Of a DNA stretch of 64,000 bases, positions 1 to 64,000 are shown in pieces. The translations under genes and the position numbers were made by a program. Under the pieces are notes generated by a model. That model was given only the letters and a program-made list of their open reading frames with translations, made no database searches and had not been told where the DNA came from. Each line of letters starts with the position of its first letter. The stretch's first letter is position 1. The stretch spans positions 1-64,000 of the forward strand of contig CAKNLK010000011.1 of assembly GCA_930989535.1 (NCBI GenBank). The letters are read 5' to 3'. The DNA comes from an uncultured Clostridia bacterium (GTDB lineage Bacteria > Bacillota > Clostridia > Christensenellales > Borkfalkiaceae).

Positions 1-2
1 AA

Positions 3-1507
3 CACGGCTTTGAAATCCACGGCGAATATATCGACGACGGCGTATCGGGTACGACCTTTCAACGACCCGAAGTCCAAAGATTGTTGGATGACGCAAAGAC
101 GGGTGTTATCAATACGATTATCGTCAAAGACCTTTCGAGGTTCGGCAGGAACTATATTGAGGTCGGGCAGTACGTCGATTATGTGTTTCCGGCGTTCGGG
201 ATACGGTTCATTGCCATACAGGACAACGTAGATACGGAGAACCGTGACAGCGGTGCAATGGAAATGATGCCTATTATGAACGTGTTCAACGAATGGCACG
301 CCGCGAATACCAGCAAGAAGATACGAACAGTGTTAAAGGCGAATGCACGGGAGGGAAAGTATCATGCGAGGAAAGCGCCTTATGGGTATGTGAAAAGCGA
401 TACCGAAAAGAAAACGCCCGTCATTGACGAAGAAGCCGCCGCAGTCGTAAAGCGGATATTCGAAATGCGTGCAAGCGGTTTAAGCCCGCATAAGATAGCG
501 GATATCCTGAATGCCGAAGGGGTATTGAATCCAAGCAGATATTGTTTGGAGAGGTACGGAGTCGTGGGTCGCAGAGAAAATGTGGGATTATGGTCGTTTT
601 GTGGGGTGAACAGTATCTTACAAAATCCTACCTATCTGGGACATATGGTGCAGCAGCGCGACGGTACGGTTTCCTATAAGAACCACAAACGCTATATAAA
701 AGATGAAAGTGAGTGGGTTATAGTTCGCAATACGCACGAACCGATCATATCGCAGGAGCTTTGGGATAAAGTGCGTGAAGTGGAGAAATCCGTAGCGCAG
801 GGCAGGAAAACAAAGCGCGGCTATACGCATCCGCTGTCGGGATTCTTGTTCTGCGCCGATTGCGGCGGAAAGATGAAGCTGAATTATATCAACCGAAACG
901 GGAAGATAGATTTCAATTTCAACTGCGGCAATCATATGAGAATCGGGAAAGCGTACTGTTTCTCGCACTTTATACAGGCGAAGGATATAGAGGCAATCGT
1001 GCTCGACGACATACGAGCGATGGCGCAAAGAATTGTGTTGGATGAAAAGACCATCCGCGAAGACTTTATACGTCATAACGCCGAGCTTGCGGATAAAGCG
1101 ATAAAGTCCGCCAAGAAGGAATTGCAGGCTAAACGGAAACGCACGGAGGAATTATCTCGCCTGATGCAAATTGCCTATGAGGACAGGCTGAAAGGCAAAA
1201 TGCCGGAGGATATTTGTATCAGTTTCATACAGAAATATTCCGATGAACAGAAAGGCTTGAAAACGAAATAGCGGAGCTGGAAACACGGCTTACCGAAACG
1301 ACGAACACGATACAGAGCGCGGATGAGTTTATACGGAACATAAAGAAATATCTCGAAGCACCGGAACTTACCCGCGAGATGTGCTATGAGCTTTTAGACC
1401 GTGTAGTCGTAGGCGGTCATCCGAAGCATACGGGTAAAGAGCGCGTGATAGATATCGTCTATAAAGTCGATATTGCATCCGTCTTACGGTACAAACTGAA
1501 CAAATGA
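3..1507 (+). pseudogene. Large serine recombinase, 5'-truncated by window edge and frameshifted
   Basis: This is the site-specific integrase/excisionase of a mobile element (large serine recombinase family). The reading frame is open from the first bases; the visible part begins inside the resolvase domain (YIDDGVSGTTFQRPEV, then KDLSRFGRNY). A recombinase domain and a Cys-rich zinc ribbon (FCADCGGKMKL, later CGNH and YCFSHF) follow. The frame stops at 1269-1271. Restoring one base near 1254-1257 lets the protein continue as LENEIAELETRL, a coiled-coil segment, then a tail ending RYKLNK at 1505-1507. The missing base therefore separates the last ~80 residues from the catalytic part. The serine nucleophile lies upstream of the window. 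The catalytic domain might still be made, but loss of the coiled-coil tail usually impairs regulation of integration. Confidence 0.9.
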
Positions 1508-1550
1508 AAATAAGCGTATGGGTTTACTGAACTCATACGCTTATTTTGTG
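1507..1550 (+). terminator. Rho-independent terminator after recombinase
   Basis: A 14-base perfect stem (1507-1520 with 1534-1547) extends inward through a G-T pair and ends in a T-rich tract. It begins at the last base of the recombinase stop codon. Confidence 0.85.
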
Positions 1551-1861
1551 CCATTACTTCCTTTTTGCGGATAGTGTCCATAAAGATAGGTAACAACGGT
1601 AGGCGGGAACAAGCAAGCCGTACAGAAGTATATCCAAAACCAAGAGAAAGAGGATTTGATTTCAGCACAAATCAGCATGGTGGAGTATTATGACCCGTTT
1701 GAGCAGTGGCTGAAATCAAATCAGAAGAAATAAAAGGACGGCTTGCTTGTGTGCGGTAGGCGGGTTAAAATCGGTGCTTTAGCACCGTGCCGGTATTCTC
1801 GCCCTTTAGGGCTTCTTAAAGCCCCCACTTTAGTGGGGGATAGTTACTTGATATTGGTCAT
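1551..1861. mobile_element. Element end: coding scrap and triple hairpin
   Basis: No intact gene is visible. A short open stretch ending at the TAA near 1732-1734 encodes a peptide containing VQKYIQNQEKEDLISAQ and ending WLKSNQKK. It has no start codon or ribosome site of its own and looks like the 3' scrap of an element gene; I cannot name the family. Three hairpins follow, each with a TTTA loop (1772-1787, 1801-1812, 1822-1839), just before the 3' end of mgtE on the other strand. I infer that the boundary of the inserted element lies in this stretch. Confidence 0.5.
1772..1839. repeat. Three consecutive hairpins with identical TTTA loops
   Basis: Stems CGGTGC/GCACCG (1772-1787), GCCC/GGGC (1801-1812) and CCCCCAC/GTGGGGG (1822-1839) each enclose TTTA. 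Their stems differ in sequence while the loop is constant, so this is structural repetition rather than simple sequence repetition. There is no good T-tract on either strand for a classical terminator of mgtE. Confidence 0.7.
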
Positions 1862-3562
1862 TTAAGCGGTAATGCCGAACAGCCCCAGCGAAACGCCGCA
1901 GAAGAGCAGCAGCGACAAAACGTCGGTGATGGTCGTAATAAAGGGGTTCGCAAACACGGCGGGGTCGATGCGAATTGCCTTTGCGAAGATGGGGACGCAC
2001 GCGCCCACGATTTTTGCGACGATGACGGCGATGGCGATGGAGACGGAAATGGCCGCGCAGTTGTAGAAGGTGTAGCCGTCGTAGCCGAAGATCAGATTGT
2101 CGATGAGCTGCAGCTTGGCAAAGCAAACGATGCCGACGGAGAGGGCGACGAGTACGGATACGCGCATTTCTTTCCAGATGACCTGCAAAATATCGCGCGG
2201 CCGTATCTCGTCGAGCGCCATGCCGCGGATGACGGTAACGGAAGCCTGGCTCCCCGCGTTGCCGCCCGTTCCCATAATCATCGGTACGCACGCGATGAGT
2301 ACGGTGGGGAGGAGTTCCTGATAGGTGTTCAGAATCAGCCCCGTAAAAGTCGCGCTCACCATCAGAATGAGCAGCCAGGGGATGCGGTGCAGGTAAATGC
2401 TCCAGATTTTTGTTTCGAGATAGGGTTTGTCGGACGGCGTGACGGAATTGATGTACGAAATATCTTCCGTCGCCTCCTCGGTGATGACATCCAACGCGTC
2501 GTCGACGGTGACGATGCCGACCAGCTTGTTCTCCTGGTCTACGACGGGCACCGCCAACAGGTCGTACTTGGAGAGGGTATTCGCTACCTCTTCCTTATCG
2601 TCGAGCGTATTGACGGAGATGAGGTTGGTCTCCATGAAGGCATCGACTTTATCCTCATAGCCGTGCAGGAGCAGGTCTTTCACCGTTACGATGCCGAGCA
2701 GCGTCTTTTGGTCGTCGGTCACGTAGCAGGTGTAGATGGTCTCCTTGTCGATTGCCTCCTTGCGGATTTTTTCAAAGCATTCGCGCACGGTCATGTGCGT
2801 GCGGAGGGAGATGCACTCCGTCGTCATGATGCTGCCCGCGCTGTCCTTCGGGTATTTGAGGATTTCGTTGATTTCCTTGCGCGTCTCGCTGTCCGCCTGC
2901 AAAAGGATTCGTTTGACGACGTTCGCGGGCATCTCTTCGATGAGGTCGACCGTATCGTCGACGAACAATTCGTCGAGCATCAATTTCAGCTCGGTATCGC
3001 TGAACGATTTGATGAGCAGCTCCTGTTCGGCGCTGTTCATTTCGACGAAGGTTTCCGCCGCGAGTTCCTTGGGCAGGAGTCGGAACACGATGGGAATATC
3101 CTTTTCTTCCAGCTCGGAGAAGATTTCCGCCAAGTCGGCAGGCGCCAGCTCCGCCAGGAGCGGTTTGAGCTGCGAAAAGTTTTTCTCTTCGAGGTAGTTG
3201 ACGATTTCGACGATTTTGTCGTTTCGGTTTTCAGGCGTCGCCTTCAGGAGGACTTCGTGCACGACGTCCGTCGGCATGCTGCCGAGCAGTTCCTCGACGT
3301 CGTCGTCGATAATCTCGTCGGTAACTTCCTGCAATTTAACGTCGGAAAAATCCTTCAGAACGCGCTTCTGCGTGTCGCGGTCGAGCAGGACGAACACGTC
3401 CGCCGCGACTTCCTTGTCCAAACAGCCGAACAGCTTGGTAAGTCGGTCTGAATCCAGATCTTCGAGTATTTTTGCAAGTTCTTCCGCCGTCGCCGTTTCG
3501 AGCAGTGCGTGCAGGTCGTCGATGCGGTCTTCGTCGAGCAGTTGTATGATTTTTTCCTTCAC
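1862..3562 (-). CDS. mgtE: Magnesium transporter MgtE with duplicated N domain
   Basis: This is a Mg2+ channel/transporter of the cytoplasmic membrane, 566 residues against about 450 for the usual family member. The surplus is a second copy of the cytosolic MgtE N domain. Residues ~8-115 and ~123-231 share the same helical-repeat pattern, for example ELLGSMPTDVVHEVLLKA against DLIEEMPANVVKRILLQA. Two CBS domains follow (~245-370) and then the five-helix membrane domain. The start has a GGAGG-type site. The gene faces away from the aminotransferase gene and has its own sigma-70-like promoter. No M-box riboswitch is visible in the short leader, so Mg2+ control is probably through the protein's own domains. 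Confidence 0.93.
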   Translation of the reverse strand: MKEKIIQLLDEDRIDDLHALLETATAEELAKILEDLDSDRLTKLFGCLDKEVAADVFVLLDRDTQKRVLKDFSDVKLQEVTDEIIDDDVEELLGSMPTDVVHEVLLKATPENRNDKIVEIVNYLEEKNFSQLKPLLAELAPADLAEIFSELEEKDIPIVFRLLPKELAAETFVEMNSAEQELLIKSFSDTELKLMLDELFVDDTVDLIEEMPANVVKRILLQADSETRKEINEILKYPKDSAGSIMTTECISLRTHMTVRECFEKIRKEAIDKETIYTCYVTDDQKTLLGIVTVKDLLLHGYEDKVDAFMETNLISVNTLDDKEEVANTLSKYDLLAVPVVDQENKLVGIVTVDDALDVITEEATEDISYINSVTPSDKPYLETKIWSIYLHRIPWLLILMVSATFTGLILNTYQELLPTVLIACVPMIMGTGGNAGSQASVTVIRGMALDEIRPRDILQVIWKEMRVSVLVALSVGIVCFAKLQLIDNLIFGYDGYTFYNCAAISVSIAIAVIVAKIVGACVPIFAKAIRIDPAVFANPFITTITDVLSLLLFCGVSLGLFGITA

Positions 3563-3596
3563 GGATACAGACCTCCTTTTTCAATTATCTGCAAAA

Positions 3597-3625
3597 AGTA
3601 TAAAATTTTTTTACGGCTTTGTCAA
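3597..3625 (-). promoter_or_regulatory. Promoter of mgtE
   Basis: On the minus strand, TTGACA (3625-3620) and TATACT (3602-3597) are separated by 17 bases, about 35 bases before the mgtE start. Confidence 0.75.
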
Positions 3626-3688
3626 GCATACGGTTTGTACACGGGAAAACAAAGTTTGATTTTTTCTGAGAGCGGCTGCGCAATAAAC

Positions 3689-3717
3689 TTGTCACTTTGC
3701 GCCGATTGTGGTATAAT
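3689..3717 (+). promoter_or_regulatory. Promoter of the aminotransferase gene
   Basis: TTGTCA (3689-3694) and TATAAT (3712-3717) are 17 bases apart, just upstream of the gene at 3757. Confidence 0.8.
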
Positions 3718-3756
3718 TCTTCCTGAACGATTACGCAAAAGGACGGAACATTTTTT

Positions 3757-4944
3757 ATGAATCAGAGAATGTACGGTTTGGGCAGCAAGCGCTCGGTCAT
3801 CCGCGAAATTTTCGAGTTCGGCAAAAAGCGTGCGGCGGAGGTCGGTGCGGAGAACGTATACGATTTCAGCCTCGGCAACCCCAGCGTCAAGCCGCCGCAG
3901 ATTGTGGAGGATACGCTCATTTCCCTCTTAAAAGAGGAGGATGCGACGGCTCTGCACGGCTATACCTCGGCGCAGGGCGATGCGGGCGTGCGTGCGGCGA
4001 TTGCCGATTATATCCGCAAGACGCACGGCGTCGAATGTGATGCTGACTACATCTATATGACCTGCGGGGCGGCGGCGTCGCTCACCATCACCCTGTCCGC
4101 GCTGTGCAACGAGGGGGACGAGGTCATCACCTTTGCACCGTACTTCACCGAATACAAGGTCTTTGCGGAGACGGCGGGGGCAAAGCTCGTCGCGCTCGCG
4201 TCCGATCCCGACACTTTCCAAATCGATTTTTCGCTGTTGGAAAGCGCGTTGAACGAAAAGACGGCGGCGGTGCTCGTCAATTCGCCCAACAACCCGAGCG
4301 GCGTCGTATACAGCGAAGCTACAATCCAAAAGCTCGCTGCATTGCTCGAGCAAAAATCCGCCGAATACAAAAAGACGATTTACCTCATCACCGATGAGCC
4401 GTACCGCGAATTGGTGTACGGCGGCGTCAAGGTGCCGTACCTTACAAAGTATTACAGGAATACTTTCGTCTGCTATTCCTATTCCAAATCGCTCTCGCTC
4501 CCCGGCGAGCGCATCGGGTATATCTTCGTCAATCCTTCGGCGGAGAACGCAAAGCAGCTCTATCTCGCGGTATGCGGCGCGGGCAGGGCGCTCGGCTATG
4601 TGTGCGCGCCCTCGCTGTTCCAGAAGATGGTCGCCCGCTGCCAGGGCGTGACGTCCGATGTGTCCGTGTACGAGAAAAACCGCGACCTCCTCGCGGGCGC
4701 GCTGCGCGAATACGGTTTCTCCTGCGTGCAGCCGGACGGGGCGTTCTACCTGTTCGTCAAATCCCCCGAGCCGGACGCGAACGCATTCTGCGAACGGGCG
4801 AAAAAGTACGATTTGCTGCTCGTCCCCGGAGACGATTTCGGGTGTGCGGGGTATGTGCGCATCGCCTACTGCGTCTCGCCCGACATGATTCGCCGCTCTC
4901 TGCCTTCGTTTAAAAAGCTGGCGGGGGAGTATTTCGGCAAGTAA
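3757..4944 (+). CDS. PLP-dependent class I/II aminotransferase
   Basis: A 395-residue cytoplasmic fold-type I aminotransferase of the aspartate-aminotransferase family. It shows the substrate and cofactor motifs NSPNNPSGVVY and DEPYRELVYGG, and the Schiff-base lysine in CYSYSKSLSLPGERIGY. The C-terminal substrate arginine is probably in GYVRIAYCV. It uses 2-oxo acids as amino acceptors; the specific amino acid cannot be read from sequence. It has its own promoter and may be transcribed with the small protein and MATE exporter downstream. Confidence 0.9.
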   Translation: MNQRMYGLGSKRSVIREIFEFGKKRAAEVGAENVYDFSLGNPSVKPPQIVEDTLISLLKEEDATALHGYTSAQGDAGVRAAIADYIRKTHGVECDADYIYMTCGAAASLTITLSALCNEGDEVITFAPYFTEYKVFAETAGAKLVALASDPDTFQIDFSLLESALNEKTAAVLVNSPNNPSGVVYSEATIQKLAALLEQKSAEYKKTIYLITDEPYRELVYGGVKVPYLTKYYRNTFVCYSYSKSLSLPGERIGYIFVNPSAENAKQLYLAVCGAGRALGYVCAPSLFQKMVARCQGVTSDVSVYEKNRDLLAGALREYGFSCVQPDGAFYLFVKSPEPDANAFCERAKKYDLLLVPGDDFGCAGYVRIAYCVSPDMIRRSLPSFKKLAGEYFGK

Positions 4945-5037
4945 AAGCGCCGCGCACGCCGATTGCGCGGCTGAATTGCGAAACTTCCGGCTCCTCCGCG
5001 GAGCGGAAAATAGAAAAATAAGATAAGAGGTTGTGTT

Positions 5038-5334
5038 ATGGAAAAGGTCGTTTGGCGCGCCACGGTGCGCGAGGGGATGGAGGCGGAGTACGTCCGCCGG
5101 CACGATGAAATTTGGCCGGAAATGGTCGCCGCGCTCAAAGAGGCGGGCGTGTGCAATTATACCATTTGGAAGGACGGCCGCGAGCTGTTCGGCTACTATG
5201 AATGTGAAAAGGGCGCCGAATATGCGCTCAAGTACCAGGCGGAGAACGAAACGGTCTGCCGCTGGGAAAAATCGATGGAGCCCGTCATGGAGATGAGCAG
5301 CCATAAACCAGTCAAGGTGTTCGATTTGAAGTAA
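5038..5334 (+). CDS. L-rhamnose mutarotase-like protein
   Basis: 98 residues, the full usual length of the RhaM/DUF718 family, an alpha-beta barrel that interconverts anomers of L-rhamnose. Family signatures include RHDEIWPEM near residue 22, where the catalytic His lies, and LFGYYECE. No rhamnose catabolic genes are nearby, so the physiological sugar is uncertain. An AGAGG ribosome site precedes the ATG. Confidence 0.85.
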   Translation: MEKVVWRATVREGMEAEYVRRHDEIWPEMVAALKEAGVCNYTIWKDGRELFGYYECEKGAEYALKYQAENETVCRWEKSMEPVMEMSSHKPVKVFDLK

Positions 5335-5366
5335 AAAACGGTTCACCCTGCATTTCGGAGGAAAGG

Positions 5367-6704
5367 ATGGGCGATGTCAAAAAGAAATTGGGCAGAGAGT
5401 TTTTAAAATACGTTTTGCCCTCCATGCTGGCTTTTGCGCTGTCGGGGATATACAGTATCGCCGACGGCTTTTTTGTGGGCAACGAATTGGGCGACAGCGC
5501 GCTCACGGCAATCAACGTCGCCTATCCGCTTACGGCGTTCATCCAATCGGCGGGCACGGGTATCGGCATGGGCGGGGCGGTTTTGTTCACCCTCGCGGCG
5601 GGCTCCGCCTCGCCGGAAGCAAAGGAAAGATATTTCGGCATGGCGGCCGTCCTGCTCGTTCTGTTCGGGGCGGTACTCACCGTACTCATCTACTTTGTCT
5701 CGCCGTCTGTCCTCCGCCTGTTCGGGGCGGAGGGGGAAATCCTGTCGCTCGCGGAGGAATACATGCGGTTCATCGCCCTCGGTTCCCTGTTTCAGGTGCT
5801 CGGCACGGGGCTTACGCCGTTTATACGGAATATGGGCGGCACGGTTACGGCAATGGCGGCGATGATGGCGGGCTTTTTCACGAATATCGTGCTCGACTAT
5901 CTGTTTGTATGGGTATTTCCGTGGGGTATGGTCGGCGCAGCGGTCGCGACGGTCATCGGGCAGGCGGCAACCTTTTGCGTCTGCCTCGGAGACCTTATCG
6001 TCAAAAAGCAGAAGCCGAATTTCCGTTTCGGCGGAAAGGGGCTTCGCTATGCGGGCAAAATGCTGCTGTTGGGGCTTTCGCCTTTCGGGCTCGCCTTTTC
6101 GCCCCAGTTTATGTTGATTTTCGTCAATAGAAGCGCGTCGGCGGTGGGCGGGCAGTTCGCGCTGAACTGCTTTGCGCCCGTGTCCTACGCCATTTCCGTC
6201 GTGCTTTTATTGCTGCAGGGCGTCAGCGACGGATGCCAGCCGCTCGTCAGCCGCGAGTTCGGCAGGGGAGATGTCCGCTCCGCAAAATCGGTGCGCAACA
6301 TGGCGTTTGCGTTTGCTCTCGCCGTTGCCGCGGTGTGCATGGTCGGCATGTTTTTCGTGCGCGGGAGTATATCCAAAGTGTTCGGCGCATCCGACGAAGT
6401 CACGGCGGAAGTGGGCAATATTCTGCCCCTGTTTATCGCGGGGTTTTTGTTTGTCGGGCTTTCTCGCATCGCCACCGCGTTCTTTTACGCGACGGGGAAT
6501 ACCTGGCGCGCCTATATCGTCATCTACGGCGAGCCGCTTGCCCTGCTTTTGCTGCTGTTGATTTTGCCGAATTTCATGGGGATAACGGGTACGTGGCTGT
6601 CCGTTCCGCTCTCGCAGGCTCTCCTCGCGGTTGCCGCGCTTCTCTTGATTTTGCTGTACGACCGCAAACAGCGAAAGAGGGAAAGTATTGTATCGGAAAT
6701 TTAA
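5367..6704 (+). CDS. MATE family efflux transporter
   Basis: 445 residues with about twelve hydrophobic helices in two homologous halves. The N-terminus has the MATE pattern of a short cytosolic leader followed by LPSMLAFALSGIYSIADGFF. It is expected to export cationic drugs or metabolites using a Na+ or H+ gradient. A GGAGG site lies immediately before the ATG. The gene ends in a 12-base-pair hairpin shared with the convergent phosphoketolase gene. Confidence 0.93.
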   Translation: MGDVKKKLGREFLKYVLPSMLAFALSGIYSIADGFFVGNELGDSALTAINVAYPLTAFIQSAGTGIGMGGAVLFTLAAGSASPEAKERYFGMAAVLLVLFGAVLTVLIYFVSPSVLRLFGAEGEILSLAEEYMRFIALGSLFQVLGTGLTPFIRNMGGTVTAMAAMMAGFFTNIVLDYLFVWVFPWGMVGAAVATVIGQAATFCVCLGDLIVKKQKPNFRFGGKGLRYAGKMLLLGLSPFGLAFSPQFMLIFVNRSASAVGGQFALNCFAPVSYAISVVLLLLQGVSDGCQPLVSREFGRGDVRSAKSVRNMAFAFALAVAAVCMVGMFFVRGSISKVFGASDEVTAEVGNILPLFIAGFLFVGLSRIATAFFYATGNTWRAYIVIYGEPLALLLLLLILPNFMGITGTWLSVPLSQALLAVAALLLILLYDRKQRKRESIVSEI

Positions 6705-6723
6705 TACGGCATTTGCAAAGGAA

Positions 6724-6750
6724 AAGGAGCGCACGAAACGTGCGCTCCTT
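6724..6750. terminator. Bidirectional terminator between MATE exporter and phosphoketolase genes
   Basis: AAGGAGCGCACG (6724-6735) pairs perfectly with CGTGCGCTCCTT (6739-6750) around an AAA loop, in the 61-base gap between convergent genes. Confidence 0.8.
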
Positions 6751-6765
6751 AAATTTATATTCGGT

Positions 6766-9156
6766 TTACTTGCTTTCGGGGGTGTGCCATACCCAGTCTT
6801 TGACTTCGGGGATGTCCTCGCCCACTTCGGCGATATAGTTCTTGTGCTTTACGAGCAGGTCGTTCATCTTCTGGAAGAGCGCCGAACCGGTGTTCCCCAG
6901 CTGCGGCAGAACGGTGATTGCCGTCTTGACGAGGTCGAAGCGGTCAATCTTATTCTGTACGCGCATGTCGAACGGCGTCGTGATGGTGCCTTCTTCCATG
7001 TACCCGAACACGTGCAGGTTCTTGTTCGTGCGGGTATAGGTCAGCTCGTGGATGAGCGTCGGATAGCCGTGGAAGTTGAAGATGATGGGTTTATCCTTGG
7101 TGAAGATTGCGGCGTAGTCGGCGTTAGTCAAGCCGTGCGGGTGCACGCCGTGCGGCTGCAATTTCATCAAATCGACCACGTTGACGAAGCGGATTTTCAG
7201 ATTCGGCAGGTTGTCGCGCAGGATGGTCGTGGCGGCGAGCGCTTCCAGAGTAGGGGTATCGCCGCAGCTCGCGATTACGATGTCGGGTTCCTGCCCCTCG
7301 TCGTTGGACGCCCAATCCCAGATGGAAACGCCCTGCGTGCAGTGCTTGACTGCCTGTTCCATCGTCAGCCACTGGAAGCTCGGGTGCTTGGAGGCTACGA
7401 TGACGTTGACGTAGTTCTTGCTCTTGATGCAGTGGTCGAAGCAGGAGAGCAGGCAGTTCGCATCGGGCGGGAGATACATGCGCACCACGTCCGCCTTTTT
7501 GTTGGCGATGTGGTCGAGGAATCCGGGATCCTGATGCGTAAAGCCGTTGTGGTCTTGCTGCCACACGTTGGATGTGAGGATGAGGTTGAGGGAAGCGATG
7601 TCCTGTCTCCACGGCAGCTGGTTGCACACCTTCAGCCACTTCGCGTGCTGTGCCGCCATCGAGTCGACCACGCGGATGAACGCCTCGTAGGAAGCGAAGA
7701 AGCCGTGGCGTCCCGTCAGGATATAGCCTTCCAGCCAACCCTCGCACATATGCTCGGAGAGGTAGGAGTCCATGATGCGGCCGTCCTTGGCGAGCTTGTC
7801 GTCGGTGGGCCAGATGTCCGCGTTGAAATCGCGGTTTGTCGCCTCGAACGCGCGGTAGAGGCGGTTGCTCATGCACTCGTCCGGCCCGAAGACGCGGAAG
7901 TTGCGGCTCTCCTCATTGAGTCTGAATACGTCGCGCACATAGCCGCCCAGCTCCAGCATGTCCTGGGTGCGCACCGCACCGGGCGCGGGTACGTCCACCG
8001 CGTACTTCGTGAAGTCGGGCAGGCGCAAATCGCGCAGCAGCTTGCCGCCGTTCGCGTGCGGGTTGGCGCTGATACGCCTGTCGCCCTCGGGCGCGAGCGC
8101 GCGCAGTTCGGGTATCAGGCGGTAATTCTCGTCGAACAGCTCCTCGGGCTTGTAGCTCAAAAGCCAATCTTTGAGCAGCTGCATGTGCTCGGGCTTTTCC
8201 ATGGTGATGGGCACCTGGTGGGCGCGGAAGGAATCCTCGATTTGCAATCCGTCCACGACCTTCGGGCCCGTCCAGCCCTTGGGGGTGCGCAGCACAATCA
8301 TCGGCCAGAAGGGGCGCTTGTCGCTCTTGCCTTCGCGGGCCTTCTTTTGAATATCTTTGATTTCCTTGACGCACTTGTCCAGTGCTTCCGCCATCTTCCT
8401 GTGCATTTCCATGGGCTCGGAGCCTTCGACGAAGTAGGGCTTCCAGCCGCAGCCGTGGAAGAAGCTCTTCACCTCGTCGTGCGAGATGCGCGCGAACACG
8501 GTCGGGTTGTTGATTTTGTAGCCGTTCAGGTGCAGGATGGGCAGCACCGCGCCGTCGGTGGCGGGGTTCAGGAATTTATTGGAGTGCCATGCCGTCGCGA
8601 GCGGGCCCGTTTCCGCCTCGCCGTCGCCGACGGTGACCGCCGCAATGAGGTCGGGGTTATCGAACACGGCGCCGAATGCGTGCGCGATGGAATAGCCGAG
8701 CTCGCCGCCCTCGTTAATCGAGCCGGGCGTTTCGGGCGCGACGTGGCTGGAGATGCCGCCGGGGAAGGAGAACTGCTTGCACAGCTTTTTCATCCCCTCG
8801 TAATCCTGCCCGACGTTGGGGTAAACCTCGCTGTAGGTGCCTTCGAGATAGGAGTTGGCGACGAAGAAGTTTCCGCCGTGGCCGGGGCCGGAGAGAAGAA
8901 TCATGTCGAGGTCAAACTTTTTGATGACTCGGTTGAGGTGCACATACACGAAGTTCTGCCCGGGCACGGTGCCCCAGTGCCCGACGATTTTTTTCTTGAT
9001 TTGCTCGCGGGTGAGGGGTTCGCGCAAAAGCGGGTTGTCCAAAAGGTAGAGCTGGGCGGCGGCCAGATAATTGGCGGCGCGCCAGTAGGCGTCCATCTTC
9101 TGGAGATAGCCGTCCGTCAGCGGCTGCTTTTCGGGGCAAGTCTGCGTTTTGCTCAT
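6766..9156 (-). CDS. xfp: Phosphoketolase (xylulose 5-phosphate/fructose 6-phosphate)
   Basis: A 796-residue thiamine-diphosphate enzyme that cleaves xylulose 5-phosphate, and often fructose 6-phosphate, with phosphate to acetyl phosphate plus glyceraldehyde 3-phosphate or erythrose 4-phosphate. Visible signatures are [14 protein letters not shown] and the ThDP motif [16 protein letters not shown] place the start at 9156 ([10 protein letters not shown]), because GGAGT sits at the correct distance before it; an in-frame extension upstream to 9216 lacks a ribosome site. The gene is monocistronic. A TATAAT box on the minus strand (9201-9196) with TTGTTT 16 bases upstream is the likely promoter. 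It suggests a bifid-type or pentose phosphoketolase shunt yielding acetyl phosphate. Confidence 0.97.
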
Positions 9157-9474
9157 GGTAGATTTACTCCTTTTTTGATTTATTTTACATACTCTATTAT
9201 AAACGAAAAATTGCAAAAAACAAGAGTTGTTTCAAAAAAATGCGCCGCCTGTAAAAATTGTTTTTTTGTCACAGAAAGAAATCGTTAACTGAAAACAGCG
9301 TTCCGAATTGGGAACGATAACTGAAAAAACCGTTCGCCGCGGCGCAGTTGCTGGATTGGAAAGGCAAAATAAATTCTTTTGAAAAATGAGTGAAAAACGC
9401 TTTACTAATTTAGCGCAATAAAGTATAATGTCATAGTCCGCCGGGCAAAGACGGCGGAGAAAGGAGTTCATTTT
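9157..9474. promoter_or_regulatory. Divergent regulatory region between xfp and amino-acid ABC operon
   Basis: This gene-free stretch holds the xfp promoter (minus strand, -10 at 9201-9196) and the binding-protein promoter (TTTACT 9401-9406, TATAAT 9424-9429, 17-base gap). Two copies of an imperfect 22-base direct repeat with 18 of 22 positions equal lie at 9283-9304 and 9315-9336. The end of one copy and the start of the next form a small hairpin (CGTTCC/GGAACG). Confidence 0.65.
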
Positions 9475-10344
9475 ATGAAAAAGTTTTTGGCTGTGATTTG
9501 TTCGCTTGCGGTTCTCGCGGGCGGCATTGCGATGTTCGCAGGGTGCAACAGCAAAACGCCGATCGGTTTTGATATCGAGCTTGCGCAGGCTGTTGCCGAT
9601 AAAATCGGGGTAAAGCTCAGATGCGAAGAGATAAATTGGGATACGAAAGAGGCGGAATTGGAAAATCATAGCATCGATATGGCGTGGAACGGTTTTACTT
9701 ATACCGAAGCGCGTGACGAGGGCTATACCGATGAAGATGGCAATAAAATCGGCGGGTTGGACTTTTCTAACCTCTATATGAGGAACAGGCAGGTTGCCGT
9801 CGTCAAAAAGGAGAATGCGGAAAAATATTCGACGCTTGAAGCGATGAAAAATGCCCCTTCTTTTACGGCGGAAAGCGGTTCGGCAGGGTTTACGACGATA
9901 CAGGAAGTATTCGGGAAAACACCTACGGGCGTAGTGCGGCAGGTCAATGTTTTCACGGAAGTGACGGCGGGCACGAGCGAAATCGGCGTAATCGATGCGG
10001 TAATGGCCGGGTATTATATTACGGCGGAAACGGGCGCGTATCATGATTCGCTTGCGGTTGTCCAAATCGAGGGCGTGGAAGAGGAATACTATGCAATCGG
10101 TTTCCGCGAAGGGAGCAATCTTCCTGCAGCCTTTAACAATATTCTTGCAGGGCTTGTCGAGGACGGCACGATGGAAAGGATTGCGGAAAAGTACGGCTTG
10201 CAGGATGTAATCATGCCTGAAAATTTTACCGATTATGATGCAAACTACGCCTATCCTACGGACGGCGATTATCAGGAATTGATTAACGACGGTGAAATGG
10301 TGCTCGGATATACGATTTTTGCGCCGATGGCATATTTTGAATAA
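9475..10344 (+). CDS. Amino-acid ABC transporter substrate-binding lipoprotein, apparently circularly permuted
   Basis: A 289-residue SBP_bac_3 family lipoprotein. A signal peptide ends in lipobox FAGC with Cys24 as the lipidated residue. The mature chain begins directly with NSKTPIGFDIELAQAV, which in relatives follows the first beta strand. The segment that normally opens the fold, DYQELINDGEMVLGYTIFAP plus MAYFE, is instead the last 25 residues before the stop. Joining the C-terminal YFE to NSKTPIGFDIEL recreates the canonical order without a gap. Core motifs such as EINWDTKEAEL, AWNGFTYTEAR and AESGSAG are in their usual order. The gene leads the operon with permease, ATPase and a YerC-like regulator. 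Ligand is probably a polar amino acid. Confidence 0.88.
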   Translation: MKKFLAVICSLAVLAGGIAMFAGCNSKTPIGFDIELAQAVADKIGVKLRCEEINWDTKEAELENHSIDMAWNGFTYTEARDEGYTDEDGNKIGGLDFSNLYMRNRQVAVVKKENAEKYSTLEAMKNAPSFTAESGSAGFTTIQEVFGKTPTGVVRQVNVFTEVTAGTSEIGVIDAVMAGYYITAETGAYHDSLAVVQIEGVEEEYYAIGFREGSNLPAAFNNILAGLVEDGTMERIAEKYGLQDVIMPENFTDYDANYAYPTDGDYQELINDGEMVLGYTIFAPMAYFE

Positions 10345-10362
10345 GCAAAATAAGGAAGAGCT

Positions 10363-11013
10363 ATGTTTTTTGGAATAATCGGCGAATTGGCGGTAGGTTT
10401 TCTTACCACGCTTGAGCTGTTCGCTCTGACGCTGGTATTTGCTCTGCCGCTCGGGCTTTTGGTTTCGCTGTGTACAATGTCAAAATTCGCGCCGCTGCGC
10501 GTTCTGTTCAAAGTAATCGTGTGGGTGGTGCGCGGAACGCCGCTTATGTTGCAGTTGTTGGTCATTTTCTATGGCCCGGGGCTGATTGGCCTGCCGCCCT
10601 TGACCAACCGTTTTTTAGCGGCTGTCATCGCCTTTGTAATCAATTACGCCTGCTACTTTTCGGAAATTTACCGCGGCGGCATCGAGAGTATTTCCAAGGG
10701 GCAGTACGAGGCGGGGCAGGTGCTCGGCATGACGCGCTCGCAGATTTTCTTTAAAGTCGTATTGTTGCAGGTCGTCAAGCGTATCCTCGCGCCGATGAGC
10801 AACGAGGTGATGACGCTCGTCAAGGATACCTCTCTTGCCAACACGATTGGTGTCATTGAGATTTTGCGCGTTGCGCAGTCTATCAATGCGTACTATGCCG
10901 TCAATATCATCATTCCCGTGCTCTACGCAGGCTTGTTCTACCTCGCCTTCATCGGCATACTGACGATTGTTTTCGGCAGGCTGGAAAAGAAACTCAATTA
11001 TTTCAAGGTATAA
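10363..11013 (+). CDS. Amino-acid ABC transporter permease
   Basis: 216 residues of the HisM/GlnP membrane-protein family with about five helices. The EAA loop that docks on the ATPase is recognisable as SKGQYEAGQVLGMTRSQIFF. It is the single permease gene of the operon, so it most likely forms a homodimer. An AGGAAG site precedes the ATG, 18 bases after the binding-protein stop. Confidence 0.95.
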   Translation: MFFGIIGELAVGFLTTLELFALTLVFALPLGLLVSLCTMSKFAPLRVLFKVIVWVVRGTPLMLQLLVIFYGPGLIGLPPLTNRFLAAVIAFVINYACYFSEIYRGGIESISKGQYEAGQVLGMTRSQIFFKVVLLQVVKRILAPMSNEVMTLVKDTSLANTIGVIEILRVAQSINAYYAVNIIIPVLYAGLFYLAFIGILTIVFGRLEKKLNYFKV

Positions 11014-11017
11014 GCGT

Positions 11018-11893
<876 letters not shown>

Positions 11894-11897
11894 CGGT

Positions 11898-12173
11898 ATG
11901 AAGGACATCGGGCATATGACGGGTATTCTGTACCGCGCCCTGCTCAGCTGCAAGACGGAGGAGGACTGCGCGGCGCTTCTCGGCGATTTGTGCACCTATC
12001 AGGAAATTGAGCAGATGGCGCAGCGCGCGGCTTCTGCAAAGCTCATCCTCGAGGGAAAGACGTACGCGGAGATTACCGAACAGACGGGCATCTCTTCGGC
12101 GACGCTTTCGCGCGTTTCCAAAGAGGTGCAGCACGGGCGGGGCGGGTATGCGCGCTTTCTGCCCAAAAATTGA
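11898..12173 (+). CDS. TrpR-like YerC/YecD family DNA-binding protein
   Basis: 91 residues with the helix-turn-helix of the TrpR superfamily: GKTYAEITEQTGISSATLSR, preceded by the typical YQEIEQMAQRAASAKLI. The ATG lies 4 bases after the ATPase stop, so the protein is translated with the amino-acid transporter. It could regulate transport or amino-acid metabolism, but YerC-type targets are not settled and I see no defined operator. A terminator follows. Confidence 0.88.
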   Translation: MKDIGHMTGILYRALLSCKTEEDCAALLGDLCTYQEIEQMAQRAASAKLILEGKTYAEITEQTGISSATLSRVSKEVQHGRGGYARFLPKN

Positions 12174-12190
12174 ACAGCCGAAATGGATAA

Positions 12191-12216
12191 AAGGGGCGCC
12201 GGGCGGCGCTCTTTTT
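12191..12216 (+). terminator. Terminator of the amino-acid ABC operon
   Basis: A GC-rich hairpin (GCGCC/GGCGC core at 12196-12209, extended by G-T pairs) is followed by TTTTT. Confidence 0.75.
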
Positions 12217-12257
12217 GCTATTCGTTTTCGGCATGGCGAGGCATAAAAAACAAGTAT

Positions 12258-12287
12258 TCGACAAATTGAGCGGCGCTGTGCTATACT
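12258..12287 (+). promoter_or_regulatory. Promoter of the DUF3737 gene
   Basis: TCGACA (12258-12263) and TATACT (12282-12287) are separated by 18 bases, about 45 bases upstream of the start codon. Confidence 0.55.
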
Positions 12288-12332
12288 GTTCCCGAATTTT
12301 ACGGGAGCGCCCCGCCGGGCGAGAAGAATTTT

Positions 12333-13187
12333 ATGAAAATAATCGAAAACGAGCGCTTCGGGCAGGAGCGCGCCCTGTACCGTTCGGACGGGGTACTGTT
12401 AAAAAACTGCCGCTTCGAGGGAAAAGAGGACGGCGAATCGGCGTTGAAGGAGAGCCGCAGTGTCGCCGCGGAGCATTGCTATATGGATTTGCGCTATCCC
12501 TTTTGGCACGTGCGCGGGCTTCGCCTGTCCGACAGCGAACTGACGGAGCACTGCCGCGCCGCTCTTTGGTACGGCGAAAACATCGCAATCCGCGGCTGTA
12601 CAATGAACGGAATCAAAGCCCTGCGCGAGTGCAGGGGCGTCGCGCTCGAGGATACGGAGGCGAATTCGCCCGAATTCGGCTGGCGCTGCCGGGATATAGA
12701 AATCAAACACAGCACCGTCGAATCGGAATACGCCTTTTTCGAGAGCCGCAACATAAATGCCGAGGGGCTTCGGATGACGGGCAAATATACCTTTCAGTAC
12801 ACGAAAAACGTGCGCATTTCCCGCTCCGAGCTCAACACGAAGGACGCCTTTTGGCACGCGAAGAACGTCACGGTCACCGATTCGGAAATCGACGGGGAAT
12901 ACCTCGGCTGGTATTCGGAGGGGCTGACGCTCATCCGCTGCCATATCAAGGGCACCCAGCCGCTCTGCTACTGCAAAAATCTGCGGCTCGTCGACTGCAC
13001 GACGGAGAACTGCGACCTCGCCTTCGAGTACAGCGACGTGCGCGCGGGTATCCGCGGCGGTATCGATTCCATCAAAAACCCGCGCCGCGGCGTCATCCGC
13101 GCCGATTCGGTGGGCGAGATAATCCGCACGGAGGACAGCGTGTATCCCTCCCGTGCGCGCATCCTTTTGAACAATGCAGGAAAATAA
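12333..13187 (+). CDS. DUF3737 family right-handed beta-helix protein
   Basis: 284 residues made of short repeats of the type seen in DUF3737 proteins: paired phrases such as SVAAEHCYMDLRYPFWHVRG and NVRISRSELNTKDAFWHAKN, each giving a coil of a parallel beta helix. There is no signal peptide, so it is probably cytoplasmic. The function of the family is not established. It stands alone with its own promoter and a following GC-rich hairpin. Confidence 0.85.
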   Translation: MKIIENERFGQERALYRSDGVLLKNCRFEGKEDGESALKESRSVAAEHCYMDLRYPFWHVRGLRLSDSELTEHCRAALWYGENIAIRGCTMNGIKALRECRGVALEDTEANSPEFGWRCRDIEIKHSTVESEYAFFESRNINAEGLRMTGKYTFQYTKNVRISRSELNTKDAFWHAKNVTVTDSEIDGEYLGWYSEGLTLIRCHIKGTQPLCYCKNLRLVDCTTENCDLAFEYSDVRAGIRGGIDSIKNPRRGVIRADSVGEIIRTEDSVYPSRARILLNNAGK

Positions 13188-13200
13188 AGGCAAATGCACG

Positions 13201-13232
13201 GCTCTCCGCGTACTCCGCGGCGGGCTTTTTTT
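13201..13232 (+). terminator. Terminator after DUF3737 gene
   Basis: A GC-rich inverted repeat (CCGCG/CGCGG core with flanking GCTC/GGGC) is followed by a run of seven T. Confidence 0.6.
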
Positions 13233-13261
13233 GTTTCGGCGCGAAAATTAGCGGAAATGCC

Positions 13262-13290
13262 TTGCAAGGCGGGCGAAAATATGATAAAAT
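13262..13290 (+). promoter_or_regulatory. Promoter of the paaK-ior operon
   Basis: TTGCAA (13262-13267) and TAAAAT (13285-13290) with a 17-base spacer precede the first ligase gene. No further promoter is obvious before the ACT gene. Confidence 0.65.
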
Positions 13291-13323
13291 ATATTTTAGG
13301 TTACTAACGGGGGATAAGGAGAA

Positions 13324-14622
13324 ATGGCAATGTTCAGTCCCGAAATTGAGAAAATCGACCGTAAGCAGCTGCGCGAGATGCAGCTGGAGCGTTTGAAACA
13401 TATCGTCGCGTACGCCTACGAGCGCGTGCCCATGTATAAGGAGCGGTTCGATAAAATCGGCCTCAAACCCGAGCATATCAAAACGCTCAAGGATATCGAA
13501 AATATTCCGTACACGACCAAAGACGATTTGCGCGACCATTATCCGTTCGGCCTCTTCGCCGTGCCGATGAAGCAAATCATCCGCCTGCACGCCTCGTCGG
13601 GCACGACGGGCAAACCCATCGTCGGCGGCTATACCCGCAATGATCTGGACAACTGGGCGACCTGTATCGCGCGCATCCTCGTGATGGCGGGGGCGACGGA
13701 CGAGGATATCTTCCACGTCGCGTTCGGCTACGGCCTGTTCACGGGCGGTTTCGGCCTGCATTACGGAGTGGAAAAACTGGGCGCGACGGTCGTGCCTGTC
13801 TCCTCGGGCAACACCGAGCGGCAGATTATGCTCTTGAAGGACTTCGGCGCGACGGCGCTCATCGCCACGCCCAGCTATGCCATGTACCTCGCGGAAACGG
13901 CAAAGAAGATGGGCGTTTTGGACGATTTGAAGGTGCGGCTCGTCTGCATGGGTGCGGAGGCCTCCACGGCGGAGATGCACGAATCCCTGCAAAAGATTTT
14001 GGGCGCCTTCCCCACGGAAAACTACGGCCTGACCGAAGTGGGCGGCCCGGGCGTTGCGGGCGAGTGCCGCGAAAAGGCGGGCATGCATATCAACGAGGAC
14101 ATGTTCTACCCCGAAATCGTCGACGTCGAGCATAATAAAGTCCTCAGCGAGGGCGAGCAGGGCGAAATGCTCATCACCACGCTCACCAAGGAGGGGATGC
14201 CCATCCTGCGCTACCGCACAAAGGACATCACGTCGCTCACCTACGAGCCGTGCAAGTGCGGCAGGACGCTCGCGCGCATGTCGCGCGTGGTCGGCAGGAC
14301 GGACGACATGCTCATCATCCGCGGCGTCAACGTGTTCCCGTCGCAGATCGAGAGCGTGCTCATGGGCATGGACGAACTGGGCAAGACGTACGAAATTATC
14401 GTCGACCGCGTCAACTACATGGACACCATCGAGGTGCGCGTGGAGGTGGACGACGCGAACCTTCTCACCGATTATTCCAAGCTGGAAGCGCTCGTCGCGA
14501 AGATTAAGCACGCGCTCCGCGTCGTTTTGCAAATCGACGTGAAGGTCAAGCTGGTCGAACCCTTCTCGATTAAGCGTGCGGAGGGCAAGGTCAAGCGCGT
14601 CACCGACCTTCGGAAAAAATAA
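13324..14622 (+). CDS. paaK: Phenylacetate-CoA ligase family protein (copy 1)
   Basis: 432 residues of the adenylate-forming PaaK family, which converts aryl acetates, CoA and ATP to aryl-acetyl-CoA, AMP and PPi, or runs in reverse. P-loop-like motif SSGTTGKP, ligand motif FGYGLFTGGFGLHYG, adenylation motif YRTKDIT and hinge motif VGRTDDMLIIRGVNVFPSQ are present, as is a Cys-containing turn EPCKCGRT. It opens a five-gene operon with indolepyruvate oxidoreductase, suggesting metabolism of aryl-acetyl-CoA derived from aromatic amino acids. Confidence 0.93.
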   Translation: MAMFSPEIEKIDRKQLREMQLERLKHIVAYAYERVPMYKERFDKIGLKPEHIKTLKDIENIPYTTKDDLRDHYPFGLFAVPMKQIIRLHASSGTTGKPIVGGYTRNDLDNWATCIARILVMAGATDEDIFHVAFGYGLFTGGFGLHYGVEKLGATVVPVSSGNTERQIMLLKDFGATALIATPSYAMYLAETAKKMGVLDDLKVRLVCMGAEASTAEMHESLQKILGAFPTENYGLTEVGGPGVAGECREKAGMHINEDMFYPEIVDVEHNKVLSEGEQGEMLITTLTKEGMPILRYRTKDITSLTYEPCKCGRTLARMSRVVGRTDDMLIIRGVNVFPSQIESVLMGMDELGKTYEIIVDRVNYMDTIEVRVEVDDANLLTDYSKLEALVAKIKHALRVVLQIDVKVKLVEPFSIKRAEGKVKRVTDLRKK

Positions 14623-14696
14623 GGCTCTATATTCGGCGGAAGCCGCCGAGAAAAAATATATACTTTCGCAAAAACATTTCAGGTAGGTTTTTAAAT

Positions 14697-16415
14697 ATGC
14701 GTAAATTGATGTTGGGAGATTTCGCCGTCGCGCGCGGCGCATGGGAAGCGGGCGTAAAAGTCGCCTCCGCCTATCCCGGAACGCCGTCCACGGAGATCAC
14801 CGAGGAGCTCGCGCGGTACGACGAAGTGTACAGCGAATGGTCGCCGAACGAAAAGGTAGCCCTGGAGGTCGGCATCGGCGCGTCCATCCGCGGCGCCCGC
14901 GCCATCGTCTCCATGAAGCACGTCGGGCTGAACGTCGCCTGCGATCCTCTCTTTACCGCCTCGTATACGGGCGTGAACGGGGGGCTGGTCATCGCCGTGG
15001 CGGACGATCCGTCCGTGTTCTCCTCGCAGAACGAGCAGGACACCCGCCTCACCGCGGTGAGCGCGCAGGTTCCCGTTTTGGAGCCGTCCGACAGCGCGGA
15101 GGCGAAGGAGTTCACCAAGCTCGCGTTCGAGCTGTCCGAAAAATACGACACGCCGGTCATTCTGCGCGTGACGACGCGCGTCGCGCACTCGCAGAGCCTG
15201 GTCGAGCTGGAGGAGCGGCAGGAAACGCCTAACCGCGCGTACGAGCGCAATATCGCCAAATACGTCATGATGCCCGCCAACGCGCGCGTCAAGCACGTCG
15301 TCGTTGAGGAGCGCATGCAAAAGCTCTCCGACGATTCCAACTCCTTTGCCATCAACCGCATCGAGGAAGGGGATAAGGAGCTCGGCATCATCTGCTCGGG
15401 CGGCGTCTACCAATACGTCAAAGAGGCTCTGCCGAACGCGAGCGTTCTGAAACTGGGCATGGTCCACCCGCTCCCGTTCGACCTCATCGCAAAGTTTGCC
15501 AAGAGCGTCAAGCGCTGCATCGTCGCCGAGGAGCTCGCGCCGCATATCGAAACGCAGGTCAAGGCGCACGGCATCGCGGTGGAGGGGAAGAACATCTTCC
15601 CGCGCTGCGGCGAGTTTTCCGCCAACCTCATCCGCGCATGCGTGCTCGGAGAAAAGAAAGAAATCAGCGCCGAAAGCGTCCCCGCCCGTCCGCCGGTATT
15701 GTGCGCGGGCTGCCCGCACCGCGGCGTGTTCTATGTCCTGTCCAAGCTGAAGCTCAACGTGCTGGGCGACATCGGCTGCTACACGTTGGGCGCCGTTCCG
15801 CCCCTCGGGTCGATGGACGCCGTCGTATGCATGGGGGCGAGCGTCGGCATGGCGATCGGCTTCGATAAGGCTGACCCCGAGGCGCACAAACATTCGGTCG
15901 CGGTCATCGGCGATTCGACGTTTATTCACAGCGGCATCACGGGGCTCATCGACGCGGTGTACAACAAATCGCACATCACGGTCGTTATCCTCGACAACCG
16001 CACCACGGGCATGACGGGGCATCAGAACCACCCCGCTACAGGTAAGACGATTAAAAACGAGCCCACCTATGAGCTCGACCTCGAACAGGTCTGCCGCGCG
16101 GTCGGCGTTCCCAACGTGCGCACCATCGACCCGAACGACCTTTCCGCAATGGAAGCGGCGCTCAAAGAGGAGTTGGCGAAGGAGGAAGTTTCCGTCATCA
16201 TCGCCAAGCGCCCGTGCGTCCTGCTCACCAAAAAGCTGTACAACGGCTTCCGCGTCAACGAAAAGTGCAAAAAGTGCAAGGCTTGCTTAAAGCTCGGCTG
16301 CCCCGCCATCGTCAACGGCAAGGACGGCATCACCATCGACGTATCGCTGTGCACCGAATGCGGGCTTTGCCAGAGCGTCTGCAAGTTCGGCGCCATCGAA
16401 GGGGAGGGCAAATAA
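14697..16415 (+). CDS. iorA: Indolepyruvate:ferredoxin oxidoreductase, alpha subunit
   Basis: 572 residues with thiamine-diphosphate-binding domains and a C-terminal ferredoxin domain. The enzyme oxidatively decarboxylates indolepyruvate, phenylpyruvate or hydroxyphenylpyruvate with CoA, giving the aryl-acetyl-CoA and reduced ferredoxin. The N-terminus has AYPGTPSTEIT, and the ThDP-binding region includes LGDIGCYTLGA and VIGDSTFIHSGITGL. The C-terminus carries two cysteine clusters, CKKCKACLKLGCP and CTECGLCQSVC, for 4Fe-4S centres. It requires the IorB subunit encoded 2 bases downstream. Confidence 0.96.
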   Translation: MRKLMLGDFAVARGAWEAGVKVASAYPGTPSTEITEELARYDEVYSEWSPNEKVALEVGIGASIRGARAIVSMKHVGLNVACDPLFTASYTGVNGGLVIAVADDPSVFSSQNEQDTRLTAVSAQVPVLEPSDSAEAKEFTKLAFELSEKYDTPVILRVTTRVAHSQSLVELEERQETPNRAYERNIAKYVMMPANARVKHVVVEERMQKLSDDSNSFAINRIEEGDKELGIICSGGVYQYVKEALPNASVLKLGMVHPLPFDLIAKFAKSVKRCIVAEELAPHIETQVKAHGIAVEGKNIFPRCGEFSANLIRACVLGEKKEISAESVPARPPVLCAGCPHRGVFYVLSKLKLNVLGDIGCYTLGAVPPLGSMDAVVCMGASVGMAIGFDKADPEAHKHSVAVIGDSTFIHSGITGLIDAVYNKSHITVVILDNRTTGMTGHQNHPATGKTIKNEPTYELDLEQVCRAVGVPNVRTIDPNDLSAMEAALKEELAKEEVSVIIAKRPCVLLTKKLYNGFRVNEKCKKCKACLKLGCPAIVNGKDGITIDVSLCTECGLCQSVCKFGAIEGEGK

Positions 16416-16416
16416 T

Positions 16417-16977
16417 ATGAAAAATCTGAACGTTCTCATCGTCGGCGTCGGCGGGCAGGGCACCCTGCTCGCGAGCCGCGTTCTCGGAAAATACGCACTG
16501 GACGAGGGGTACGACGTAAAGCTGAGCGAGGTGCACGGCATGGCACAGCGCGGCGGCTCCGTCATGACCTATGTCCGCATCGGCGAAAAGATCGCTTCGC
16601 CCATCATCGACGAGGGGCAGGCCGACCTCATCCTCGCCTTTGAAAAGCTGGAAGCGCTCCGCTACGCGCACTATCTGAAAGAGGGCGGCGAGGTGCTGTA
16701 TTCCACGCAGGAGATCATGCCCATGCCCGTCGTCACGGGCGCGGCGCAGTATCCGCAGGGCATCGAGGCGAAACTGCGCGGCACGGGCGTTGACGCGCTG
16801 GGGCTCGCTTTGCAGGCGGGCAACGCGAAGGCGGCGAACTCCGTCATGCTGGGCGCGCTGTGCAAAAAGCTCGGCTACGAGCGCGAAAAGTTTGAGGCGG
16901 CGCTCCTTGCGAGCATCCCGCAGAAGACAATCGAAATGAACAAAAAAGCGTTCGAACTCGGCTACCGGGCCGTCTGA
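16417..16977 (+). CDS. iorB: Indolepyruvate:ferredoxin oxidoreductase, beta subunit
   Basis: 186 residues of the pyruvate:ferredoxin oxidoreductase gamma-domain family, with the signature IVGVGGQGTLLASRVLG at the N-terminus and SEVHGMAQRGGSV. It pairs with IorA; the start codon nearly abuts the iorA stop. Confidence 0.95.
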   Translation: MKNLNVLIVGVGGQGTLLASRVLGKYALDEGYDVKLSEVHGMAQRGGSVMTYVRIGEKIASPIIDEGQADLILAFEKLEALRYAHYLKEGGEVLYSTQEIMPMPVVTGAAQYPQGIEAKLRGTGVDALGLALQAGNAKAANSVMLGALCKKLGYEREKFEAALLASIPQKTIEMNKKAFELGYRAV

Positions 16978-17000
16978 ACGCGTTAGAAAAGGGGAAGATT

Positions 17001-18320
17001 ATGGCAAAATCGAAACTGAAAGATTACATCTATCAGCCCGAGTATGAGTGCCTCTCGCGCTCGGAAATGGAAAATTTGCAGAGCGAACGGCTGAAAAAGA
17101 CGGTCAAGTACGTCTATGAACATTGCAAACCGTACCGCGCCAAGATGGACGAGTTCAAAATCAAACCCTCCGACATCCGGAGCGTTTCCGATTTGAGCAA
17201 GCTCCCGTTCACCGTCAAGCACGATCTGCGCGCGGCGTATCCGTTCGGCTTCTATTCCGCCGACCAAAAGGACATCGTCGAGGTGCACGCCTCCTCGGGT
17301 ACGACGGGCAAGCTCACCGTCGTCGGCTATACGCAGAACGACATCGATATCTGGTCGGAAGTCGCGGCGCGCTCGCTTGCGATGGCGGGCGTCACGAAGG
17401 ATTCGCTCGTACACGTCGCCTACGGCTACGGCCTGTTCACGGGCGGACTGGGCGCGCACTACGGCGCACAGAAAATCGGCGCGAGCACCGTTCCCGCGAG
17501 CGCGGGCAACACCATCCGCCAGCTCACCTTGCTGCGCGATTTCGGCGCGACGCACCTTTGCTGCACGCCGTCCTACGCGATTTTCCTCGGCACGGAAATC
17601 GAAAAGGCGGGCATGAACATTGACGACTTTTCCCTCGTCGGCGGCGCGTTCGGCGCGGAGCCGTGGACGTACCAGATGCGCGAGGAATTGGAGCGCCTGC
17701 TGCACATCGACGCGCTGGATATTTACGGGCTTTCGGAAATTTCCGGCCCGGGCGTTGCGATGGAGTGCATGCAGAAATGCGGCAGCCACGTGCAGGAGGA
17801 TCACTTCATCCCCGAAATCATCGACCCCGAAACGCTCGAACCGCTCCCGTTCGGCAGCGAGGGCGAATTGGTATTTACCACGATTACAAAGACGGGCCAG
17901 CCGCTCATCCGCTACCGCACGCGCGATTTGTGCACGCTCACGGCGGGCAAGTGTGCCTGCGGCAGAACGACGGTCAAGATGAGCAAGGTCAAGGGCCGTT
18001 CGGACGATATGCTCATCATCCGCGGCGTCAACGTGTTCCCGTCGCAGATCGAGGCGGCGATCATGAACGTCGCAGGCGTTTCGCCGCATTACATGATTTA
18101 CGTCGACCGCATCAACAATCTCGACGTGATGGAAATCGACATCGAGCTCGCCGGCAACCTCGCGCCCGATATGGTATCGGACATCGAGTCCATCAAAAAG
18201 AAGGTGGAAACGGAAGTCAATTCGTACATCGGTCTGAGCGCGAAAATCAAACTGTGCGAGAGCGGATCCATTCAGCGCAGCGAAGGCAAGGCGGTTCGCG
18301 TCATCGACCGCAGAAATTAA
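17001..18320 (+). CDS. paaK: Phenylacetate-CoA ligase family protein (copy 2)
   Basis: A 439-residue paralogue of the protein at 13324. Motifs are SSGTTGKL, AYGYGLFTGGLGAHYG, YRTRDLCTL and GRSDDMLIIRGVNVFPSQ. The two copies flank iorAB, so the operon probably handles two different aryl or acyl acids or both directions of one reaction. A GGGGAAG site precedes the ATG. Confidence 0.93.
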   Translation: MAKSKLKDYIYQPEYECLSRSEMENLQSERLKKTVKYVYEHCKPYRAKMDEFKIKPSDIRSVSDLSKLPFTVKHDLRAAYPFGFYSADQKDIVEVHASSGTTGKLTVVGYTQNDIDIWSEVAARSLAMAGVTKDSLVHVAYGYGLFTGGLGAHYGAQKIGASTVPASAGNTIRQLTLLRDFGATHLCCTPSYAIFLGTEIEKAGMNIDDFSLVGGAFGAEPWTYQMREELERLLHIDALDIYGLSEISGPGVAMECMQKCGSHVQEDHFIPEIIDPETLEPLPFGSEGELVFTTITKTGQPLIRYRTRDLCTLTAGKCACGRTTVKMSKVKGRSDDMLIIRGVNVFPSQIEAAIMNVAGVSPHYMIYVDRINNLDVMEIDIELAGNLAPDMVSDIESIKKKVETEVNSYIGLSAKIKLCESGSIQRSEGKAVRVIDRRN

Positions 18321-18341
18321 AATCGGATAAGGAGGAAAGTT

Positions 18342-18764
18342 ATGTTAGTCAAACAGTTATCGGTATTTATGGAAAACCGACCGGGCAGGCTGTATAAGCT
18401 GACACATGCGTTGGGGAAGGAGGGCATCGATTTTGTCACCCTCTCCATCGCGGACACCAAGGATTTCGGCATCGTGCGCTTTATCGCGCGCGATAACGAG
18501 CGCGCCTATGAAATCCTCAAAAAAGAGGGGTTCACCGTCGGCATCACCGAGCTCATCGGCGTGGAGGTGGACGACAAACCCAACGCGCTCGCTGAGGTCG
18601 TGGCACTGATGGAGGAGGCGGACATGAACATCGAATACCTGTATTCGTTCGTGCTCACCAACCATAACACGGCAAAGATTCTGATGCGCGTCGAGGATAC
18701 CGACCGCGCCGTCAAACTTTTGGAAGAGAAGGGCATCAAGCTCCTCTCCGAAAAGATTCTGTAA
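18342..18764 (+). CDS. Tandem ACT domain protein
   Basis: 140 residues forming two ACT domains (residues ~1-68 and ~70-140; the first begins VKQLSVFMENRPGRL and the second has DKPNALAEVVALMEE). ACT domains bind amino acids, so it is a likely sensor of the aromatic amino acids feeding the IorAB reaction. It is the last gene of the operon, with a GGAGG site and a following terminator. Whether it binds a partner enzyme is unknown. Confidence 0.9.
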   Translation: MLVKQLSVFMENRPGRLYKLTHALGKEGIDFVTLSIADTKDFGIVRFIARDNERAYEILKKEGFTVGITELIGVEVDDKPNALAEVVALMEEADMNIEYLYSFVLTNHNTAKILMRVEDTDRAVKLLEEKGIKLLSEKIL

Positions 18765-18787
18765 AAATATTTTAGATATATTACAAA

Positions 18788-18825
18788 AAAGGGAATCCCT
18801 TCCGAACGTCGGGGTTCCCTTTTTA
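18788..18825 (+). terminator. Terminator of the paaK-ior operon
   Basis: A stem of about 12 pairs (AAAGGGAATCCC with GGGGTTCCCTTT, including one G-T pair) is followed by T residues. Confidence 0.85.
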
Positions 18826-18965
18826 CATGCCGCGCCGGATGTCTGAAAAAATTTACAAAGTTTACAGTCGGTGCCGTTTTTATTACAACGCGTGCGGAAA
18901 AAAGCGATAATTTGTATACAGCGCCTGCGCTATACTGTAAGTACAATATATTTTTGGAGGAGTAT

Positions 18966-21449
18966 ATGGCAAGCAAAGTACAGCGCACACTCATCGCGCT
19001 GCTTTCCGTTCTGCTCGCGGTCGTCCTTATGATCGGGCTTTTGCCGCAGGGCTTGAAAGCGGGCGCACAGGAACAGGAGCCGCAGACAGATACGGCGGCG
19101 AACGAACAGACATTGGACATCGCGGTTTTGTCCGACATCCACGTTTTGCCGTCCGAGCTCATCGCGGATACGGCGGATTATCAGGACGCGCTCAACAGCG
19201 ACCGCAAAATTTTCACCGAAAGCCAGGGGATTTTGGACAGGATGCTCGCCGAAGTCGCCGAGCGCAAACCCGACGTGCTCATGATTTCGGGCGATTTGAC
19301 CAAAGACGGCGAGCTGGAATCGCACGAATATGTCGCGGCGCAGCTTGAAGAGCTCAAACAGCAGCTGCCCGATATCAAAATTTACGTCACGAACGGCAAC
19401 CACGACGTAAACAACAATCTCGCGTACAACTATAACACGCAGGACGGCGTTAAAGTCCCTGCAACGCGTACCACGCCCGAGCAGTTCCTCGATACATATG
19501 CGGATGCGGTGTACAATGCGGAGAACGGCGTCGTCGCGCAGTTCAAACCGTCCACCTATACGGAAGCGGCGGACGGCGACAAGGCGGGCATGCTCTCCTA
19601 TGTGGCGGAGCCCGCGGAAGGGTACACGGTCATCGTCGTGGACAGCGGGCGCTACAGCGCGGACAATACCGACGCGGGTACGGCGGAACACCAGACGAGC
19701 GGTCAAATCAGCGCCGAATTGCAGAGCTGGGTTGTCGAGCAGGCGGAAGCCGCCGTCGCGAAGGGGAACACCGTCATCGGCATGATGCACCACGGCCTCG
19801 TCGAGCATTTCGATATGGAGGAGGAATTCCTCGGCGATTACCTCGTCAACGACTATCAGAGCGTTTCGGCGGCGTTTGCCGATGCTGGCATACATTACGT
19901 GTTCACCGGCCATATGCACGCGAACGACATCGCGACCATGACGACGGAAGCGGGCAATCAGCTGTACGACATCGAAACGGGTTCGGCGGTCACCTATCCC
20001 TGCCCGATGCGGTTTGTAACCTTCTCGAGCGAGACGGACGGCGAAGAGCGCACGGCCACGGCGGCAATCGATACCGTCACCAATCTCGACAATATCACCT
20101 ATCTGACAGCGGATAAGCAAGAGGCGACCATCGACGATTTGACCGAATATGCGAAGCAACCGCAGTTCGGCCTTTCGGAAAATGTAATCGCCAACGTCGG
20201 CGCGGGGCTCGTTGACGCTCTTTTCGACACGGTGCAGGAAAGCGGCGTCGAGGCGATGGTCGAAAGCCTCATCTCGTCCCTCCTCGGCATGGATGTAACG
20301 CTCGACAAAGCCATCGACTTGCTCGTCGCCATGCTCGACGGAAAGCCGGAGGACGAAACGGTGGTGGCGGATACGACGCTCTGGAAAGATTCCAACGGTA
20401 ACATTTTTGTCAATATGATGGACGGCGTAACCATCTCCGTGCAGGGATTAAAGGAATCGCTCGCATACCTCATGGGCGAACTCGACCGCTTAATTGCGGA
20501 GCGCACAGCGGTGGACGCGGCAGTGGAACAGGCGATTCGCGATATCCTCAATATCGCCGTTTACGAAGGGGAAACTTCGGCAGAGGATAAAACGCTCATT
20601 CAGCTCGTGAACGACGTGTACCAGTCGCACCTGTCGGGTGACGACAACGGCAACCGCCCCGCCTATATTGATACGGTTATGGAAGGTCTGAACGGCGGCA
20701 CGCTCCTTCCGGCTTTGCTGAACGGAATCATCGAAGCGCTTTGGGATGCTGTTGTGGATATTTCCGGGGAAATTTCTATGAGCGGGTTTACGGGAATCGG
20801 CAAAGTCAACGTAATTTATGACGAAGCGGGGGCAATCGATGCTTTTGCTCCGCAGCCGCTCGAAGGCAGAACGGCTCCGCTGGTCATCATCAATGAAGAC
20901 GATTCCTCTCCCGTTTTGGTACTTCTGTTCCAGCTCGTATTGGGTTCAAAGATGGACAAAACGGATGCAGACGAAGACGGAAAATACGAATATTGGCAGT
21001 TTAAAGAAAGCTCTACGGTTAAAGACCTCCTCGGTAATTTTCTGCTCGGCCTTGTTTTAGATATTCCCGAAATGCTGGGCGAACTTCTCCTCGGCACGCC
21101 CGCGACGGACACGGAGCCCGCTTCGGAGGGGCTTCTGACGGCGGAAATGCAAAAGACGATTACCGATTTCCTCGGCGGAATTATCGACAGCATGTCGCAG
21201 GATTCCAACTATGCCGAGGACGGCGATACGTCGATTGCCGTCACGTTCGGGGTTCCGGTTGCCGACAACGGCGGTGATAACGGCACGGGCGGCGACAACA
21301 ATACTTCCGGCGGGGACAATGCCGGCGGCGGAGATTCGGAGGGCTGCGGCTCGGCAATTTCGCTCGGAACGGGCTCAGTCATAGCGGGGGCGGTTCTCCT
21401 CGCGGCGTGCGCGGTCATATTCCTGCGCAAGCATGCGGCGAACAAATAA
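18966..21449 (+). CDS. Secreted, C-terminally anchored metallophosphoesterase
   Basis: 827 residues. An N-terminal signal sequence (hydrophobic core ALLSVLLAVVLMIGLLP) precedes a calcineurin-like phosphoesterase domain with the metal motifs LSDIHVLP, SGDLTKDG, GNHDVN, MMHHGLVEH and GHMHAND (residues ~45-330). The long central and C-terminal region is not assigned. The end is a Gly/Asn/Asp-rich linker, then SEGCGSAISLGTG, a hydrophobic helix and a basic tail RKHAANK, resembling a surface sorting or membrane-anchor signal. The start at 18966 has a GGAGG site at the right distance; an upstream in-frame ATG does not. The substrate is unknown. Confidence 0.88.
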   Translation: MASKVQRTLIALLSVLLAVVLMIGLLPQGLKAGAQEQEPQTDTAANEQTLDIAVLSDIHVLPSELIADTADYQDALNSDRKIFTESQGILDRMLAEVAERKPDVLMISGDLTKDGELESHEYVAAQLEELKQQLPDIKIYVTNGNHDVNNNLAYNYNTQDGVKVPATRTTPEQFLDTYADAVYNAENGVVAQFKPSTYTEAADGDKAGMLSYVAEPAEGYTVIVVDSGRYSADNTDAGTAEHQTSGQISAELQSWVVEQAEAAVAKGNTVIGMMHHGLVEHFDMEEEFLGDYLVNDYQSVSAAFADAGIHYVFTGHMHANDIATMTTEAGNQLYDIETGSAVTYPCPMRFVTFSSETDGEERTATAAIDTVTNLDNITYLTADKQEATIDDLTEYAKQPQFGLSENVIANVGAGLVDALFDTVQESGVEAMVESLISSLLGMDVTLDKAIDLLVAMLDGKPEDETVVADTTLWKDSNGNIFVNMMDGVTISVQGLKESLAYLMGELDRLIAERTAVDAAVEQAIRDILNIAVYEGETSAEDKTLIQLVNDVYQSHLSGDDNGNRPAYIDTVMEGLNGGTLLPALLNGIIEALWDAVVDISGEISMSGFTGIGKVNVIYDEAGAIDAFAPQPLEGRTAPLVIINEDDSSPVLVLLFQLVLGSKMDKTDADEDGKYEYWQFKESSTVKDLLGNFLLGLVLDIPEMLGELLLGTPATDTEPASEGLLTAEMQKTITDFLGGIIDSMSQDSNYAEDGDTSIAVTFGVPVADNGGDNGTGGDNNTSGGDNAGGGDSEGCGSAISLGTGSVIAGAVLLAACAVIFLRKHAANK

Positions 21450-21473
21450 TCGCGGCGAATACAAATATTTGGG

Positions 21474-21503
21474 CAGGGGCGGAAATCTTCCGCCCCTGTT
21501 TTT
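21474..21503 (+). terminator. Terminator after metallophosphoesterase gene
   Basis: CAGGGGCGGAA (21474-21484) pairs with TTCCGCCCCTG (21488-21498), followed by TTTTTG. Confidence 0.88.
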
Positions 21504-21513
21504 GTTTTGCCTG

Positions 21514-21542
21514 TTGACGGGCGGCCCGCCGCGTGCTATAAT
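21514..21542 (+). promoter_or_regulatory. Promoter of the GH13 gene
   Basis: TTGACG (21514-21519) and TATAAT (21537-21542) are 17 bases apart. Confidence 0.8.
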
Positions 21543-21593
21543 AAACAGAGCCGCGAAGAGCGGCGCAACTTACACAAAGGGCAGGAAAGAATC

Positions 21594-22910
21594 ATGTGGT
21601 TTGACGAAAGTACTTTTTATCAGATATATCCGCTCGGCTACTGCGGTGCGGAACGGGAAAACGATTTCGGGCAGGTGCGCCACCGACTGCATATCATCGA
21701 GGAGCAAATCCCGTACATCAAGGAGATGGGTTTTACCGCCGTGCTGTTCAATCCGCTGTTCGAAAGCGAGCGGCACGGGTACGATACCATCGACTTTTTC
21801 AGCGTGGACAGGCGGCTGGGCGACAACGCCGATTTTAAGCATCTTGTCGAAAAATTTCACGAGGCGGGCATCCGCGTCGTGCTCGACGGCGTGTTCAACC
21901 ACGTCGGCCGCCGCTTTTTCGCCTTCGAAGACGTGCGCGCCCGCCGCGAGGGGAGCGACAAAAGGGATTGGTTCAACATCAACTTCGGCGGCAACACCTG
22001 CTATAACGACGGCTTTTGGTACGAGGGCTGGGAGGGACACATGGAGCTCGTCAAGCTCAACCTGCACTGCGGCGCCGTGACCGATTATATCCGCCGCGCG
22101 GTGGAGTTCTGGCTCGACGAGTTTCAAATCGACGGCCTGCGGCTGGACGTTTCCTATCTCCTCCCCGAATGGTTTTTCGAGTTTCTCCGCCGCACCGTGC
22201 GCGCCAAGCGGGAGGATTTTTTCCTGATGGGCGAGGTCATCCATATCCAGAATTTCGCCAAAAACCTGACGCCCGACCGGCTCGACTCCATCACCAACTA
22301 CGAGTGTTACAAGGGGCTCATCTCCGCGCTCAATTCGGATAACCTGTTTGAAATCGAACATTCGCTCACCCGCCTGTTCGGCAGGGAGCAATGGTGCCTG
22401 TATACGGGCAAACATCTCTTCAATTTCGCGGACAATCACGACGTTATCCGCGCTTGTACGGCGATTGCGGATAAGCGCAAGCTCGCCGCGCTGTATACGA
22501 TTTTATACTGTATGCCCGGCATCCCCTGCGTGTATTACGGCTCGGAATGCGGCGCGGAGGGGGATAAATCGGACGGAGATTACAAGCTTCGCCCGTTCAT
22601 CGGCGATATCGACAAGAACAAGGCGCCCGAACTTTCCGCCCTTATCAAAAAATTGAACGGCATCCGCCGCGGCAGCCGCGCCCTCGCATACGGCGGCTAT
22701 GAAAAATGCGTGCTCAATAACAAATATCTGTGTTTTAAGCGGGAGGCGGACGGCGAGCGCATCTACTGCGCCGTCAACATTTCGGACGCCGACGTCACCG
22801 TGCGCGTCGAGGAGGCGGAAGGGGAGGATTTCATCACGGGCGAAGTGCGCAACCTGAACGATATCTATCTCCCGCCCTTCGCGGTGTGCATCTATAAAAG
22901 GAGAGGATAA
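21594..22910 (+). CDS. Alpha-amylase family (GH13) glycoside hydrolase
   Basis: 438 residues with no signal peptide, hence an intracellular enzyme. The four GH13 regions are clear: LDGVFNHV (I), GLRLDVSYLL (II, nucleophile Asp), FFLMGEVIH (III, acid/base Glu) and FADNHDVIR (IV). It probably acts on maltodextrins or related alpha-glucans, as maltogenic amylase or oligo-glucosidase. The start at 21594 (MWFDESTFYQIYPLGY) follows a GGAAAG site and the GH13 fold begins there; an upstream ATG would lie in the promoter. It is monocistronic. Confidence 0.92.
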   Translation: MWFDESTFYQIYPLGYCGAERENDFGQVRHRLHIIEEQIPYIKEMGFTAVLFNPLFESERHGYDTIDFFSVDRRLGDNADFKHLVEKFHEAGIRVVLDGVFNHVGRRFFAFEDVRARREGSDKRDWFNINFGGNTCYNDGFWYEGWEGHMELVKLNLHCGAVTDYIRRAVEFWLDEFQIDGLRLDVSYLLPEWFFEFLRRTVRAKREDFFLMGEVIHIQNFAKNLTPDRLDSITNYECYKGLISALNSDNLFEIEHSLTRLFGREQWCLYTGKHLFNFADNHDVIRACTAIADKRKLAALYTILYCMPGIPCVYYGSECGAEGDKSDGDYKLRPFIGDIDKNKAPELSALIKKLNGIRRGSRALAYGGYEKCVLNNKYLCFKREADGERIYCAVNISDADVTVRVEEAEGEDFITGEVRNLNDIYLPPFAVCIYKRRG

Positions 22911-22951
22911 AATTTCTAAGTCATATTCTGTCATAATTTTTCATGATTTAT

Positions 22952-22980
22952 TTGACAATTGCTTTCGAAACGATTATAAT
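22952..22980 (+). promoter_or_regulatory. Promoter of the lipoprotein gene at 23019
   Basis: TTGACA (22952-22957) and TATAAT (22975-22980) have a 17-base spacer: consensus hexamers at consensus spacing. Confidence 0.85.
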
Positions 22981-23018
22981 ACAAATGTCAGAAAAATCTA
23001 TGACAGGAAATGACTTTT

Positions 23019-23930
23019 ATGAAAGCTGTTTTCAAAAACATAATCAAATATACGGCATTGGCGGCGCTGGGCACGGCGCTCGCATTGGTTGCCGCCGGCT
23101 GTTCTTCGGAACCGCCGAAAAAATATATTCTGCCTGCAAGCAAAAGCGTGATTTTGGAGCCGCCGCAGAGCGGCTCGCCGGAGGATTATTCCGCTTTGGA
23201 AAACGTCGGTTTCGTCGCGGGCAAGCTTGCCTCGCGCGAATACTACCACGTCGAAAGCGAGAGCAACGTCACGGCGAAGGCGGTCATCACGGTTGAGCAG
23301 AACGTCGTGGGGAGCAAGGATTATTCGGGCGGCATTTTGATTTCGGAAACGATCAGCATGGGCGGCTCGCTCGCGCCGTCGAAGGCGCTGCAGCGGTATT
23401 TTGCCGAAGACGAAGTGCTTGTGCGCGCGCCCGCTTCCGATAAATCGCAGGATTGGAACGGCTTGAATACGGAATGGTCGGACGACGCCCCCGAAATTTT
23501 AAACGACAGCGAATACGAAGCCGCCTACGGCTTGCCTTCCAGCGAGTTTTCCGATTTCGTAATCAATGCGGAAACGGTGCTTTCGGCAGGGGAACTGCAG
23601 GAAAAGGACGGAATTTATTCTCTGACTCTTACGCTTGACCCCGATTCGGCTCCCGCCTATTACGTCAACCAAATGGTCACGATGGGCGGCCTGGCCGAAC
23701 CTCCCGCATTCAGCAAGCTGGTTATGACAATCGAGTTCGATTCCTCGTGGACGGTCTGTTCCGTCCGCACGGAAGAGGAGTATACCTCGAAAAAGAAAGT
23801 CCCCGTCTTGGGCAATATCGAAGCCTCCTGCGCGGGCGGTTCGACGATTACCTATTCCTACGACAAGGCGGACGTCGATATTTCCGCGTATGAGGAATAT
23901 TTTCAGAATTATGAAAAAAGTGCGGAATAA
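23019..23930 (+). CDS. Uncharacterised lipoprotein
   Basis: 303 residues. A signal peptide ends in the lipobox LVAAGC, so the mature protein is probably lipid-anchored outside the membrane. The rest is a soluble domain rich in beta-prone segments that I cannot assign. The second of two in-frame ATGs (23019) is preferred because AGGAAA lies 9 bases before it. The promoter has consensus hexamers, implying good expression. The gene is monocistronic, between a GH13 gene and the leuA T-box. Confidence 0.8.
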   Translation: MKAVFKNIIKYTALAALGTALALVAAGCSSEPPKKYILPASKSVILEPPQSGSPEDYSALENVGFVAGKLASREYYHVESESNVTAKAVITVEQNVVGSKDYSGGILISETISMGGSLAPSKALQRYFAEDEVLVRAPASDKSQDWNGLNTEWSDDAPEILNDSEYEAAYGLPSSEFSDFVINAETVLSAGELQEKDGIYSLTLTLDPDSAPAYYVNQMVTMGGLAEPPAFSKLVMTIEFDSSWTVCSVRTEEEYTSKKKVPVLGNIEASCAGGSTITYSYDKADVDISAYEEYFQNYEKSAE

Positions 23931-23945
23931 AATCGCCGCAAACGC

Positions 23946-23974
23946 TTTACAAAAGCCGGCAACTGTGTTATACT
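23946..23974 (+). promoter_or_regulatory. Promoter of the T-box-leuA unit
   Basis: TTTACA (23946-23951) and TATACT (23969-23974) are separated by 17 bases. Confidence 0.7.
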
Positions 23975-23981
23975 ATCCACA

Positions 23982-24280
23982 ATAGATATCCATAATGAAA
24001 CGCTGTGAAGCGGAACAGTATCCCGATATGCGGGCGTCAGAGAGTTGCCGGGCGGTGCGAGGCAGCCGATGCGTACGGGTGAACTCGCCGCCGAGCGGTT
24101 TGCTCGAAAGGAAACGAGTAGAAGCAAAACGGGGACTCGCCGTTAAAAGAGTGGGATATGCGCCGGAAAAGGCAAGTATCTTGCATGAGTGCGCGCACAA
24201 TCGGCTGCGCGAAACAGAGTGGTACCGCGAAAACCTGTTTTCGTCTCTGAAAGGGGATGAAAACAGGTGTTTTTATTTTA
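23982..24280 (+). promoter_or_regulatory. T-box riboswitch leader, leucine type
   Basis: This leader contains the nearly invariant T-box AGAGTGGTACCGCG (24216-24229), which pairs with uncharged tRNA. A stem I region begins with AGAGAGTTGCC and a distal loop, and a terminator stem follows (24233-24245 with 24256-24268, then T-rich). The probable specifier is CTC at 24084-24086 (in GGTGAACTCGCC), a leucine codon, which fits the downstream leuA. When leucyl-tRNA is uncharged, the antiterminator should form and leuA be transcribed. Confidence 0.92.
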
Positions 24281-24341
24281 CGCGGCAAGGACAGAAACGG
24301 ATATCCGGCAAAAAGAGAAAAAACGATTAAGGAGAGCAGCC

Positions 24342-26006
24342 ATGAAAAATTATCAAAAATATACGAAGCAGTATTTTCTGCCGCCCGTCCGCTGCATGGA
24401 CTGGGCGGAAAAGGACAGCGTCGAGAGCGCGCCCGTGTGGTGCAGCGTCGATTTGCGCGACGGCAATCAGGCGCTCATCGAGCCGATGACGCTGGAGCAG
24501 AAGGTGGCATTCTTTCAGCTGCTCGTAAAGATTGGCTTTAAGGAAATCGAAGTCGGGTTCCCCGCCGCGAGCGATACCGAATACACCTTTTTGCGCACCC
24601 TCATCGAGAACGATTTGATTCCCGACGACGTGACGGTGCAGGTGCTCACGCAGGCGCGCGAGCACATCATCCGCAAGACCTTCGAGGCCATCAAGGGCGC
24701 GAAAAACGTCATCGTGCACGTGTACAATTCCACATCCGTCGCCCAGCGCGAGCAGGTGTTCAAAAAGGATAAGGCGGCAATCCTCAAAATCGCGGTCGAG
24801 GGCGCAAAGCTCCTGAAGCAGCTCACCGACGAGGCGGGCGCAAAGTACCGCTTCGAATACAGCCCCGAGAGCTTTTCGGGCACCGAACCCGAGTACGCGC
24901 TCGAGGTGTGCAACGCCGTTCTGGACGTCTGGCAGCCGACGGCGGACAGAAAGGCGGTCATCAACATTCCGACGACGGTCGAAACGTCTATGCCGCACGT
25001 ATTTGCCCAGCAGTGCGAATATATTTCCAAGAATCTGAAGTACCGCGAAAACGTGGTTTTGTCCCTGCACCCGCACAACGACCGCGGCTGCGGCGTCGCC
25101 ACGGCGGAAATGGGGCTGTTGGCGGGCGCCGACAGAATCGAGGGCACGCTGTTCGGCAACGGCGAGCGTACGGGCAACGTCGACATCGTAACGCTGGCGA
25201 TGAACATGTTTTCGCAGGGCGTCGATCCGCAGCTCGATTTTTCGGATATGCCCTCCGTCTGCACAAAGTACACCGAGTACACGCAGATGGAAGTCTCCCC
25301 CCGCCAACCGTATGCGGGCGCGCTCGTGTTCGCGGCGTTCTCCGGCTCCCATCAGGACGCGATTGCCAAGGGAATGCAGTGGCGCAGGGAGCATAAAGAG
25401 CCGCATTGGAATGTGCCGTATCTGCCCATCGACCCGCAGGATGTGGGCAGGGAATACCAGACGGACGTCATCCGCATCAACAGCCAGTCGGGCAAGGGCG
25501 GCGTCGGATTTATCCTGCAGGAGAATTACGGGCTCGATTTGCCTCCCAAGTTTAAAGAGGCGATGGGGTATGCCGCCAAGGGCGTTTCCGACCGCACGCA
25601 CAAAGAGCTTAAACCCGCGGAAGTGTACCGCGTATTCGTCGAACAGTTTGTCGAGAACCGCGGCGCCTTCGACGTGCCCGAATGTCATTTCAAGCAGCTG
25701 CCGGACGGGATTTCCGCGGCCGTAACGGTTATGGAGAAGGGAAAACCGTCGAAAGTCGTCAACGCAGACGGCAACGGCCGGCTCGATGCGGTTACAAACG
25801 CGTTAAAATCGTATTTCAACATCGACTTTGTGCTTACGACCTACGAGCAGCGCGCGATGAGCGAAAAGTCCGATTCGAACGCGCTCTCCTTCGTCGGGCT
25901 GGAAAAGGACGGAAAGCACTATTGGGGCGCGGGCGTCGACGAGGATATCATTCAATCCTCCATCAACGCGCTCGTTTCCGCACTCAACAACTATTTAGCG
26001 AAATAA
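24342..26006 (+). CDS. leuA: 2-isopropylmalate synthase, long form
   Basis: A 554-residue enzyme that condenses 2-oxoisovalerate with acetyl-CoA, the first committed step of leucine synthesis. The HMGL-like barrel is visible: APVWCSVDLRDGNQALIEPM holds the metal-binding Asp and catalytic Arg, and SLHPHNDRGCGVATAE holds the metal-ligand histidines. A C-terminal LeuA dimer/allosteric domain follows (~430-554). The start at 24342 has GGAGAG before it. It stands alone; leuB, leuC and leuD are not in the window. Control is by the T-box leader and probably leucine feedback. Confidence 0.96.
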   Translation: MKNYQKYTKQYFLPPVRCMDWAEKDSVESAPVWCSVDLRDGNQALIEPMTLEQKVAFFQLLVKIGFKEIEVGFPAASDTEYTFLRTLIENDLIPDDVTVQVLTQAREHIIRKTFEAIKGAKNVIVHVYNSTSVAQREQVFKKDKAAILKIAVEGAKLLKQLTDEAGAKYRFEYSPESFSGTEPEYALEVCNAVLDVWQPTADRKAVINIPTTVETSMPHVFAQQCEYISKNLKYRENVVLSLHPHNDRGCGVATAEMGLLAGADRIEGTLFGNGERTGNVDIVTLAMNMFSQGVDPQLDFSDMPSVCTKYTEYTQMEVSPRQPYAGALVFAAFSGSHQDAIAKGMQWRREHKEPHWNVPYLPIDPQDVGREYQTDVIRINSQSGKGGVGFILQENYGLDLPPKFKEAMGYAAKGVSDRTHKELKPAEVYRVFVEQFVENRGAFDVPECHFKQLPDGISAAVTVMEKGKPSKVVNADGNGRLDAVTNALKSYFNIDFVLTTYEQRAMSEKSDSNALSFVGLEKDGKHYWGAGVDEDIIQSSINALVSALNNYLAK

Positions 26007-26021
26007 TATGTAAACAAGAGG

Positions 26022-26054
26022 CAGTCCGCTTCCGCAGGGGAGCGGGCTGTTTTT
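26022..26054 (+). terminator. Terminator after leuA
   Basis: CAGTCCGCT (26022-26030) pairs with AGCGGGCTG (26041-26049), one G-T pair, followed by TTTTTC. Confidence 0.8.
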
Positions 26055-26065
26055 CTGCCGTTTGC

Positions 26066-26095
26066 TTGACGGCGCGGCGGATTTTGCGCTATACT
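26066..26095 (+). promoter_or_regulatory. Promoter of the alcohol dehydrogenase gene
   Basis: TTGACG (26066-26071) and TATACT (26090-26095) are separated by 18 bases. Confidence 0.7.
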
Positions 26096-26123
26096 ATACG
26101 GGAAAATTGCGGAGGAAAAAGAA

Positions 26124-27209
26124 ATGGATTTCAGCTTTTATATGCCCACGCGCATCGTCTGCGGCAGGGATTGCGTGGTAAAAAACGCACCGCTTTTCCG
26201 CGCGTTCGGCAAACGCGCGCTCATCGTCACGGGCAAAAGCTCGGCAAAGAACGGCTCGCTGGCCGATGCGGAGGCGGCTTTGGCCGCAAACGGGCAGGCG
26301 TATACAGTATTCAGCGATGTGCCGAACAACCCGACTGTGGAGAGCGTGCGCGCGGGGGCTGCCGCCGCGCGTTCGTTCGGGGCGGATTTTATAATCGCGG
26401 TCGGCGGCGGCTCGCCGATGGATGCGGCCAAGGCAATCGCCATGCTCGCCCGCCAGGATGCGGAGGATATATTCAGCCATCCCATCGGCAAGGATGTTCT
26501 CCCGATGGTGCATATCCCTACGACGGCGGGTACGGGCAGCGAGGTCACGCCGTACGCCATCCTCACCAACGACGAGAGGGAAACAAAGCAGAGTATCTCC
26601 GCCCCGTCGCTGTTCCCGCAAATCGCCTTTCTGGACGGGAAGTATATGCAAGACCTGCCGCAGGATACCACCGTCAATACGGCAATCGACGCAATTTCCC
26701 ATGCTGTCGAGGGGATGCTTTCGACGGCGGCGGGCGAACTTTCGGATGCGCTCGCGCGGGAGGCTCTGCGCTCGCTGTTTGGCGAATACGAGAATCTGCG
26801 GCAGGGGCGATATACCCCCGAAAGCCGCCAAAATCTTCTGTACGGCGCGGCGGCCGCGGGAATGGTCATCGCCAACACGGGCACCAGCCCCGTGCATACG
26901 CTGGGGTATTCGCTCACCTATTACCACGGCGTTCCGCATGGCAGGGCGAACGGACTATTGTTGCCCGCCTTTTTGGCGCGCTGCCTGCAAAAGGACAGGG
27001 TACGCACCGAGCGGATATATGCGGCGCTCGGTATGGGCGCGGAAGAATTTTCCCGAAAGCTCGCGGTGCTGTTGGGCGAGCGCGAGTCGTATCCCGATTC
27101 CGAGCTTCGCGCCTGGGCGAACAAGGCGGCGCAATCGCGCAAAAAATGCGCCGTCGCCTTTTCGGAAGAGGAGCTGTACGGCGTCCTAAAAGAATCTGTC
27201 GGACGGTGA
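26124..27209 (+). CDS. Iron-containing alcohol dehydrogenase family protein
   Basis: A 361-residue group III NAD(P)-dependent alcohol dehydrogenase. The nucleotide-binding GGGSPMDAAKA and the metal-site motifs TTAGTGSEVTPYA, DAISHAVEG and YYHGVPHGRAN are present. It probably reduces an aldehyde or oxidises a short alcohol; the substrate is not evident. It has its own promoter and no partner genes. Confidence 0.92.
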   Translation: MDFSFYMPTRIVCGRDCVVKNAPLFRAFGKRALIVTGKSSAKNGSLADAEAALAANGQAYTVFSDVPNNPTVESVRAGAAAARSFGADFIIAVGGGSPMDAAKAIAMLARQDAEDIFSHPIGKDVLPMVHIPTTAGTGSEVTPYAILTNDERETKQSISAPSLFPQIAFLDGKYMQDLPQDTTVNTAIDAISHAVEGMLSTAAGELSDALAREALRSLFGEYENLRQGRYTPESRQNLLYGAAAAGMVIANTGTSPVHTLGYSLTYYHGVPHGRANGLLLPAFLARCLQKDRVRTERIYAALGMGAEEFSRKLAVLLGERESYPDSELRAWANKAAQSRKKCAVAFSEEELYGVLKESVGR

Positions 27210-27279
27210 GTATAATGCGGACAGTATGCCGCATATTGTCGAATAAGTTTGCGGCCGGCTGAAAATTTCGGTAAAAGGG

Positions 27280-27308
27280 TTGCGTTGTGTGTCTCAAAAT
27301 GTTATAAT
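27280..27308 (+). promoter_or_regulatory. Promoter of the L15-like membrane protein gene
   Basis: TTGCGT (27280-27285) and TATAAT (27303-27308) are separated by 17 bases. Confidence 0.65.
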
Positions 27309-27344
27309 ACGTATATACTATTTTTGAACACGGAGGCAATTTTA

Positions 27345-28859
27345 TTGGATACCGTTGCTTTGAATATCGGGCTTCTTGCCGCAAGTGAAATTACGCCCAC
27401 GCTGCTCATCTGCATATGTGTGGGTGCAGTCGCCGTCATCGTCGCGGCGGTTTTGTTGGCTCTTTTGCTCATACCGTACACGCTCACCTTGGAAACGGGC
27501 GAGCGCCGTATTCGGGAAAAACACATGGGGCACGTCGGGCTGGAACTGTCCGAGCCGAAGCGGGAGGGGTACCGCTTTGAGGGGTGGTTTGAGGACGCGG
27601 ATTTCACGAAGCCCGTCGGAAAGGTTTTCCGCATGCCTGCCCGCCGCACGACGCTGTATGCCAAATGGTCGGTTATACCGGCGGAAGAGCCGGCCGCCGC
27701 GGAAGAAAGCGCAAGCATAGCGGAGCAACCGGCTCCGCCTGTCGCTGAGGCGCCGGAAAACTCTGTGACCGCGGCGGAAACAGCTCCCGCGGCGGAAGCT
27801 GTCCCCGCGGCAGAAGCTACAACGACCGCAGAATCGGCGACAGAGGGTTCTGTGCTCGCAGAGCCTGCGGAAGAGCCGGAAGAGGACGCGGAGGATATCG
27901 GCGAAGCGGGCGAAGGGGACGAAATCGATAATGCCCTCGTCACGCTCGTTTCGGGCGGCAAGGTGTTCGTGCAGTACCGCCGCAGCTTCCGCGCGCGGCT
28001 CATTCAGTCGGCGGACGAAACGAAAGCGATGTACAATCGTTTCCGCAGCGAAATTCTCTCCTACATCGGCGTTAAAGAGCGCGTCAGCTGGAATTACGAC
28101 AGCTACAACGTCGGCCGCCGCCAATTCGTCAAGATGAACGCGAACGGAAAGAGCCTCATCGTCTACTTTGCGCTCGGCTCTTCGGAAATCGGCGAAAAGT
28201 ACCGCTTCCGCGACGTGTCGGAAAAGAAGCGCTACGCCGCCGTACCCGTGCGGTTTAAGATAATGGGCGCGCGGAGCATGCAGTACGCCATCGAACTTTT
28301 GGAGCAGACGGCAGGCGCGTTCGGGCTTGATTTCAAGCGCACGGAGGAGAACCTCGAAATTCCGTACGAAACGCGCGAGGAGCTCATCCGCCAACGGCTC
28401 ATCAAGGTATACGCCAAGCGCGAGACGGGCGAATCGGTCACCGAAGAACAGCTCGAGGAATACATCGCCGAGGGCGCGACCGTCGAGCCGCTCTCCGCGT
28501 ACACCGTGACCGACGAGGTCGCCGTCAACGAGGCGGAATCGCTCATTACCGATGCGACGGCAAAGCAGCTCATCGCCCTCGCCGACACAAAGGAGGCGAA
28601 AGGCACCGCAGGCAAGCGCACCTATATCAATCTGGATACGATTTCCGCCCATTATCGGGAGGGCGAAACGGTCGATTTGCCCTCGCTCAGGCAGAAGGGG
28701 CTAATCGACAAACGGGCGAGTTCCTATAAAGTGCTTGCGCGCGGCAAGCTGGACAAGGCTCTCACCGTCGAAGCGGCAGACTTTTCGCTCCCCGCCGTAA
28801 AGATGATTGTGCTGACGGGCGGAAAGGTCGTCAAAATTAAAAAATCCGCCGCGGAATAG
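27345..28859 (+). CDS. Membrane-anchored protein with InlB-like repeat, uncharacterised domain and ribosomal-L15-like C-terminus
   Basis: 504 residues read from a TTG start, preceded by CGGAGG; no ATG is well placed. The order is one N-terminal membrane helix (~19-43), an InlB/Listeria-Bacteroides-type repeat ending TLYAKW (~52-105), an Ala/Glu/Pro-rich linker (~106-190), and a ~145-residue domain starting YRRSFRARLIQS that recurs in the gene at 36653. The last ~80 residues match the C-terminal half of ribosomal protein uL15: INLDTISAHY, then DLPSLRQKGLID, then GKLDKALTVEAADFS, ending in GGKVVKI. It is not the ribosomal gene itself. Function is unknown. Confidence 0.8.
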   Translation: MDTVALNIGLLAASEITPTLLICICVGAVAVIVAAVLLALLLIPYTLTLETGERRIREKHMGHVGLELSEPKREGYRFEGWFEDADFTKPVGKVFRMPARRTTLYAKWSVIPAEEPAAAEESASIAEQPAPPVAEAPENSVTAAETAPAAEAVPAAEATTTAESATEGSVLAEPAEEPEEDAEDIGEAGEGDEIDNALVTLVSGGKVFVQYRRSFRARLIQSADETKAMYNRFRSEILSYIGVKERVSWNYDSYNVGRRQFVKMNANGKSLIVYFALGSSEIGEKYRFRDVSEKKRYAAVPVRFKIMGARSMQYAIELLEQTAGAFGLDFKRTEENLEIPYETREELIRQRLIKVYAKRETGESVTEEQLEEYIAEGATVEPLSAYTVTDEVAVNEAESLITDATAKQLIALADTKEAKGTAGKRTYINLDTISAHYREGETVDLPSLRQKGLIDKRASSYKVLARGKLDKALTVEAADFSLPAVKMIVLTGGKVVKIKKSAAE

Positions 28860-28894
28860 AAAGATTGTATTCAACCCGCAATTCTAAATCGGAA

Positions 28895-28927
28895 AGGCGC
28901 CGTTCGTCAACGGCGCCTCGTTTTTTT
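28895..28927 (+). terminator. Terminator after L15-like membrane protein gene
   Basis: GGCGCCGTT (28896-28904) and AACGGCGCC (28909-28917) form a perfect stem around CGTC, followed by seven T. Confidence 0.9.
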
Positions 28928-28938
28928 GTAAAAACCGA

Positions 28939-28967
28939 TTGACAAATTACTCCGTACTGCGTATAAT
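28939..28967 (+). promoter_or_regulatory. Promoter of the MarR-ABC exporter operon
   Basis: TTGACA (28939-28944) and TATAAT (28962-28967) are separated by 17 bases. Confidence 0.88.
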
Positions 28968-28970
28968 ATA

Positions 28971-28999
28971 GTTGCGAGTGCAACGATTGCGTGTGCAAC
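28971..28999 (+). promoter_or_regulatory. Tandem palindromic operator, probably for the MarR protein
   Basis: GTTGC-GAGT-GCAAC (28971-28984) is followed 15 bases on by a near copy with core TTGC-GTGT-GCAA (28987-28998). They start just after the -10 box, where a bound repressor would block transcription. The first MarR codon is at 29046. Confidence 0.75.
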
Positions 29000-29045
29000 A
29001 AATAAGCAAAAGAGCGGCGGAGATTTTGCCGTCGGAGGAGGGGTT

Positions 29046-29489
29046 ATGCCGCGGTTTATGAAGAGTTTGGGGGAGGTGTGGCGGTGTGCCAACCTGTACC
29101 GTGCCGAGCAGTTTGAAGCGCTGGAAATCGGCGGGTATCAGGATTCCTATATTATTGAAATTTGCAGACAGCCCGGCATCGCGCAGGAAAAGCTGGCGGG
29201 GCTCATCTACGTGCACAAGAGCAACGTGGCGCGCCAGCTCAATTCGCTGGAAGAAAAGGGCTTCGTCACCCGCGAGCCGGATGCAACCGACAAGCGCAAT
29301 CTGCTCGTCTATCCGACGGAAAAGGCATATGCGGCGCTCCCCGCCATACGGCAGGCGCATCGGCGCTGGAACGAACTCGTCTTGGACGGACTGTCGGAGG
29401 AAGAGCAGGAAGCCGTGGCGCGGTATATGGAGATTCTCTCCGAAAATGCCAAGCGCGTCATTGCAAAGCACGGGGAGGGGAGGGAATGA
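29046..29489 (+). CDS. MarR family transcriptional regulator
   Basis: 147 residues with a winged helix: GIAQEKLAGLIYVHKSNVAR (recognition region) and wing VTREPDATDKRNLLVYPTE. The last codons overlap the start of the first ABC gene (ATGA). It probably represses its own operon through the tandem palindromes at 28971-28999 and releases on binding a drug, phenolic compound or oxidant. Family members often do this; the inducer is unknown. Confidence 0.93.
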   Translation: MPRFMKSLGEVWRCANLYRAEQFEALEIGGYQDSYIIEICRQPGIAQEKLAGLIYVHKSNVARQLNSLEEKGFVTREPDATDKRNLLVYPTEKAYAALPAIRQAHRRWNELVLDGLSEEEQEAVARYMEILSENAKRVIAKHGEGRE

Positions 29490-31228
29490 AGAAGCTCATC
29501 GCCTACCTTTCCGCCTTCAAGCGGCGCATGCTGGGCGGATTTTGCCTGAAAGTTGTGGGAACTGTCGCCGAACTGCTGCTGCCCATCATCATGGCGCACA
29601 TGCTCGACGACGTCGCGCCCGCGCGCAATGTTCTCGCTCTGTCTCTGTGGGGCGCGGGCATGCTTGCCGTCGCCGCGGCCGCGTGGGCGGGCAACGTGAT
29701 TGCCAACCGGATGGCTTCCAGAGTCGCGCGCGACACGACCGAGCGCATCCGCTCCGATTTGTTCGCCAAAACGCTCTCCCTCTCCGCCCGGCAAACGGAC
29801 GCGGAAACGGTGCCTTCGCTCGTTTCGCGCCTGTCCACCGATACATACAACGTGCATACGATGGTCGGCATGATGCAGCGCATCGGCGTGCGCGCTCCGA
29901 TTTTGCTCGTCGGCGGCGTCGCGCTCACTTTCACGGTCGATCCCATGCTCGCGCTCATCCTGCTCGTTACCGTTCCATTCCTCGTGCTCGTCTCCGTATT
30001 TGTCGCCAAGAAAGGCATAAAACTCTATACCCGCCTGCACGCGTCCGTCGACGGCATGGTGCGCAAGGTGCGCGACGATTATACGGGCATCCGCGTTATT
30101 AAGGCGCTGTCCAAAACGGAATACGAGAGCGAATCTTTCCGCAAAATCAACGATACCATCGTGCGCAACGAAACGACGGCGAATTTAACGACGAGCGTTT
30201 CCAATCCAATCATGAACGCCGTGCTCAATCTCGGCATGGTTGCGGTGATTTTTTTCGGCGCATACCGCATTGCGGGCGGGCAGGCGGAGCCGGGCGCGCT
30301 CGTCGCGTTTACATCCTTTTTCACCATCATATTGAACGCTGTCATCTCCGTCGGCCGCGTGTTTGTCGAGCTCTCGCGCGGGAGCGCCTCGGCAAAGCGA
30401 ATCGCCGAAGTGCTGGATATGCCGCAAGACCTTCTCCCGGCAGACTGCCACGCAGACGAGAGCGGCGCGCTCATTCGGTTTGAAGGCGTCACCTTTTCCT
30501 ACGGCGGCACGCCCGCCCTGCAGGGCATATCCTTTTCGATAAAGAGAGGGGAATCGCTCGGCGTCATCGGCGCGACGGGCAGCGGCAAGAGTACGCTCGT
30601 TTCCCTTCTGCTCCGCTTTTATGACACGACGGAGGGCGCCGTGTATGTGGACGGGAAAAACGTAAAGAGCTACGAAAAGGCGGAGCTGTGCCAGAAATTC
30701 GGCATCGTCTTTCAGAACGATTTTCTGATGGCGGCGAGCGTGCGCGAAAACATCGATTTCGAGCGCGGGCTATCGGACGAAGAAGTCGGCCGGGCGGCGG
30801 AATACGCGCGCGCGGCAGATTTTATCCGCGAACACGAGGGGTATGAAGCCGTACTCACGGCGCGCGGCGGGAATTACAGCGGCGGGCAGAAGCAGCGCCT
30901 GCTCATCGCGCGGGCGCTCGCGGCGAAGCCGGAAATCCTCGTACTCGACGATTCTTCCAGCGCACTCGACTACCGCACGGACGCGAGCCTGCGCAAGACA
31001 TTGCTCGAAAATCTCTCCGAAACGACGGTCGTGATGATAGCCCAGCGCATCAGTTCGGTGCGCTTCGCCGACCATATCCTCGTGCTCGACGGCGGCCGCA
31101 TGGTCGGCTTCGGCACGGACGGGGAACTCATGCGCACCTGCGAAACGTACCGCCGCATCTACCGCTCGCAGCACGGCGACGAAATTATCGAAAAAGGGGG
31201 TGAGCCGTATGGCGGGGCCGAGGCATGA
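29486..31228 (+). CDS. ABC exporter half-transporter, degenerate-site subunit
   Basis: 580 residues: six-helix membrane domain followed by an ATPase domain with Walker A GATGSGKST, signature YSGGQKQR and Walker B ILVLDDSSSALD. The catalytic Glu after Walker B is Asp, as in the non-catalytic site of TM287/288- and BmrCD-type heterodimers. The start overlaps the MarR stop by four bases (ATGA), and the end overlaps the next ABC gene. It most likely exports drugs or lipophilic compounds. Confidence 0.92.
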   Translation: MKKLIAYLSAFKRRMLGGFCLKVVGTVAELLLPIIMAHMLDDVAPARNVLALSLWGAGMLAVAAAAWAGNVIANRMASRVARDTTERIRSDLFAKTLSLSARQTDAETVPSLVSRLSTDTYNVHTMVGMMQRIGVRAPILLVGGVALTFTVDPMLALILLVTVPFLVLVSVFVAKKGIKLYTRLHASVDGMVRKVRDDYTGIRVIKALSKTEYESESFRKINDTIVRNETTANLTTSVSNPIMNAVLNLGMVAVIFFGAYRIAGGQAEPGALVAFTSFFTIILNAVISVGRVFVELSRGSASAKRIAEVLDMPQDLLPADCHADESGALIRFEGVTFSYGGTPALQGISFSIKRGESLGVIGATGSGKSTLVSLLLRFYDTTEGAVYVDGKNVKSYEKAELCQKFGIVFQNDFLMAASVRENIDFERGLSDEEVGRAAEYARAADFIREHEGYEAVLTARGGNYSGGQKQRLLIARALAAKPEILVLDDSSSALDYRTDASLRKTLLENLSETTVVMIAQRISSVRFADHILVLDGGRMVGFGTDGELMRTCETYRRIYRSQHGDEIIEKGGEPYGGAEA

Positions 31229-32978
31229 CGCGGGTGCCGTCGCATCCGACAAGAAGGCGGCGTTTGCGCGCCTGCTGCGCTATTTCTTATTATATAAATG
31301 GCGCGTTCTCGCGGCGTTTGTGCTTATGTTGGCGAGCAACCTGTTTGCGCTGCTCGGCCCGTGGCTCTCGGGCGCGGCAATCGACGCCATCGATTTGGAG
31401 ACGGGCGTAGATTTCGCCGCCGTCGGCAGGTACTGCCTGTGGATGGCAATTTTCTATGTCGCCTCCTCGGCGCTGTCCTATCTCTTGACGGTGCTGATGG
31501 TGCGGCTGAGCCAAAAAATTGTGCGCGCCATGCGGCAGGACGTGTTCGACAAGATTTTATCTCTCCCCGTGGGCGAGCTCGACCGCGTCGCGGCGGGCGA
31601 CCTCATCAACCGTATCTCCTACGACATCAACACGGTCAACGCTTCGCTTTCCAACGATATACTGCAGGCGGCGACGGGCGTCATCACCGTTGTCGGTGCG
31701 TTTATCGGCATGGTGCTCACTTCACTGCCGCTGCTCGGCGTGTTCGTCGTCACCATTCCCATTTCCGTAATCATCACAATCAAGCGCAGCCGCACGGTGC
31801 GCCCGCTCTTCCGCCGCCGCTCGGCAAAGCTCGCCGAACTCAACGGCTTTTCCGAGGAGATGCTCTCCGGTCTGAATACCATCCGCGCCTACGGGCGGGA
31901 GGAGAAAATCTGTGCCAAGTTCGACGAAAAGAACACCGAGGCGGCGGACGCGTACTATGCGGCCGATTACTACGGCAGCCTCATCGGCCCGTCCGTCAAC
32001 TTCGTCAACAACCTCGGCACCGTGCTCATCAGCACGGCAGGCTCCTTCTTTTATCTGTACGGAATGATTTCCATCGGCAATATTTCCTCCTTCCTGCTGT
32101 ATGCGCGCCGCTTTTCGGGGCCAATCAACGAATACGCGAACATCATGGGGGAAATCCAGTCCGCGCTCGCGGCGGCAGAAAGAGTGTTCCGCCTGCTCGA
32201 CGCCCCGCCCGAAGCGCCCGACTCTCCCGATGCGGAGGAACTGACGGACGTGCGCGGCGACGTGCGCTTTGAAAACGTGCAGTTCTCCTACGACGGCGAG
32301 AGGACGATTTTGAGCGATTTGTCTTTCGATGCGAGGTCGGGGCAGACGATTGCCATCGTCGGGCCGACGGGCGCGGGAAAGACGACGCTCGTCAACCTGC
32401 TGATGCGCTTTTACGAGCCGCAGGGCGGCCGTATTCTGCTGGACGGCAAGGATATCCGCTCCTATACGCGCAAGAGCCTGCGCGCGGCGTTCACGATGGT
32501 GTTGCAGGATACCTGGCTGTTCGAGGGCACGATTTTCGAGAATATCGCCTACGGCAAGGAGGGTGCCACGCGCGAGGAAGCGGCGTGGGCGGCAGGGGAA
32601 GCGAACGTTGCCGACTTAATCGAAAAACTTCCGCAAAAGTACGACACGATGGTAACCGACGGCGGCGTAAACCTTTCCAAGGGACAAAAGCAGCTGATAA
32701 CGATTGCCCGCGCCATGCTCTCGCCCGCAAAACTGCTCATCCTCGACGAGGCGACGAGCAACGTCGACACCCGAACGGAGCTGTTGATTCGCGGCGCGAT
32801 GGCGCGGTTGATGGAGGGCAGAACGTGCTTTGTAATCGCCCACCGCCTGACTACCGTGCGCAACGCCGATTTGATATTGGTTGTCCGCGGCGGCGACATC
32901 GTCGAGAGCGGCAGGCACGAGGAGCTTTTGCGCCGCGGCGGCTTCTACTCGGAAATATACAACGCGCAGTTCGAATGA
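31209..32978 (+). CDS. ABC exporter half-transporter, catalytic-site subunit
   Basis: 589 residues: six-helix exporter domain and an ATPase with Walker A GPTGAGKTT, consensus Walker B LLILDEATSNVD and a variant signature LSKGQKQL. The intact Glu here and the variant signature complement the Asp-containing partner at 29486, the pattern expected for a heterodimer with one active site. I use ATG 31209; a GTG nine bases earlier is possible, but it overlaps the GGGGGTGA ribosome site. Confidence 0.92.
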   Translation: MAGPRHDAGAVASDKKAAFARLLRYFLLYKWRVLAAFVLMLASNLFALLGPWLSGAAIDAIDLETGVDFAAVGRYCLWMAIFYVASSALSYLLTVLMVRLSQKIVRAMRQDVFDKILSLPVGELDRVAAGDLINRISYDINTVNASLSNDILQAATGVITVVGAFIGMVLTSLPLLGVFVVTIPISVIITIKRSRTVRPLFRRRSAKLAELNGFSEEMLSGLNTIRAYGREEKICAKFDEKNTEAADAYYAADYYGSLIGPSVNFVNNLGTVLISTAGSFFYLYGMISIGNISSFLLYARRFSGPINEYANIMGEIQSALAAAERVFRLLDAPPEAPDSPDAEELTDVRGDVRFENVQFSYDGERTILSDLSFDARSGQTIAIVGPTGAGKTTLVNLLMRFYEPQGGRILLDGKDIRSYTRKSLRAAFTMVLQDTWLFEGTIFENIAYGKEGATREEAAWAAGEANVADLIEKLPQKYDTMVTDGGVNLSKGQKQLITIARAMLSPAKLLILDEATSNVDTRTELLIRGAMARLMEGRTCFVIAHRLTTVRNADLILVVRGGDIVESGRHEELLRRGGFYSEIYNAQFE

Positions 32979-33030
32979 GCGGCGGAACAATGCCGATATA
33001 CCGGCCGGGCAAAAACATAGAATAAGGGAT

Positions 33031-33077
33031 TAAAAAAGTCTGTATACTTGATTGTATCGGGTTGCAGGCTTTTTTTA
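33031..33077 (+). terminator. Weak terminator after ABC exporter operon
   Basis: AAAAAAGTCTG pairs with CAGGCTTTTTT (one G-T pair) across a loop of about 24 bases, ending in a T run. Confidence 0.5.
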
Positions 33078-33096
33078 TATTTGTTGCGCAAAACGC

Positions 33097-33136
33097 TTGA
33101 CAAATTGTTTATAGTGTATATAATGTATATATACAC
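33097..33136 (+). promoter_or_regulatory. Promoter and overlapping palindromic operator of the GntR-ABC operon
   Basis: TTGACA (33097-33102) and TATAAT (33119-33124) are 16 bases apart. An inverted repeat GTGTATATA (33114-33122) and TATATACAC (33128-33136) covers the -10 box, resembling operators of YtrA-type GntR repressors. Confidence 0.85.
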
Positions 33137-33155
33137 TTAATTTACGGAGGGCACA

Positions 33156-33530
33156 ATGAATGTAATCATAAGCAATGCGAGCGACAGGCCCATCTACGAG
33201 CAAATCTACACGCAAATCAAGGGCGCCATCTTGCGCGGCGAATGTAAGGAGGGAGACCCGCTTCCGTCCATCCGCGCGCTCGCCAAAGAGCTGCGCATCA
33301 GCGTCATCACCACAAAGCGCGCCTTCGACGATTTGGAGCGGGACGGGTTTATCTACTCGGTGCAGGGCAAGGGGAGCTTTGTCGCCGTCAAAAACCGCGA
33401 GCTGCTGCGGGAGGAATACCTGCGCCAGGCGGAGGGGAAACTATCCGAGGCGATTTCGCTCGCCCGCTCGGGCGGGGTGACGGACGAGGAATTGTCCGAA
33501 ATGTTTTCATATCTTTTAAAGGGAGAATAA
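33156..33530 (+). CDS. GntR family regulator, YtrA subfamily
   Basis: 124 residues: an N-terminal winged helix (PIYEQIYTQIKGAILRGE, then PLPSIRALAKELRISVITTKRA) and a short helical tail, with no large effector domain, as in YtrA proteins. It sits first in an operon with an ABC ATPase and a membrane protein; such regulators usually repress their own transporter. The palindrome over its -10 box supports autorepression. The inducer is unknown (cell-wall stress in well-studied relatives). Confidence 0.92.
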   Translation: MNVIISNASDRPIYEQIYTQIKGAILRGECKEGDPLPSIRALAKELRISVITTKRAFDDLERDGFIYSVQGKGSFVAVKNRELLREEYLRQAEGKLSEAISLARSGGVTDEELSEMFSYLLKGE

Positions 33531-33531
33531 A

Positions 33532-34380
33532 ATGGCAGACAACATACGAATCTGCGGGCTGAATAAAAATTTTAAAGGGTTTACTTTGGAAAACGTCACC
33601 TTCGACGTGCCGAAAGGCTCCGTCGTGGGGCTTATCGGCGAAAACGGCGCGGGCAAGAGCACGACCATCAAGAGTATTTTGGGGCTCGTGAACCCGAGCG
33701 GCGGGCGCGTAGAGGTGTTCGGCAAGGAAGTTTCCGCGCTCATGGCGGAGGAAAAGGGGAGAATCGGCGCGGTGCTCGGCGAAACCTGCCTGCCCGAAAA
33801 CCTCAACTTAAAGGACATCGACGGCGTGATGAAGCACATCTTTCCGCAGTGGGATACGGGCAAATTCTTTTCGTTTGCCGATAGTTTTTCCCTTCCCCGC
33901 GATAAAAAGGTGCGCGAGTTTTCGCGCGGCATGCGGCAGAAGGTGAGCCTGTCCGTTGCCCTTTCGCACGGGGCAGAGGTGCTCGTGCTCGACGAACCGA
34001 CGGCGGGGCTCGACCCCGTCGCGCGCGACGAAATCCTCGATTTGCTTTACGACTTCATGCAGGACGAGGAACATTCCATCCTCATCTCTTCGCACATCGT
34101 GTCCGATTTGGAAAAGCTGTGCGATTACATCGCCTTTCTGCACAACGGACGCACGATGTTTTTTGAGGAGAAAGACAGGCTGGAGGAAAAGTACGGCATT
34201 TTCCGCGGAACGGAAGAGGAAGTCAGGGCGCTCGGGCGGGCGGTTGTCAAGTATACCCGCGGCGAATACGGCTGTTCGGCTCTCGTTCTGCGGGAAGAGG
34301 CGCCGCGCGAGCTGCCGCTCGAGCGGGCGGGCATCGAGGACATCATGCTCTATTTTGTGCGGGGTGAAAAATTATGTTAG
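33532..34380 (+). CDS. ABC transporter ATP-binding protein
   Basis: A 282-residue ATPase of the drug/peptide export class, with Walker A GENGAGKST, signature FSRGMRQKVSL and Walker B VLVLDEPTAGLD. The ATG starts one base after the GntR stop. The last bases overlap the start of the permease gene, so the two proteins are likely made together. Confidence 0.93.
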   Translation: MADNIRICGLNKNFKGFTLENVTFDVPKGSVVGLIGENGAGKSTTIKSILGLVNPSGGRVEVFGKEVSALMAEEKGRIGAVLGETCLPENLNLKDIDGVMKHIFPQWDTGKFFSFADSFSLPRDKKVREFSRGMRQKVSLSVALSHGAEVLVLDEPTAGLDPVARDEILDLLYDFMQDEEHSILISSHIVSDLEKLCDYIAFLHNGRTMFFEEKDRLEEKYGIFRGTEEEVRALGRAVVKYTRGEYGCSALVLREEAPRELPLERAGIEDIMLYFVRGEKLC

Positions 34381-34979
34381 GTACGATTATTAAAGATTTT
34401 AAGAACATTTTCGGGCAATTCATCTACTATTTTGTTCTGATGGTCGTGTTTATGGCGGTCAGTGTCATTACAAAAAATATCTATTATTATATGGGTGCCA
34501 TCGTCTTTTTCTGTGTGGCGGTGCCTCTGTCTGCACTCGCTTACGACGAAAAGGACAACTGGGACAAATTCGCGCTCGCTTCGGGCGTGACGCGCAATCA
34601 GCTCGCCGTCAGCCGCTATTTGTTGGGGCTCATCGTCTTTCTGCCGATGTGGGCAGTTTCCTTTATCCTTGTCGCGGCGGGCGGCATGTGGAATATCGAA
34701 AATCTTTCCGTACTCCTGTCCTACGGTGGCATTGCCTTGCTGACAATCGATGCAATTCTTCCCGTCGTTCTTAAAATAGGCGTGGAAAAAGGGCGGCTCG
34801 TTTATATCCTTACGATTTTAATTGTAATTGCTTTGGGCGGGGTTCTTGCATTCCTCGTGGAAGCAATTGGAGGGGATTCCGTCCTGTACTCGTCCGTCGC
34901 CGTGCTCGCGCTCGGCATTGCAGGCTTTTTCCTGTCGATAAAAATTGCCTGCAACATTTACAGGAAGAAAGATTTCTAA
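34374..34979 (+). CDS. ABC-2 type permease
   Basis: 201 residues with about six hydrophobic helices, beginning with the ABC-2 family pattern IIKDFKNIFGQF. Residues ALAYDEKDNWDKFALASGVT resemble the conserved coupling segment of these small permeases. It is the membrane partner of the ATPase encoded just upstream; cargo unknown. Confidence 0.88.
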   Translation: MLGTIIKDFKNIFGQFIYYFVLMVVFMAVSVITKNIYYYMGAIVFFCVAVPLSALAYDEKDNWDKFALASGVTRNQLAVSRYLLGLIVFLPMWAVSFILVAAGGMWNIENLSVLLSYGGIALLTIDAILPVVLKIGVEKGRLVYILTILIVIALGGVLAFLVEAIGGDSVLYSSVAVLALGIAGFFLSIKIACNIYRKKDF

Positions 34980-34991
34980 AATAAATGCAGC

Positions 34992-35025
34992 AAAAACCCG
35001 CCCATGTTTTTTGAGGCGGGTTTTT
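34992..35025 (+). terminator. Terminator of the GntR-ABC operon
   Basis: AAAAACCCGCC (34992-35002) pairs with GGCGGGTTTTT (35015-35025). Confidence 0.9.
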
Positions 35026-35036
35026 CTCCGCTTTTC

Positions 35037-35065
35037 TTTACTTTTTCGCGCGGGTATGATACAAT
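35037..35065 (+). promoter_or_regulatory. Promoter of the ferredoxin/flavodoxin gene
   Basis: TTTACT (35037-35042) and TACAAT (35060-35065) are separated by 17 bases. Confidence 0.6.
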
Positions 35066-35083
35066 AAACGGGAGGAAATCAGC

Positions 35084-35863
35084 ATGAAACTTACGCTCCT
35101 GTATTTCAGTCCCACCCATACGACGAAAAAAATCGTCAGCGCGGTGGGCAAAGTTCTGTTTGAAAAATTTCTCTGCCGCACGGAAGTCGTCGATTTGACG
35201 CCCGCCTTGGCGAGGGAGAGGGAATATGTGTTCGGGGAGGAAGATATCGTCGTGTTCGGCGCGCCCGTCTACGGCGGAAGGGTGCCGCCTCTCCTGTCGC
35301 CCGTGCTCTCCAAATTGCAGGGGAACGGCGCGCGGGCAATCGTTCTCTCCGTCTACGGCAACCGCGACTATGACGACGCACTCCTCGAAACGGCGGATAT
35401 CTTTACCGAAAAGGGCTTCCTCGTCTGCGCGGCGGGGGCGTTTGTCGGCGAACATTCGTACAGCGATAAAGTCGGCGGCGGGCGCCCCGATTGCGACGAT
35501 ATCGTTGCGGCGCAGTCTTTCGGGTTGCTTGCGGCGGTCAAAGTGCGGGCGGGCAAGCCGATTGAAAAAACTCTCCGCGGCAATCGCCCGTATAAGGAGT
35601 TAGGCGCAGCCATGACGGCGCCCAAGCCCGCGCCCGCGCTCGACGCGGAAAAATGCACGCACTGCGGCAAGTGCGTTTCCGTCTGCCCCGTGAACAACAT
35701 CGCAGCCGATTTGGCGGACGGAGGAAAGTGCATCGCCTGTGCGGCGTGCGTCAAATTCTGCCCGCAGGGCGCGCGGGCGTTTGCCGATGGCCATATCGCG
35801 GTGGTGCGCGAAAAGCTAGAAAAGAACTGCACGGCGCGCCGTTCGCCCGAATTTTTTATTTAA
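35084..35863 (+). CDS. EFR1-type flavodoxin-ferredoxin protein
   Basis: 259 residues: a flavodoxin-like domain with a FMN phosphate loop SPTHTTKK near the N-terminus, then a C-terminal ferredoxin domain with two 4Fe-4S motifs, CTHCGKCVSVCP and CIACAACVKFCP. It is a cytoplasmic electron carrier or small oxidoreductase; partners are unknown. It shares a transcript with the RelQ gene 11 bases downstream. Confidence 0.9.
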   Translation: MKLTLLYFSPTHTTKKIVSAVGKVLFEKFLCRTEVVDLTPALAREREYVFGEEDIVVFGAPVYGGRVPPLLSPVLSKLQGNGARAIVLSVYGNRDYDDALLETADIFTEKGFLVCAAGAFVGEHSYSDKVGGGRPDCDDIVAAQSFGLLAAVKVRAGKPIEKTLRGNRPYKELGAAMTAPKPAPALDAEKCTHCGKCVSVCPVNNIAADLADGGKCIACAACVKFCPQGARAFADGHIAVVREKLEKNCTARRSPEFFI

Positions 35864-35874
35864 GAGAGGACTCC

Positions 35875-36561
35875 ATGGAAGATACATTGGAAAAAGAATC
35901 GCTCATCCGCGAATTTATCGGCGAGGGCAACGACGCGCTGGAGAAATTGGCGCAGTTCAACGAGTTGATGATGCGCTACAATTCCGCCATCCGCGAGGTG
36001 CGCACCAAGTTTGAAGTGCTCAACGAAGAGCTTTCCATCAAAGCGGGGCACAATCCGATCGAAAATATCGTATCGCGCGTCAAAAAGCCCATGAGCATCA
36101 TCGAAAAACTGCGGCGGCAGGGCAACCCGATTACGCTGGAATCCATCGTCGAATATCTCAACGACGTGGCGGGCATCCGCGTCATCTGCTCCTTTATCGA
36201 CGATATCTACCGCGTAGCCGACATGCTCGCAAAGCAGGACGACATCACCGTCGTGCAGGTCAAGGACTACATACAGCGTCCGAAGCTCAACGGATACCGC
36301 AGCTATCATATGATTGTCGAAGTGCCCGTATTTTTCTCGGACGGCAAACAGCCCATGCGCGTGGAGATACAGCTGCGCACTGTCGCGATGGATTTTTGGG
36401 CGAGTTTGGAGCACCAGATGAAGTACAAAAAGAACAACGCTGATTCGCCGCTCATCGCCGCAGAGCTGAAAAGCTGTGCCGAAACCATCGCCGCGACGGA
36501 CGCGCGCATGCTCGGCATCCGCAGGCGCATCGAGGAGCTGGGAAAAGCGGAAGAGGATTGA
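35875..36561 (+). CDS. relQ: Small alarmone synthetase (GTP pyrophosphokinase)
   Basis: A 228-residue stand-alone (p)ppGpp synthetase without hydrolase or regulatory domains. The synthetase core includes DVAGIRVICSFIDDIY, RPKLNGYRSYHMIVEVP and RVEIQLRTVAMDFWASLEH. The start at 35875 follows AGAGAGGA; upstream in-frame codons lie inside the ferredoxin gene. It transfers pyrophosphate from ATP to GTP/GDP and is expected to act in stress adaptation. Assignment to RelQ rather than RelP rests on overall resemblance. Confidence 0.9.
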   Translation: MEDTLEKESLIREFIGEGNDALEKLAQFNELMMRYNSAIREVRTKFEVLNEELSIKAGHNPIENIVSRVKKPMSIIEKLRRQGNPITLESIVEYLNDVAGIRVICSFIDDIYRVADMLAKQDDITVVQVKDYIQRPKLNGYRSYHMIVEVPVFFSDGKQPMRVEIQLRTVAMDFWASLEHQMKYKKNNADSPLIAAELKSCAETIAATDARMLGIRRRIEELGKAEED

Positions 36562-36576
36562 GTTTTTTCACAACGG

Positions 36577-36605
36577 TTGCAAAACGAGCGCTTTTGTAGT
36601 ATAAT
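36577..36605 (+). promoter_or_regulatory. Promoter of the gene at 36653
   Basis: TTGCAA (36577-36582) and TATAAT (36600-36605) are separated by 17 bases. Confidence 0.7.
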
Positions 36606-36652
36606 ACAAGTGCGGGCGAAGCGTTACCGCGCCCGTATCGGGGGTGTTTCGA

Positions 36653-37516
36653 ATGGACGGAAAAGATTTGTCGGGCATTTCACAGGAAGAATTTGAACGG
36701 CAGCAGCATATTCTCGACGTCGAAAAGTGGCTCGCCAGCGAGCGCGCGCGGCGCGATTTGTGCGGCTCGTTCCCGTGGTGCGCCCATTGCGTCAAGTTGG
36801 AGAGTTATCCCTGCGCCAAGGCGAAGTTTCGGATGCAGATGGAGCGGGCAATGGACGAACTCGTCGACGAGATTATCGAGCGGGAAGAAAAGAAAAAATA
36901 TCCGCCGGCCCCCGCAGACGAAGCCGCAGAGAGAGAGAACGAGGCCGCGCTCTGCGAGATTGCCGAAGACGAAATCGCCGCGGCAGACCTCGCAAAAGAG
37001 ACGGACAGGGTTGTTCCCGAGGGGTACGGGTATGTCGTGCGCCTGCGGCGCAGTTTTCAGTCGAAATTGATTCAGAGCGAGCTGCTCCAGGGACTGTATA
37101 CGGAGATTAAGAACGCGCTTTTGACGCTGGGCGGCATAAAAACGCGGCTGTGCCAGGGCGGCGAAAATTTCCGCGTCGGCGGCAAATTGATTGCCAAACT
37201 CGCCGCAGGAAGCAAAAAATTGTGGCTGTACCTCGCGCTCGATCCGAACGAATGCGACGAGGAACGCTACCGCTTTGAGGACGTTTCCGACATCAAGGCG
37301 CACAGGGAAACGCCCGTGCGCGTCAAAATTACGGGCAGCCGCTCGCTGAAACGCGCGAAGGAGCTCATCGCCCTGCTCGAACGTACATACGGCTATGCCG
37401 ACGTCGGCTGTATCTACACCGATTTCCGTTTTGCGTATCGGACGGACGAACAGCTCATAGAGGAGGGGCTGATCAAGCCGTACACCGCGCTCGTCAAATT
37501 AAAGAATGTTAAATAA
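36653..37516 (+). CDS. Uncharacterised protein with four-cysteine N-terminus and paralogous domain
   Basis: 287 residues, probably cytoplasmic. The N-terminus holds four cysteines, C37-x5-C43-x2-C46-x7-C54 (CGSFPWCAHC and PCAKAK), a plausible zinc or Fe-S site. A Glu/Ala-rich linker follows. Residues ~125-285 are the same domain as in the protein at 27345: LRRSFQSKLIQS, a lysine-rich middle, LWLYLALDPNE, RYRFEDVSD and PVRVKITGSRS. ATG 36653 is preferred over a GTG nine bases upstream because the GGGGGTG ribosome site overlaps that GTG. Function is unknown. Confidence 0.75.
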   Translation: MDGKDLSGISQEEFERQQHILDVEKWLASERARRDLCGSFPWCAHCVKLESYPCAKAKFRMQMERAMDELVDEIIEREEKKKYPPAPADEAAERENEAALCEIAEDEIAAADLAKETDRVVPEGYGYVVRLRRSFQSKLIQSELLQGLYTEIKNALLTLGGIKTRLCQGGENFRVGGKLIAKLAAGSKKLWLYLALDPNECDEERYRFEDVSDIKAHRETPVRVKITGSRSLKRAKELIALLERTYGYADVGCIYTDFRFAYRTDEQLIEEGLIKPYTALVKLKNVK

Positions 37517-37522
37517 AACAAA

Positions 37523-37549
37523 ATCCCCGCAGGCATTGCCTGCGGGGAT
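37523..37549. terminator. Bidirectional terminator between convergent genes
   Basis: ATCCCCGCAGGC and GCCTGCGGGGAT form a perfect 12-pair stem with loop ATT, between the gene at 36653 and the GH43 gene. Confidence 0.85.
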
Positions 37550-37562
37550 AAATTCTGTCCGG

Positions 37563-38534
37563 TTATAATTTGAATACCGGCTCGCCGTTTTCGTCGAACT
37601 GCACCTCCAGTACATGCGCGTGGCGGTCGGGGTTATTGAGGGGATCGCCCGAAATATGCTCGTCCGAATAGTCGCGGTAGTGGAGGATGCACAGCGTTTC
37701 GCCGTTTTCGCCGACGGTGAAGCTGTTGTGCCCCGGCCCGAATACCTTTTTGGAAGCGTCTGTTTGCAGCACGGGATAGCGCTTTTTGCTCCACGAGCGA
37801 GGGTCGAGCAAATCCGCGTTTTCGTCCGCCGTCAGCATGCCCATGCAGTACATCTGCCCCGTGGCGGATGCGGAATAGGTCACGAAAATTTTGCCGCCGT
37901 GTTTGAGCACCGCCGGGCCTTCATTCACCCAAAAGTCGATGCGCTCCCAATCGTAGTCGGGAGTAGTAAGCAGCACCTGCACCGTCTTCAGCTTGTTGGG
38001 GGCGGACATTTCCGCGATATACAGGTTGGAAATGCCGAACCGCCGGCCCACCTTTTCCGCCCAGATGCAGTACCGCCTGCCGCGGTGTTCGAAGGTGGTC
38101 ATGTCCAGCGAAAAGTCGGTAAAGGAATAGCGGTCATAGCCGTTGATGGTGTTTTCGTCGGGCGGGGTAAGCGCCTGCATCATGCCCATCTCCGTCCAGG
38201 TGCCGCTGATGGGGTCGGCGTCCGCACATTCGAGTACATAGGGGCGGATTTCCCAAATATTCTCGCTCTCGCCCGCCGCGAAATAGATATACCATTTCCC
38301 GTCGATGTAATGCAGTTCGGGCGCCCAGATGTGCGAGGCCATGATGCCCGTCTCGTGTTTGCGCCAAATCACCTTTTCTTCCGCGTCGGTCAGTCCGTTG
38401 ATGGTCTTCGCGCGGCGCAGGCAGATGCGGTCGTATGCGGGGTAGGTAGCCGTAAAATAATAGTATCCGTCCGTATGTTTATACACGTAGGGGTCGGCGC
38501 GGCCGAGCGCCAAGGGGTCGTTGTACTTTTTCAT
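37563..38534 (-). CDS. Glycoside hydrolase family 43 protein
   Basis: 323 residues with no signal peptide. The five-bladed propeller signatures of GH43 are visible: general base Asp in LGRADPYVYKH, the WAPELHYIDGKWYIYF strand, and the acid Glu in VNEGPAVLKHGGK. The family acts mainly on arabinose- and xylose-containing chains, so an intracellular alpha-L-arabinofuranosidase or beta-xylosidase role is likely but unproven. It has no linked sugar genes. Confidence 0.9.
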   Translation of the reverse strand: MKKYNDPLALGRADPYVYKHTDGYYYFTATYPAYDRICLRRAKTINGLTDAEEKVIWRKHETGIMASHIWAPELHYIDGKWYIYFAAGESENIWEIRPYVLECADADPISGTWTEMGMMQALTPPDENTINGYDRYSFTDFSLDMTTFEHRGRRYCIWAEKVGRRFGISNLYIAEMSAPNKLKTVQVLLTTPDYDWERIDFWVNEGPAVLKHGGKIFVTYSASATGQMYCMGMLTADENADLLDPRSWSKKRYPVLQTDASKKVFGPGHNSFTVGENGETLCILHYRDYSDEHISGDPLNNPDRHAHVLEVQFDENGEPVFKL

Positions 38535-38873
38535 TCTTCACCGCCTTTTTGCTCGCGGAGCGAGCATGTTTTTCGTTTTCATTTTACCATTCCGCGGGCG
38601 CTCTGTCAATACAAAAAGGGCAGAAAAAGGGGCGAATTCTGCATATTTTTTAACAAAATTTGAGAATAACGTTCACCTATTGCCATGTTTTACCGTTATG
38701 AGTGAAAAAAATTTCAGCAGAGACGCAGGGGAAAATATTTAGCTCCCTTTCTTAAAAAGTATTTATTTTGTTGCATTTGCAACAGTAATTTTGCGCATAC
38801 AATGTTAAAATAGTATTGAAAAAAGGGAAGGGGAAAACTTTCCGAAAAAATTCAAGAAAGAGAGGTTATTATA
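38535..38873. promoter_or_regulatory. Regulatory gap upstream of reverse rubrerythrin
   Basis: This stretch has no gene. It holds a small hairpin GCTCGC/GCGAGC (~38558-38572) behind the GH43 start, and the palindrome GTTGC-ATTT-GCAAC (38770-38783), which matches the MarR promoter operator at 28971. A 2-base longer version TGTTGCATTTGCAACA spans 38769-38784. Sequences resembling -35 TTGCGC (38791-38796) and -10 TATTGA (38814-38819) lie downstream, but the promoter is not certain. Confidence 0.65.
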
Positions 38874-39404
38874 ATGAAAAGATGTGCTATCTGCGGCGAA
38901 ATCGTCGATGATTCCGTTACCGTTTGCCCCGTTTGCAAAGCTACCAAATTCGTTCCTATCGATGCAAACGCGGAAATTAAATTCGCGTGCGTACACGAAG
39001 TGGGCGTAGCGAAGGGGTTGGACGAAGAGGTCGTTGCGGGGCTCCGCGCGAACTTCGAGGGCGAGTGCACGGAAGTCGGCATGTATCTTGCGATGGCGCG
39101 CGTCGCCGAGCGCGAAGGTTATCCGGAAATCGCGGAGGCTTACAAGCGCTATGCGTATGAAGAAGCGGAGCACGCATCCAAGTTCGCGGAACTGCTCGGC
39201 GAGTGCATCACCGATTCCACGAAAAAAAATCTGGAACTTCGCGTAGCGGCGGAAACGGGCGCTTGCGAGGGTAAGCTGGCGATTGCCAAGAGGGCGAAGG
39301 AACTCGGCTATGACGCCATTCACGACACCGTTCACGAAATGGCGAAGGACGAAGCTCGCCACGGCGCCGGCTTCAACGGACTGCTGAAGAGATACTTCAA
39401 GTAA
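38874..39404 (+). CDS. Reverse rubrerythrin
   Basis: 176 residues with the rubredoxin-like iron site first (CAICG, then CPVCK) followed by the four-helix diiron domain; ordinary rubrerythrins have the reverse order. Diiron ligands are in [33 protein letters not shown] and KDEARHG. These proteins reduce hydrogen peroxide with electrons from NADH via a partner, protecting anaerobes. Strong terminator downstream; an operator-like palindrome lies ~90 bases upstream. Confidence 0.94.
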
Positions 39405-39437
39405 GAATTTCTCCTAAAAAACAAATGTTGTTATAGA

Positions 39438-39469
39438 AAAAAGGACAGGCTTCCGGGCCTGTCCTTTTT
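39438..39469 (+). terminator. Terminator after reverse rubrerythrin gene
   Basis: AAAAAGGACAGGC (39438-39450) pairs with GCCTGTCCTTTTT (39457-39469). Confidence 0.92.
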
Positions 39470-39612
39470 GCAAATAAATTTCCGCTGTTCTCGACGTCAT
39501 TCGATAGCGCGTATTCGGTACAAAAACGCCCTTTACGGGGCGTTTAAATCTTATTTTCAAGACGGTAAAGAAATAATATAAAAGGAAAAGGCAAACAATA
39601 GAACAAAGGGCT

Positions 39613-40071
39613 TCAATCCTTTTCGTCTCCGTCGGTGGTGGAAACGTCGTAGCGGATTTTACTGTTGCGCGCCAATATCTCTTTCGTGAATTCGTTATAC
39701 CATTCGGGTTTTACCACAATGACGGTGTACTTTTCATCCTTAAAATAGATTACAAGTTTGTTTGTCTTTGTGAACAGATGAATCGACTCAATTTCAGCGA
39801 TTTTAAAAGTTTGTTTGATAATGCCGAACCAAAGAATGATTTCTTTGTCCGTTATCTTATATACCGAACGAATGAGCAAAGCGGCGAAGATTACGATGGC
39901 CAAAACGGCGACTACCAAAATCGTAACGTGCTGAATGACCAGCAGCGGGGAGGAAAACCCGTAGCGATAGATTCGGTAGATGGTGTAGCCGATGGCCGCG
40001 AGCGCGGCGGCGAGGGCCACGCAGCAAAGAATGATAACCAGTTTTGAAAATCGAAATTTATAAGTCTTCAT
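39613..40071 (-). CDS. Small two-helix membrane protein with PH-like domain
   Basis: 152 residues. Two membrane helices at the N-terminus (LVIILCCVALAAALAAIGYT and a second around residues 45-65) precede a beta-rich cytosolic part with ITDKEIILWFGIIKQTFKI and LVIYFKDEKYTVI, resembling bacterial PH domains. The start at 40071 (MKTYKFRF) follows CGGAGC at a suitable distance; an upstream in-frame ATG does not. The role is unknown. It is transcribed away from the ATP synthase operon. Confidence 0.75.
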   Translation of the reverse strand: MKTYKFRFSKLVIILCCVALAAALAAIGYTIYRIYRYGFSSPLLVIQHVTILVVAVLAIVIFAALLIRSVYKITDKEIILWFGIIKQTFKIAEIESIHLFTKTNKLVIYFKDEKYTVIVVKPEWYNEFTKEILARNSKIRYDVSTTDGDEKD

Positions 40072-40282
40072 AGAATTTGCTCCGTTTCTCAAATTGTATC
40101 ATATATGCGCGCAAAAAGCAAGAGCCTTTCCGCAATTTGTGTCAAATTCTGTGCATACGTTATGCGGAATAAGCTTTATATGCCGGGTGCTTTGAGTATA
40201 ATCGGCAATCGCAGGTCGTTTTGCGCAAAAAAATGCAATAACTGTTATAAAAATATTTTATTGCAAGGCGGCAATCATTTGC

Positions 40283-40311
40283 TTGAAAAATCGCCGGAAA
40301 AGTAGTAGAAT
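40283..40311 (+). promoter_or_regulatory. Promoter of the atp operon
   Basis: TTGAAA (40283-40288) and TAGAAT (40306-40311) are separated by 17 bases, about 30 bases before atpB. Confidence 0.65.
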
Positions 40312-40343
40312 AACTTTAAGTTTATAGAACAGAGGTTTGATAA

Positions 40344-41126
40344 ATGTCGAGTTTATCATCGCAGTTGCTCGCCGTTGATTTTTCGGAGTTGGGCGACAAA
40401 ATATTCCCGAATACGCAGGAACACGTCATTGAATGGGGTTGGTTCGTCGTCAACGACAGTGTGTTTTCCGGGTTTGTGGTGGTCGTGGCGCTGCTTCTCG
40501 CCGCGCTCATCATCCGCTTGACGGTAATCCGCCATTGGAAAACGGTCGCGACGGGGTTTCAGATGTTCCTCGAATGGCTCGTCGCTTTTTTCGATAAGAG
40601 TGCAGACGAGATGACGGAGCAGTACAGCGGGTTAATGGGGCCGTATACATTGGGCGCGGCGGCATATATCTGCTGCGGCGTGCTTATCGAACTGGTCGGG
40701 CTTCGCCCCGCGATGGCCGACCTCGGTGCCTGCATTGCGCTTGCGCTTTGTACCTTTCTGTTTATTCATACGCTGGGTTTTGCCAAAAACAAAGCGCGGC
40801 GTCTGAAGCATTATATAAATCCTATCAATATAGTTACCGACCTTGCGGTTCCCGTCTCCATGACGTTCCGTCTGTTCGGCAGCATTTTGAGCGGTATGGT
40901 CATTATGGATATGGTTTATATCTTAGTGGAATCGATATGGTATATCGGTCTGCCACTGATATTGCCGGCTCTTCTCACGCCGTTGTTTAACCTGTTCCAT
41001 GCGTTCATTCAGTCGTACGTATTTGCGTCGCTGACATTGACGTTTGTGCAGGAGGCGATTGAAACGCCTCCCAGGAAAGAAAAGAAGAAAAAGCGGCAAA
41101 AAGCGGCAAAGGCCGAACTTGCTTGA
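40344..41126 (+). CDS. atpB: ATP synthase F0 subunit a
   Basis: 260 residues with five to six helices. The essential Arg is in VSMTFRLFGSILSG, and the last conserved helix reads FHAFIQSYVFASLTLTF. It forms the ion path beside the c-ring. The C-terminus is unusually basic (RKEKKKKRQK). It opens the operon atpB-E-F-H-A-G-D-C. Confidence 0.97.
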   Translation: MSSLSSQLLAVDFSELGDKIFPNTQEHVIEWGWFVVNDSVFSGFVVVVALLLAALIIRLTVIRHWKTVATGFQMFLEWLVAFFDKSADEMTEQYSGLMGPYTLGAAAYICCGVLIELVGLRPAMADLGACIALALCTFLFIHTLGFAKNKARRLKHYINPINIVTDLAVPVSMTFRLFGSILSGMVIMDMVYILVESIWYIGLPLILPALLTPLFNLFHAFIQSYVFASLTLTFVQEAIETPPRKEKKKKRQKAAKAELA

Positions 41127-41178
41127 CTCTAATAAAATCGTATAAAAATTTATCACATATCTTACGGAGGTAGGAAAT

Positions 41179-41436
41179 ATGGAACTGTTGGTCACGATGA
41201 TAGCGAATCTTCTTGCGTCGGACATGGCTCTTTTGGGCGCGGGCATCGCGGCGATTACCGGTATAGGCGCCGGTATCGGTATGGGTATTGCTACGGGTAA
41301 AGCGGTCGAAGCAACCGCGCGCCAACCGGAAGCGGTCGGCAAGATTCGTACGATGTTGCTGCTCGGCCTTGCCTTTGCGGAAACGACGGCGATTTACGGT
41401 CTGTTGGTGAGTATTCTTTTGATATTCGTTTCCTGA
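41179..41436 (+). CDS. atpE: ATP synthase F0 subunit c
   Basis: 85 residues in two helices joined by the polar loop ARQPEA. The ion-binding Glu is in [12 protein letters not shown]. The Gln found in helix 1 of sodium-binding c-subunits is Met here ([15 protein letters not shown]), though ET and the Tyr resemble the sodium motif. Proton specificity is the more likely reading but is not certain. Confidence 0.97.
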
Positions 41437-41506
41437 TACTGTCGGCGGTGCCGTGTAAAAAATCAGAGAGAGCAAAGAATTAAGATTAGAAAACAAAGGG
41501 TGTGGA

Positions 41507-42037
41507 ATGGATATGTTATTCATGGCAGGATTGCTCGCAAATCCCTTCGAGGCGCTGGGATTGGAATGGCAGAGTATCGTGCTTCATCTGTTTAACTTAG
41601 TTATACTGACGGTAGGGCTGTACTTTTTACTTTTTAAGCCGGTCAAGCGCATGGTCAAAGAGCGCCAGGCGAAGATTAAAAAGATCGAAAAGGAAAACAC
41701 CGAGCTGAACGACGAAGTGAAAAAGATGAAGGAGAGTACGGAGGCCGTCCTCTCCGACGCGAAAAAGGAAGCTGCGGTGATCCATGAAAATGCCGTCAAG
41801 GTAGCCAATCAGAAGGCGGACGATATCGTTTCCTCTGCGCGCAAGGAGGCAAAAAGCCTTATCGAGCGCACCGAGCAGGAGATGGAAGAGGAACACCGCA
41901 AGCTGCAAAAGGACATTGAACAGCAGATCACCGATGTTTCTCTGGCGGTAGCCGAAAAGATCCTTTCGCGAGAGGTCACGCCGGAAGACGATAAGAAAAT
42001 GATTGAAGAAAGCCTTGCGCAGTGGAGCAAAGAGTGA
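41507..42037 (+). CDS. atpF: ATP synthase F0 subunit b
   Basis: 176 residues: one N-terminal membrane helix (LHLFNLVILTVGLYFLLFKP) and a long charged coiled coil (KKIEKENTELNDEVKKMKE onwards). It forms the peripheral stalk with delta. The stop is one base before the delta start. Confidence 0.96.
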   Translation: MDMLFMAGLLANPFEALGLEWQSIVLHLFNLVILTVGLYFLLFKPVKRMVKERQAKIKKIEKENTELNDEVKKMKESTEAVLSDAKKEAAVIHENAVKVANQKADDIVSSARKEAKSLIERTEQEMEEEHRKLQKDIEQQITDVSLAVAEKILSREVTPEDDKKMIEESLAQWSKE

Positions 42038-42038
42038 T

Positions 42039-42260
42039 ATGAATACGCATGGCGAAAAGACGGCGAGAGTTGTTCTTGCCAGAAAACCGGACGCTGATCT
42101 TGTGCAAAAGATCGTTGCGTTTACAGAGAGCCGCGGCTGTACGCATGTGCGGTATACAATCGATCCGAAGATTGTCGGCGGCATCATCATTTATATAGGC
42201 GACGTTATCTACGACGGCTCCGTGCGGAGCCGGTTGGAGAATATCAAGCACTCGTTGTAA
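42039..42260 (+). CDS. atpH: ATP synthase delta subunit, C-terminal domain only
   Basis: 73 residues that match only the C-terminal end of the delta/OSCP subunit: IDPKIVGGIIIYIGDVIYDG and SVRSRLENIKHSL. Normal delta is about 175-180 residues; the N-terminal six-helix domain, which binds the alpha-subunit N-termini, is absent. No room exists for it upstream, since atpF stops one base before. The operon is otherwise complete, and the gene keeps its usual place between atpF and atpA. A short extra ATG-started extension upstream (42003) would only overlap atpF. Confidence 0.88.
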   Translation: MNTHGEKTARVVLARKPDADLVQKIVAFTESRGCTHVRYTIDPKIVGGIIIYIGDVIYDGSVRSRLENIKHSL

Positions 42261-42284
42261 CGCCGCCCGCACAGGGTATACTAT

Positions 42285-43842
42285 ATGATTGACGTTAATG
42301 CGATAGGAAAAGGAATCCGCAAAAAACTGGATTCCGTGCGCGAATATACGGACGAGCGCGTTTGCGGCAGAATAATTTATTCGGGCGACGGGGTTGTTCA
42401 TATTTCGGGTTTGCAGGATGTAAAATACAACGAACTTCTTGAAATACAGGGCGGGTACCGCGCGCTGGCTCTCAATTTGGAGCGGAATATGGTGGGCGCG
42501 GTGCTGTTTTCGGGCGAGGACAAGGTGCGCTACGGCGATTTGGCGTATTCGACCGGCGAAACGGTGCAGATGTGCGTGGGTGAAGAGATGCTCGGCCGCA
42601 TCGTCGACCCGCTTGGGCAGCCGCTCGACGGACTCGCAGAGATAAAGACGGATAAATACCGTCCGGTTGAATTTCCCGCCCCCGCCATTATGGACAGGGC
42701 AAAGGTCAACAAGCCTTTGCAGACGGGAATTCTCGCCATCGACAGCATGATTCCCATCGGCAGGGGGCAGCGCGAACTTATTATCGGCGACAGGCAGACG
42801 GGAAAGACGGCGATTGCCGTCGACACCATTCTCAACCAAAAGAATGAAAACGTGATTTGTATTTACGTTTCCATCGGGCAAAAGTCCTCGTCTCTCGCGA
42901 AAATCGTTTCGACGCTCCGCAGTGCCGGTGCAATGGATTATACGTGCGTCGTCTCGTCCACGGCGGACGACCCGGTGCCCCTCCAATATCTCGCTCCGTA
43001 CAGCGGCTGCGCGTTGGCGGAATATTTCATGTATCAGGGCAAAGACGTGCTCATCGTGTACGACGATTTGTCCAAGCATGCGGTCGCATACCGCACGATG
43101 AGCCTGCTTTTAAAGCGCCCCGCCGGGCGCGAAGCATACCCCGGCGATGTCTTCTATCTGCATTCGCGCCTCTTGGAGCGCGCGGCGAAGCTGAACGAGG
43201 AAAAGGGCGGCGGCTCGATAACGGCGCTCCCCATCGTCGAAACGCTGGCGGGCGATATTTCCGCCTACATTCCGACGAATGTGATTTCCATTACGGACGG
43301 GCAGATTTATTTGGAAAGCGAACTGTTTAACAGCGGCGTGCGCCCGGCGGTCAACGTCGGCCTCTCCGTTTCCCGCGTGGGCGGCAGTGCACAGCGCGCC
43401 GCAATCCGGCAGATTTCCGGCCAGCTCCGCATCAATCTCGCGCAGTACAGGGAGCTCGCCATCTTTATGCAGTTCGGCTCTGACCTCGACGCGGAGACGC
43501 AGAAAACCCTTTCCCGCGGTTTAAAGATGACCGATACCCTCAAGCAGAGGCAGTATCTCAACTATTCCGTCAGGGAAATGATTGTATTGCTGGCCGTTTC
43601 GCAGAGCGATTTGGTCGATAAAATTCCCGAAAAGAAGATGTCCGCCTATGTCGAGGGCCTGCTGGATTATATCCGCGTCAACCACGCTTCCCTGTTGGAT
43701 GAAATCAATCCCGACCAGAAGCTGACGGACGAGCTGAAAGAGAAAATCTTCGCGGTAGCGGAGGAGTACATCAACTGTTCGGTCGGCGACGATTCTTCGG
43801 GCAGTGCGTCCGCCGAAGAGGAACCGGCGGAGGCGGAGCAGA

Positions 43843-43850
<8 letters not shown>
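42285..43850 (+). CDS. atpA: ATP synthase F1 subunit alpha
   Basis: 521 residues with P-loop GDRQTGKTA and nucleotide-binding sequence ALVYDDLSKHAVAYR-like (VLIVYDDLSKHAVAYRTMS). The N-terminal delta-binding helix (GKGIRKKLDSVREYT) is still present although delta is reduced. The C-terminus extends past the fold with an acidic Ser/Glu tail. The stop overlaps the atpG start. Confidence 0.97.
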
Positions 43851-46123
<2,273 letters not shown>

Positions 46124-46144
46124 CCCCAAAATCGGGAGTGAAAA

Positions 46145-46561
46145 ATGAATACATTCTTTTTGGAAATCATCACGCCCGAAAAGACATTTTATCGCGGCGA
46201 GGTGGAAAGCATCAATATTCCGGCCCTCGGCGGCGCCTGTTCCGTCATGGCGGGGCATCAGCCGATGGTTTTCGCTACGGAGCCGGGCGTTATCCGCATC
46301 ACGGAAAACGGAAAAACGCGCGAAGCGTTCATGAGCGAGGGTTTCGTTGAAGTCCGTCCGGACGAGACGATTGCCTTTTCGCAGGCGGTCGAATGGCCAG
46401 AGGATATCAACGAGCGCCGCGCCGAAGAGGCGAAGGAGCGCGCGGAGGAGCAGTTGCGGCGCAATCGGAGCGCGGCGGAATATCGTCTCAACCGCCAGGC
46501 GCTCGCGCGCGCCTTTGCAAGGCTGCGGGTAAAGCACCACAATTACATGGACGGCGAATAG
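46145..46561 (+). CDS. atpC: ATP synthase F1 subunit epsilon
   Basis: 138 residues: N-terminal beta sandwich (FFLEIITPEKTFYRGEVESI, then LGGACSVMAGHQPMVF) and a C-terminal helical hairpin rich in Arg and Glu. It is the last atp gene, with an imperfect hairpin after the stop. Confidence 0.95.
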   Translation: MNTFFLEIITPEKTFYRGEVESINIPALGGACSVMAGHQPMVFATEPGVIRITENGKTREAFMSEGFVEVRPDETIAFSQAVEWPEDINERRAEEAKERAEEQLRRNRSAAEYRLNRQALARAFARLRVKHHNYMDGE

Positions 46562-46563
46562 AG

Positions 46564-46594
46564 AAAAAGCGGAGCAGCAAATGCCCCGCTTTCT
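46564..46594 (+). terminator. Probable terminator of the atp operon
   Basis: An imperfect inverted repeat (AAAGCGG with CCGCTTT, interrupted loop) follows the atpC stop directly; the T-tract is short. Confidence 0.5.
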
Positions 46595-46615
46595 TACTAT
46601 CGGCGGCCGATTTAT

Positions 46616-46644
46616 TTGCAATTTCGCCGCTTTTTGTATATAAT
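46616..46644 (+). promoter_or_regulatory. Promoter of lepA
   Basis: TTGCAA (46616-46621) and TATAAT (46639-46644) are separated by 17 bases. Confidence 0.75.
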
Positions 46645-46683
46645 AGAAGTTGAATTAAACGCAAGCACTCTACGGAGGAAAGA

Positions 46684-48489
46684 ATGGCAAAGCCGAGCAA
46701 ATACATCCGCAATTTTTGCATTATAGCGCACATCGACCACGGCAAAAGCACCATTGCAGACAGAATCATGGAGCTCACGGGGCAGGTTTCCGCGCGCGAT
46801 ATGGAAGACCAGCTCCTCGACTCGATGGATTTGGAGCGGGAGAGGGGCATCACCATCAAGCTGACGCCCGTGCGCATGTTCTACAAGGCGGATAACGGAA
46901 ACGAATATGAATTTAACCTAATCGACACCCCGGGGCATGTCGACTTTACCTACGAGGTTTCCCGTTCGCTCGCCGCGTGCGAGGGGGCGATTTTGGTCGT
47001 GGACGCCACGCAGGGCATCGAGGCGCAGACGCTCGCAAACGTCTATCTTGCCCTCGAGAACGACTTGGAAATCATCCCCGTCATCAACAAAATCGACCTT
47101 CCCTCCGCCGACATCGAGGGAACGCGCAAAGAAATCGAGGACGTCATCGGGCTGGACGCATCCTATGCGCCCTGCGTTTCCGCAAAAGAGGGGACAAATA
47201 TAAAAGACATTTTGGAGAAAATTGTCGAGTATATCCCCGCGCCGGACGGCGACACCGAGGCGCCGCTCAAAGCGCTTATCTTTGACAGCTATTACGACAA
47301 TTATAAGGGCGTCATTCTGTTCGTCCGCATCAAGGACGGCAGCGTTAAGGTGGGGGATATCATCAAGACTTTCCAATCGGACAAGCAGTACGACGTGACG
47401 GAAGTGGGGGCGTTCAGCCCCAAGCTCGCCCCCAAGGAAATTTTGCGCGCGGGCGAGGTCGGCTACATCGCGGCGAGCATCAAGAGCATACAGGACGTCG
47501 CCGTGGGCGATACGGTCACGAACGCGCTTTCGCCCGCCGACGAGCCGCTGCCCGGCTATAAAAAGGTGCAGCCCGTCGTGTTCTGCGGCATCTATCCGCT
47601 GGACGGGAGCAAGTTCAACGACTTGAAGGACGCGCTCCTGAAATTGCAGCTCAACGACGCGTCGCTCATCTTCGAGCCGGATACCTCCGTCGCGCTGGGG
47701 TTCGGCTTCCGCTGCGGCTTTTTGGGGCTTCTGCACATGGAAATCATCCAGGAGCGCATCGAGCGGGAATTCAATCTCGATATCATCACCACCGCGCCGA
47801 GCGTTTCCTATAAGGTGCACAAGACGGACGGGGAGGAGCTGTTTGTTGACAACCCGTCGCATCTGCCCGACCAAACGGACATCGAGTATATGGAGGAGCC
47901 AATCGTCAAGGTTGAAATATATTCGCCGCCCGAATACATCGGCTCGATTATGGACTTGTGCCAGGATAAGCGCGGCGTGTTCAAGGACATGACCTATCTT
48001 GACGAAAAGCGAGTCAAACTTTTGTATACTCTGCCTCTCAACGAAATCATCTACGATTTTTTCGACCAAATCAAGTCGCGCACGCGCGGCTACGCCAGCT
48101 TTGATTACGAGCTTATCGGCTACGAGCGCAGCGAGCTCGTCAAACTCGATATTCTGCTCAACGGCGACGTGTGCGACGCGCTCTCCATGATTGTGCACAA
48201 GGACAGGGCGTACCCACGCGGCAGAGAGCTTGCGGAGAACCTGAAGGAGGCGATTCCGCGCCAGCTCTTTGAAATTCCCATTCAGGCGGCCGTCGGCGGA
48301 AAAATTATCGCGCGCGAAACGGTCAAGGCTGTGCGGAAAGACGTCCTTGCCAAGTGCTACGGCGGCGACATCACGCGCAAAAAGAAGCTGCTTGAAAAGC
48401 AGAAAGAGGGCAAAAAGCGCATGCGCAGCATCGGCTCGGTCGAAGTCCCGTCCGAGGTGTTCATGTCCATTTTAAAGACGAACAAATAA
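46684..48489 (+). CDS. lepA: Elongation factor 4
   Basis: A 601-residue ribosome-bound GTPase that acts on stalled or mistranslocated ribosomes. GTP motifs are [17 protein letters not shown] and NKIDLPSAD; the EF-G-like and the LepA-specific C-terminal domains follow ([19 protein letters not shown]). Length matches the family. It has its own promoter. Confidence 0.97.
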
Positions 48490-48520
48490 TTATTATAATG
48501 CCACGAAAGGGGGGGAGTCA

Positions 48521-48853
48521 ATGGAGGATAGAAAGCAGCCGAATTTTTTTGAACTCGTCTACGCGGCGGTGCAAAAAATCCCTTGCGGCAAGGTTGCAAG
48601 CTACGGCCAAATCGCGCGCCTGTGCGGAAGTCCGCGTTCCTCGCGCGCTGTGGGGTATGCGCTGCACGTCAATCCGCTCCCCGGCATCGTGCCCTGCCAC
48701 CGCGTCGTAAACCGCGAGGGCAGGCTCGCTCCCGCCTTTGCCTTTGGCGGGGCTGAGGTTCAAAAAGACTTGTTGGAAAGGGAAAGCGTCGAGGTTTTTC
48801 AAAGGGACGGCCTGTACTACGTCAACATGGAAAAATACCGCTGGAATCCATAA
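48521..48853 (+). CDS. Single-domain MGMT family protein
   Basis: 110 residues equal to only the DNA-binding C-terminal domain of O6-alkylguanine-DNA alkyltransferase. The start MEDRKQPNFFELVYAAVQKI leads into IPCGKVASYGQIARLCGSPR and VPCHRVVN. The active-site Cys of PCHR is retained, unlike the Trp of alkyltransferase-like proteins, so direct repair remains possible; the N-terminal MGMT domain is missing. A GGGGGG-rich ribosome site precedes the ATG. Confidence 0.88.
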   Translation: MEDRKQPNFFELVYAAVQKIPCGKVASYGQIARLCGSPRSSRAVGYALHVNPLPGIVPCHRVVNREGRLAPAFAFGGAEVQKDLLERESVEVFQRDGLYYVNMEKYRWNP

Positions 48854-48867
48854 TCAGCGGTATTTTT
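48833..48867 (+). terminator. Terminator overlapping the MGMT-like stop codon
   Basis: AAATACCGCTG (48833-48843) pairs with CAGCGGTATTT (48855-48865); the stem starts inside the last codons of the gene and ends in TTTTT. Confidence 0.85.
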
Positions 48868-48879
48868 GGTATTTTTAAT

Positions 48880-48900
48880 AGTATTATGCCAGACATAATT
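48880..48900. repeat. 21-base palindromic repeat, copy 1
   Basis: ATTATG (48883-48888) and CATAAT (48894-48899) form an inverted repeat. A second copy at 50045-50065 shares 19 of 21 bases; the two copies flank hemW. Confidence 0.55.
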
Positions 48901-48926
48901 GTGTAAAAAGAGAGGAAAAGTATCAT

Positions 48927-50039
48927 ATGGCAGGGATTTATATCCATATTCCGTTTTGCACGTCGAAGTGCCGCTACTGCGATTTCACTTCCTACCCGGG
49001 GAAGATAGGCTTTGCGGAAGCGTACATGGCTTGCCTTTACAAGGAGATGAAACTCCGAGCGGCGGAGCTTCAAAATAAGACCTTTGATACCGTTTACATC
49101 GGAGGCGGCACCCCGTCTGTAATCGACGCAAAGTGGATTGTCGGGTGTTTGAACCAGGTGCGCGCGTGCTACGCGCTCGCGCCGAATGTCGAAGTCACCA
49201 TTGAGATGAACCCCGGTACGGTTACGGAGGAAAAAATTCAGGCATATAAACAGGCGGGCGCCAACCGCTTTTCCATCGGCTTGCAGACGGCAATTGACGC
49301 GCAGCTCGAGGAGCTCGGCCGCAGGCATACCGCGGCGGATTTCGTTGAAACCTGCCGACTGCTCGGCGAAGTCAATAAAAGTGCGGATATCATGATAGGG
49401 CTGAAAGGGCAGACGAGCGCGGATATCCGCAAATCGATTGACCTTGCAGCGGGGCAGGGCGTTTCGCACATTTCCATGTACGCGCTCACCCCCGAGGACG
49501 GCACGCCCGTTTACACCGATTATCTCAACGGCGAACTGCCAGACTCCGACGAGGTTGCGGCGCAGTACGACGACGCCCGCGCCTATCTGAAACAGCTTGG
49601 GTTCGAGCGGTACGAGGTATCCAACTTTGCGAAAAAAGGCTTCGAATCCCGGCACAATCTCAACTACTGGCGCAGGGGAGAATACATCGGCTTCGGCGTC
49701 GATGCGAGCTCCTTTATGTGCGGCCGCCGCTTTACGAATACGCGCGATTTAGACGACTACATCAAGTGCATTTTGTCCAATCATTACCCCGTTGTTTCCG
49801 ACGAAGAAATCACGGGGGATGATGCGAAGTTTGAAAAGGTGATGCTCGCCCTCCGCACGGAAGAGGGGCTGGATATCGCGGCGTACAGGCGCGAGTTCGG
49901 CACGGAGTTTGTGCTCGATTTTTCCGACGCCCTCATCAAAAATAAGGAGTATTTCGATTTAATCGACGGCAAACGCGTTAAAATCAAAGACGAATATTTG
50001 TATGTACAAAATCAAATTTTGATGGATTTTTTGCGGTGA
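48927..50039 (+). CDS. hemW: HemW-like radical SAM protein
   Basis: 370 residues. Radical SAM cysteines are in the N-terminal IHIPFCTSKCRYCDF (C-x3-C-x2-C), followed by YIGGGTPSV. The C-terminal domain (YWRRGEYIGFGVDASS) belongs to the HemN/HemW type. HemW is regarded as a haem chaperone rather than the coproporphyrinogen oxidase HemN. It sits alone between palindromic repeats. Confidence 0.94.
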   Translation: MAGIYIHIPFCTSKCRYCDFTSYPGKIGFAEAYMACLYKEMKLRAAELQNKTFDTVYIGGGTPSVIDAKWIVGCLNQVRACYALAPNVEVTIEMNPGTVTEEKIQAYKQAGANRFSIGLQTAIDAQLEELGRRHTAADFVETCRLLGEVNKSADIMIGLKGQTSADIRKSIDLAAGQGVSHISMYALTPEDGTPVYTDYLNGELPDSDEVAAQYDDARAYLKQLGFERYEVSNFAKKGFESRHNLNYWRRGEYIGFGVDASSFMCGRRFTNTRDLDDYIKCILSNHYPVVSDEEITGDDAKFEKVMLALRTEEGLDIAAYRREFGTEFVLDFSDALIKNKEYFDLIDGKRVKIKDEYLYVQNQILMDFLR

Positions 50040-50044
50040 TATCA

Positions 50045-50065
50045 AGTATTATGCCACGCATAATT
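50045..50065. repeat. 21-base palindromic repeat, copy 2
   Basis: ATTATG (50048-50053) and CATAAT (50059-50064) eight bases after the hemW stop; it matches copy 1 at 48880. Confidence 0.55.
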
Positions 50066-50078
50066 ACTGAAAATTGCC

Positions 50079-50756
50079 TCATTCTCCGCGCGTAGCGATA
50101 ATTTCTCCCGTTTCGGCGTCGGCGAGCATAGCGTAGGTGCTGCCGCTGCGGTCGATGAGTCCGACGTAATAAAAGCAGCGCTCGTTGTCGTACAGCAGGC
50201 GGACATACAGCTCTCCGGCAAAGGTATTCCCAGAGGTGAGCGCGGCGAAGCGGTCGCTCTCCGCTTCCCGCACCTTTGTCAGCAGGTCGGCAAGTTTCAA
50301 TGTGTTTTCCGTCTTAATGCTTGCCGCCGAAACGGAGATTGGCTCGGCAGTTGCTTCGTCCGCGACGGTGATTGTAAATTGGATGGTCGTCTCGCTCGGC
50401 GCGGGAATGGTCTGCGTGCAGCGATGCGCGAGCCGCACGCTGTCGAAGGAGAGTTCGGAAGTGTATTCTTTCTCCCCGATTGTGTAGCGCACAGAGTAGG
50501 TTTTGGTATTGTCGGGCGCGGTGAGTGCGACTTCGAAGATGTTGCTCATGTCACCTACGTTGCCGTCCGCCGTGTAGGGATATTCGCGCTGCGAATAACT
50601 TGCAAAGACGGAGTAGTCGCCCTGCGTGCCCATGAAAATGTCGCTGCGGTATTCCGAAACATAGTCGGTTAAATCCGCCTGCGCGCTGCATCCGCCGAAA
50701 ACGAGGACTGCCGCGCAGGCCAGAACTGCAAGGATTGTGACGAGGAATTTTTTCAT
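50079..50756 (-). CDS. Uncharacterised lipoprotein
   Basis: 225 residues with signal peptide MKKFLVTILAVLACAAVLVF and lipobox FGGC, hence probably attached to the outer face of the membrane. The mature domain is not assigned; it is acidic and has phrases such as YTIGEKEYTSELSF. The start at 50756 (MKKFL) is chosen over an ATG 15 bases further upstream because GGCAGG lies suitably before it. It is divergent from the next gene. Confidence 0.78.
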   Translation of the reverse strand: MKKFLVTILAVLACAAVLVFGGCSAQADLTDYVSEYRSDIFMGTQGDYSVFASYSQREYPYTADGNVGDMSNIFEVALTAPDNTKTYSVRYTIGEKEYTSELSFDSVRLAHRCTQTIPAPSETTIQFTITVADEATAEPISVSAASIKTENTLKLADLLTKVREAESDRFAALTSGNTFAGELYVRLLYDNERCFYYVGLIDRSGSTYAMLADAETGEIIATRGE

Positions 50757-50936
50757 ATCGATACCTGCCAAGAGAATTTCTAATGTATTTTATTTTTTTA
50801 TCACATCGAAAATGATTACTTTGCCAAATTAGGTTGATTTTTTTTAGGTGCTGTGCTAAAATAGATAAAATATATTTAGTAAGTCATGCGGACGCATGTG
50901 CGGAAAATAAACTTTTTTCGTATATCGGAGGGCGCA

Positions 50937-51554
50937 TTGGGTAAACTCGTTTTAAAAACAGCGGCGGCGACCGTTTCGCTTATTATCGCATTCGGGTTGA
51001 TACTTTTCGGTATCGTCAGCCTTGCTTCGCCCTCGGCGATGATGGCTTTTGCCGATTCGCTTGCCATGGACGGGCTGAGCGCCTATTACAGCATTGCTAT
51101 TTACGAGCGCACGGGTGAGATTTCCGATTTAGCGGCTGCCGTAGAGAGGAGCTACGACGTCGAGCACTATTCCGATGCGGCAAAATACGGCGAACAGCTG
51201 CTGAGCGATTCCGGCTTCGCGGCGTACTGCATCGAACGAGACGAAGATACGGCGGGCAATGCCGGCGTCATCAGCAGCTATGAGCAGTATGCGGCGGGCA
51301 TCGTCTCTTCCGCGCAGTATCATGTCGGGGAAAAGGAATCCGCTTTAGAAACGGCGCTCGATGCGCTGGGGCAAAACACTTTTCCGGAACTGAATGCCAT
51401 GTATTATCTTTCTTCGGCCGCGACGAGCAGCGGCGATGTTGCGTTTTGCAGAGAAATGCTGTCGAGTTTAGAAAAGCTGACCGTTGAAGACGTGCAGGAA
51501 CAGGTTCTCCTGCAGGAATTTATAATGGATTTGCAGATATTTTGCGCAGAGTAG
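50937..51554 (+). CDS. Uncharacterised single-helix membrane protein
   Basis: 205 residues from a TTG start supported by CGGAGG five bases before it; an ATG at 50886 without a ribosome site would add 17 residues. One hydrophobic helix at the N-terminus (VSLIIAFGLILFGIVSL) is followed by an all-helical region with TPR-like spacing (SDAAKYGEQLLSDSGFAAYC, GEKESALETALDAL). The function is unknown. A TATAAT-like box cluster lies 50-90 bases upstream. Confidence 0.65.
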   Translation: MGKLVLKTAAATVSLIIAFGLILFGIVSLASPSAMMAFADSLAMDGLSAYYSIAIYERTGEISDLAAAVERSYDVEHYSDAAKYGEQLLSDSGFAAYCIERDEDTAGNAGVISSYEQYAAGIVSSAQYHVGEKESALETALDALGQNTFPELNAMYYLSSAATSSGDVAFCREMLSSLEKLTVEDVQEQVLLQEFIMDLQIFCAE

Positions 51555-51640
51555 GCTCCGCCGCCGCGCGTGTTCGGGCAGAGAAAATTTTGATTTCATT
51601 CGTTCGTTAAAAATTTTATACAGATAAAGTAAAAAATTAA

Positions 51641-53110
<1,470 letters not shown>

Positions 53111-53122
53111 TTGTACCGGAAA

Positions 53123-53156
53123 ATGTACCGCCGTTTTTGTGCGGTACTTTCCTTTT
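53123..53156 (+). terminator. Probable terminator between guaB and guaA
   Basis: GTACCGC (53125-53131) pairs with GCGGTAC (53141-53147) and is followed by a pyrimidine-rich run (TTTCCTTTT). Confidence 0.6.
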
Positions 53157-53199
53157 ACACACATAGTCGGGGGAGATGAGAAGGGAGTAAAACGGAAAA

Positions 53200-54732
53200 A
53201 TGCAGCATCAGAGAGTTTTGGTTTTGGATTTCGGCGGGCAGTACAACCAGCTGATTGCGCGCCGCGTTCGCGAGCAAGGCGTGTACTGCGACCTTGTGCC
53301 ATTCACGACAAGCATCGAAAAAATCCGCGAATACGCGCCCATCGGCATCATCTTCACGGGCGGGCCGAACAGCGTGTACGAGGCGGGCGCGCCCGACGTG
53401 GACGCGGAAATTTTTGAATTGGGCATCCCCGTGCTCGGCATCTGCTACGGCTGCCAGCTCGTCGCGCACAAGCTGGGCGGCAAGGTCGCCCATGCGGAAA
53501 CGCGCGAATACGGCAAGAGCGAAATCGAGTATGCGGAGAGCCTGCTCTTTAAAGGCATCGACAAAAACAATATCTGCTGGATGAGCCACACCGACTACGT
53601 CGGCGAGGTGCCGTCCGGTTTCCATATCACCGCCACAACGAAGACCTGCCCCGCGGCGGGCTTTGGGGATGCGGAAAAGAAAATTTACGGCATACAGTTC
53701 CACCCCGAGGTGCACCACACTGTGCAGGGCGACAAAATTCTGCGCAATTTCCTGTACGAAATCTGCGGAGCGAAGGGCGATTGGACGATGTCGAATTTCG
53801 TTGCCGAGCAGGTGGAAATACTCAAAAAGAAGCTCGCGGGCAAAAAGGTTTTGTGCGCGATGAGCGGCGGAGTGGACAGCGCCGTCGCGGCGACGCTCGT
53901 GCACCGCGCGGCGGGGGATAACCTCACCTGCGTGTTCGTCGACCACGGGCTTTTGCGCAAGGGCGAATCGGAGGAGGTTGTCTCCGTGTTCCGCGACAAG
54001 CTGGGTATGAACCTCATCCGCGCCGACGCGAGCGAGCGCTTCCTCAAAAAGTTGAAGGGCATCGCCGACCCCGAAACAAAGCGCAAGATTATCGGAGAAG
54101 AATTTATCAAGGTGTTCGAGGCGGAGGCAAAGAAAATCGGCGCGGTCGATTACCTCGTGCAGGGCACCATCTATCCCGACGTAATCGAGAGCGGCAAGGG
54201 CGCCTCGGCGGTCATCAAGAGCCACCACAACGTGGGCGGGCTTCCCTCCGTCGTCGATTTCAAAGAGATTATCGAGCCGCTGCGCGACTTGTTCAAGGAC
54301 GAGGTTCGCAAGGTCGGCACCGAGCTCGGGCTTCCCGATTCGGTCGTCGAGCGCCAGCCCTTCCCCGGCCCGGGGCTCGCCATCCGCATCATGGGCGAGG
54401 TGACGGAGGAAAAATTGCAGACCTTGCGCGACGCGGACTATATTCTGCGCGAAGAGATCGCCAAGGCGGGATTGAACCGCGAAATCTGGCAGTACTTTGC
54501 CGTCATCACCTCGACGTATACGGTCGGCGTGATGGGCGACGCGCGCACCTATGAACCCGTCATCGCCCTGCGCGCCGTGACGAGTGTAGACGCTATGACA
54601 GCGGACTGGGCGCGCATCCCGTACGACGTATTGGAGCGCATCTCCAACCGCATCGTCAACGAGGTGGAGCACGCCAACCGAATCGTGTACGACATCACGA
54701 GCAAGCCGCCCGCAACCATCGAGTGGGAGTAA
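53200..54732 (+). CDS. guaA: GMP synthase, full-length glutamine-hydrolysing
   Basis: 510 residues: class I glutaminase domain first (catalytic Cys82 in GICYGCQLV, His and Glu in HPEVHHT), then the ATP-pyrophosphatase with P-loop SGGVDS (~residue 225), then the dimerisation domain ending PPATIEWE. It converts XMP and glutamine to GMP. It follows guaB directly. A second GMPS-like protein without glutaminase is encoded at 55676. Confidence 0.97.
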
Positions 54733-54768
54733 CGGTGCGGAAAAAAACGCGGCGGACAAATTTTTTCT

Positions 54769-55641
54769 ATGAAAATTGCGCTTTTGCAGCTTCTGCCGGC
54801 GGGCAGTGAAGCGGAAAACCGAAAAAAGGGCGCCGAATGGTGCCGCCGCGCGAAGGAAGCGGGCGCGGACATCGCGCTCTTTCCTGAAATGTGGAGCTGC
54901 GGCTATTCCTTTCCGCAGGATACCGCCGCTTTGAAGACCGCGGCGATTGATGCGGACGGGGCTTTCGTCAGTTCTTTCGGCGGGCTCGCCGCGCAGTTGC
55001 AAATGGCAATCGGCATAACCTTTTTGGAGAAATACGAGCCTTCGCCGCGCAACTCGTTTGTGCTCTTCGATTGCTTCGGCAGGCGCGTTCTGTCGTATGC
55101 AAAGGTGCACACCTGCGACTTCGGCGAGGAGCGCGTATTGACGGCAGGCGATACCTTTCCCGTTGCCGAGCTGAATACTGCGGAGGGGAGCGTCAAAGTC
55201 GGCGCGATGATTTGCTACGATCGCGAATTTCCCGAAAGCGCGCGTATCCTCATGCTCGAAGGGGCGGAGCTCATCCTCGTGCCGAACGCCTGTCCGATGG
55301 AAATCAACCGCCTGTCGCAGCTGCGCGGGCGGGCGTACGAAAATATGTGTGCAATCGCTACGGCGAATTATCCGCAGGGCCAGCCCGACTGCAACGGGCA
55401 TTCCACGGTATTCGACGGCGTGGCGTATCTCCCGGACGAGGTTGCCCCGCGCGATACCTGCCTGTTGGAGGCGCCCGAGGCGGAGGGAATGTATCTGGCG
55501 GAATTGGATTTGGCGCTTCTGCGCGAATACCGGCGCAGCGAGGTGCACGGCAACGCCTACCGCCGTCCGGAATTATACGGCAAGCTGACGGATAGGGCTG
55601 TAAAAGAGCCGTTTATCCGCGCCGATAAAAGAAAGAGATAA
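54769..55641 (+). CDS. Carbon-nitrogen hydrolase (nitrilase superfamily)
   Basis: A 290-residue cytoplasmic amidase with the Glu-Lys-Cys triad: E40 ([10 protein letters not shown]), K112 ([10 protein letters not shown]) and C149 ([10 protein letters not shown]). It lies between two GMP synthase genes, 36 bases after guaA and 34 before the glutaminase-less one. The physiological amide is not known. Nitrilase-family domains serve as the glutaminase of NAD synthetase, so ammonia supply to the downstream enzyme is a possible role (inference). Alternative: omega-amidase or a nitrilase with another substrate. Confidence 0.88.
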
Positions 55642-55675
55642 AAGATTTACAACGAAATACACGGAGGATATTCGA

Positions 55676-56656
55676 ATGGAAAACAACAAGCGCCCCGAGA
55701 ACATGGCGCGCATCGACAATGCGAACCTCGCGAACGTGTTTATCCACGAGCAGGTGAAGGCGATTCAGAAGCAGGTCGGCGACAAAAAGGTATTGCTCGC
55801 GCTTTCGGGCGGGGTGGATTCGTCCGTCGTGGCGGCTCTGCTCATCAAGGCAATCGGCAAAAACCTCGTGTGCGTGCACGTCAATCACGGGCTTCTGCGC
55901 AAGGGCGAGCCGGAGCAGGTCGTCGAGGTGTTCCGCAACCAGATGAACGCGAACCTCGTCTACGTCGACGCGGTCGACCGCTTCCTGGATAAGCTCGCGG
56001 GCGTGGCCGAACCCGAAAAGAAGCGCAAAATTATCGGCGCGGAATTCATCCGCGTGTTCGAGGAAGAGGCGCGCAAGCAGGACGGCATCGAATTCCTCGC
56101 GCAGGGCACCATCTATCCCGACATTTTGGAGAGCGGCCCAGTCAAGGCGCACCACAACGTGGGCGGGCTTCCCGACGATTTGCAGTTCGAACTGGTCGAG
56201 CCGCTCAAATTCCTGTTCAAGGACGAAGTGCGCGTCGTCGGCAAGGCGCTCGGCCTTCCCGATAACATGGTCTACCGCCAGCCCTTCCCCGGCCCCGGCC
56301 TGGGCGTGCGTTGCCTCGGCGCCATCACGCGCGAGCGGCTGGAATGTGTGCGCGAATCGGACGCCATTTTGCGCGAAGAGTTCGATAAAAACGGGCTCGC
56401 GGGCAAGGTGTGGCAGTATTTCACCGTCGTGCCCGATTTTAAGTCGGTCGGCGTCAAGGGTGGCCTGCGCACCTTCGAATATCCCGTCATCATCCGCGCG
56501 GTCAACACGGTCGACGCGATGACGGCGACGGTGGAGGATATCCCGTTCGCCCTCCTGCAGCACATCACCGAGCGCATCACGAAAGAGGTCAAGGGCGTCA
56601 ACCGCGTGCTGTACGACCTCACGCCGAAGCCGTGCGGCACCATCGAATGGGAATAA
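55676..56656 (+). CDS. GMP synthase without glutaminase domain
   Basis: 326 residues that contain the ATP-pyrophosphatase domain (P-loop [13 protein letters not shown] near residue 44) and the GMPS dimerisation domain ending CGTIEWE; the class I glutaminase is absent, as in the two-subunit enzymes of archaea. Lysines and arginines of the PPi loop are conserved (HGLLRKGE). It must use free ammonia or take it from a separate amidase, and its neighbour at 54769 is a candidate. It may make GMP or a related nucleotide. Confidence 0.93.
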
Positions 56657-56690
56657 TTCATCGACAGTTTTATAGGATACGTCGTATTTT

Positions 56691-56733
56691 GAAATACCTT
56701 TGCAAAAATTTTCGCAAAGGTATTTCTTTTTTT
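56691..56733 (+). terminator. Terminator of the gua cluster
   Basis: GAAATACCTTTGC (56691-56703) pairs with GCAAAGGTATTTC (56714-56726) and is followed by TTTTTTT. Confidence 0.92.
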
Positions 56734-56800
56734 GCGTAAATATGGTATACTGAGACATAGTACTTTCCCGAAGGAAAGAAATAAGTGATTTGGGTGGAAA

Positions 56801-59194
56801 ATGACGGACCTGACCTACGAAGCGTTGCATACGATTATCAACAGCCGCAAAGAGCCGGACAAACAGTTCTATTTGGATTTATTGGACGAAGACGTGCAGC
56901 GTGCGGCGGAGGAAGAGCATATCCGTGCGGTGATGATTCTTCTGAAAGTTTGTTATATCAACAAGCTGAAGGAAAAAATTGCTGCCGCGCAGAAAGAGGC
57001 GGAAGAGCTGCGCGGCAGCGAATTTTCGGCGGAGAATTACCGCGAAGTAATCGGCTTGAACGCGCAAATCAAACAGTGGCGGGCAGAAATCGAAAGCTAT
57101 AAGGGCTTTTTCACCGAGCCGTATTTTGCGCGCATGGATGTCGTCGACGACAAAGAGGGGTACAACAGCTATTACATCGGCAAAAAGGGCGATTTGAATT
57201 TAGAAATCGTCGATTGGCGCGCGCCGCTCGCCCGCAAATATTATCAAAAGAGTCAAATTCTCTTTTCCATCAACGAATACAATTATAAGCTGATACTGCG
57301 CCGCGCGCTTCGCACGCGCAACGGGAAACTGCTCGACTTTAAAAACGAATATCTGAATTTAAAGGATTATCTCACCAAAGAGGAGATTGCCGGGCGCGAC
57401 GAGGAGATTATTTTCGATCCCTATCTCAAAGAAATCCTGAAAAACCGCAAAGAGCAGTCGGAAATTTCCGATATCATCGAAACGATTCAGGAGAAGCAGT
57501 ACGAGATTATCACCAAACCCGAGCGGGACAGCTTTGTTTTGCAGGGGTGCGCGGGGAGCGGCAAGACGATGATTATGCTCCACCGCCTGAGCTTTCTGAT
57601 GTACAACAACGAAAAGCTCGGCCCGCGCGACGTGCTCGTCATCACCCCGAGCGATTCGTTCAACGCGTTCATCGACGAGCTCTCGCAGGTTCTGGAGCTG
57701 GAAAAGGTCAAAACGACGACCATCGACGATTACTTTTTGCAGCTTCTGCGCAATGCGGAGGTGGATATCGCGGATAAAATCGATTTTGCCGCAAAGCCGC
57801 CGCTTGCCTACAGCGAATATATCTACTCGCAAAAGTTTTACAGGGATATACAGGCCCGGCTCGCGAAAATTTACGACGGCATCGTGGGGATGTTCTTGAG
57901 CCACGAATGTGCGCAAATCATCGAGTCTGCCGCCGCGGATTGCCGCGCGCAGGCGGAAGAATTTACCAGGCTGAAGAACGCGAGCGTGCGGGTGCGCCGC
58001 GCCGTATTGGGCGAAATCAAGGAAAAGCCGGAGGGCGGGCTGTTCTATACCAAGCCTTTCCGCGAATTGATGAACGAGGTCACGGCGGTCGAGGAGTTCT
58101 TCAGCAACGATTTGAAGAGCGAAAAAATCAAAAACTACAGCGTGTTTTACGGGCGTCTGCTGAGCTTTTACCGCGCCGCATCCTTTATCCACCGCATGCA
58201 CGGCCGCATCGTTTCGGACGCGTTGGAGGATTTGGCGCGGCTGAAAGAGGTCGTGGTGAAAGAAATCGGCGATTTGCGCCGCTACAAAATTTATCGCGGC
58301 GGCGAAGAGGTCGAAACGTATGCAGACCGCATCTCCCGCCGCGGGGAGCTCCTGCAGGAGATAGACAAAATCTCCGAGTCGGTGCAAAAAATCGGAGAAA
58401 AGTTCGACGCGTTCTGCGAATTGTACGAGACGCTGCGCGGCAACGACTATTTTGTCCGCATCGGCAAGTGCGGCACGCATATCGAATTGGCGCGCCTGTT
58501 TTACAAGGATATCGTGCGGAAGTCAAAAAACAAACTCGGCATTGGCAAGGGGCTTTTCCGCTGCGACGCCTATGTGCTGTGCCTCCTTTTGACGATGTTG
58601 GGCGAAAAGCTCGGCCCTCGCTACGGGCTCGTGTTTATCGACGAGGGGCAGGACATATCCGTCAACGAGTACGCTCTCCTCAAGGCAATCAATTCGGACG
58701 CTTCTTTCAACGTCTACGGCGATTTGGAGCAGAATATCACTTCTTACCGCGGCATCGGCGATTGGAAAGAAATCGGCGATTTCCCTGTTTATTATCTCAA
58801 CCAAAACTATCGCAATACCAACCAAATCGTGGAATATGTTTCCGAGCGGCTGCATATCGATATGCGTCCCATCGGCTTCGACGGGCCTGCCGTCGAGCGC
58901 ATACAGCAGCGCGGCATCAATGCGTTTTTCCGCGAGAAAAAGGGGCTGAAGGCGGTAATCGTCTCCGAGCGCGCGTTCGAGCGTTTCCGCCGCAAAAATT
59001 ACAATATCCCCGGGCAGACGGGGCGGATTTCCAAGTCGAGAATCAATCTTTTGACCGTCTACGAATCCAAGGGGCTGGAGTTTACGAGCGTGGCGGTAGC
59101 GGATGCGGATATGGCCCCGCACGAAAAATATATCGCCTATACGCGCGCACTCAAAGAGTTGGCGATTGTAGAGGAGAACGGCAATGCGGAATAA
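56801..59194 (+). CDS. helD: HelD-like RNA polymerase-recycling helicase
   Basis: 797 residues of the UvrD/HelD superfamily 1 type. The N-terminal ~150 residues have the coiled-coil RNA-polymerase arm; Walker A is GCAGSGKTMIM (~250), and the DEAD-box-like Walker B is VFIDEGQDIS. HelD proteins remove stalled or inactive RNA polymerase. A -10-like TATACT lies about 50 bases before the start; no clear -35 was found. It overlaps the HAD gene by 11 bases. Confidence 0.88.
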   Translation: MTDLTYEALHTIINSRKEPDKQFYLDLLDEDVQRAAEEEHIRAVMILLKVCYINKLKEKIAAAQKEAEELRGSEFSAENYREVIGLNAQIKQWRAEIESYKGFFTEPYFARMDVVDDKEGYNSYYIGKKGDLNLEIVDWRAPLARKYYQKSQILFSINEYNYKLILRRALRTRNGKLLDFKNEYLNLKDYLTKEEIAGRDEEIIFDPYLKEILKNRKEQSEISDIIETIQEKQYEIITKPERDSFVLQGCAGSGKTMIMLHRLSFLMYNNEKLGPRDVLVITPSDSFNAFIDELSQVLELEKVKTTTIDDYFLQLLRNAEVDIADKIDFAAKPPLAYSEYIYSQKFYRDIQARLAKIYDGIVGMFLSHECAQIIESAAADCRAQAEEFTRLKNASVRVRRAVLGEIKEKPEGGLFYTKPFRELMNEVTAVEEFFSNDLKSEKIKNYSVFYGRLLSFYRAASFIHRMHGRIVSDALEDLARLKEVVVKEIGDLRRYKIYRGGEEVETYADRISRRGELLQEIDKISESVQKIGEKFDAFCELYETLRGNDYFVRIGKCGTHIELARLFYKDIVRKSKNKLGIGKGLFRCDAYVLCLLLTMLGEKLGPRYGLVFIDEGQDISVNEYALLKAINSDASFNVYGDLEQNITSYRGIGDWKEIGDFPVYYLNQNYRNTNQIVEYVSERLHIDMRPIGFDGPAVERIQQRGINAFFREKKGLKAVIVSERAFERFRRKNYNIPGQTGRISKSRINLLTVYESKGLEFTSVAVADADMAPHEKYIAYTRALKELAIVEENGNAE

Positions 59195-59891
59195 ATTTCT
59201 TTTGGATGCGGACGAAACAATTTTGGATTTCGTCCGCTCTTCGCGAGAAAGCCTCGCCCATGCGATGCGCGCGCTCGGGCTGCCGTACGGCGACGATTTC
59301 TTTTCACTCTATAAGGCAATCAACGACGGGGTGTGGAAGGAGTACGAGCAGGGCCAAATTACCAAAAAGCAGCTCATGCAGGTGCGGTTCGTCCGCTTTC
59401 TCGAAAGAATCGGGGTGCAGGCGGACGCGCAGAAGCTCAACGCCGTCTACTTCGAAACATTGTCGCACACGGGGTATCTATTGGACGGTGCGGCGGAATT
59501 TTTGCGGGGGCTGAAAGAGCGGGGCAAAATTTATCTCATCACCAACGGCACGCCCGCGGCGCAGTACGGCCGGTTGGAATCGCTCGGTCTGCGCGGCTTT
59601 TTCGACGGTATATTCGTTTCCGACGAAATCGGGTACGCGAAACCGGAGCGACGCTTTTTCGATTACGTGCTGGAAAAAGTCTGTGCCGACAAAAGCGAGT
59701 GCATCGTCATCGGCGATTCGCTCTCTTCGGATATAGCGGGTGCGGCGAACGCGGGCATTCTTTCGGTTTGGTACAACCCGGCGGGGAAACCGGCGGGAGC
59801 GGCAAAGCCGGATTATTCGGCGAAAAGCTATGCGGAAATCCTTGCCATACTCGACGCTTTGGCGGCGGGCGGAAAGGCGGGCGCGGTATAA
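59184..59891 (+). CDS. HAD hydrolase, YjjG family
   Basis: 235 residues. HAD motif I is LLDADETILD, motif II ITNGTPA, motif III around IGYAKPERRF and motif IV IGDSLSSDIAGA. The family includes pyrimidine nucleotidases that clean non-canonical dNMP and UMP. It is translationally coupled to the helicase gene; the reason for the pairing is unknown. Confidence 0.9.
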   Translation: MRNKFLLDADETILDFVRSSRESLAHAMRALGLPYGDDFFSLYKAINDGVWKEYEQGQITKKQLMQVRFVRFLERIGVQADAQKLNAVYFETLSHTGYLLDGAAEFLRGLKERGKIYLITNGTPAAQYGRLESLGLRGFFDGIFVSDEIGYAKPERRFFDYVLEKVCADKSECIVIGDSLSSDIAGAANAGILSVWYNPAGKPAGAAKPDYSAKSYAEILAILDALAAGGKAGAV

Positions 59892-60054
59892 ACGGAGGTG
59901 CAAAGGGCAATACATGCAATCGGCGGTATTTTGCCCGTTTTTGCGCAGCGCATTCGGTACAACGCTTGCGGATACAGGAAAAAAGTGGTATAATAAAATC
60001 GGAAAAATTTGACAGTATATCGGAACGGCTTAATGCCGCGCGGGGAGGGTAGTA
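59892..60054 (+). promoter_or_regulatory. Leader of the large helicase gene
   Basis: TTGCGG (59966-59971) and TATAAT (59989-59994) are 17 bases apart and look like a promoter. Upstream is an imperfect hairpin of GGGCAA/TTGCCC type. GGGGAGGG near 60041-60049 is the ribosome site of the downstream gene. Confidence 0.65.
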
Positions 60055-63000
60055 ATGGCAGGAAAAAAATCGATTAAAACGACGCTGAAAGAGAGCCTCG
60101 CACTGCAGGCAAAGGTGCAGCAATTTTATGGCTATGCAGACCGTTTCAATCGCGTGCCGCTCTTTATTTCGCTACAGCTTTCCAACGCCGGGGCGGAGTC
60201 TGCGGAGAATATCGACGTCGTTATCGAGAACGGCGCCGGTTTTTTGTTGCCGTTTTCGCGGCATTTTGAGGAGATTCCGTACGAGAGCACCGTCGAAATT
60301 GAGGCGGCTGACATCGTTTCGCCGCTGTTTTTGACGGAGCTGAACGAGGTTCGGGAAGAGACAATCTCCGTGCGCGTTCTGCACGGCAAGGATACCGTTG
60401 CGGAAACGTCCGCGCGCGTTGTCGTGCTCCCGTTCGATTTTTGGAGCGGGCGGAGCGGAAACGCGGAACTGTTGGCGTCGTTCGTGCGTCCGAAGGTGGC
60501 AGACTGCCTGCGCGTCCTCGACGATGCGCGCGCACAGCTCAAAAAATGGAATACGGATACCGAGTGGCGCGGGTATCAGGAGGGGGATAAAAATAAAATC
60601 CGCCTTTTGGCGGCGGCGATTTACGCGGCCGTCAAGCGGCAGGTTATTGAAAAATCCGCCGCGGAATACAGCTACGATGCGCCCGTGCCCGTCGGGGATA
60701 TCACGAAGATACTGAAAAACAAGGTCGGCACATCCTTTGAACTCGTTCTCTTCCTTGCCTCCTGCTTCGAATGTGCCGGATTGCATCCCGTTATCGCAAT
60801 GGGGGAAAAGAGCGTTTCCTGCGGCGTTTGGCTGTACGACAATTGCTTTGCCGACGGCGTGAGCGACGATACCGTCCTGCTCGGCAACTATATCGCGGAC
60901 GGAATCAACAACGTGAGCATGTTTGACGCGGAGGATGTGTTCGCGGGCAAAAACGTCAACTACACGGCGGCGGAAAAACACTTTGCGCAGAAACTTTCCG
61001 GCGGCTGGTTCGACACGGTTATCGACATCAAGCGCTGCCGCCTGGCGCGCATCCGCTCCCTTCCGCTGAAGGTCAAGGGAATCAAGGGGTACGAACTGTT
61101 GGGCGAGGAGGAGACGGACATCGCCGCCGCGCCCGAAACGATTTCCGGCCCGCGCAAACTAAGTCTGGACGGCAAAGTCACGAAGAACAAGCAGTGGGAG
61201 CGCCGTCTGCTCGATTTGTCCTTAAAAAATGCGCTTTTAAACTTCCGCCCCGATAAATATGCCCTGCATATATTGTCTTCCGACATCAATAAGACGTTCG
61301 AAAGCCTCTCCTCCGGCGAGGAGTTTACCGTGCTGGAAAAGACGGCCGACGTGCGCGGCGTACTGCCGGGCGACGAATATTTCAGCAATTCCGCCAATCT
61401 GTCCGTCCTCAGCGAGCTCTTGGACGTCGAGCTGAAAAACAGGCGGCTGCGCACCTTTTCGGAGTCGAAAGATATAGACGATATTCTCCGCTACCTCATC
61501 AAAAAGGGGAAAACGGCGGAGGAGGAAGCGGGCGCAAACGTCCTGTATCTCGCGTTCGGGTTTTTGAAGTGGTACGAATCCGATTCCAACGAGGCGAAAT
61601 ACGCCCCACTCGTGCTTTGCCCCGTCAAAATCACGCGCGGCAAAGGGGGAAAGGGGTATTCCGTTTCCTTTACGGAGGACGAAAAGCAAATCAACAACAC
61701 GTTGCTGGAATTTCTTCTGCGCGAGTTTAAAATCGATATCCGCGGGCTGGACAATATCTCTTCGGGTATCCGCATCTCCGAAATTTTGGCGATGGTCAAG
61801 ATGGAGATTCTGAACATGAAGCGCTGGGAAGTGCTGAATGAGGTGTACCTCGCGAGCTTCTCCTTTGCGCGCTTTGCGATGTGGAATGACGTGCGGAAGA
61901 ACATCGATAAATTCCGCAAAAATCCGCTCATCCGTTCGCTGCTCGACAATCGGCTGGAAATTCCGAATCATGTCTTCGAGAATAAAGCGGAGGACGATTA
62001 TCCTCCCACCGAAATTCTCTGCCCGCTCACGGCGGACAGCTCGCAGTTTGCGGCGATTGCCGAGGCGGTCGGCGGGGCGAGCTTTGTCCTGCACGGGCCT
62101 CCGGGCACGGGCAAGAGCCAGACAATCACCAATATTATCGCCAACTGCCTCAACAACGGCAAGCGCGTTCTGTTCGTCGCCGAAAAGCAGGCGGCGCTCT
62201 CCGTCGTCAAAAAGAGGCTCGATTCCATCGGGCTGGGTGATTTCTGCCTCGAGCTGCACTCGGCAAAGCTGGACAAGGCGCAGCTCCTCAAAAAGATGGA
62301 GACGACGCTTTCGCTCACCGCCGAGCAGGAGGGGCAGGATTTCGTTTCGAAGGCGGAGCAAATCGAGGAAGTCCGCAGGGCGTTAAACGAGCCGATTGTT
62401 GCGCTGCACAAAAAGCGGCGCCTGGGCGTATCCGTCTATGAGGGCATCCTCATCTACGAAAAAAACAAAAACGCGCCCGATGTGTTGGATATCGAGAGCA
62501 CCTTCTACGACAGCCTGACCAAAGAAAAGCTGGAATCGTATGAAAATATGCTCATCGAGGTCTCCGCGGCGGCGAAGCAGTGCGGCGGCGCCTACCGTTC
62601 GCCCTTCGACAACGTGAATCTGCGCGATTACGACCAAAACGTGCGCAACCGCGTGTACTATGCGGCGGAAGTGTTGCTCGCGGAAATCAAGCATCTGAAG
62701 AGTTATTTGAGCCTGTTCCTCGATTTCTACCGCCAGCGCATCAGCTCGTTTACGCAGAAAAAGCTGCGCACCCTCGTGCAGCTCATCGAAATGCTGCGCG
62801 GCGGCGAGATAGACAAATATTTCGCCTGCGATGAGAACGAGTTTTACGTATTTTTCAATGCCAACCGGCGCCTGGACAGGCTGCTCGGCAGCTATTTCAA
62901 AAATTTTAAAAATTTGGTGGAGCTCGACGCCGACCCCGTCGTCGTCGAGCAGGAGCTGGAAAATTGGGGAGATAATTACCGCAGTTCGAAGACGCTTGCA

Positions 63001-64000
63001 AGCATCGCCAAACGCCTGCGGAAGAACGCAATCGGCGAGCTTTCCGCCTCCGACGAGGTCAAATACATCGGCATCGTCGCGCAGATTTACGAAGATTTGC
63101 AGCTCGTTCGGCGCAATACCCCGCTTTCGGCAAACTTTTTCGACCGCGGCGGCCGCATCAATTTCCGCAAGAGGGAAGAGTTTATGGAGCCGCTCCGCCA
63201 GATGCACGCGCTCGCGGAGGGCGTGTTCATGGACTACAATGCGGACAGCTTCAACAGCGTCTGCGTCCAGTCGGCGGGGGGCGGGTATGCCGCTCCCATT
63301 CTCGACGGGTTGAAGCAGGCGATTATCGGCTTCGAAAGCAGCCGCGAGAGCTTCTGCTCCGTCATCTGCGCCGATGCGGAAAAGTATTCCGACGAAGACC
63401 TCCTCGATTACTTCAACACAAAGGCGGGTGCCTTGATTGACAATATCGACATGCTCTCCGCCTGGTGCCTGTACCGCAAAATTTCCGGAAAGCTGGACGA
63501 GGAGGGGTTAACTTTCGTCACCGACTCGCTCGAGTCGGGCGCGGTTACGTCGGATAACATATTAGACAGTTTCCGCAAAAACGTCTATCGGAATTTCATC
63601 GAAACGAATATTTCCGCCGATTCCGTGCTCTCGACTTTCTCCGCCTCCGTCCTGGAGGAAAAAATCGAGCTGTTCCGCACGCTGGACGAGCAGTTCACCA
63701 AGCTCAGTCGCGAACATATCCGCAACAAGCTGATTGCAACGCTGCCGACGACTTCCACCGAGGGCAGCCTCAGCCTGGAGGTGCTGACTTTCCAGCGCAT
63801 TTTGAAGGGCAACATGCGCGGCATAACCCCCAAGGAGTTTTTCGCGCAGATTCCCGAGTTGTTCGCGCGGCTCGCCCCCTGCGTCTTGATGAGCCCGATT
63901 ACCGTGGCGCAGTACCTGTCTGCGGAGCCGGATTTGTTCGACCTCGTCGTATTTGATGAGGCGTCGCAGCTGCCCACGAGCGAGGCTATCGGCGCCCTGG
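60055..64000 (+). CDS. DUF4011-type superfamily 1 helicase, cut by window edge
   Basis: At least 1315 residues. The N-terminus (~1-200) is unassigned. Residues ~180-290 resemble the transglutaminase-like domain often found in this class, but the Cys position is Ser227 (GTSFELVLFLASC) and the His site is not visible (MGEKSVSCGVWL). DUF4011 begins near 379 with WERRLLDLSLKNALLNF. Walker A is GPPGTGKS (681-688) and Walker B DEASQ starts at 1301, separated by a long helical insertion. The remaining helicase motifs and any C-terminal nuclease or DUF3320 domain lie beyond 64000. Large proteins of this kind occur in defence islands; this one's role is unknown. Confidence 0.88.
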   Translation, partial: MAGKKSIKTTLKESLALQAKVQQFYGYADRFNRVPLFISLQLSNAGAESAENIDVVIENGAGFLLPFSRHFEEIPYESTVEIEAADIVSPLFLTELNEVREETISVRVLHGKDTVAETSARVVVLPFDFWSGRSGNAELLASFVRPKVADCLRVLDDARAQLKKWNTDTEWRGYQEGDKNKIRLLAAAIYAAVKRQVIEKSAAEYSYDAPVPVGDITKILKNKVGTSFELVLFLASCFECAGLHPVIAMGEKSVSCGVWLYDNCFADGVSDDTVLLGNYIADGINNVSMFDAEDVFAGKNVNYTAAEKHFAQKLSGGWFDTVIDIKRCRLARIRSLPLKVKGIKGYELLGEEETDIAAAPETISGPRKLSLDGKVTKNKQWERRLLDLSLKNALLNFRPDKYALHILSSDINKTFESLSSGEEFTVLEKTADVRGVLPGDEYFSNSANLSVLSELLDVELKNRRLRTFSESKDIDDILRYLIKKGKTAEEEAGANVLYLAFGFLKWYESDSNEAKYAPLVLCPVKITRGKGGKGYSVSFTEDEKQINNTLLEFLLREFKIDIRGLDNISSGIRISEILAMVKMEILNMKRWEVLNEVYLASFSFARFAMWNDVRKNIDKFRKNPLIRSLLDNRLEIPNHVFENKAEDDYPPTEILCPLTADSSQFAAIAEAVGGASFVLHGPPGTGKSQTITNIIANCLNNGKRVLFVAEKQAALSVVKKRLDSIGLGDFCLELHSAKLDKAQLLKKMETTLSLTAEQEGQDFVSKAEQIEEVRRALNEPIVALHKKRRLGVSVYEGILIYEKNKNAPDVLDIESTFYDSLTKEKLESYENMLIEVSAAAKQCGGAYRSPFDNVNLRDYDQNVRNRVYYAAEVLLAEIKHLKSYLSLFLDFYRQRISSFTQKKLRTLVQLIEMLRGGEIDKYFACDENEFYVFFNANRRLDRLLGSYFKNFKNLVELDADPVVVEQELENWGDNYRSSKTLASIAKRLRKNAIGELSASDEVKYIGIVAQIYEDLQLVRRNTPLSANFFDRGGRINFRKREEFMEPLRQMHALAEGVFMDYNADSFNSVCVQSAGGGYAAPILDGLKQAIIGFESSRESFCSVICADAEKYSDEDLLDYFNTKAGALIDNIDMLSAWCLYRKISGKLDEEGLTFVTDSLESGAVTSDNILDSFRKNVYRNFIETNISADSVLSTFSASVLEEKIELFRTLDEQFTKLSREHIRNKLIATLPTTSTEGSLSLEVLTFQRILKGNMRGITPKEFFAQIPELFARLAPCVLMSPITVAQYLSAEPDLFDLVVFDEASQLPTSEAIGAL

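Follow-up and report, generated by a model that had tools for sequence, protein, structure and literature searches.

Circularly permuted order in an SBP_bac_3 lipoprotein of an uncultured Clostridia bacterium, and four cut points among its homologues

Is a binding protein whose opening segment stands at the end of the chain a natural circular permutation, an error of assembly, or a protein that has lost its opener and carries some other tail? The question is raised by a plus-strand open reading frame (ORF) at positions 9475–10344 of the stretch of DNA analysed here (64,000 nucleotides from an uncultured Clostridia bacterium; hereafter the window). The ORF encodes a lipoprotein of 289 residues, an amino-acid-binding protein of the SBP_bac_3 family. 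In its translation, NSKTPIGFDIEL follows directly after Cys24 and NDGEMVLGYTIFAPMAYFE stands right before the stop codon. A sequence-only reading had proposed that the opener of the canonical fold was displaced to the C-terminal end of this ORF; the translation, the PF00497 match and the two profile searches described below bear this out.

Segment order and predicted fold of the window protein

All parts of the gene lie on the plus strand. The lipoprotein signal peptide (residues 1–23; 9475–9543) was placed from the translation and ends in FAGC, which we take to be a lipobox-like sequence; Cys24 (9544–9546) is the predicted lipid anchor. The SBP core (residues 28–246; 9556–10212) runs from TPIGFDIEL to the canonical C-terminal end, as placed by Pfam, by the doubled profile and by PDB 4ohn, the best solved relative by sequence (residues 29–247, 1e-22). 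It is followed by a linker that connects the former C-terminus with the former N-terminus (residues ~247–263; 10213–10263), the borders of which are approximate and were taken from alignment A1 and a comparison of tails, and by the displaced opener, a helix and the first strand (residues 264–289; 10264–10341), as delimited by the AlphaFold2 (AF2) elements and the opener profile. A reading of the gene as a pseudogene was considered and set aside.

Genes for an ABC importer permease (BPD_transp_1, Pfam 3.7e-19; 10363–11013) and an ABC importer ATPase (ABC_tran, Pfam 4.8e-35; 11018–11893) lie adjacent on the same strand, as is expected of a polar amino acid ABC importer. By eye, the window ATPase and that of the related locus L002 (4626–5873) contain an insertion rich in lysine and glutamate; ATPase lengths are 291 residues in the window, 415 in L002 and 260 in L005.

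Residues 26–241 were matched by Pfam to positions 18–130 of the 132 positions of PF00497 with 79 bits (gathering score 26.4), which places the protein in the family; the match begins at position 18, so the start of the profile is missing at the N-terminus. The canonical linear order of PF00497 was not found, and the window protein is a permuted homologue rather than a canonical member. When searched with an opener profile (canonical columns 1–27), the last 45 residues scored 20.8 bits and the first 70 residues −2.5 bits. This score was reached by none of 5000 shuffles of the tail (highest noted, 19.9 in one shuffle; 99.9th percentile, 9.9), and GYTIFAPMAY in the tail corresponds to GITLFAPMNY in the opener of the canonical protein L005. 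The tail thus reads as an opener, and the unrelated C-terminal linker that the sequence-only reading had named as evidence against itself was not what was found.

A profile of 38 canonical relatives (236 states) was doubled end to end, and the window protein aligned to it without a break: the alignment begins at state 30, passes the join and finishes at state 26 of the second copy (8e-57). The earlier statement that joining end to start leaves no gap does not stand, for alignment A1, as we read it, shows an added linker of ~17 residues. The word AGCAAAA, which is shared by the DNA after the stop codon and the junction after Cys24 and had been read as a hint of an ancestral tandem copy, lost its force: the final base of the stop codon is already part of the match, 164 of 5000 shuffles gave a common word of that length, and the match is absent from the relatives L010, L011 and L012. 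Given this shuffle frequency and the absence from the three relatives checked, the match is probably due to chance.

Structure prediction, which had been suggested as a check, was carried out with AF2 on the mature window protein by using an alignment of nine rows that included its own permuted relatives. The resulting model (pLDDT 87.8, pTM 0.82) is a predicted two-lobed type II binding-protein fold whose last elements are a helix (241–249) and a strand (251–256; mature numbering). Ten-residue blocks gave pLDDT values of 94 for the displaced helix and 78 for the displaced strand, and the last six residues 56. The helix–strand pair placed last here comes first in the canonical control L005 (helix 9–16, strand 18–23; pLDDT 90.1 in the best model and 68.5–85.2 in the other four) and is followed there by a broadly matching series of elements, the two models being compared by the order of their elements, not by superposition. 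A Foldseek search with the window model returned 3hv1 as the best match (7.5e-14, TM 0.60), together with 2pvu and 4ohn, all polar amino-acid-binding proteins; none of the 50 matches listed was a sugar-binding protein by description.

Conservation of the order and further cut points

The window family survey gave a match in 143 of 398 genomes, with one match only in the window's own genome. The window order was found in 12 genomes of different species, the 11 others (G038, G026, G012, G023, G022, G034, G007, G032, G143, G241 and G237) encoding proteins 48–74% identical to that of the window over nearly the whole length; these carriers are draft genomes, and three of the records with this order (L002, L003 and L004) read as metagenome bins. 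Mean pairwise identity among the 12 proteins was 0.68 in the opener columns (9–26) and 0.58 in columns 29–236, and the tail was conserved in all 12 of the A1 rows printed (A1 and A2 are lineages of the window order, type A). Values of dN/dS were ~0.09–0.13 in the three least saturated of six pairs, one pair being from lineage A2.

A canonical SBP gene occupies the syntenic slot of the permuted gene in another species of the same genus (L211). Identities between L211 and the window were 93% for a phosphoketolase, 37% for the SBP, 60% for the permease and 82% for the ATPase, then 90% for an AMP-binding enzyme and 88% for a thiamine-dependent oxidoreductase-like protein (families from Pfam); we take the last two to be paaK and iorA. 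Permuted and canonical versions thus share one chromosomal locus within one genus. A natural permutation, with the lipid anchor brought to a new point of the fold, had been supposed from the sequence; it is supported by the genomes of the 11 other species, by the AF2 model against its control and by this syntenic canonical gene.

The other two answers to the opening question fare poorly by comparison with these data. A tandem pair of canonical SBP genes collapsed during assembly could read as one permuted gene, and both the tandem SBP genes of relatives and the draft state of the carrier genomes give this idea some footing; recurrence in 12 species' genomes, the conserved tail, the low dN/dS and the single match in the window's genome speak against it. 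Recurrence in independent genomes in particular makes a collapsed copy unlikely, and we hold an assembly artefact to be extremely improbable. Loss of the opener, with an unrelated or convergent segment as the tail, draws on the one shuffle that scored close to the tail, on the low confidence of the last modelled residues and on the TpMglB-2 paper (PMC4990184), whose authors allowed for an origin of that protein's permuted part in another gene. Against it stand the opener-like sequence of the window tail, its opener-like predicted secondary structure and its conservation in the A1 rows, which leave this explanation highly improbable.

Very probably, then, the window protein is a type II SBP_bac_3 protein in naturally permuted circular order that serves a polar-amino-acid ABC importer and that would have arisen by duplication, fusion and trimming; order, conservation, predicted fold and gene neighbourhood are the observed parts of this explanation. 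The old N-terminal helix and first strand are now C-terminal, and the N-terminus with its predicted lipid anchor lies just before GFDIEL. Gene neighbourhood, predicted fold and low dN/dS indicate that the protein is probably functional. By analogy with its canonical relatives, its most likely predicted role is to capture an amino acid by closure of the two lobes and to deliver it to the permease. No ligand was assigned by NCBIfam, all seven models that matched scoring below their cut-offs (best, 55.4 against 256.35).

The survey of homologues that had been suggested for the window order returned this order and three further cut points. ORFs of the fetched loci were aligned to the doubled profile, on which canonical proteins span approximately state 1 to state 236; permuted proteins end and start at states ~26/28 (type A), ~103/104–118 (type D), ~132/138 (type B) and ~174/180 (type C). 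C-terminal end states fell at 25–26 in 15 of 15 type A rows, at 129–134 in 42 of 42 type B rows, at 174–176 in 16 of 16 type C rows and at 102–103 in seven of eight type D rows, the remaining one being at 96. L132, which carries an insertion and has a profile end state of 114, outside the D range, was assigned to type D by eye, and L180 and L182 (D) were added after the end states had been counted. Most permuted proteins cover the circle about once, and five divergent tandem type B copies match only 176–187 of the 236 states. Overlaps of start and end amount to 17 states or fewer, and the five largest (13–17; L056, L016/L074, L113 and L120) begin in the signal-peptide region.

A permuted SBP is encoded in 80 of the 160 genomes represented among the fetched loci (A, 15; B, 38; C, 16; D, 11), and the carriers span 14 family groups of the family, order, class and phylum samples; of the 143 matching genomes of the family survey, 72 were fetched, 38 of them with a permuted SBP. 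These counts are not frequencies, because loci were picked best match first or for their segment order. Permease and ATPase genes are both present on the same strand in 117 of the 120 locus rows with a permuted SBP and in 83 of the 91 with a canonical one, some loci overlapping and being counted twice. The lipobox pattern is present in 14 of 15 type A rows. From the cysteine to the first matched residue, type A proteins have 0–4 residues (median 3; 14 of 15 rows) and canonical proteins a median of 8.5 (54 of 60 rows), so that in type A the anchor seems to lie immediately next to the fold.

Origin and number of permutation events

In the mechanism proposed here, a tandem duplication of the SBP gene would come first; copy 1 would then be fused in frame to a copy 2 without a second signal peptide, and in a last step copy 1 would be trimmed from its front, with the signal peptide retained, and copy 2 from its back. 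Further rounds of this process might have produced the four cut points across the phylum, including the apparent re-permutation of proteins already permuted. Tandem SBP genes were found at L005, L039, L048, L049, L096 and L204; the canonical SBP gene before the type D gene at L137/L166 was not counted as a tandem pair, since it lies behind another permease and ATPase. Locus L203 (G1487:C6, 2827–4411 in 0-based, reverse-complement coordinates, minus strand) encodes a protein of 528 residues that consists of two almost full SBP copies (80% identity over 227 residues) fused head to tail with no second signal peptide; it belongs to a distant lineage and is not an ancestor of type A. Among solved chains, the best match spanned the linker in 6h30 (B and D queries) and in 4q0c (BvgS; B query), as judged from 54 B matches and from the 60 of 80 D matches listed. 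We take 4q0c to have tandem domains. The fused double SBP, the tandem genes and the linker-spanning tandem-domain chains fit permutation by duplication, which is described in a review (PMC3320104).

From the fused double SBP and the tandem genes we infer an origin by duplication, fusion and trimming. Fission and fusion, or cut and paste, are recognised beside duplication in that review (PMC3320104), and the small overlaps given above would suit such a route, as would the fetched loci, among which partly trimmed intermediates were not seen. However, tandem SBP genes do exist, as does a double SBP in fused form, the solved chains that span the linker are tandem-domain proteins, and the only half-length ORFs seen (L064 and L065) both lie at contig ends; a route without duplication and trimming is therefore unlikely, if still a serious contender.

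Two side observations concern gene arrangement. L039 (G346) and L096 (G351) each have three consecutive SBP genes ahead of a single permease and ATPase; those of L039 are all type B, and at L096 two divergent type B genes are followed by a canonical one. At L160 (3371–4835, 0-based, plus strand) a canonical SBP and a permease share one ORF of 488 residues.

Whether the permutations go back to one event was approached with trees. The SBP tree was built from canonical-order alignments of 107 of the 145 classified rows, after removal of near-duplicates and of rows with fewer than 195 of 236 states (including the five divergent tandem type B copies). On it, 17 changes are required for the five states (minimum, 4), or 15 without six long rows (L007, the canonical copy of L049, L140, the upstream copy of L005, L124 and L126), which were likewise left out of the AU tests. 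One clade of this tree unites A2, most of B and C1. The permease tree (98 rows, 17 changes) agrees in part, again with A1 and A2 in different clades: A1 is one clade (SH-aLRT 99), and A2 lies inside a B/C1 clade (98); D labels were not significantly clustered on it, 88 of 500 shuffles being as low.

A single ancient permutation, inherited and transferred horizontally without repeated events, would account for the clade of A2, most of B and C1, and for the linker of ATD-x-SW type found in 3 of 15 A rows (those of A2, by inspection), 24 of 42 B rows and 6 of 16 C rows; nor was a single origin rejected for the two A2 rows (AU, p 0.50) or for type C once its rows within the B clade were set aside (ten rows, p 0.065). 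However, four distinct cut points, sharply different in orthologous genes, need more than one event, and a single clade was rejected for all permuted proteins together (p 2e-11) and for A (0.0076), C (7e-6) and D (7e-62); we regard one ancient event as very unlikely, even if a deeper tree might lower the count of events. A single B clade was rejected as well (3e-6), which is expected with A2 and C1 nested in B and is no sign of several B origins. Reversals or nested re-permutation could also yield the rejections.

The shared linker and the common clade mean that part of the variety traces to one fusion, and to judge from the sequences, A2, most of B and C1 appear to descend from it by a later shift of the cut point, that is, by re-permutation. 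L066 (A2) and L045 (B) have permeases 85% identical and SBP parts 65–69% identical, so this change of cut point between A2 and B is comparatively recent; its direction would be from B to A2 and C1, to judge by B being the commoner state in the clade. A more far-reaching account, which we consider likely, is that the cut point is mobile in evolution: duplication, fusion and trimming would have recurred at four preferred points, in place within the operon, with B re-rotated to A2 and C1, and relocation of the anchor has possibly been selected.

Known systems and annotation

One naturally permuted binding protein was in print among the papers found, namely TpMglB-2 (Tp0684) of Treponema pallidum, and the other permutation literature found dealt mostly with engineered permutants or was unrelated. 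Its description (PMC4990184) presents TpMglB-2 as a naturally permuted member of the "Type Ic / Cluster Bc" ligand-binding proteins, reports its structure and glucose binding, places relatives in Gram-positive bacteria, many of them from the gut, and raises the topology as a possible answer to membrane anchoring. Like TpMglB-2 as described there, the window protein is a lipid-anchored binding protein of an ABC importer with its N-terminal strands moved to the C-terminus (predicted for the window protein). TpMglB-2 has a type I sugar-binding fold and one permuted order, whereas the window family has the type II amino-acid fold and four cut points; the permuted part of TpMglB-2 is given as 13% identical to its canonical counterpart, whereas the displaced part of the window protein is clearly homologous. 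The window protein lies outside Type Ic, Pfam giving PF00497 only; the arrangement is alike, the membership is not.

Canonical SBP_bac_3 proteins (3hv1, 4ohn) share the Pfam family, the predicted fold and the neighbouring permease and ATPase with the window protein and differ from it in chain order and in where on the fold the lipid anchor lies. In the SBD1-SBD2 pair of GlnPQ (6h30), a C-half runs into the next N-half, as it does inside types B and D, but GlnPQ has two full domains, whereas the permuted SBPs are single domains, presumably cut from such an arrangement. The DNA methyltransferases, named in the review (PMC3320104) as a family with permutations and intermediates, likewise combine natural permutations in one family with a duplication model; they are enzymes of another fold, whereas the window family consists of exported lipoproteins in which the anchor point moves with the cut.

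No report of a natural SBP_bac_3 permutation was found in the open papers, which is weak evidence, most subscription journals lying outside the search. Natural permutation of a binding protein is already known from TpMglB-2; what surprises here is that it recurs at several cut points. One family here offers four cut points, canonical and permuted proteins at the same slot in one genus, and close pairs that differ in cut point (L066/L045). Such variety makes it testable how permutations arise and which loops tolerate them, and also whether docking to the permease depends on where the binding protein carries its membrane anchor. Annotation by profiles passes over the permuted proteins: SBP_bac_3 was reported by Pfam, with the order unflagged, in all four of the permuted proteins scanned (one per type).
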